Translations under genes and position numbers: made by a program
Notes under the pieces: model-generated
Told to the model about the DNA's origin: nothing
What the model saw: only the letters and a program-made list of their open reading frames with translations
Database searches by the model: none
In this document: positions 1 through 33,227 of the stretch, piece by piece
Layout: each line of letters opens with the position of its first letter
How positions within the stretch are numbered: position 1 is the stretch's first letter
Origin: Acidimicrobiia bacterium
GTDB taxonomy: Bacteria > Actinomycetota > Acidimicrobiia > Spongiisociales > ZC4RG35
Length of the DNA: 33,227 bases
NCBI GenBank assembly: GCA_009377435.1
Contig: WHUC01000008.1
Location: 1 to 33,227, forward strand
Direction: 5' to 3'

Positions 1-108
1 TGTGGTGTGGTCCTCGCCGCTCGGGCACCGACGACGGTGTGGGAGCATCCCGGCGACTACATCGCCGCCTGCCGTGAGGAAGGGCTGGTCTTCGCCCAGC
101 GCCATTAG
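1..108 (+). CDS. C-terminal fragment of an unknown protein (truncated at window edge)
   Basis: Frame 1 reads CGVVLAARAPTTVWEHPGDYIAACREEGLVFAQRH* and stops at TAG 106-108; protein-like composition; convergent with the next gene. Not in the ORF track because its start is outside the window. Confidence 0.5.
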   Translation, partial: CGVVLAARAPTTVWEHPGDYIAACREEGLVFAQRH

Positions 109-142
109 GAAGGGAGCTGCGGTCGCATTCCACGCCAGACCA

Positions 143-637
143 CTAGGGCCTGACCGGTTCGGTTTCCTCGGTGGGCTCGTCGGCGTAGACGTCTTCGGAG
201 GTGCCGTAGAAGACCGGCTCTATCTCGTCGGAGGTCTCCGGTTGTGCTTGTTCGTAGGACTCGGGTGGGCTGAGGCTCTCTTCGAGGACGACGACCTCGA
301 GACCACCGACGACATCGGAGGTCAGGTTGTAGATGACCGCCAGGAGCACGGCGAAACCCGTTGTGACGGCCCACCACACCAGGGCGCCGAAGACCACGAA
401 TCGGGTGAACTGCTCGGTGTTGGCAAATGGGTTGTCCCCCGCCTCGAGCAGGGTCACCTGCACCAGTAGCTCCGTGATGGCATCGGGGATCCCGGCACGC
501 TCGATGATCGACCAGCCGATGATCACCCCGAGGACGATGGCGATTGCGGCCACTGCAAACACCACCGCACCCGTCTTGAGAACGGTCCACGGGTCGATCT
601 TGCGGATGATTCTGCGAACTCGGCGAACTGTTGCCAT
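143..637 (-). CDS. DUF3566-type transmembrane protein downstream of gyrA
   Basis: MATVRRVRRIIRKIDPWTVLKTGAVVF...; two hydrophobic segments, acidic tail; AGGAG upstream of the ATG at 637; classic position after gyrA in Actinobacteria. Confidence 0.8.
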   Translation of the reverse strand: MATVRRVRRIIRKIDPWTVLKTGAVVFAVAAIAIVLGVIIGWSIIERAGIPDAITELLVQVTLLEAGDNPFANTEQFTRFVVFGALVWWAVTTGFAVLLAVIYNLTSDVVGGLEVVVLEESLSPPESYEQAQPETSDEIEPVFYGTSEDVYADEPTEETEPVRP

Positions 638-701
638 TGCTGCTCCTGATTGTAAACGCCGGTGCGCCGAACCCCACGGATACGACAACCGGTCGGGCCG
701 G

Positions 702-3146
702 TCAGCCCCCGTTCTCGCCCACGACGATGGTGAACGCCGAGAGATGGCCGCCCTTCTTCAGGTCGATCACCTTCACTCCCGTCGAGTCCCGCTTCTGCCT
801 GCTGATCGACTTGACGGCCGTGCGGATACCGATACCCGACGACGAGATGAGGAACACGTCGTCCTCGGGCAATACGGCGCGGGCCCCCACCAGCGTTCCC
901 CGCACCTTGGTGAGCTTGAACGCCTTCACCCCGACCCCGCCTCGTTTCTGACGGGGGAATTCGTCGGTGGAGGTGCGTTTCCCGTAGCCGCCGGTGGTGA
1001 GCAGGAGAACCTCGTCACCGTCGACGTCGGAGGAGGCGGCGACCACCTCGTCGTCGCCACGGAGTCGGATGCCGCGCACACCCTGTGTCGCCCTACCCAT
1101 CGCCCGGAGACCGGACTCGGCGAAACGGATCCCCATCCCGTTCTTGGTGAACACCAGGATGTCGTTGGCGCCCGTTGTCGTCCTCGCCGACACCAGTTCG
1201 TCGTCGTCGGTGAGGTTGATCGCCACCAGGGTCTGATTACGGGAGTCATACTCGGCGAACTCGGTCTTCTTGGCCTGCCCGTTCTTGGTGACCATCACCA
1301 GATACCGGGCGGTCTCATAGTCGCGGGTGTCGATGATCGACTCGATCGTCTCGTCGGGTGCGAGGGGTAGCACCGCCTGGGCGAGGACACCCCGTGAGGT
1401 CCGTGCCTGACGGGGAATCTGGTGGGCCTTTATCCGGTGGACCAGACCCTTGTTGGTGAAGAACAACAGATAGGCGTGCGCCGTGGTGTGAACCAGATGG
1501 GTGACGGCGTCGTCCTCTGAGACCTCGGCGGCTCTGATCCCACGCCCACCCCGGCCCTGGATCCGGTAGGTGGAGGCCGGCACCGACTTGAGGTACCCGC
1601 CCTGGCTCGACGTGACGATCAGCTCGTCATCGGCGATCAGGTCCTCCAGGGAGAGCTCACCCTCGTCGGGGACGAGCCGGGTGCGCCGCGGCTCGCCGAA
1701 CTGCTCCCGAATCTGGTTGAAGTCCTCGGCAATGATCGCCCGGCGACGCGCCGGATCGGCCAAGATCGCCTTGAGCTCGGCGATGAGCTGGCGCAACTCG
1801 GCGAGTTCGGCGCGGAGCTTGTCGACCTCGAGGGCGGTCAGCTTCCTCAGCTGCATGTCGAGGATGGCATTGGCCTGGATCTCGGTGAGGTCGAAGGTCT
1901 CCATGAGCCCGGAACGGGCCGAAGGTGTGTCGGCCGAGGACCTGATCAGCGCGATCACCTCGTCGATGTTGTCGACGGCGATGATCAGACCCTCAAGGAT
2001 GTGGGCCTTCTCCTCGGCGCGATCGAGACGGAACTTCGTCCTCCGCTCGATCACCTCCATCTGATGGTCGAGGTAGTACCCGATGATGTCGGCGATCCCC
2101 AGGGTGCGGGGAACCCCGTCGACGAGGGAAACCATGTTGTAGGCGAACGAGTCCTGCAATGGTGTCATCTTGTAGAGCTGGTTGAGGACGACCTGGGGGA
2201 TGGCGTTCTGTTTGAGCTCGATGACGAGACGGGTGCCGACCCGATCGGACGACTCGTTGCGGATCTCGGCGATCCCGGTTACCCGCTTGCCGTCGACGAG
2301 CACTTTGATCTTGGCCACGACCCGCTCGATCGACACCTGGTAGGGCAGCTCCGTCACCACGATGGCGGTACGGCCCTGGCGGACCTCCTGGACGTCGCAT
2401 GCGGCCCGCACCCGCACCGACCCGCGGCCCGAGGTGAGGGCGTCACGCACACCGGCACGACCGACGAGGAAGCCACCGGTGGGGAAATCGGGTCCCTGGA
2501 TGAACTGCATCAGCTCGTCGGAGGTGGCATCGGGATTCTCCAGAACATGGAGACAGGCATCGACGACCTCACCGAGATTGTGGGGTGGGATATTGGTGGC
2601 CATCCCCACGGCTATACCCTGTGACCCGTTGACCAACAGGTTGGGATAGCGCGCCGGGAGAACGGTGGGCTGAGTCAGCTCACCGGAGTAGTTATCGGTC
2701 ATGTCGACCGTGTTCTCGTTTATGTCCTCGAGAAGATGGGTCGACAGCCTGGTGAGACGACATTCGGTATAGCGGGCGGCGCCCGGGGGGTCGTCGGGGG
2801 TCCCGAAGTTGCCCTGCGGATCGATCAGGAGGTGCCTCATGGAGAAGTCCTGACCCATCCGCACGAGGGCGTCGTAGATGGCCTGGTCACCGTGGGGGTG
2901 GTAATTGCCCATCACGTCGCCGACCACCTTGGAGCACTTACGGTGCGCCGAGGACGGGCCGATGTTGTTCTCGAACATCGAGTAGATGATGAGCCGTTGC
3001 ACCGGTTTGAGACCGTCACGCACGTCGGGGAGGGCGCGGCTGACGATTACCGACATGGCGTAGTCGATGAAGCTCTGCTCCATCTCCTCGGTTATCTCGA
3101 TGTCGGGCAGATCGAATTGTTCGATGGGGGGTAGTTGGTCTGTCAT
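702..3146 (-). CDS. gyrA: DNA gyrase subunit A
   Basis: 814 aa; RALPDVRDGLKPVQRLIIYSM, YHPHGDQAIYDALVRM, AARYTECRLT, and a GyrA-box-like QGRGGRG; directly follows the gyrB stop. Confidence 0.98.
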   Translation of the reverse strand: MTDQLPPIEQFDLPDIEITEEMEQSFIDYAMSVIVSRALPDVRDGLKPVQRLIIYSMFENNIGPSSAHRKCSKVVGDVMGNYHPHGDQAIYDALVRMGQDFSMRHLLIDPQGNFGTPDDPPGAARYTECRLTRLSTHLLEDINENTVDMTDNYSGELTQPTVLPARYPNLLVNGSQGIAVGMATNIPPHNLGEVVDACLHVLENPDATSDELMQFIQGPDFPTGGFLVGRAGVRDALTSGRGSVRVRAACDVQEVRQGRTAIVVTELPYQVSIERVVAKIKVLVDGKRVTGIAEIRNESSDRVGTRLVIELKQNAIPQVVLNQLYKMTPLQDSFAYNMVSLVDGVPRTLGIADIIGYYLDHQMEVIERRTKFRLDRAEEKAHILEGLIIAVDNIDEVIALIRSSADTPSARSGLMETFDLTEIQANAILDMQLRKLTALEVDKLRAELAELRQLIAELKAILADPARRRAIIAEDFNQIREQFGEPRRTRLVPDEGELSLEDLIADDELIVTSSQGGYLKSVPASTYRIQGRGGRGIRAAEVSEDDAVTHLVHTTAHAYLLFFTNKGLVHRIKAHQIPRQARTSRGVLAQAVLPLAPDETIESIIDTRDYETARYLVMVTKNGQAKKTEFAEYDSRNQTLVAINLTDDDELVSARTTTGANDILVFTKNGMGIRFAESGLRAMGRATQGVRGIRLRGDDEVVAASSDVDGDEVLLLTTGGYGKRTSTDEFPRQKRGGVGVKAFKLTKVRGTLVGARAVLPEDDVFLISSSGIGIRTAVKSISRQKRDSTGVKVIDLKKGGHLSAFTIVVGENGG

Positions 3147-5180
<2,034 letters not shown>

Positions 5181-5332
5181 TCACATGTCCACCCAGAGAA
5201 TGTCATGGGGGCGTGACAAAAACCTGTCCGTCGGCGGGAACGGTGTCCGAGACGGGATGGTCCGCTCCGTCCGACGGGCACCCCGGGAAACGTACAAACC
5301 GGGATCGACCCACCCAATCTCACACATGTGTC

Positions 5333-5361
5333 ATTCTACCGGCTTGGGAGCCGAATCCCAA
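5333..5361 (-). promoter_or_regulatory. Candidate gyrBA promoter TTGGGA-N17-TAGAAT (minus strand)
   Basis: Minus strand: -35 TTGGGA (5361-5356), 17-nt spacer, -10 TAGAAT (5338-5333), followed by the 10-bp palindrome ACACATGTGT (5322-5331). Confidence 0.4.
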
Positions 5362-5363
5362 GC
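5342..5363. repeat. Perfect 8-bp inverted repeat GCTTGGGA-GCCGAA-TCCCAAGC
   Basis: Read directly; lies in the gyrB-methyltransferase gap and overlaps a candidate -35 on the minus strand. Confidence 0.7.
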
Positions 5364-5450
5364 TTTCACGGCCTTCCGCGCCCACTCCAATTTGGGGTGG
5401 ATTCGGGATCACCCCGGGAGTCTCTGTAGATGCCGGAACACCGGTCTCTA

Positions 5451-6818
5451 TTAGGGAAAACCGGCCAACACGCCAACCGTTTCCGCTCCGAGTATTTGCA
5501 CAACGGCGGTCACCGGTCCACCTTTGCCGGTGACCCCATCGATGATCTTCTCGGCGGGGTTTCCCGGTCTTGGAAGGTCGCTGGTGAGGACTACGACCGG
5601 CAACAGGGGATCGACCGCATGGATAGCCGCCGCCGCGCCCACCACGCGGAGCAAGGTGTCGATCCCGGACAGCCCGGGTCGGGTCAACGCATACGATCCG
5701 GCGACGAGAAACCCGACCGGATCGCCACTGGGGGATACCCCCATCAGATCGAGCGTCACCCCACCCCGATGACGCACCTGTTCTGTGACATCGGTGAAGC
5801 CGGCGGCCTCGAGCGTGAGCCGAGAGTGGTCGCGCATCGAGAGGCCCTTCGTCACCGCCTCGACGAGAGCCGACTCATCCGGTTCGGGGGCCCCAACGGG
5901 GACGGTGGCCCCGAGACGCCGTCGGGCCGCCTCAAGATATCCGGCGTCTGTGTCATAACCGATGTAACGCCGGTCGGTCATCTTGGCGGCGACGGCCGTG
6001 GTGCCCGAGCCGATGAAGGGGTCGACTACCACGTCACCGACGAAGGTGAACAACTCGATGAGTCTCCTCGGCAGCTCGACGGGAAAAGGGGCGGGGTGGC
6101 CGACGGCCGACGCCGACTCCGAGGCGATCGCCCAGACGTCGGTCGTGGCCTCGAGGAACTCGTCGCGCCATATCGAAACCTCGTTCGGCAGACCCCGCTC
6201 GCTTCGGGTGCTCCGGGGTATCGCCCGGTCGAACCGGCCCTTCGACGCGATCACGATCCGTTCGGTGAGGTCACGTAGCACCGGGTTCACCGGTGACTGG
6301 AACGACCCCCACGCCGTGGATCCGGATGCGCCACGCGCCTTTTGCCATATCACCTCACCCCTCGGGAGAAGACCCAGTCTCTCGAAAATCCCGAGGACGT
6401 CACCGGAGAGGGACCGATATGGTTTGCGACCGAGGTTGGCGACGTTCACCGCCATCCTTCCCCCGGGCTCAAGCACCCGGACACACTCGGCGAAAACCTC
6501 CTCGAGCATCGCCAGGAACGCGGCGTAGGAGTCGGGACTACGGCCGTCGGCGACATCGGCCTCGTATTCCTTGCCGACGAAGTACGGGGGCGAGGTGACC
6601 ACCAGGGCCGCAGTGGCATCGGGTATGGCCTCCATATGCCGGGAATCCCCCAGAACCAACGAGTCCAGAGCCCGCTCTAGGTTGGCCCGATCGCCGAGCT
6701 GGTCCGAATGGTCGATCACGGGTGGGTCGAAGCGTCGATAGAACGCCGTCGAATCGTGGTTCTCCCGTTTGGAAACCCCGAAGGCCGACGTGGATGTCCC
6801 TGCTCTCGCCTCCGTCAC
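5451..6818 (-). CDS. Site-specific DNA methyltransferase (TSPPY type, orphan) with additional C-terminal domain
   Basis: 455 aa; VVTSPPYFVGKEYE precedes VVDPFIGSGTTAVAAKMTDRRYIGYD (motif IV before motif I, beta-class order); no adjacent restriction gene. Confidence 0.88.
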   Translation of the reverse strand: MTEARAGTSTSAFGVSKRENHDSTAFYRRFDPPVIDHSDQLGDRANLERALDSLVLGDSRHMEAIPDATAALVVTSPPYFVGKEYEADVADGRSPDSYAAFLAMLEEVFAECVRVLEPGGRMAVNVANLGRKPYRSLSGDVLGIFERLGLLPRGEVIWQKARGASGSTAWGSFQSPVNPVLRDLTERIVIASKGRFDRAIPRSTRSERGLPNEVSIWRDEFLEATTDVWAIASESASAVGHPAPFPVELPRRLIELFTFVGDVVVDPFIGSGTTAVAAKMTDRRYIGYDTDAGYLEAARRRLGATVPVGAPEPDESALVEAVTKGLSMRDHSRLTLEAAGFTDVTEQVRHRGGVTLDLMGVSPSGDPVGFLVAGSYALTRPGLSGIDTLLRVVGAAAAIHAVDPLLPVVVLTSDLPRPGNPAEKIIDGVTGKGGPVTAVVQILGAETVGVLAGFP

Positions 6819-6834
6819 CCCCAGGACTGTAGCT

Positions 6835-7152
6835 CTAGGAGACTGGTGTGGAGCGTCTTCGCCCGGGGGGGCGCAACTCCACCGACGAGATCACATCCGA
6901 CCCGTATGTGGCGGAGAGGCGCTCGGTCAGACCGTCGACGCCATACCGGAGTAGTCCCAGACTGGCGTTGTCGACCGCCTCGACATGGAGCACACCCGAC
7001 CGGAGAAAGATCGGTGTGGTCTTCTCGTCCCACGGTCTCCCCGCCACCTCGGGCCACTCGTCACGGATGCGGTCCATGGTCTCGGGTTCGGGTAACCCGA
7101 GGCGGGACAACAGCTCTCTGAGGGCCTGGTCCAAACCCACCGGCTCCTTCAT
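6835..7152 (-). CDS. DUF721/DciA-like protein
   Basis: 105 aa; RDEWPEVAGRPWDEKTTPIFLRSGVLHVEAVDNASLGLLRY; 4-nt overlap with recF, the usual DUF721 position. Confidence 0.8.
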   Translation of the reverse strand: MKEPVGLDQALRELLSRLGLPEPETMDRIRDEWPEVAGRPWDEKTTPIFLRSGVLHVEAVDNASLGLLRYGVDGLTERLSATYGSDVISSVELRPPGRRRSTPVS

Positions 7153-8258
7153 GTCACCGACCCGTCATGCGATCTCCACTCCCGGCCGGTGACGGGCACG
7201 TCTTCGGGGCGAGCCGACGAGATAAAGGTCTGCGTATCGGGGAGCAGTTCGGCGAGGGCGTGTGCGCGGTCACGATCCAGCTCGGAGAACACGTCATCGA
7301 GCAGCAGCACCGGGGGGACACCCACGAATTCGGTGATCACCCGCTGTGTGGCGAGACGGATGGCAAGGGCATAGGTCCGTTGCTCGCCCTGACTCCCATG
7401 GACACGGGAATCGTGGCCGTCGAGGAGTAACACCGGGTCGTCTCGGTGCGGTCCCACAAGTGTCAACCGACGCTCCATGTCCCGATGACGGGTGCCCAAG
7501 AGGGCATCGGCGAGAGCCTTCTCGTAGACGCCTGCTGGGATGGTCGGGTCGGTCTTGTCGACCCACTCTGCCCGATACTCGATGTCGACGTGGATATCCG
7601 AGGTCGATATGTCGCGGTAGGCCCGTTCCATCTCGGGCTGGAGGAGCTCCATGGCCCGGACCCGTCTCGACAGGACCCGACCCGCCGACTGGGCGAGGCG
7701 GGCGTCCCAGACACCGAGGGTGACCTCATCACGCTCTCGTTGTTTGAGGAAGGCGTTACGCTGACGCAGGGCCTTGGCGAACTCGCTCTGGTCGAGAGCG
7801 CTCACGGGCCACAATTGGACCGCCACCTCGTCGAGTAGGTCCCTTCGCCGGCCCGGCCCCCTCTTGATGAGATCGACGTCCTCGGGAAGAAAGGTGACGG
7901 TGCGGATGACCTCGCCCAGATCCGAGGCCCGGCGCAGTCTGTGACGGTCGACCTGGACCCTACGGGACCGATTGCGGAAGATCTCGATCTCCACGAGGTG
8001 CCCGTTGTCCCCCCACCCCAAACCGGCACGGATTACCCCGGAGTCGGCCTCGTAGGAGATCAACCCGTCGTCGGGCACTCCCCGGAACGAGCGGAGAGAG
8101 GGGAGATATCCGATCGCCTCCATGAGATTGGTCTTGCCGGCGCCGTTGGGGCCGACGAGGAGGTTGACCGTGGGATCGGGATGCCATTCCAGAGCGCGAT
8201 ACGACCTGATGTCGGCGAGTGTGACCCAGCGGATCACCACCGAACTGGTGCTCCCCAC
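7149..8258 (-). CDS. recF: DNA replication/repair protein RecF
   Basis: 369 aa; LVGPNGAGKTNLMEAIGYL, SQGEQRTYALAIRLA, PVLLLDDVFSELD. Confidence 0.96.
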   Translation of the reverse strand: MGSTSSVVIRWVTLADIRSYRALEWHPDPTVNLLVGPNGAGKTNLMEAIGYLPSLRSFRGVPDDGLISYEADSGVIRAGLGWGDNGHLVEIEIFRNRSRRVQVDRHRLRRASDLGEVIRTVTFLPEDVDLIKRGPGRRRDLLDEVAVQLWPVSALDQSEFAKALRQRNAFLKQRERDEVTLGVWDARLAQSAGRVLSRRVRAMELLQPEMERAYRDISTSDIHVDIEYRAEWVDKTDPTIPAGVYEKALADALLGTRHRDMERRLTLVGPHRDDPVLLLDGHDSRVHGSQGEQRTYALAIRLATQRVITEFVGVPPVLLLDDVFSELDRDRAHALAELLPDTQTFISSARPEDVPVTGREWRSHDGSVT

Positions 8259-8270
8259 CGTGAGTACGGT

Positions 8271-9350
8271 TCAGACACGGACCGGCATGAGGAGATAGAG
8301 ATACGAATCGTCTTCGGGGTCGTCGATAACCGCTGGTTTCACGCCGTCGACGAGACGTAGCCGGATCTTGTCGGTGGGTATCGCCCCCACCCCGTCGGCG
8401 AGGTACCTCGGGTTGAAGGCGACCGTGATGGGCTCCTCACCGGTGTAGTCGCCGTCGAGGTGTTCGGTCTCACCACCGACGTCCTGGCGGCTGACGGTGA
8501 CATCGACACCGTTCTCGGAGACCTCGAGCCGCACCGGGATGTGGTCCTCGGCGACGAGGAAGACGCGATTGAGGGCGTCGAGCACCTCCTCCCGATCAAG
8601 TATCACCTGGGCGGGGAAGCTGTCGGGCAGCAATGAGGCGTAGGAGGGGAACTTCCCCTCGATAAGACGGAGGCGAAGGATGCCCCTCTCCGAGGAGAAC
8701 ACGACTTCGCGGTCGAGCACCGCGGTGGTCACCTGGGCGGCACCTATCGTCCTCGCCAGCTCACGAAGGCCCCGCGCCGGGACCAGACCCGACCCCTCCA
8801 ATCCGATCCCGAAGAGGTCACGCACGGCAAGCCGGTAGGCGTCGGTGCTAACCAGTCGCAGACCCTCGTCGGAGGTCTCGAAGAGGACCGCGGTCAGGAT
8901 GGGACGAGCGGCATCGTTCGACGCCGCGATCACCACCTGGGCGATCGAGTCGGCGAGTTGCACGCCGTCGACGGCCACACCATCGCCCTCGTCGCTGGAG
9001 ATCGACGGGAAATCGGACGTCTCCAGTGCTCGGAGACGAAACTCCGGGCCCCGACCCGAGATTATGACCTCGTTCCCGCCGGCGTCGATGGTGATGTTTC
9101 CCGCCGGCATACGTCGCACGGCGTCGGTGAGGAGTCTTCCCGGGATCACCGCTCGTCCGCCGTCCATCACCTCTACCTCGATACTGGTTTGCACCGTGAT
9201 CTCGAGGTCGGTCCCGGTGACATGGAGCTTGTTCCCATTCGTCTCACAGAGAAGACCCTGGAGCACGGGAATCGCCGACCGGCTTCCCACCGCCCGAAAT
9301 GCGCGCCCCAGGGCGTCTGCAAGATCATCTCTCTCTGCTCGAATTCTCAC
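8271..9350 (-). CDS. dnaN: DNA polymerase III beta subunit (sliding clamp)
   Basis: 359 aa; MRIRAERDDLADALGRAFRAVGSRSAIPVLQGLL..., ends SYLYLLMPVRV; GTG start. Confidence 0.96.
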   Translation of the reverse strand: MRIRAERDDLADALGRAFRAVGSRSAIPVLQGLLCETNGNKLHVTGTDLEITVQTSIEVEVMDGGRAVIPGRLLTDAVRRMPAGNITIDAGGNEVIISGRGPEFRLRALETSDFPSISSDEGDGVAVDGVQLADSIAQVVIAASNDAARPILTAVLFETSDEGLRLVSTDAYRLAVRDLFGIGLEGSGLVPARGLRELARTIGAAQVTTAVLDREVVFSSERGILRLRLIEGKFPSYASLLPDSFPAQVILDREEVLDALNRVFLVAEDHIPVRLEVSENGVDVTVSRQDVGGETEHLDGDYTGEEPITVAFNPRYLADGVGAIPTDKIRLRLVDGVKPAVIDDPEDDSYLYLLMPVRV

Positions 9351-9373
9351 GGGGTGCGATGCCTTTCTTCGGT

Positions 9374-9553
9374 CATTTCAGTTAATTGAAACAGGTATTA
9401 GATGTAGTAGGGGCTGTGGATTGTGGATTGTGCCACGAGAGTCGCTTCGAGCGGGACTTTTGAGCCTTGTGGCCTGTGGAGGATATCGGGTGGTTTTCCA
9501 CGATGATTGTGACGTCGGTCTCGCGCTGTGGGTAAAGGGACCCCGTGTCCACA
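9374..9553. other. Putative oriC (dnaN-dnaA intergenic): AT-rich segment, DnaA-trio-like repeat, GC spacer, cluster of DnaA boxes
   Basis: TGTGGATTG 9415-9423 and 9422-9430, TGTGGAGGA 9475-9483, TTTTCCACG 9494-9502, TGTGGGTAA 9527-9535, GTGTCCACA 9545-9553; AT-rich block 9374-9400; TAG-type triplets 9396-9410. Confidence 0.75.
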
Positions 9554-9581
9554 ACTCTTCCCCATGATGTTCCCACCGGGA

Positions 9582-10961
9582 TCAAGAACCACGGAGGTTC
9601 TTGGTGAGCTCGGAAACCCGGTCATAGACGCCGCGGTCGGTCTGCATGACCCGTTTGACCTTGTCGATGGAGTGGATGACCGTGGTGTGGTCCCGCCCCC
9701 CAAAATGGGCGCCGATCTTGGGCAGGGAGAGATCGGTGTGCTCCCGACACAGGTACATCGCCACCTGGCGCGCCAGCACCAGCGGTTGACGGCGGGAGGG
9801 CCCGGTGATGTCACCAAGGGAGAATCCGTAGGCGGTCGCCGTTGCCGTGATGATGTCCTCGGCGTACACCATCTTGGGCTCGTTGGCCGCGCTCAGGTCA
9901 CGGAGTACCTCGCGGGCCATCTCGAGCTCGATGGGTGAGTCGGTCAGTGCCGCCCAGGCCGTTACCCGGGTGAGAGCGCCCTCGAGTTCGCGGATGTTGT
10001 CCGAGACGAGGGTGGCGATGTGCTCGAGGACCTCTATTGGAACCGGTTTTGGCGAGGCCTCGGCGTTGCGTCGCAGGATGGCGAGTCGCGTCTCGACGTC
10101 GGGCGGTTGGATGTCGGTGAGAAGACCCCATTCGAATCGACTGCGGAGCCGGTCCCCGAGACTGGCGAGGTTGCGGGGATGACGGTCCGAGGAGATGACC
10201 ATCTGCTTGCCGCTCTCGTAGAGGGTGTTGAACGTATGGAAGAATTCCTCAAGGATCTGTTCCTTTCCCTCGAGGAACTGGATGTCGTCGAGGAGCAGGA
10301 CGTCAACGGATCGGTAATTGTGTTTGAAATCGTCGAGGCGTTTCCGTCTGATGCCGTCGATGAACTCGTTGAGGAAGTTCTCGGAGGTGACGTATCGGAT
10401 CCGCGCTCCCCGGTAGAGCTCGGTGGTGTGATGACCCACCGCATTGAGGAGATGGGTCTTTCCGAGCCCGGCCGCTCCATAGATGAAGAGGGGGTTGTAA
10501 TGGGTTCCGGGCTGTTCGGCCACGGCCATGGAGGCGGCCCAGGCGAACCGATTGGACTGGCCGACCACGAAGGTCTCGAACCGGTAGCGATTGATGAGAC
10601 TGGGGTTCTCCGAGGGGTTGATGATCGGAGGTGTGATGGCCTCCGAGACGCCGGTGTCAGCCTCCGCGGCGTCACCCATTGCTGGTTCGGTCTGCTCTGT
10701 GTCGGGGGAGGACACCCGGAAGTGGAGGGCGGTCTTACTGCCAAAGGTGTCGGTGAAGGCCGATTGGATGGCACCGTTGTGTTTGTCCTGAACCCACCGG
10801 AGGTGGAACTCGGTGGGTGCTGTGAGCGTGGGCACGTCCGCCGACCGATCCGGTGTCAGCGCACTGAGCCAGGTCGCCCAATTGGCCTCCGAGACCGAAT
10901 CGTGGAGCGCCGTCCTGAAACGATCCCACTCTTCTTCCTCGGCGTGGTGGGGGTAGGCCAC
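9582..10961 (-). CDS. dnaA: Chromosomal replication initiator DnaA
   Basis: NPLFIYGAAGLGKTHLLNAVGHH, LLLDDIQFLEGKEQ, ARQVAMYLCREHTDLSLPKIGAHFGGRDHTTVIHS. Start set at GTG 10961 (MAYPHHAEEEEWDRF) with GAGAGGAG upstream rather than the longer ORF start at 11147. Confidence 0.95.
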   Translation of the reverse strand: MAYPHHAEEEEWDRFRTALHDSVSEANWATWLSALTPDRSADVPTLTAPTEFHLRWVQDKHNGAIQSAFTDTFGSKTALHFRVSSPDTEQTEPAMGDAAEADTGVSEAITPPIINPSENPSLINRYRFETFVVGQSNRFAWAASMAVAEQPGTHYNPLFIYGAAGLGKTHLLNAVGHHTTELYRGARIRYVTSENFLNEFIDGIRRKRLDDFKHNYRSVDVLLLDDIQFLEGKEQILEEFFHTFNTLYESGKQMVISSDRHPRNLASLGDRLRSRFEWGLLTDIQPPDVETRLAILRRNAEASPKPVPIEVLEHIATLVSDNIRELEGALTRVTAWAALTDSPIELEMAREVLRDLSAANEPKMVYAEDIITATATAYGFSLGDITGPSRRQPLVLARQVAMYLCREHTDLSLPKIGAHFGGRDHTTVIHSIDKVKRVMQTDRGVYDRVSELTKNLRGS

Positions 10962-10981
10962 CTCAACTCCTCTCTCCGTCG

Positions 10982-11013
10982 ATATCCACAACTCTCTCCA
11001 CAGTTGTGGAAAG
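10982..11013. promoter_or_regulatory. DnaA-box cluster in the dnaA leader, including the inverted pair TCCACA-GT-TGTGGA
   Basis: ATATCCACA 10982-10990, CTCTCCACA 10994-11002, TGTGGAAAG 11005-11013, immediately upstream of the dnaA start. Confidence 0.6.
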
Positions 11014-11107
11014 CGCGCGCGAGCAGAAACACGACAGCACACATGAACACCCACCCCAGGTGCTCGGGGAAGTCTTGCTCCGGCAATTTTCTGCTCGGTG
11101 AACATGC

Positions 11108-11137
11108 AGTATCGAATATCGAAACCCGACTCGTCAA
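11108..11137 (-). promoter_or_regulatory. Candidate dnaA promoter TTGACG-N18-GATACT
   Basis: Minus strand -35 at 11137-11132 and -10 at 11113-11108, about 145 nt upstream of the dnaA start. Confidence 0.45.
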
Positions 11138-11336
11138 GAGCGCGCAAAACGCCCCCATGTAAGATCTTGGGTGGACGATCGCCCGATGTTATCCCTGCTC
11201 ACGGTGGTCCTCGGGAGTGGTGGCCGAACGTATGTACGCTACCGTTATGCGGCCTTTCGCTCAAGAGCGGTTTTCGCGAGTGTGGGTTTTTCTTCGCGCT
11301 CTGATTTCGGGGAGCGCCATCCCGGCCCGCCTGCCT

Positions 11337-11366
11337 TTGACAAGTCGACCGCTTGGGCCATAGTCT
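11337..11366 (+). promoter_or_regulatory. Candidate rpmH promoter TTGACA-N18-TAGTCT
   Basis: Perfect -35 TTGACA 11337-11342, 18-nt spacer, -10 TAGTCT 11361-11366; leader hairpin GCGGAC-CAGTC-GTCCGC 11384-11400. Confidence 0.65.
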
Positions 11367-11444
11367 TTCTGTAATCCCGCCGTGCGGACCAGTCGTCCGC
11401 GCTCGCCGGTTCGAGTCATTTCTCGCTAGAGGTGCTATTCCACC

Positions 11445-11579
11445 ATGAAGAGGACATATCAACCCAAGGTGCGCCGTCGCAATCGTCGTCATGGATTCCG
11501 ACATCGGATGCAGACCAGAGCCGGGCGTAACGTCCTTAAGGCCCGACGTCGTAAGGGACGGAAGCGTCTCGCTGCCTGA
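11445..11579 (+). CDS. rpmH: Ribosomal protein bL34
   Basis: 44 aa [44 protein letters not shown]; absent from the ORF track because of its length. Confidence 0.97.
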
Positions 11580-11907
11580 GAGACATCGTCTCCGTCACCG
11601 GACAGATTTCGAGCTCACGCTCGCCGAGGGTAGTCGGCGACGAGGAGCGGGCTTCGACGTCATTTCACGATCGAATCCCGAATCTCCCGGTCGGGTCGGA
11701 TTCATCGTGAGCCGACGGGTGGGCAATGCCGTCATCCGCAATCGGATCCGCCGTCGTCTCAGACACGCCATCAACTCAGAGCATATGAAACCCGGTATCG
11801 ACTACGTCATCATCGCCAGGAATCGTGTAGCCGAACAGGAGTTCGGTGGGTTGGCGCGCGCCCTGGGGAGGATCCTCGATATCGAGCCGACCGCGGGGCA
11901 ATCATGA
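11572..11907 (+). CDS. rnpA: Ribonuclease P protein component (start uncertain: CTG 11572 or ATG 11491)
   Basis: [28 protein letters not shown]...[25 protein letters not shown]; no ATG/GTG/TTG at the conserved N-terminus (see findings). Confidence 0.9.
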
Positions 11908-12155
11908 CCCGTCTCGTCGTGGCGGTAATCGTGTTCTATCGGAGATTCCTCAGCCCCCAGATGGCGGCCAACTGCCGATTCCAACCGACCTGCTCGGCGT
12001 ATGCGGTGGTCGCTCTGGAGAGACATGGTCTGCTGAGAGGTGGCTCTATGGCCCTGCGTCGGGTCACCAGATGCCATCCCCTCCGACCCGGGGGTCTTGA
12101 TCCGGTACCGACCGTTGTCGGCAACGGCATTCCCAAGGAGACCATAAATGGGTGA
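11904..12155 (+). CDS. yidD: Membrane protein insertion efficiency factor YidD
   Basis: 83 aa; VIVFYRRFLSPQMAANCRFQPTCSAYAVVALERHG; ATGA overlap with rnpA. Confidence 0.93.
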   Translation: MTRLVVAVIVFYRRFLSPQMAANCRFQPTCSAYAVVALERHGLLRGGSMALRRVTRCHPLRPGGLDPVPTVVGNGIPKETING

Positions 12156-13035
12156 AATTTGGAATGGTTTTCTCTCCCTTCTGGGGACCGTCCTCGCCTT
12201 TTTCTACGACAACGTGTTCGCGTCCTACGGGATCGCCATCATCCTGCTGACGATCCTGATCAATGTGATCCTGTTCCCGCTCGCCCTGAAGCAGACCCGA
12301 TCCACCCGGGCGTTCCAGACCCTCCAACCGGAGATGCAGAAGATGCGGGCCGAGCACAAGGACAATCCCGAGAAACTACAGCAGGAGATGGTCCGCCTCC
12401 AGCAGGAGCACGGGGTCTCCGCCGGCGGGTGTTTCCTACCCCTTATCGTCCAGATGCCGGTGCTCTTCGCTCTCTTCCGCGTGTTGCGGAGCCCACTCCT
12501 GTACATCCCCAGTACCTCCAACCTCTTCGAGACCGTAAACAACGGCGCCGAGAACTTCCTTGGCATGGATCTGGAAATGACACCCTGGGAGGCCCTCAAC
12601 AACGTCGGCATCGTCACCGCCCTCCCGTACCTGCTCTTGATGGCATTGATGATCGCCGCCCAGTATGTTCAGCAATGGCACTCGACCGCGGGACAGAGCA
12701 CCGAGGGTCAACCGGCCACCGCCCAGATGGTGGGGAAGATCATGCCCGTCTTCTTCGGGGTGATCTCGATCAACTTCCCCGCCGGTCTCAATGTCTACTG
12801 GGCGACGGCGAGTCTCTTCCGACTGGGCCAGCAAGCGATGATCTTCCGTATCGACGGGAGACCGGACCCGTTGGCAGTCGCGGCCAAGGCGGTGGTCGAG
12901 GGGGATGACTCCGCCCCGACGGAAGGAGAGTCCGCCGCGGACGGGGAGGAGAGCGGTGTCACCAAAGAGGTGGACACCAAACCGAATCGACCCCAACAGG
13001 GTTCCAAAAAGCGCAACAAGCGCAAGAGGAGGTAG
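12148..13035 (+). CDS. yidC: Membrane protein insertase YidC
   Basis: 295 aa; YGIAIILLTILINVILFPLALKQTRSTRAFQTLQPEMQKM; basic C-terminus; overlaps yidD by 8 nt. Confidence 0.95.
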   Translation: MGEIWNGFLSLLGTVLAFFYDNVFASYGIAIILLTILINVILFPLALKQTRSTRAFQTLQPEMQKMRAEHKDNPEKLQQEMVRLQQEHGVSAGGCFLPLIVQMPVLFALFRVLRSPLLYIPSTSNLFETVNNGAENFLGMDLEMTPWEALNNVGIVTALPYLLLMALMIAAQYVQQWHSTAGQSTEGQPATAQMVGKIMPVFFGVISINFPAGLNVYWATASLFRLGQQAMIFRIDGRPDPLAVAAKAVVEGDDSAPTEGESAADGEESGVTKEVDTKPNRPQQGSKKRNKRKRR

Positions 13036-13040
13036 TAGGC

Positions 13041-13952
13041 GTGGCATTCGTCGAGGTACGTGCCCGAAGTGTCGAGGAAGCCATTCAGGCCGGCCTTTCC
13101 GAGCTGTCCATCAGCGAGGAGCAGGCCGAGGTCAGCATCATCCAGGAGCCCCAAAAGGGCTTCCTCGGAATCGGTGGTCGAGACGCAGTGGTCAAGGTTT
13201 CAGTCAAGGAGCAGCCAAGGCAGAGCCGATCGCGGCGACGTCGTCGTAACAAAGGAAAGGGCGGTGGCGGCGACAGTCGGTCCGGCGATGATGGCCGGGG
13301 CGGTGAGTCCCGGAAGAAGGACACCTCCCGCAGCGGGGGCCGGTCGGGGGAGAGAGATTCGAGCCGGCGCAAGCAGGATTCGGGGCGAGGTCGCGATCGG
13401 GGCCCACAGCAAAAGAGGGGCACAGGTGTCGAGAAGAGGGACAGGAAGAAGATGCAGGACGATCGACCAGAGTTGAGCACAGAGGATCAGGCCCCCATCG
13501 TCAAGGAGTTCCTCGAGGGACTCCTCGGTGTGATGAATCTGGAGGGGACTGTCAATACCCATGTCGAGGACGACGTCATCGTCGCCTCGGTCGAGGGCGA
13601 CCAGACCCAGGCGCTTGTTGGTCAGCGGGGTGGGGGTATCAACGCCATCCACGAGGTGACCAAGACCGTCCTACTGCGACACAGCGCCAATGTGGGTCGT
13701 CTCAGACTCGATATCGGCGGTTATCAGGAAAGACGACGGGAAGCACTCTCGATTTACGCCAATCAACTGATTGACCAGGTGCTGGAAGAGGGTGGCGAGA
13801 TCATCCTCGAACCGATGAGTGCCGCCGATCGCAAGGTCGTCCACGACGCCGCCGGCGAGCGCGATGGCGTCCGTTCCTACTCCGAGGGTGAGACCCCCCG
13901 CCGCTTTGTCGTCCTCGCCAACGAGAAAGGCGACACCTCCGAAGAGGAGTAG
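13041..13952 (+). CDS. jag: Jag/KhpB RNA-binding protein (Jag-N, KH, R3H) with long basic linker
   Basis: N-terminal VEVRARSVEEAIQAGLSEL...GFLGIGG, KH-type VGQRGGGINAIHEVTKTVL, R3H-type MSAADRKVVHDAAGERDGVRSYSEGETPRRFVVLA. Confidence 0.9.
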   Translation: MAFVEVRARSVEEAIQAGLSELSISEEQAEVSIIQEPQKGFLGIGGRDAVVKVSVKEQPRQSRSRRRRRNKGKGGGGDSRSGDDGRGGESRKKDTSRSGGRSGERDSSRRKQDSGRGRDRGPQQKRGTGVEKRDRKKMQDDRPELSTEDQAPIVKEFLEGLLGVMNLEGTVNTHVEDDVIVASVEGDQTQALVGQRGGGINAIHEVTKTVLLRHSANVGRLRLDIGGYQERRREALSIYANQLIDQVLEEGGEIILEPMSAADRKVVHDAAGERDGVRSYSEGETPRRFVVLANEKGDTSEEE

Positions 13953-13967
13953 GACGGACGGAACCCG

Positions 13968-13981
13968 GTTTCACGTGAAAC
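13968..13981. promoter_or_regulatory. parS: parS site GTTTCACGTGAAAC
   Basis: Exact 14-bp palindromic core of the bacterial parS consensus, close to parAB. Confidence 0.95.
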
Positions 13982-14028
13982 GGTCCCCCCACGGTAGTCC
14001 GTTCTGCCCCCTGCGAGGCGAGATGGCC

Positions 14029-14083
14029 GAGGTGCCCCCTACCTGCTTCGCAGGAACCTTCCCCCCACTGCGTGGGGGGACAA
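14029..14083 (+). repeat. Two-hairpin dispersed repeat, copy 1
   Basis: GAGGTGCCCCCTACCTGCTTCGCAGGAACCTTCCCCCCACTGCGTGGGGGGACAA; near-identical to the reverse complement of 29451-29506. Confidence 0.9.
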
Positions 14084-14104
14084 GAGCGAGGTAACGTCAG
14101 GAGC

Positions 14105-14686
14105 GTGACCATCCATCCCGTCCTGGAGGCAACCCGTTGGCTCGGTCTCGATGATCCGGAAACCGCGTTGTTCGACCGATTCGCCATCTGGCTGGTTGAG
14201 GAGGCGATCCCCGCCGGTGGTCTCGGACCGAATGAGGCGAATCGTGTCTGGGAACGGCATATCGTTGACGGTGTTTTGTTCGCCGCCGGTTGGGATAAGG
14301 ACCAACCACCCGAAAGCATCGTCGATCTGGGGAGTGGTGTCGGTCTACCGGCGGTGCCTCTGGCGCTGTTGTGGCCACAAACCCAAGTCATCGCCATCGA
14401 GCGCTCGGGGAGACGAGCCGATCTCCTCAAACGCGCTGTCCGTATTGTTGGGATGGACAACATCGAGGTGCGACAGACCGAGATCGCACGGGCGCCACGG
14501 GCGCCGATGGTCACCATGCGGGCCGTGCTTGCCCCGTCCGACTGGGAGAGTGTCCGCCATCTCGCCACACCAGGTGGTGTGGTGTTAGTCGGAGGGTCGC
14601 CCGACGAGCCCGCCGGACCCGACGACATCGTGGTGCCGGCGACCGTCGACGGCAGTCGCCGCTCGTTCCGGATAATGCGGGCCTAG
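14105..14686 (+). CDS. rsmG: 16S rRNA m7G527 methyltransferase RsmG (GidB)
   Basis: ESIVDLGSGVGLPAVPLALLWPQTQVIAIERSGRRADLLKRAV; GTG start at 14105; upstream of parA. Confidence 0.92.
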   Translation: MTIHPVLEATRWLGLDDPETALFDRFAIWLVEEAIPAGGLGPNEANRVWERHIVDGVLFAAGWDKDQPPESIVDLGSGVGLPAVPLALLWPQTQVIAIERSGRRADLLKRAVRIVGMDNIEVRQTEIARAPRAPMVTMRAVLAPSDWESVRHLATPGGVVLVGGSPDEPAGPDDIVVPATVDGSRRSFRIMRA

Positions 14687-14706
14687 GAGCCTCCGAGAAG
14701 ATGACG

Positions 14707-14720
14707 GTTTCACGTGAAAC
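14707..14720. promoter_or_regulatory. parS: parS site GTTTCACGTGAAAC (within the 18-bp palindrome CGGTTTCACGTGAAACCG)
   Basis: Exact core, upstream of parA. Confidence 0.95.
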
Positions 14721-14777
14721 CGAGGTGATGGGCCCAAATCCTTGCGCCCGACATCGTTTACGACCACAATCCCCGTG

Positions 14778-15554
14778 GTGAACGATCCCGTGATAGTCAG
14801 CATAACCAACCAGAAGGGTGGCGTTGGCAAATCGACGACGGCCATCAGTCTGGCCGCCACCCTCGTCACGGGTGGATTACAGATCCTTGTGGTCGATCTC
14901 GACCCGCAGGGAAACGCCACCTCGGGACTCGGGGTGGATCGCTCCCATCTCAACGGCTCCATGTACGATGTGCTGCTCGGTGATACCGAGGTGGATGCCG
15001 CCATGGTGGAGACGTCCACCCCCGGTTTGTGGGTGCTGCCAGCCACCATTGATCTCGCCGGTGCCGAGATAGAGTTGGTGTCGAGGATGAGTCGTGAATT
15101 ACGACTCAAGAACGAATTGCAACGGTGCGAGCGCCGGTTCGATGCCATCTTCATCGACAGCCCCCCCTCTCTCGGGTTGCTCACCATCAATGGCATGGCA
15201 GCCGCCGATGAGATCCTTGTTCCCATCCAGGCCGAGTACTACGCCCTGGAGGGGCTAAGCCAACTCATGTCCAATATCGACCGGGTCAAGGCCCATCTCA
15301 ATATGGGTCTCACCCTCGAGGGTGTCATCTTGACCATGTATGACAACAGGACACGACTCGCCAAGGATGTCGGGGATCAGGTCAGGGCGTACTTCGGGGA
15401 CCGGACGTACCGGACCATCGTTCCCCGATCGGTGCGACTTTCGGAGGCGCCCTCCTACGGGGAGCCGATAGAGGCCTACGACCCGATGAGCCGGGGGGCG
15501 ATCGCATACCGAGAGTTGGGGAGAGAGTGGCGTAGACGTCACGGATTCGACTGA
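14778..15554 (+). CDS. parA: Chromosome partitioning ATPase ParA/Soj
   Basis: ITNQKGGVGKSTTAISLAATL, VVDLDPQGNATSGLGV, DAIFIDSPPSLGLLT; start GTG 14775 or 14778. Confidence 0.95.
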   Translation: MNDPVIVSITNQKGGVGKSTTAISLAATLVTGGLQILVVDLDPQGNATSGLGVDRSHLNGSMYDVLLGDTEVDAAMVETSTPGLWVLPATIDLAGAEIELVSRMSRELRLKNELQRCERRFDAIFIDSPPSLGLLTINGMAAADEILVPIQAEYYALEGLSQLMSNIDRVKAHLNMGLTLEGVILTMYDNRTRLAKDVGDQVRAYFGDRTYRTIVPRSVRLSEAPSYGEPIEAYDPMSRGAIAYRELGREWRRRHGFD

Positions 15555-15566
15555 AGGCAGGACGAT

Positions 15567-16460
15567 ATGGCTGAAGCAAGACGTGGTTTGGGCAGGGGCT
15601 TGGACTCACTCATCCCCGGTCGCCCCTCACCCGATCCAGATCTTGGGAGTGCCGACGGTGGCGCCGCTGTCCGCGGATTCGACCGCGTGCCCCTCGGGGA
15701 GGTCCACCCCAATCCCGACCAACCAAGACGATTCTTCGACGAAGAGGCCCTCTCCGAGTTGGCCGCGTCCATCACGGAGGTCGGTGTTCTCCAGCCAATA
15801 GTCGTTCGGCAACGTCCCGCCGGCGGCTATGAGCTCATCGCCGGGGAGCGTCGACTCCGCGCCGCCGGTCGAGCCGGCTTGACTGAGATCCCGGTGATGA
15901 TACGTGATGAGGACGACCCCGAGGGATCGACCCTTGTCGGTGCCCTCATCGAGAACATCCAAAGGGAGGATCTGTCACCGCTGGAGGAGGCCGCCGGTTT
16001 TCAGGCCCTGCTCGATGAGCACAAGATGACCCATGAGGAGGTGGCCACCGCGGTCGGCAAAAGCCGCTCCGCCATCACCAACACCATTCGTCTTCTCCAA
16101 CTCCCCGCCGTGGTGCAACGGATGGTGGAACGGGGTGATCTCAGTGCCGGGCATGGCAGAACCCTCCTCGCCATCGAGGATCAGGCATATCTCGAGCATG
16201 TTGCCGGACGAGCGGTGGCGGAGGATTGGTCGGTTCGCCACCTGGAAGAAGCTGTCAAGGCGAGACAGCCCGATAAGAAGACAAAACGGAGGAGATCCTC
16301 ACCGGTTCGACCCGTCGAGATCGTCGAGCTCGAGTCGCGACTCCGGGACCAACTGGATACCAGGGTCAAGATCGACTACGGCAACAAGAAGGGCACCGTA
16401 CAGATCGGTTTCGGTTCTCTCGAGGAACTGGAGAACCTCTACCTCCGGTTCTTCAGTTGA
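15567..16460 (+). CDS. parB: Chromosome partitioning protein ParB/Spo0J
   Basis: RGLGRGLDSLIPG, HPNPDQPRRFFDEEALSELAASI, ELIAGERRLRAAGRAG, VATAVGKSRSAITNTIRLLQLP. Confidence 0.96.
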   Translation: MAEARRGLGRGLDSLIPGRPSPDPDLGSADGGAAVRGFDRVPLGEVHPNPDQPRRFFDEEALSELAASITEVGVLQPIVVRQRPAGGYELIAGERRLRAAGRAGLTEIPVMIRDEDDPEGSTLVGALIENIQREDLSPLEEAAGFQALLDEHKMTHEEVATAVGKSRSAITNTIRLLQLPAVVQRMVERGDLSAGHGRTLLAIEDQAYLEHVAGRAVAEDWSVRHLEEAVKARQPDKKTKRRRSSPVRPVEIVELESRLRDQLDTRVKIDYGNKKGTVQIGFGSLEELENLYLRFFS

Positions 16461-16464
16461 ATGT

Positions 16465-16487
16465 GTGCGAGAGACGCCGGCTCGCAC
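16465..16487 (+). terminator. Terminator-like hairpin after parB
   Basis: GTGCGAG-AGACGCCGG-CTCGCAC followed by GTTT, 4 nt after the parB stop. Confidence 0.45.
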
Positions 16488-16566
16488 GTTTGCCCTGATC
16501 GCGTCAGCATATCGTCGCCACGATGGGCCGCGGTGTCCCCACGGTAGGCCACTGCGCGTCTTTAGG

Positions 16567-16580
16567 CGAACATACGTTCG
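16567..16580. promoter_or_regulatory. LexA/SOS-box-like palindrome CGAACATACGTTCG
   Basis: Fits the Gram-positive/actinobacterial SOS pattern CGAACRNRYGTTCG in the convergent parB-trxA gap. Confidence 0.45.
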
Positions 16581-16588
16581 GTCGAGCC

Positions 16589-16915
16589 CTACCCAATAAA
16601 CTCCGCTAGTTCCTGTTCGATGGCCGCCTTGGGACGGGCCCCGACGATCCTCTTGACGGGGGCGCCGTTCTGGAACACGATCATGGTGGGGATGCTCATG
16701 ACATCGAAACTGCCGGGCGTGCGGGGGTTCTCGTCGATGTTGAGCTTTCCGATGGTGATCTTGTCGCCATGCTCCCCGGCGATCTCCTCGAGGATGGGGG
16801 CGACCATCTTGCACGGCGTGCACCACTCCGCCCAGAAGTCGACGAGAACGGGTTTGGCCGAACCGACGTTATCGGTGAAATCGGCGTCGGTCAGGGTGAT
16901 GATGTTGTCTGTCAT
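16589..16915 (-). CDS. trxA: Thioredoxin (active site WCTPC)
   Basis: DFTDNVGSAKPVLVDFWAEWCTPCKMVAPILEEIA; AGGAG upstream of the ATG at 16915; next to trxB. Confidence 0.93.
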   Translation of the reverse strand: MTDNIITLTDADFTDNVGSAKPVLVDFWAEWCTPCKMVAPILEEIAGEHGDKITIGKLNIDENPRTPGSFDVMSIPTMIVFQNGAPVKRIVGARPKAAIEQELAEFIG

Positions 16916-16960
16916 TTGAGAAACTCCTGTGGTTCGTGTCCAGCACAACCCTGCGCCGGT

Positions 16961-17896
16961 CTAATTGATTCCAGGCAATTCCGCCAGATATCGCTCCGCA
17001 TCCATGGCGGCACGACAACCAGTGCCCGCTGCGGTCACAGCCTGTCGGTAGATGTGATCGGCGACATCCCCCGCCGCGAAGACGCCTTCGACGGTGGTAT
17101 GTGTCGAGTTCGCATCCGGGAGCACGATGTAGCCGGTGCCGGTTAGATCGAGTTGACCATCGAACAGGTCGGTGTTGGGCCGATGGCCGATGGCGACGAA
17201 TACGCCGTCGGTGGCCAATTCGGAGGTCTCACCGGTCACGGTGTCCTCGAGGATGACGCCCTCCACATTGGTCTCACCTCTAATCTCGGTCACCACACTG
17301 TTCCATCTGACCTCGATCTTGGGATTCTCCAAGGCGCGATTGGCCATGATGGTCGAGGCACGGAACTCGTCGCGTCGATGCACAATGGTCACCTTGGAGG
17401 CGAATCTGGTGAGGAAGGTGGCCTCTTCCATGGCTGTGTCCCCACCACCGACGACCACCAGCTCCCGGTCCCTGAAAAAGAACCCGTCGCAGGTGGCGCA
17501 CGCCGACACACCCCGGCCCATGAGTTGCTGCTCTCCTGGTATCCCCAGCCATTTGGCACTGGCGCCCGTGGCGATGATCACGGAATGGGCGAGATACTCG
17601 TCGCCACCCAATTCAAGACGGAATGGTCTCGGTGTGAAATCGACGGCATCGACATCGACGGTGTGGATTTCGGTGCCGAATCTCTCCGATTGTTTCCGGA
17701 AGAGCTCCATCAGCTCCGGGCCCTGTACCCCATCGGGAAAACCCGGGTAGTTCTCGACATCGGTTGTGATCATGAGCTGACCACCGGCGGCGGCCCCTTC
17801 GAACATGATCGGGTCAAGCCCGGCCCGCGATGTGTACAGGGCAGCCGTGTGCCCGGCGGGACCACTCCCGATGATTGCGACCTGTCTCGGTTCCAT
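16961..17896 (-). CDS. trxB: Thioredoxin reductase
   Basis: [90 protein letters not shown]; start at ATG 17896, not the ORF-track start. Confidence 0.95.
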
Positions 17897-17907
17897 TGCT
17901 TGCCCTT

Positions 17908-18174
17908 CTATGTTCTCTTCGACCAGAACAACGCCCCGACGACCAAAAACAATCCAGCCAATACCGCATAGGCGCCTGCCGGCGTCAGCAGGATCCTGAG
18001 AGAACCGAAGATCGCCGACACGAGAAAACCGAGCGCTGTCAGGGCGAGGGCGGCGAGGACTATCCCCAATCCGACCACATAGATCGTCCGGGCGGCGCGA
18101 TCCACGGTGAGGCTGCGGATCCGGCCTGCCACCTGCTCGAGGAGTTCGGCGAAGCGCGCCGCGAGATCTTCCAT
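17908..18174 (-). CDS. Small membrane protein, two predicted TM helices
   Basis: 88 aa [24 protein letters not shown]... with two hydrophobic stretches and C-terminal SKRT; fits the sigM-trxA gene string. Confidence 0.65.
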
Positions 18175-18256
18175 GGCGGTTGAGGTTAGTGGCGTGCTCC
18201 GGATGTTTGGTGAGCAACCGACCGGTGGTCGCGACCGTACTTACGGTGGGGACCAC

Positions 18257-19165
18257 TTATTCGGGGAGCTCGACCTCGGTGCAGGTGTCGGCGTCGAACA
18301 CGATCGCCTCGGTCTCCCTATCGCCACGACGCGACACCACGGTGAGTCTGCTGTCACCCGAGGTGATGGAGTCGACGGTGAGGATCTCGTCGATCCCGAG
18401 CTCGGTGATACAGACCGCCTCGGCCTCCTCCACGGTGAGGGAGTCGGCGCCGCGGGCCGCCGCGGTGCGGCGAAGGTGTTCCACCAGGGCGGCGATCTCG
18501 GCGGATCCGAGGGGGCCGGCGGCGGCGGCCGCCACATCCGGTGACCGGCCCTCGTCGCCTTCGCCGGCGGCGGCGGTGGTGTCGGTGGCCGGCCCGCCGG
18601 CCGCCGTCGTTGCCGCCGGGATGTCCTCGACCACCGTCTCCTCCGTAATCTCGGCGGTCGTGGTGGCCGAGACGTCGTCGTCCTCGCTCGACGCCGTCTC
18701 ATCGGCGAGGGCTGCGGCGGGGACGGTCCCCGAGGTGTCTTCGGTGTCCTCCATGGCGAGGCTGTCGGTATCACCACCCATGTCGAGTCCTCCCCCTCCG
18801 AGCGCATATCCGAGGGCCACCGTCATGGCCATGACGGCGGCGAATCCGATGACCTTGGGATACCACGGCCGCCTTGGCGTAAGGGGGGCGACACCACGGT
18901 CGGGGGGTCTCGTCTCCGGTTCCATCCTGGTTACGGGCGCCTCCTCGAGCGACGTCCAGGTGTTGACGCGGAGTTTGGACCGCTCGTCGTCGGTGAGCTG
19001 TGGGACCGGCCCTTCTGTTAGATAGCGGATCGCCTCCCGTTGCAGACGGAACTCCTGGGCGCACTCCTTGCAATCGGAGACCATACGACGCGCCTCCGGC
19101 CCCCGGGGGTCGGAGGCGGCGAGTTCGGCGAGACGCTCGAGATCGTGGTGGTCGTGACTGCTCAT
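18257..19165 (-). CDS. Anti-sigma-factor-like membrane protein
   Basis: N-terminal VSDCKECAQEF (CxxC), one TM (VIGFAAVMAMTVALGYALGG), low-complexity acidic/Thr-Ala extracytoplasmic region; ATGA overlap with the ECF sigma gene. Confidence 0.75.
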   Translation of the reverse strand: MSSHDHHDLERLAELAASDPRGPEARRMVSDCKECAQEFRLQREAIRYLTEGPVPQLTDDERSKLRVNTWTSLEEAPVTRMEPETRPPDRGVAPLTPRRPWYPKVIGFAAVMAMTVALGYALGGGGLDMGGDTDSLAMEDTEDTSGTVPAAALADETASSEDDDVSATTTAEITEETVVEDIPAATTAAGGPATDTTAAAGEGDEGRSPDVAAAAAGPLGSAEIAALVEHLRRTAAARGADSLTVEEAEAVCITELGIDEILTVDSITSGDSRLTVVSRRGDRETEAIVFDADTCTEVELPE

Positions 19166-19728
19166 GTACCTCTAGGACGGTCGGAGGGCTCCCGAAGGTT
19201 CCCTAGATCTTCTGCCAGTTGTTTGCGGCCCCGGTGGAGACGGGACTTGACGGTCCCCTCCGCTACCTCGAGCACATCGGCCGCCTCGGCCACCGACGCA
19301 CCCTGTAAGTCGCACAGGATGATCGCGGCCCGGTACTCGTCGGGAATTCTGGCGAGGGCGTCCTCTATCACCGGCCGTAGCTCGACAGCGGCGTAGGGGT
19401 CGGTGGCGGCGGAATCCTCGGGCTCTGGCACCGACTCCAGCGGGGTGGTGGGCCTGCGCTTCTTCGCCCGGAGCCGATCGAGACAGGTGTTGACCGCGAT
19501 GCGATACATCCATGTCGACACCTTGGCGTCGCCCCGGAACTGATGGGCTTTCCTGAAGACGGTGAGAAAGGTGTCCTGGGCGGCGTCGAGTGCCGCCTCC
19601 CGACTCCGCATCATACGGAGACACACCGCGAATATCCGCTCCTCGTGACGGCGCATCAGCATGTCGAAGGCGCGTCGATCACCCTCGGTCACCCGACGGA
19701 TGAGATCGGTGTCTTCGCCCCCATCCAT
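19162..19728 (-). CDS. sigM: RNA polymerase ECF sigma factor, SigM-like by synteny
   Basis: 188 aa; RRAFDMLMRRHEERIFAVCLRMM, DTFLTVFRKAHQFRGDAKVSTWMYRIAVNTCLD, DVLEVAEGTVKSRLHRGRKQL; sigma/anti-sigma/trxB/trxA order as in Mycobacterium. Confidence 0.88.
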   Translation of the reverse strand: MDGGEDTDLIRRVTEGDRRAFDMLMRRHEERIFAVCLRMMRSREAALDAAQDTFLTVFRKAHQFRGDAKVSTWMYRIAVNTCLDRLRAKKRRPTTPLESVPEPEDSAATDPYAAVELRPVIEDALARIPDEYRAAIILCDLQGASVAEAADVLEVAEGTVKSRLHRGRKQLAEDLGNLREPSDRPRGT

Positions 19729-19791
19729 GGGTCAGGGGACTATCGAGATGTGGGAGATAGTTTTCACACCGACCGCGGAGTCTACCGACTA

Positions 19792-19959
19792 CCAGTGGTC
19801 TGTCGCCGAAATAGCTACGCGGTCTCGCCGGCCCTAGACGCCGCTTGCTGCGTCCTCGTCCTCGAAGCACCGCCCCGGGTGCGCCTTCGTTCTGCGTCCT
19901 TGCCATCGGCGCCGATGGCTCGGCGACACCGCAGCATCAATTCAGCGACAGACCACTGG
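19792..19959. repeat. Structured intergenic segment bounded by a 15-bp perfect inverted repeat
   Basis: CCAGTGGTCTGTCGC 19792-19806 and GCGACAGACCACTGG 19945-19959; internal 18-bp palindrome GCCATCGGCGCCGATGGC 19902-19919; GCACC-GCCCCG-GGTGC hairpin at about 19866-19881. Confidence 0.85.
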
Positions 19960-21244
19960 GGATGATCTCACGGAACTCGGTGACAAAGCCGTCGTCGGTG
20001 TCGGCCAGGTCGGTCATCCAGATCAACCAGTGTCCATCCGAGCGGGCCGGCACGGTGAGATCGAGACCCGACGGCCCTATCGAGCCCGATGCGATCCGCT
20101 CCCAGTCATCTGGCTCGGCCCCCACCGAATCCGACCAGAAGACCACCAGTTCGGTGCCCTCCGACGGGGACGACATGTCCAAAGCGGTCACCGTGCCCGT
20201 CACCGATATCACCACGCCCACCCCCTCCTTGAGTCGAGGAAGGGGATCACGGTACAGCTCGGTCCGCCACGACGTGCCCACGTCGCCGTCGGCTGCCATC
20301 TCCACGTCCTCGTCCCTCTCCTCGTGATCACCGAAGGGGTCGAGGGTGGCGACGTCGGTGACGAGGGGGAAATCGCCGGGGGGAGTCGTGGTGGTGGGAA
20401 CGGAGACGGTTATGGCGGCCGGTGCCGCCGGTGGCTGGACGACGGGAGGGATGAGGGGTGTGCCCTCGGGTACGAAGAGACGCGCTACTCCGAGGAGGAC
20501 CAGGGCGAGGACCACGAGACCGCCCGCCACGAAGAGCAATCTCCGTGACCACCCGGGTGATTCGGGTTCGGGTTGCCGGGGCCGGGGGGCCTCCCTCAAG
20601 GCAATCGCAAACCGTTCCGCACCCATCCTGCCGTTTCGGCCCGATGCCAGGATCCGGTCGATCATCGGCGAGAGACCGTCGATGGCCTCCGACGGAGGGC
20701 TCCCGATCGGGTTGGGATTGCCCAACAGACCCTGTTCCAGGGTGGAGGCAAGGGCGCTGACGTCACCCTCGGGTCGCGTTGTGACCGGTTTGCGGCCGAA
20801 GGCCCCCAACTTGGCCGGTTTGCCCACGGTGTAGGCGATGGCGCCCGGGTCGATGGCGCCGTGGACCACATCCACCCTGTGGAGTGTCGACAGGGCATCG
20901 GCCAGTCCGGGGGCGTTCTCGTGGAACGCGGCCACATCGATCGGTCTCCCGCCGGCGAGTCGTGACGCCAGGGTCGCTCCCCCCGTCCATTCCGACACCG
21001 AGTAGGCACCGCCGGTCACCTCCTCGACCCCATAGACGACGGCGATATGGGGGTGGTTGACCTTGGAGGCCTCGAGGACGGCGTCGACGAAGGCTCTTCT
21101 CCGCTGTGGGGTGGTGTCGGGTCCGAGAGAACGGATGAGAACGGGACGATCGAGTGGTTCGTCGGTGGCTAGCCACTCCTCCACATCACCATCGCGTCCG
21201 AGACGTACCTCGAGACGGTATCTGGCGGCTATCGGTGGGGGCAT
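19937..21244 (-). CDS. Membrane pseudokinase with extracytoplasmic jelly-roll-like domain (MviN C-terminal-half type)
   Basis: Kinase-like N-lobe and C-lobe with degenerate motifs (VLIRSL, VVHGAIDPGA, LGAFG), TM LLFVAGGLVVLALVLLGVARLFV, then FGDHEERDEDVEMAADGDVGTSWRTELYRDP.... Confidence 0.78.
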   Translation of the reverse strand: MPPPIAARYRLEVRLGRDGDVEEWLATDEPLDRPVLIRSLGPDTTPQRRRAFVDAVLEASKVNHPHIAVVYGVEEVTGGAYSVSEWTGGATLASRLAGGRPIDVAAFHENAPGLADALSTLHRVDVVHGAIDPGAIAYTVGKPAKLGAFGRKPVTTRPEGDVSALASTLEQGLLGNPNPIGSPPSEAIDGLSPMIDRILASGRNGRMGAERFAIALREAPRPRQPEPESPGWSRRLLFVAGGLVVLALVLLGVARLFVPEGTPLIPPVVQPPAAPAAITVSVPTTTTPPGDFPLVTDVATLDPFGDHEERDEDVEMAADGDVGTSWRTELYRDPLPRLKEGVGVVISVTGTVTALDMSSPSEGTELVVFWSDSVGAEPDDWERIASGSIGPSGLDLTVPARSDGHWLIWMTDLADTDDGFVTEFREIIPSGLSLN

Positions 21245-21304
21245 CTGATCTTCCTGGGAACCTCCTAAACAGGTGCAGGTCGTAACTCTGACCGCCCAAC
21301 GGCA

Positions 21305-22039
21305 TTAGGCGACCGGCGCCTGGTTCCGGGGTCGGTCCCGGCGATACACGCCGAGTATCGTGGAATGGGTGGTGAAGCCGTGCTCACGGTACAGGGCTAT
21401 GACGCCATCGGCGTCGGGACGGACGTTGAGGACCATGCGCTGACAAGCGTTCTCGAGAGCCCATGCCTTCGCCGACGCGATCAGAATCGAGCCGACCCCC
21501 CTTCCCTGCCAGTTGGGATGCGTGGCGACCCGCTGTAGATACCCGATGGCGTATCGGTCGGCGCCGACGATGGCGAAACCGGTGAGCTGTTCCCCGTCGG
21601 TGGTGACGAAGATCTCGGACCGCGGCGTGGCCCCGAGGGCGTCCCTGAGACCGAGCCTGCCCACCCTCCAAGGCTTCTCGAACGCCGAGTTGTCGATCTC
21701 GGCGAGCCGCTCGAGACCGCCGGTATGGGTACTCGCCGCCCCATGGACATCGGGGGAATGCGCCAGGTCGCAACTCATGACCATCAATTCGAGATCGGGC
21801 ACGAAACCCCGGGATTCCCAGCGCGGCCACTCCTCCACAGGGACGGCCGGTGACCTGACCGTGGGAACCCACTCGAGTGTGGCCGTCACGCACGCCTCGA
21901 CGAACGAGTCGGTGGCGAAACCCACCCGTATGGCGGCGACATCGGCGTCGTCATCCCAGGGCCGCACGTGGCTCCGCATCACCAGACGTCGGAAGACGAC
22001 CTCGCCCGGCCATTCACCTGCGCGTCGCAATCCGGTCAT
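21305..22039 (-). CDS. GNAT-family N-acetyltransferase
   Basis: YLQRVATHPNWQGRGVGSILIASAKAWALENACQRMVLNVRPDADGVIALYREHGF; start set at ATG 22039. Confidence 0.85.
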   Translation of the reverse strand: MTGLRRAGEWPGEVVFRRLVMRSHVRPWDDDADVAAIRVGFATDSFVEACVTATLEWVPTVRSPAVPVEEWPRWESRGFVPDLELMVMSCDLAHSPDVHGAASTHTGGLERLAEIDNSAFEKPWRVGRLGLRDALGATPRSEIFVTTDGEQLTGFAIVGADRYAIGYLQRVATHPNWQGRGVGSILIASAKAWALENACQRMVLNVRPDADGVIALYREHGFTTHSTILGVYRRDRPRNQAPVA

Positions 22040-22060
22040 CACATATGGGACAGTACGGGT

Positions 22061-23062
22061 GTGGATCTGGTCTACGTGACACATCCGGCGTTCGCCCTGC
22101 ACGACACGGGCGACTGGCATCCGGAACGCCCGGCGCGTCTCCGGGCTGTCGAGGCGGGGGTACACAACTCCGGGTTGAATGTGATCGAGATCGAGGCCGG
22201 CCCCGTCGACCGACGGCTCCTCGAGTCCGTTCACCGCCCGGGCTATGTCGCCGCCATCGAGAGGTTCATCGCCGGCGGTGGTGGGGAGCTCGATCCCGAC
22301 ACCGTGGTCGGTGGGGAGTCGTGGATGGCCGCCATCCATGCGGCCGGTGCGGGCATCGATGCGGTGGAGGCGCTCTCCCCGGGGAGAACCGCCTTTGTCG
22401 CGACCCGACCCCCCGGTCATCACGCTCTACCCGACCGGGCGATGGGGTTTTGCGTGTTCAACAACATTGCCATCACGGCCCGGTATCTGATCGACTCCGG
22501 TCAGCGGGTGGCCATCGTGGACTGGGACGTGCACCATGGCAATGGAACCGAGACGATCTTCGCCGATGAGCCCGACGCTCTCTACATGAGCATCCACCAG
22601 CATCCCTTCTATCCCTTCGAGGGGTCGCTGGAGAATCTTGGTTTCGGGGAAGCCGCCGGAATGACCCTCAACCTCCCCGTTCCCGCCCACACGGCAGGCG
22701 ATCTGTACGCCGCTGCCTTCACCGACCTCTTCCTTCCCGTCCTCTCCGCCTTCAAGCCGGATTGGATCCTGGTCTCGGGCGGTTTCGACGCCCACAGTGG
22801 CGATCCGCTGGCCGAGCTCAGGCTCGAGTCAGCCGATTACGGGTGGTTCGCCTCGAAACTGGTCGCGGTGGTCCCCCCGCACCGACTCGCCATCTTTCTC
22901 GAGGGTGGTTACCACCTGCCGGCCCTCGCCGACTCGGTCGAGATGAGTCTGCGGGGTGGTGCCGGTGATGAGTTCGCAATTCCGCAGGGTTCCTCCCCCG
23001 AGGTCGCCTGGTCCAACCTGCGCAGGCTTATCGATATAGCCCGCAAGCACTGGGACATCTGA
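22061..23062 (+). CDS. Histone deacetylase/AcuC-family zinc deacetylase
   Basis: RPPGHHALPDRAMGFCVFNNIAITA, VDWDVHHGNGTE, GGFDAHSGDPLA, EGGYHLPALADSV; GTG start at 22061. Confidence 0.9.
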   Translation: MDLVYVTHPAFALHDTGDWHPERPARLRAVEAGVHNSGLNVIEIEAGPVDRRLLESVHRPGYVAAIERFIAGGGGELDPDTVVGGESWMAAIHAAGAGIDAVEALSPGRTAFVATRPPGHHALPDRAMGFCVFNNIAITARYLIDSGQRVAIVDWDVHHGNGTETIFADEPDALYMSIHQHPFYPFEGSLENLGFGEAAGMTLNLPVPAHTAGDLYAAAFTDLFLPVLSAFKPDWILVSGGFDAHSGDPLAELRLESADYGWFASKLVAVVPPHRLAIFLEGGYHLPALADSVEMSLRGGAGDEFAIPQGSSPEVAWSNLRRLIDIARKHWDI

Positions 23063-23088
23063 GCGGCCGGCTGTAACGCGGGCCGCTC
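23061..23088 (+). repeat. Perfect 8-bp hairpin GAGCGGCC-GGCTGTAACGCG-GGCCGCTC overlapping the HDAC stop codon
   Basis: Read directly; possible attenuator between HDAC and pcnA; no U-tract. Confidence 0.5.
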
Positions 23089-23109
23089 CGCCATCTACCA
23101 TCCTGGCCT

Positions 23110-24486
23110 GTGATTCCGGACCGATTCCGCTGGATACTCGACCCAGCCCTCCCCCCGATCCAGCTCGCCGAGCTGTTCAGCGAAGCCCGCCACAGTCTCT
23201 GTCTGGTCGGTGGGTCGGTGCGCGACGCCTTTCTCGGGCGACAGAGTCCCGATTTCGATTTCACCACCGACGCCCGTCCCGGGGAGATCCGAGGGTTGGT
23301 GGCGGGGTGGGCCGACGCCGTGTTCGAGGTCGGCGCCGCCTTCGGAACCATCGGCGCCAGGAAAGGGGATCACGACATCGAGATCACCACTTTTCGCCAG
23401 GAGATCTATCGCGACGATAGCCGCAAGCCGGAGGTCACCTTCTCGGACGATATCGAGACCGATCTCTCCCGGCGCGACTTCACTGTCAACGCCATGGCAT
23501 TCGAGCTCCCCTCCCTCGCTCTGGTCGATCCCTACGGCGGCTCGGCCGATCTGGTGGCGGGCATCCTGAGGACACCGCTTGCTCCGGAGATCTCCTTTGG
23601 TGACGACCCCCTACGGATGATGCGGATGTATCGGTTCCAGGCGCAGTTCGGCTTCACACCCGATGCCGCCGTCGAGACCGCCGCGTCCGAGATGGCCGGT
23701 CGACTCGACATCGTCTCGGCGGAGAGGATCCGCGACGAGCTCAACAAGTTGATCGTTGCACCCCATGTCGACCTGGGATTGGAGGGCCTTGTGAGATCGG
23801 GTCTGGCCGACCACTTCATTCCCGAGCTCCCCGCCCTGGCCATGGAGCAGGACCCGGTTCATCGTCACAAGGACGTGCTTGCCCACACCATCGCCGTGGT
23901 GGCGACCGCCAGCCCCGATCTGACACTCCGGCTCGCCGCCCTGATGCACGACATCGGGAAACCCGCCACGCGGAACATCAATTCCGACGGGGTTGCCTTC
24001 CACCACCACGAGGTCGTTGGCGCCAGGATGACACGGACCAGAATGGCTGCCCTCCAGTACCCGAAACGGCTCATCTCCGATGTCAGCCGGTTGGTGTTCC
24101 TCCATCTCCGACCCCACACCCTCGAGATGGGTTGGACCGACTCGGCGGTGCGACGCTACGTACGTGACGCCGGCCCCCTCCTCGAACGTCTCAACGAGCT
24201 GGTCCGTTGCGACGTGACCACGGCGAACCGACGACGTGCGCAGGTCATCCAGCGTCGTATCGACGAGTTGGAGGCGCGGATCGATCATCTCGCCGAGCAG
24301 GAGGAGCTCGCCGCCATCCGACCTCCTATTGACGGGCACGATGTGATGCGGATCCTCGACATACCCCCCGGTCCCCGTGTCGGGGAGGTGATGGACATGT
24401 TGCTGGAGAAACGTCTCGACGATGGGCCGTACCCGGTCGACGAGGCGGAGCTTCTCGTCCGCGAATGGGGTGAGACCCACCCCTGA
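23110..24486 (+). CDS. pcnA: CCA tRNA nucleotidyltransferase / PcnA-family with HD domain
   Basis: LVGGSVRDAFLGRQSPDFDFTTDARP, RRDFTVNAMAFEL, HHHEVVGARMTRTRM; GTG start. Confidence 0.93.
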   Translation: MIPDRFRWILDPALPPIQLAELFSEARHSLCLVGGSVRDAFLGRQSPDFDFTTDARPGEIRGLVAGWADAVFEVGAAFGTIGARKGDHDIEITTFRQEIYRDDSRKPEVTFSDDIETDLSRRDFTVNAMAFELPSLALVDPYGGSADLVAGILRTPLAPEISFGDDPLRMMRMYRFQAQFGFTPDAAVETAASEMAGRLDIVSAERIRDELNKLIVAPHVDLGLEGLVRSGLADHFIPELPALAMEQDPVHRHKDVLAHTIAVVATASPDLTLRLAALMHDIGKPATRNINSDGVAFHHHEVVGARMTRTRMAALQYPKRLISDVSRLVFLHLRPHTLEMGWTDSAVRRYVRDAGPLLERLNELVRCDVTTANRRRAQVIQRRIDELEARIDHLAEQEELAAIRPPIDGHDVMRILDIPPGPRVGEVMDMLLEKRLDDGPYPVDEAELLVREWGETHP

Positions 24487-24495
24487 TCCGGGGCT

Positions 24496-24515
24496 ATGCG
24501 CATATGCGTATAATG
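24496..24515 (+). promoter_or_regulatory. ArgR-operator-like sequence overlapping a -10 (ATGCGCATATGCGTATAATG), argC promoter
   Basis: 20 bp identical to 27755-27774 upstream of argR; contains the palindrome CGCATATGCG and TATAAT 24509-24514, 6 nt before the argC ATG. Confidence 0.75.
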
Positions 24516-24520
24516 TGGTG

Positions 24521-25540
24521 ATGTTCAACGCAGCCGTGCTCGGTGCCTCCGGTTACGCCGGTGGCGAGATGGTGCGGATCCTCGATCGTCATCCCGGGAT
24601 CGCCGTCAGCCATCTCGGCGCCCACAGTCGCGCCGGGGAGACACTGAGTGCCGTGCAGCCCCACCTCACCGACGGTGGACGAACACTCGGGGACAATGAT
24701 CCCGATCACATCCCCGACGACGTCGATGTCGCCTTTCTCGCCCTGCCGCACGGATCGTCCACCGAAACCGGTATCGCCCTGCGGGATCGGGGGATAACGG
24801 TGGTCGACCTCGGATCAGACTTCCGTCTCGACAGCAACGAGCGGTACCGACAGGCCTACGGGTCGGACCACCCCCGACCCGATCACCTCCCGGAGTGGAG
24901 ATACGGCCTCCCCGAGCTCTTCGATGTGACCGAATCCCGTCAGGTGGCCGCCCCCGGCTGCTATCCGACGGCGGTGCTCCTCGCCATCGCCCCCCTCGCC
25001 GCCGCCGGACTGGTCGATCCGTCGGCCATTGTCGCCGACTGTCTCTCCGGGGTGTCGGGGGCGGGACGCGCCCTCCGTGAGGATCTGGCGTATGGGGCTG
25101 TGGACGAGGGGGTGCGGGCATATGCGGTGACCACCCACCGGCATCGTCCCGAGATCGAGATGGCACTCGAGGCCTACGGGATCGACCATCCCCGTGTCGT
25201 CTTCACCCCCCACCTCGTCCCCATGCTCCGCGGCGAGTTGGCGACGGTCACCGCCCCCACCGAGACGGATGTCTCCACCGCCCGGGATGCCCTCGAGGAG
25301 GTGTACTCGGACAAGGTCTTCGTGTCCGTCATCGATGGACCACCCCAGACCCGTTGGGTCGTCGGTTCCAATCGCACCCTCATCGCGGTGTGGGTGGACG
25401 AGTGGACCGGTCGTCTCATAGTCCAGTCGGCCATCGACAACCTCGTCAAGGGGGCGGCCGGACAGGCGGTGCAGTGCGCCAACCTCATGCTGGGCCTCGA
25501 CGAGACCGCCGGTCTCTCCCTCGACGGGTGGATGCCCTAG
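24521..25540 (+). CDS. argC: N-acetyl-gamma-glutamyl-phosphate reductase
   Basis: MFNAAVLGASGYAGGEMVRILDRHPG, VAAPGCYPTAVLLAIAPL, DNLVKGAAGQAVQCANLMLG. Confidence 0.95.
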   Translation: MFNAAVLGASGYAGGEMVRILDRHPGIAVSHLGAHSRAGETLSAVQPHLTDGGRTLGDNDPDHIPDDVDVAFLALPHGSSTETGIALRDRGITVVDLGSDFRLDSNERYRQAYGSDHPRPDHLPEWRYGLPELFDVTESRQVAAPGCYPTAVLLAIAPLAAAGLVDPSAIVADCLSGVSGAGRALREDLAYGAVDEGVRAYAVTTHRHRPEIEMALEAYGIDHPRVVFTPHLVPMLRGELATVTAPTETDVSTARDALEEVYSDKVFVSVIDGPPQTRWVVGSNRTLIAVWVDEWTGRLIVQSAIDNLVKGAAGQAVQCANLMLGLDETAGLSLDGWMP

Positions 25541-25635
25541 TGGTCTCCCACACCCCAGCACGGTCCGTTCTGGCGCGCTATTCGTGCGCCATGGAGCCGG
25601 AATCGGGCGCGAGAACGGTGGTGATCCGCCCATGA
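25540..25635 (+). CDS. Candidate 31-aa small ORF between argC and argB
   Basis: GTG shares a nucleotide with the argC TAG (TAGTG) and its TGA overlaps the argB ATG (ATGA): MVSHTPARSVLARYSCAMEPESGARTVVIRP*. Confidence 0.3.
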   Translation: MVSHTPARSVLARYSCAMEPESGARTVVIRP

Positions 25636-26534
25636 ATGTCGGCCACGGGCAACCCGATCCCATCAAGACCCGGATCGCCAACTCCATGGGCAAGGCGAGG
25701 ATCCTCATGGAGGCGTTGCCCTACATCCGCGAGTTCCGCGGACGTGTCGTGGTGATCAAGTACGGTGGATCGACGATGGTCGATCCCCGGTTCAGGGAGA
25801 GCTTCGCCGGCGACATCACCTTGTTGTCGACGGTGGGTATCCACCCCGTGATCGTCCACGGTGGCGGGCCACAGATTTCAGCGGCGCTGGAGGCCGAGGG
25901 GATCGTGACGTCATGGGTCGATGGGTTGCGGGTCACCGATGAGCGCGTGATCGAATTGGTGCAAAGGGTCCTGATCGGCGAGGTCAACGTGGATATCGTC
26001 CGCATGCTCGGTGGACAGGGTGCCCGCGCCATCGGGATTTCGGGGATCGACGCCGGGTTGTTCACCGCCCGCCCCCTGGACAGTCGTCTCGGTTACGTCG
26101 GGGAGATAACCGATGTGCACGGCGACCTCATCAGGAGACTTCTCGCCGAAGGGTTGGTGCCGGTGGTGGCCCCGCTTGCCCGGGGTGGGGACGGTGGGGT
26201 GTACAACTGCAACGCCGATACTGCCGCTGCGGCTCTCGCCAAGGCGATATCCGCCCAGAAGCTGGTCTATCTGACCGATGTCGACGGGGTCTACCGCGAT
26301 CCGGAGGACCGATCCTCGCTGATCTCGAGGATGGACCTCGCCGATCTCCGTGAGTTGGTGCCGTCCATCGGCGGGGGCATGCGGCCCAAGCTGCAATCGG
26401 TGATAGACGCCCTCGAGGGTGGGGTGAGACATGCCCACATCCTCGATGGACGGATCCAACACTCCATCCTCCTCGAGATCTTCACCCCGGAGGGCATCGG
26501 GACGATGTTCGAGAGCGAGACGGCGACCTCATGA
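25632..26534 (+). CDS. argB: Acetylglutamate kinase
   Basis: VVVIKYGGSTMVDPRFRESFAGDITLLSTVGIHPVIVHGGGPQIS, VYNCNADTAAAALAKAI. Confidence 0.95.
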   Translation: MNVGHGQPDPIKTRIANSMGKARILMEALPYIREFRGRVVVIKYGGSTMVDPRFRESFAGDITLLSTVGIHPVIVHGGGPQISAALEAEGIVTSWVDGLRVTDERVIELVQRVLIGEVNVDIVRMLGGQGARAIGISGIDAGLFTARPLDSRLGYVGEITDVHGDLIRRLLAEGLVPVVAPLARGGDGGVYNCNADTAAAALAKAISAQKLVYLTDVDGVYRDPEDRSSLISRMDLADLRELVPSIGGGMRPKLQSVIDALEGGVRHAHILDGRIQHSILLEIFTPEGIGTMFESETATS

Positions 26535-27697
26535 ATGTCATCGAGCGCGAGTCGCATGCTGTGATGCAGACCTACGGGAGGACCCCCGTCGAGTTCGTCT
26601 CCGGGGAGGGTTCCTGGCTCACCGACTCCGAGGGTAAACGCTACCTCGACTGTCTTACCGGTCTCGCCGTCGTCTCGGTTGGTCATGCCAATCCCGCCGT
26701 GGCCAGTGCGGTCGCCGACCAGATGGCCACGCTGGTCCACGTCTCCAATTTCTTCTACACCGAACCGATGGTGGAGCTCGCCGAGCGACTGAACCGTCTC
26801 TCCGGTCTCGACCGGGTGTTCTTCGCCAATTGTGGGGCCACCGCCAACGAGGCCGCCATCAAGTTGGCTCGACGCTGGGGTCAGAGACGACGGGGCACCG
26901 AGTGTCATGAGGTGCTCTCCCTGCTCGATTCCTTCCACGGCCGAACCCTGGCGACCCTGGCCGCCACCGGACAGGAGACCAAACAGGCCGTGTTCCGGCC
27001 GCTTCCCCCCGGGTTCTCCCAGGTGCCCCGGGGTGACATCGAGGCCCTCGAGGCCCGGGTCGGTCCCGGCACCGCCGCGGTGATGATCGAGACCACCCAG
27101 GGTGAGGGCGGGGTGGTACCCCTCGACACGGCATATCTCGCCGAGGTGCGCCGTCTATGTGACGAACGGGAGGTGCTGTTGATCGTGGACGATGTCCAGA
27201 CCGGTGTGGGTAGGACGGGGTCGTGGTTCTCATGGCAGCAACTCGGGTTCGAGCCCGATATCGCCACCACCGCCAAGGCCTTGGCCAACGGGCTTCCTCT
27301 CGGGGTGGCGATGGCCCGGGAGGATGTGGCCACCGCCTTCGAGAAGGGCGACCACGCCACCACCTTCGGTGGGGGGCCGGTGGTATGTCGGGCCGCCCTC
27401 GCCGTTCTCGACGAGATCGAGGGTCGTGATCTGCTCACCAACACGACGGAGCGCTCACAGCAGTTCCGGGATGAACTCACCAGCCTCGATGGCGTGACCG
27501 AGGTCAGGGGCCGGGGGCTGCTACTCGCAGCCGTGCTCGAAACTGATCGGGCATCCGAGGTGGCGGCGCGCTGTCTCGACGAGGGCCTCGTGGTGAACGC
27601 GGTCCAACCCGACGCCATCCGGTTCGCCCCACCCCTCACCATCAGCCCCGACGAGGTGACCACCGCCGTCTCCCGCTTGGGGGCGGCGTTGCGCTGA
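26531..27697 (+). CDS. argD: Acetylornithine aminotransferase
   Basis: FFANCGATANEAAIKLARRWG, LLIVDDVQTGVGRTGSWFSWQQLGFEPDIATTAKALANGLPLG; ATGA overlap with argB. Confidence 0.95.
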   Translation: MNVIERESHAVMQTYGRTPVEFVSGEGSWLTDSEGKRYLDCLTGLAVVSVGHANPAVASAVADQMATLVHVSNFFYTEPMVELAERLNRLSGLDRVFFANCGATANEAAIKLARRWGQRRRGTECHEVLSLLDSFHGRTLATLAATGQETKQAVFRPLPPGFSQVPRGDIEALEARVGPGTAAVMIETTQGEGGVVPLDTAYLAEVRRLCDEREVLLIVDDVQTGVGRTGSWFSWQQLGFEPDIATTAKALANGLPLGVAMAREDVATAFEKGDHATTFGGGPVVCRAALAVLDEIEGRDLLTNTTERSQQFRDELTSLDGVTEVRGRGLLLAAVLETDRASEVAARCLDEGLVVNAVQPDAIRFAPPLTISPDEVTTAVSRLGAALR

Positions 27698-27754
27698 TCG
27701 CACGGCAGTTCCGGTTTTCTTGGCCGCGGAACGCGTCAAAACGGATCTGGTTCC

Positions 27755-27774
27755 ATGCGCATATGCGTATAATG
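27755..27774 (+). promoter_or_regulatory. ArgR-operator-like sequence overlapping a -10, argR promoter
   Basis: ATGCGCATATGCGTATAATG, identical to the argC copy; TATAAT 27768-27773, 6 nt before the argR ATG. Confidence 0.75.
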
Positions 27775-27779
27775 ATGCG

Positions 27780-28217
27780 ATGCCTGCAACCGCCGACCGG
27801 AGACGCGCCATCCGGGCCCTCATCGAGGAACGACCCATAACCAGCCAGTCGGAGCTGGTCGAGCTGCTCGACGGTGTAGGGTTCGGTGTCACCCAGGCCA
27901 CGGTGAGTCGCGATCTCTATGCGCTCGGCGCTGGCAAGGACGGTGACCGGTACGTGTTGGGGGAAGCACCGGACCCCGACGCCGTCACCCGTCATCTCCA
28001 CAGGACGGTGGCCGATTGGGCCCGGGCGATAATCCCGTCGGGCAATCTGATCGTCATCCACACCCCACCCGGTGCCGGCCAGGTGGTGGCAGCCGCCGTC
28101 GACGACGCCGAAATAGATGGCGTCGTCGGCTCCGTGGCCGGTGACGACACCGTCCTGGTGGTGGTCGCCGAGGGGCTGGCGGCTTCCGAGGTCATCGACA
28201 GATTGAGAACGGAGTGA
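27780..28217 (+). CDS. argR: Arginine repressor ArgR
   Basis: [51 protein letters not shown]..., [35 protein letters not shown]. Confidence 0.94.
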
Positions 28218-28218
28218 G

Positions 28219-29421
28219 ATGAAGGTCGTGCTCGCCTACTCGGGTGGATTGGACACCTCGGTCATCCTCGCCTGGATCCGGGAAACCTACGACGCCGAGG
28301 TCGTGGCATACACCGCCGACGTCGGGCAGGGCGATGAGGTCGAGGAGGCCAGGGAGAAGGCGCTGGCGTCGGGTGCCGTCGACGCCGTGGTCGAGGATCT
28401 CCGCTCCGAGTTCGTCGAGAACGCGGTGTTCCCGGCCATCCGGGCGTCGGCCATATACGAGGGGTACTACCTGCTGGGGACCTCCCTGGCCCGCCCCATC
28501 ATCACCAAGGGGATGATGAGGGTGGCCCGCGAGCACGGTGCCGACGCCATCGCCCACGGCGCCACCGGCAAGGGCAACGATCAGGTCCGCTTCGAGCTGT
28601 CGGCGTTCGCCATCGACCCCGAGATCAAGGTGATCGCCCCCTGGCGGGAATGGGATCTGCGAGGCCGGGCCGATTGCGTCGCCTATGCCGAGGCCCGGGG
28701 GATCCCGGTCCCGGTGACGCCGGAGAAGCCCTACTCGATGGACGCCAACCTTCTCCACATCTCCTACGAGGGGGGTGTGCTCGAGGACCCCTGGGTCGCC
28801 CCCAGCCCCGGGATGTTCAAGATGACGGTCGACCCCGAGGACGCTCCCGACGAGCCCGAGCACGTTGTCATCACCTTCGAGGAGGGCAACCCCGTCGCCA
28901 TCAACGGGGAGCCCTTCGCCCCCCGTCATCTCCTGGAAGGGGCCAATGAGATGGCGGGACGTCACGGTGTCGGCCGCATCGATATCGTGGAGAACCGGTT
29001 TGTCGGGATGAAATCTCGTGGCGTGTATGAGACCCCGGGCGGCACCCTCCTCTATCACGCCCACCGCGCCGTCGAGTCGATCACACTCGACCGTGAGGTG
29101 GTCCATCTGCGCGACGAGATGGTGCCCCGTTACGCCGAGATCGTATACAACGGGTTCTGGTTCTCCCCGGAGCGTCAGGCCTTGCAGTCGTTCATGGACT
29201 CCATCCAGAAGCGGGTCAACGGTGAAGCCCGGCTCAAGCTGTACAAGGGGGGTGTCTCCATCGTGGGCCGCCGTTCCGAGAAGCACGGTCTGTACGATCA
29301 GGCGACAGCGACCTTCGAGGAGGACGATGTCTACGACCAGGCCGACGCCGCCGGGTTCATCCGGCTCAACGCCCTCCGTCTTCGAAGGCTTGCCGAAGAG
29401 CTGATCGCCGAAGGTGAATAG
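28219..29421 (+). CDS. argG: Argininosuccinate synthase
   Basis: [57 protein letters not shown]. Confidence 0.97.
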
Positions 29422-29450
29422 TTGCATCCGCTAGACCCACCCGAGTTTGG

Positions 29451-29506
29451 TTGTCCCCCCACGGAGTGGGGGGAAGGTTCCTGCGGAGCAGGTAGGGGGG
29501 CACCTC
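29451..29506 (-). repeat. Two-hairpin dispersed repeat, copy 2 (inverted relative to copy 1)
   Basis: TTGTCCCCCCACGGAGTGGGGGGAAGGTTCCTGCGGAGCAGGTAGGGGGGCACCTC. Confidence 0.9.
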
Positions 29507-29525
29507 CGCGAGGCGTGAGGTACTC

Positions 29526-30884
29526 GTGACCCTGTGGGGCGGCCGGTTCTCCGAGGACCCCGACGACATCCTATGGCGATACACCGTCGATCACAGTGAT
29601 CGTCGTCTCCTCCTCGACGACATCACCGGATCGATGGCCCATGTCACCATGTTGGGTCACACCGGGATCGTCCCCGGCGACGAGGCCGAGACCCTGCGGG
29701 CCGGTCTGGAGAAGATCCGTGACGACGCCCTCTCGGGGAGGTTCCGCTTCAGCGACGGCGACGAGGACGTGCATGCCGCGGTGGAGCGCCACCTGATCGA
29801 GTTGGTCGGTGAGGTCGGTGCCAAACTCCACACCGGTCGCTCCCGCAACGACCAGGTCGCCCTTGATCTCCGTCTCCACATGCGCCGGATGGCGGCGGAC
29901 AGGATCGACCAGATCGCCGGCTACATCGAGACCCTGGCCGACATCGCCGGCGACCATGCCACCACCCCGGTGGCTTCCTACACCCATCTCCAACAGGCCC
30001 AGGTGGTGCCACTCGGTCATCATGTCCTCGCCTACGCCTGGATGGCGATGCGCGACCGTGATCGCTTCATCGACCTGCGACGCCGTCTCTCCGAATCTCC
30101 CTTGGGGGCCAACGCCTCGGGGGGTTCCTCGCTGCCTCTCGACCCGGTGGCGGTGGCCGAGGAGTTGGGGATGGATGCCACGTTCCACAATTCCCTCGAT
30201 GCGGTCGCCTCACGTGACCTCGTCTCCGAGTATGTCTTCTGTGCCGCCTCGACCATGGTGTCCCTCTCCCGTCTCGCCGAGGAGATGACCATGTGGGCGA
30301 GCACCGAGTTCGGGTGGGTGACCTACGCCGACCGCCACACCACGGGGTCATCGGCGCTTCCCCAGAAGAAGAACCCGGACATGGCCGAGCTGGCCCGGGG
30401 TCGCACCGCCGATGCCATCGGGGCCGTGACGACCATCCTCGTCATGCAGAAGGCGCTCCCACTCTCCTACAACCGGGATCTCCAGGGTGACAAGGAACAG
30501 GTCTTTCGGGTCGACGACCTCCTGTCCTCGACCCTCACCGCCCTGTCGGCGATGCTGCGGGGTGCCGAGTTCCACCCCCCGGTCCCCTCGTCGTGGACCA
30601 CCACACTCGACCTCGCCGAGACACTGGTGCGGCGGGGGGTTCCCTTCCGTCACGCCCACGAGGCGGTCGGTGGTCTCGTCGGCCGACTGGTCGCCGCCGG
30701 TCGCGACCTCGCCGACATCACACCCGCCGAACTACTCGACGCCCATGAACGGTTCGAGCGGGACGACGTCGATTTGGTCGACCCGACCACATCGATGGAT
30801 CGTCGCGCCAGCCCCGGTGGCGGCAGCCCAGAAAGTGTGCGGGAGCAGGTGCGTCTCCTCGGGGAACGGCTGGCCCGGGAGTAG
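29526..30884 (+). CDS. argH: Argininosuccinate lyase
   Basis: LWGGRFSEDPDDILWRYTVD, HTGRSRNDQVALDLRLHMRR, TGSSALPQKKNPDMAELARGRTADAIG; GTG start. Confidence 0.96.
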   Translation: MTLWGGRFSEDPDDILWRYTVDHSDRRLLLDDITGSMAHVTMLGHTGIVPGDEAETLRAGLEKIRDDALSGRFRFSDGDEDVHAAVERHLIELVGEVGAKLHTGRSRNDQVALDLRLHMRRMAADRIDQIAGYIETLADIAGDHATTPVASYTHLQQAQVVPLGHHVLAYAWMAMRDRDRFIDLRRRLSESPLGANASGGSSLPLDPVAVAEELGMDATFHNSLDAVASRDLVSEYVFCAASTMVSLSRLAEEMTMWASTEFGWVTYADRHTTGSSALPQKKNPDMAELARGRTADAIGAVTTILVMQKALPLSYNRDLQGDKEQVFRVDDLLSSTLTALSAMLRGAEFHPPVPSSWTTTLDLAETLVRRGVPFRHAHEAVGGLVGRLVAAGRDLADITPAELLDAHERFERDDVDLVDPTTSMDRRASPGGGSPESVREQVRLLGERLARE

Positions 30885-30931
30885 TGGTCGAAGCCCCTGG
30901 TTCGGCCCCCGTCGCATCTACGCTGTAGCCA

Positions 30932-31831
30932 GTGATCCTGATCGCTGTCATCTCGGCGGCGGTGGCCGTCGTCAGCGTGCTCGCCTTCTTCGGTGACCGC
31001 TGGTGGACGCTCGACCTGGTTGCCAGCTTCCGCCCTCAACTCACCTTGGGGGTGATGGTCGGGGCCGCGATCCTACTCATGGGGAGATGGTGGCGCACCG
31101 GTCTGGTGGTGGGATCGGTGGCGGTGTTGAACCTGGTTGTTGTGGTGCCGGTGTTCCTCGGAGAAGACGTCGAGGCGGAAGCCGACCTGCGGGTCGTCAG
31201 CTTCAATCTGCTCGCCGACAACGAGGAATTCGCCCGGGTCATCGAGTTCATCGAGAAGAGCGACGCCGACGTGGTCGTGCTCCATGAGGCGAGCCGACCC
31301 TGGGAGGTGGCGCTCGACTCGGCAGACATCGGCTATCAGGTCACCCGATCTCGGACCGAGGATCTCATCTTCGGGACCCTGGTACTCACCCGTGATCCGG
31401 CCGAGGTCATCTCCTACGGGTTCTCGGTCGACGAGCCCCGAGCCATCGAGATCTCCCTGGGCCCGGTGACCGTGCTCGCCGTCCACCCCCTGGCACCGAG
31501 CACCGAAGAGCGCATGGCCATACGCAACGGGCAGTTCGGTTGGTACAGCGACTGGGTGACGGCCCGATCGGGCGATGTGATCGTTGTCGGCGATTTCAAC
31601 GCCACACCCTGGTCATCTCCGTTCCGTCGGCTGATCGCGGACACCGGGTTGCACAACTCCCAGAGGGGTTACGGTTTGGAACTCACATACCCGACGCGCT
31701 CCATCGTCCCGGCCCAGGTCTCGATCGACCATCTCCTCCATTCCGACGGATTCACCGTGGTGAACCGCGAGTTGGGTCCGTCGATGGGAAGCGACCACGT
31801 CCCCCTGATCGTCGATCTGGCGAGGACCTGA
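30932..31831 (+). CDS. Membrane-anchored endonuclease/exonuclease/phosphatase-family protein
   Basis: N-terminal TM helices; LRVVSFNLLADNEEF, VVVLHEASRPWE, VVGDFNATPWSSPFR, MGSDHVPLIVDL. Confidence 0.85.
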   Translation: MILIAVISAAVAVVSVLAFFGDRWWTLDLVASFRPQLTLGVMVGAAILLMGRWWRTGLVVGSVAVLNLVVVVPVFLGEDVEAEADLRVVSFNLLADNEEFARVIEFIEKSDADVVVLHEASRPWEVALDSADIGYQVTRSRTEDLIFGTLVLTRDPAEVISYGFSVDEPRAIEISLGPVTVLAVHPLAPSTEERMAIRNGQFGWYSDWVTARSGDVIVVGDFNATPWSSPFRRLIADTGLHNSQRGYGLELTYPTRSIVPAQVSIDHLLHSDGFTVVNRELGPSMGSDHVPLIVDLART

Positions 31832-31869
31832 CGGCCAGAGGGACCCGCCGTTGGGCCTAGCCTGTTGGG

Positions 31870-33227
31870 ATGCACTCCACCAATCGCGAACGGCTTCTCG
31901 AGGTGGTGGGGGAGAACGCCGTCGTCATCGTTCCCGCTGCCACCGAGACCATCCGCAACGACGATGTCGGGTTCAGATTCCGCCAGGATTCCACGTTCCG
32001 CTGGTTGACCGGTTTCAACGAGCCCGACGCGGTGGCGGTGCTCGCCCCCGGTCACCCCGATGGCACCTATCAGCTCTTCGTCAATCCCCGTGATCCCGAG
32101 GCGGAGGCCTGGACGGGATATCGCAGCGGAACCGAAGGAGTGTTGGAGACCTACGGCGCCGATGGCGCCCATGAGGTCGCTGAGTTCTCCTCGAAGCTGA
32201 AGATGCTGCTCAAGGGGCGCGATCGAATCTGGTATTCATTTGGTGGCCGTCTCGACAAAACGATCATCGACACCTTGGCAAGCTATCGCCGTCTCCACGA
32301 AAGGTGGGGCATCCCCATGGTGGAGGTGGCCGATATTTCCGGACCCATCGGCGAGCTTCGGGTCAGAAAGAGCCCGGACGAGATGGAGCTCATGACCCGC
32401 GCCGCCGAGCTCTCGGCACAGGCACATCGCCGGGCTATGGAGGTGGCCGCACCAGGACGCCACGAGTTCGAGATTCAGGCCGAGATGGAGCGATCGTGGT
32501 TCGCCGAGGGGGCCACCGACAACGGCTACCCGCCCATCGTCGCCTCGGGTCCGAACGCCTGCATCCTCCACTACGTCGAGAACCGTCGCAGGATGGAGGA
32601 CGGTGACCTGGTCCTCATCGATGCCGCCTGCGAGGTCGAGGGGTACGGCGCCGACATCACCCGCACCTTCCCCGTCAGTGGGAGTTTCACCGCACCGCAG
32701 CGGGCGGTGTACGACGTGGTTCTCGCGGCGGAGAGGGCCGGTACCGAGAAGGCCGTCCCGGGCAACAGCTTCGACGACGTCAACGAGGCGGCCATCGGGG
32801 TCGTGACCACCGGGCTGGTGGAGCTTGGTCTCATACCCGGATCCGTCGACCGCGCCCTCGCCATGCACCACTACCGGACCTTCCTCTTCCACGGGATCGG
32901 TCACTGGCTCGGTCTCGACGTCCACGATCGGGGCCGTTACCGCATCGACGGCACCCACCGCCCCTTCGAGGAGGGGATGGTGTTCACCGTCGAGCCGGGC
33001 ATCTACGTGGCCGAGGACAAGAACGAGATCACCCTGGAGATGCGGGAGTACGACCTCGAGGCCGAGATGTTGGATCGCATGCTTGGGATCGAGCCGGAGA
33101 AGCCCGACGACGTGGAAGAGATGACCCATACCGTCCCCGCCGAGTTCCTCGGCATCGGGTTGCGTATCGAGGACGACATCGCCATCACCGCCGACGGCCA
33201 CGTCAACCTGAGTGAGGGTGTGCCCGC
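31870..33227 (+). CDS. pepP: Xaa-Pro aminopeptidase (aminopeptidase P family), truncated at window end
   Basis: MHSTNRERLLEVVGENAVVIVPAATETIRNDDVGFRFRQDSTFRWLTGF..., VLIDAACEVEGYGADITRTFPVSG, HGIGHWLGLDVHD, FTVEPGIYV, LRIEDDIAIT. Not in the ORF track: no stop in the window. Confidence 0.92.
   Translation, partial: MHSTNRERLLEVVGENAVVIVPAATETIRNDDVGFRFRQDSTFRWLTGFNEPDAVAVLAPGHPDGTYQLFVNPRDPEAEAWTGYRSGTEGVLETYGADGAHEVAEFSSKLKMLLKGRDRIWYSFGGRLDKTIIDTLASYRRLHERWGIPMVEVADISGPIGELRVRKSPDEMELMTRAAELSAQAHRRAMEVAAPGRHEFEIQAEMERSWFAEGATDNGYPPIVASGPNACILHYVENRRRMEDGDLVLIDAACEVEGYGADITRTFPVSGSFTAPQRAVYDVVLAAERAGTEKAVPGNSFDDVNEAAIGVVTTGLVELGLIPGSVDRALAMHHYRTFLFHGIGHWLGLDVHDRGRYRIDGTHRPFEEGMVFTVEPGIYVAEDKNEITLEMREYDLEAEMLDRMLGIEPEKPDDVEEMTHTVPAEFLGIGLRIEDDIAITADGHVNLSEGVP

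Follow-up and report, generated by a model that had tools for sequence, protein, structure and literature searches.

Two short two-hairpin elements in the window, the whole 33,227-nt stretch of DNA analyzed here, are members of a large dispersed family, probably one of small, REP-like, non-autonomous repeats that an enzyme other than a RAYT would mobilize in trans. The window is contig C39 of the draft genome of an Acidimicrobiia MAG (2.25 Mb, 227 contigs, 88% complete), hereafter the host. Copies of the element are dispersed through this genome, across its order and into a second phylum; their stems change in a compensatory manner, their sites are mostly species-specific, and they lie at gene ends and avoid divergent gaps. 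A sequence-only reading of the window had favored a REP/BIME-like repeat over a cis-riboswitch, and the high copy number, the intergenic placement in both orientations, the occurrence of some inverted dimers, the bias toward convergent gaps and gene ends, the compensatory stems, and the mostly species-specific sites all bear this out. We would classify the elements as REP-like repeats of a two-hairpin variant that lacks a RAYT.

The element in the window and in the host genome

The same reading had described two near-identical two-hairpin elements at 14029-14083 on the plus strand and 29451-29506 on the minus strand, and both coordinates and sequences proved correct. The copies differ by one C in a run and by two substitutions that fall in loops only (TTC/TCC and TGC/TCC), and each lies about 20 nt 5' of a start codon. 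Their orientation relative to the downstream gene is opposite, with copy 1 on the plus and copy 2 on the minus strand while rsmG and argH are both on the plus strand, again as claimed. With up to three mismatches allowed, a 28-mer core occurs at exactly two places in the window and at none in 100 dinucleotide-preserving shuffles, and the pair forms the longest inverted repeat of the window (49 nt, 96% complementary). Copy 1 has the layout G-C5-TA-hairpin 2-N-ACCTT-hairpin 1-ACAA; the features of both copies are collected in Table 1.

Table 1. Features of the two window copies (R1 and R2 are covariance models)
Feature	Position	Strand	Evidence
Element copy 1, A-type module, C-rich strand on +	14034..14083	+	R1 match 14034-14083; R2 match 14033-14083
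Hairpin 2 of copy 1, CCTGC-TTC-GCAGG	14042..14054	+	Consensus DNA/RNA folds; two-sided stem changes
Hairpin 1 of copy 1, TCCCCCCAC-TGC-GTGGGGGGA	14060..14080	+	Exact hairpin pattern; consensus DNA/RNA folds; stem changes
Degenerate dimer-spacer remnant CGAGGCGAGATGGCCGAGGT	14014..14033	+	Aligns with intact spacer upstream of orthologous G028 copy
Element copy 2, A-type module, C-rich strand on -	29451..29501	-	R1 match and R2 match
Hairpin 1 of copy 2, TCCCCCCAC-TCC-GTGGGGGGA on minus strand	29454..29474	-	Exact hairpin pattern
Hairpin 2 of copy 2, CCTGC-TCC-GCAGG on minus strand	29480..29492	-	Sequence of copy and core pattern
Dimer-spacer fragment CGCGGAGGT on minus strand	29502..29510	-	Identical nonamer at other copies

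The sequence-only reading had left room for these being the only two copies genome-wide, which they are not: the host genome contains 22 or more near-full copies of the subtype seen in the window, 43 exact TCCCCCC..GGGGGGA hairpins (C6/G6), and 48 BLAST matches to one composite unit, spread over dozens of contigs. In the module, about 50 nt long, a C-run is followed by a GC hairpin (hp2), the linker (N)ACCTT, and then hp1, a C-run/G-run hairpin ending in ACAA. The first C-run repeats the 5' arm of hp1 and could thus serve as an alternative pairing partner for the G-run of hp1 (terminal repeat TTGCCCCCC..GGGGGGACAA) or, in a dimer, for the other module. The A subtype, to which the window copies belong, has the consensus TTGCCCCCCTA-CCTGC-TTC-GCAGG-N-ACCTT-CCCCCCAC-TNC-GTGGGGGG-ACAAC, and the B subtype is laid out alike but has different stems that are just as perfect (GTGCCCCCCTCGT-CAGCGCC-TCC-GGCGCTG-CCACT-CCCCCCAC-ATCC-GTGGGGGG-AGAAC). 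A-type modules carry GCCCCCCTA 5' of hp2 and ACAA 3' of hp1; CGTC is found only in B-type modules. A third subtype, A', has a longer hp2 and is frequently nested within the hp2 of an A module. We observed this nesting in about a dozen places (L016, L017, L024, and contigs C2, C3, C61, C75, C78, C91, C106, C152, C156, and C217), where the compound appears to have multiplied as one unit.

Modules occur as solos, as nested units, and as inverted dimers, the first two outnumbering the third. The dimers (158-163 bp, about 160 bp) have hp1 outward and a conserved, structured spacer of 40-50 nt, GCGACC...GGTCGCGACCnCCGAGGCC, that also occurs in G028, the same-genus sister genome (WGS record WHTL01, 'Acidimicrobiia bacterium Dino_bin35'). 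The nonamer that adjoins copy 2 recurs elsewhere, in front of other solo copies and, in dimers, behind the B module (e.g., C93:186 and C23). Copy 2 reads as a solo with a spacer fragment and copy 1 as a decaying former dimer.

Several other repeats were also seen. Two further repeated motifs accompany the elements at six host loci (L004, L008, L011, L014, L019, and L023), TGTGCGAGCTTTCTTCCG upstream and CACCGCCCGTCCATCGTGGCGACGGGATCG downstream, and a further repeat, GTTCTGTGCGGATTTTTGACGCGATGGAGCGAGATTTCACGCGCAGAA, stands in tandem copies at L231 and L244 of G028, in the gap orthologous to one on host contig C119. In the window, two exact parS-like sites GTTTCACGTGAAAC (13968-13981 and 14707-14720) bracket copy 1 and rsmG and adjoin parA/parB; in G028 (L189) the block of rsmG and element is inverted between two parS-like sites, and other relatives keep the gene order of the window. 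A 39-nt direct repeat with the palindrome ATGCGCATATGCGTATAAT at 24485-24523 and 27744-27782, just 5' of two arginine-cluster genes, probably represents ArgR operators. A 39-nt inverted repeat with a 90-nt gap (19792-19830 and 19921-19959) is intergenic.

Stem evolution, distribution, and insertion sites

Consensus DNA and RNA folds both give the two hairpins, with energies below those of shuffles. The sequence-only reading had asked whether stem changes are compensatory, and they are: two-sided changes outnumber one-sided ones by 15:0 among 18 host and sister sequences, by 110:6 across the class, and by 178:14 in Dialister. In each of these three sets (host/sister, class, and Dialister) the covariation score is above that of all 500 shuffles and of every slide. 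Alignments A3 and A4, unlike A2, had been fitted to the model, and such fitting favors the structure. G-T wobble pairs showed no excess over other mismatches on either strand. RNA helices normally tolerate G-T pairs; from these modest numbers we take it that the stems are maintained in the DNA, in line with a DNA palindrome.

Covariance model R1, run over 395 genomes of the class with at most about 15 candidates scored per genome so that all copy counts are lower bounds, matched 67 of them and left 328 without a match. Sixty-three of the 67 belong to the order of the host, and the four outside it have one weak match each. The genomes compared are mostly draft assemblies; G057 is closed (a single contig) and has at least 13 copies, and the sister G028 has at least 16, with species-specific hp1 stems. 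In copies from other genera both stems differ, and what is retained is the frame GCCCCCCTACC..GG(N)ACCTTCCCCCC..GGGGGGACAA or the corresponding B-type one. Tandem arrays were seen in G057, where module and spacer repeat in units of about 71 nt (L157:1400-2220), and, made of hp1 halves, in G206 (L150:1280-1640), which suggests local amplification by slippage.

Scanned with the exact pattern, 84,980 species genomes yielded Acidimicrobiia, Dialister, and three matches taken as chance (Levilactobacillus, a Bacteroidaceae MAG, and Desulfovibrio), which lack the frame and score only 11-13 bits. R1 found at least 99 copies in Dialister succinatiphilus, a member of another phylum, and at least 68 in a second Dialister genome, and 117 matches in 400 kb of Dialister regions chosen for their copies. 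Conversely, model R2, which was built from seven Dialister copies only, matches both window copies at the same coordinates (E ∼2e-4) as well as other Acidimicrobiia copies (best E 1.4e-9, in a run on known copies), and gave no match in 110 kb of control DNA. We take the Acidimicrobiia and Dialister modules to be related, by descent, by transfer, or by a shared recognition rule; the similarity rests on a short GC-rich frame, and convergence under a common recognition rule is possible. Dialister dimers are reversed, with hp1 inward where Acidimicrobiia dimers have it outward. Intergenic DNA at L273-L292 of D. succinatiphilus is of unusual length and crowded with two-hairpin modules of several diverse types, many of which form hp1-inward dimers. 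Similar repeats may occur in other gut Firmicutes. Literature searches turned up nothing specific on such a family in Actinobacteria, Dialister, or Faecalibacterium.

Comparison with G028 indicates that most insertion sites are species-specific. The argG-argH gap, 104 nt with copy 2 in the window, is 12 nt and empty in G028, and no copy was noted in the argG-argH gaps read from other genomes of the family. At 13 more host loci with both flanking genes in G028, we found 11 empty sites, one different copy in the other orientation, and one uncertain case, so that 12 of the 14 compared sites are empty in the sister, a between-species difference that could also reflect loss and that was seen with no within-strain movement observed. 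Copy 1 is common to both species: G028 has an A module 21 nt 5' of rsmG, as in the window, and this orthologous copy retains an intact spacer and a B partner (L189:668-763). The sequence upstream of copy 1 aligns with that spacer, so copy 1 is an old, decaying dimer, and at least some copies are therefore old. The hp1 of copy 1 carries the host stem and that of the orthologous copy the G028 stem, a difference that would reflect either conversion within each genome or repeated insertion.

Placement, mobilization, and rival explanations

The 45 clusters counted in the host divide into 14 in convergent, 17 in codirectional, and 2 in divergent gaps, plus 10 at the edges of contigs and 2 that were flagged as lying within a predicted ORF, the one at C61:4405 being a loose match to the pattern; gene calls in the host and in Dialister are approximate and come from a simple codon-usage script. 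The background of host gaps of at least 60 nt is 20 convergent, 67 codirectional, and 29 divergent. In 18 of 31 host cases a stop codon lies no more than 35 nt before the hp1 end; for the opposite end the figure is 4 of 21 (Fisher p = 0.009). In Dialister, 66 clusters with assigned context and 5 at edges include none inside genes, and the gene-end bias is weak. Copies occur in both orientations relative to genes, and the neighboring genes are unrelated. The host thus has what a REP in the broad sense comprises: dispersed extragenic palindromes in both orientations, some of them in inverted dimers, an excess at gene ends and in convergent gaps, and a divergent deficit. A riboswitch or other cis-regulatory RNA was rejected on the grounds of both orientations, unrelated neighbors, and sites mostly different between sisters.

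The gene-end and convergent-gap preference would also be expected of an RNA-level element, that is, of 3'-UTR hairpins that end or protect transcripts as terminators or mRNA stabilizers and are selected at gene ends, and the sub-threshold, full-length likeness of both window copies to whalefall-1 RNA (below) points the same way. We nevertheless consider this explanation unlikely. Neither window copy has a T tract or a terminator-like site that would make it an intrinsic terminator, both precede a start codon, both orientations occur, sites are mostly unconserved between sister species, and wobble pairs are not in excess. A chance pair or an assembly or vector artifact has next to no probability: several copies do lie at contig ends, as is the case for repeats in short-read assemblies, but many diverged copies with compensatory changes are present in dozens of independent genomes, and the phage, plasmid, and viral collections searched contain none.

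Two kinds of transposase deserve consideration as the source of movement. A classical REP/REPIN family moved by the genome's own RAYT (an IS200/IS605-type Y1 transposase), the partner implied by the sequence-only reading, would account for the size, the palindromes, the spacer-conserved inverted dimers, and the context bias, all of which fit REP descriptions (PMC3733652), and the G-strand end GGGGACAA/GGGGAGAA agrees in 7 of 8 positions with GGGGWSAS, a motif of TIRs that flank Y1 genes (PMC3733652). Y1_Tnp (PF01797) is, however, missing from the host genome and from its family (0 of 34 genomes), and of 40 element-bearing genomes in the order just 1 has it, the closed one with at least 13 copies being among the 39 that do not, in searches that detected their controls; nor is there a GTAG tag at the position that defines those REPs. 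This makes a RAYT very improbable, and as far as tested the sequence searches support the REP/BIME-like assignment in the broad sense and refute RAYT mobilization for the Acidimicrobiia genomes searched. The other candidate is a DDE-type MITE, in which the dimer is the element and is moved by an insertion-sequence transposase acting on the terminal inverted repeats GTTSTCCCCCC; the 158-163 bp dimers do end in GTTSTCCCCC...GGGGGASAAC, near-perfect inverted repeats of about 11 bp. Yet target-site duplications were lacking in the 16 solos and 3 dimers tested (one 4-nt match), so that the MITE-like label of the sequence-only reading does not hold in its strict sense. Clustering of 568 predicted proteins from near the copies revealed no recurrent linked mobilizer and no partner transposase adjoining them, the families that recur in many genomes looking like housekeeping ones by eye; in Dialister, only three ORFs are bracketed by copies within 400 nt. 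Dimers are also the rarer form, and we judge the DDE-type MITE improbable.

Mobilization in trans through folded single-stranded DNA, followed by selection, is the most likely course. An enzyme acting in trans would spread the modules and would recognize their folded single-stranded or cruciform DNA; this enzyme would be neither a RAYT nor linked to the copies, and selection would then leave copies at gene ends. Most surviving insertions lie behind stop codons, and they may form bulky 3'-UTR hairpins there incidentally. Dispersal and structure are what the data establish; the enzyme and the single-stranded step are what we infer.

Relation to known repeats and significance

The elements resemble GTAG-tagged REPs, REPINs, and BIMEs with a RAYT (PMC3733652; PMC3116915) in being short GC-rich palindromes present in many intergenic copies, in their spacer-conserved inverted dimers, in their placement near stops and in convergent gaps, and in their species-specific variants. 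GTAG-tagged REPs have one hairpin with a GTAG tag at its base, whereas the elements here have two hairpins and no GTAG, and the Y1/RAYT gene is absent from the genomes of the family. CGTC-tagged REPs (RPE-4, RPE-6, and dRS3; PMC3733652) likewise lack a known dedicated transposase and form mostly inverted dimers, and many B-type modules here carry CGTC 5' of hp2 and CCA 3' of it, resembling the CGTC...CCA definition of that group (PMC3733652). A-type modules, including both window copies, are nevertheless untagged, each module has an extra C-run hairpin, and stem and loop lengths are other. The family does not belong to the RAYT-linked GTAG REPs and is not clearly one of the CGTC REPs. TIRYT terminal repeats with their GGGGWSAS motif (PMC3733652) are alike in the G-run followed by A-S-A and in occurring as singles and dimers in some genomes, but the elements here have no Y1 gene, misfit the last base of the motif, and form a two-hairpin module. 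MITEs (PMC10969869) are likewise small and non-autonomous with terminal inverted repeats, which here are found on the dimer; they differ in the target-site duplication and the parent insertion sequence, neither of which was found here. PMC3733652 names neither Actinobacteria nor Firmicutes, and the present elements occur in Actinomycetota and Bacillota.

Whalefall-1 RNA (RF01762; PMC2864571) has its parts arranged in the order found here, a C-rich hairpin, a short linker, a second hairpin, and a G-rich tail, and aligns over its full length to both window copies. The copies score 11 bits where the gathering score is 37, and with E values of 1.2-2.7 the match is not significant, so that membership was rejected by this test. 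At the window copies all Rfam families stay below their thresholds, and whalefall-1 RNA is not among the Rfam matches listed for the other copies tested. Whalefall-1 RNA might be a distant member of this kind of repeat.

A broader classification is one we put forward tentatively, as somewhat less probable than its opposite: a third REP-like superfamily, defined by a two-hairpin module with repeated C-run/G-run, which the Actinomycetota (Acidimicrobiia) would share with the Bacillota (Dialister) and which a hairpin-recognizing non-RAYT enzyme would spread. REP repeats are a textbook case, and RAYT transposases account for the spread of those that are best known. The present family behaves like REPs in Acidimicrobiia genomes that mostly have no RAYT, and it also occurs in Dialister, a distant gut bacterium; the literature we found describes REP-like families for neither phylum. 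This raises a testable question, namely, which enzyme moves RAYT-less REPs, and the genus pair of host and G028, the closed genome G057, and the densely populated, cultivable D. succinatiphilus are concrete places in which to seek it. The module and its covariance model also let annotators recognize intergenic DNA that is currently unlabeled.
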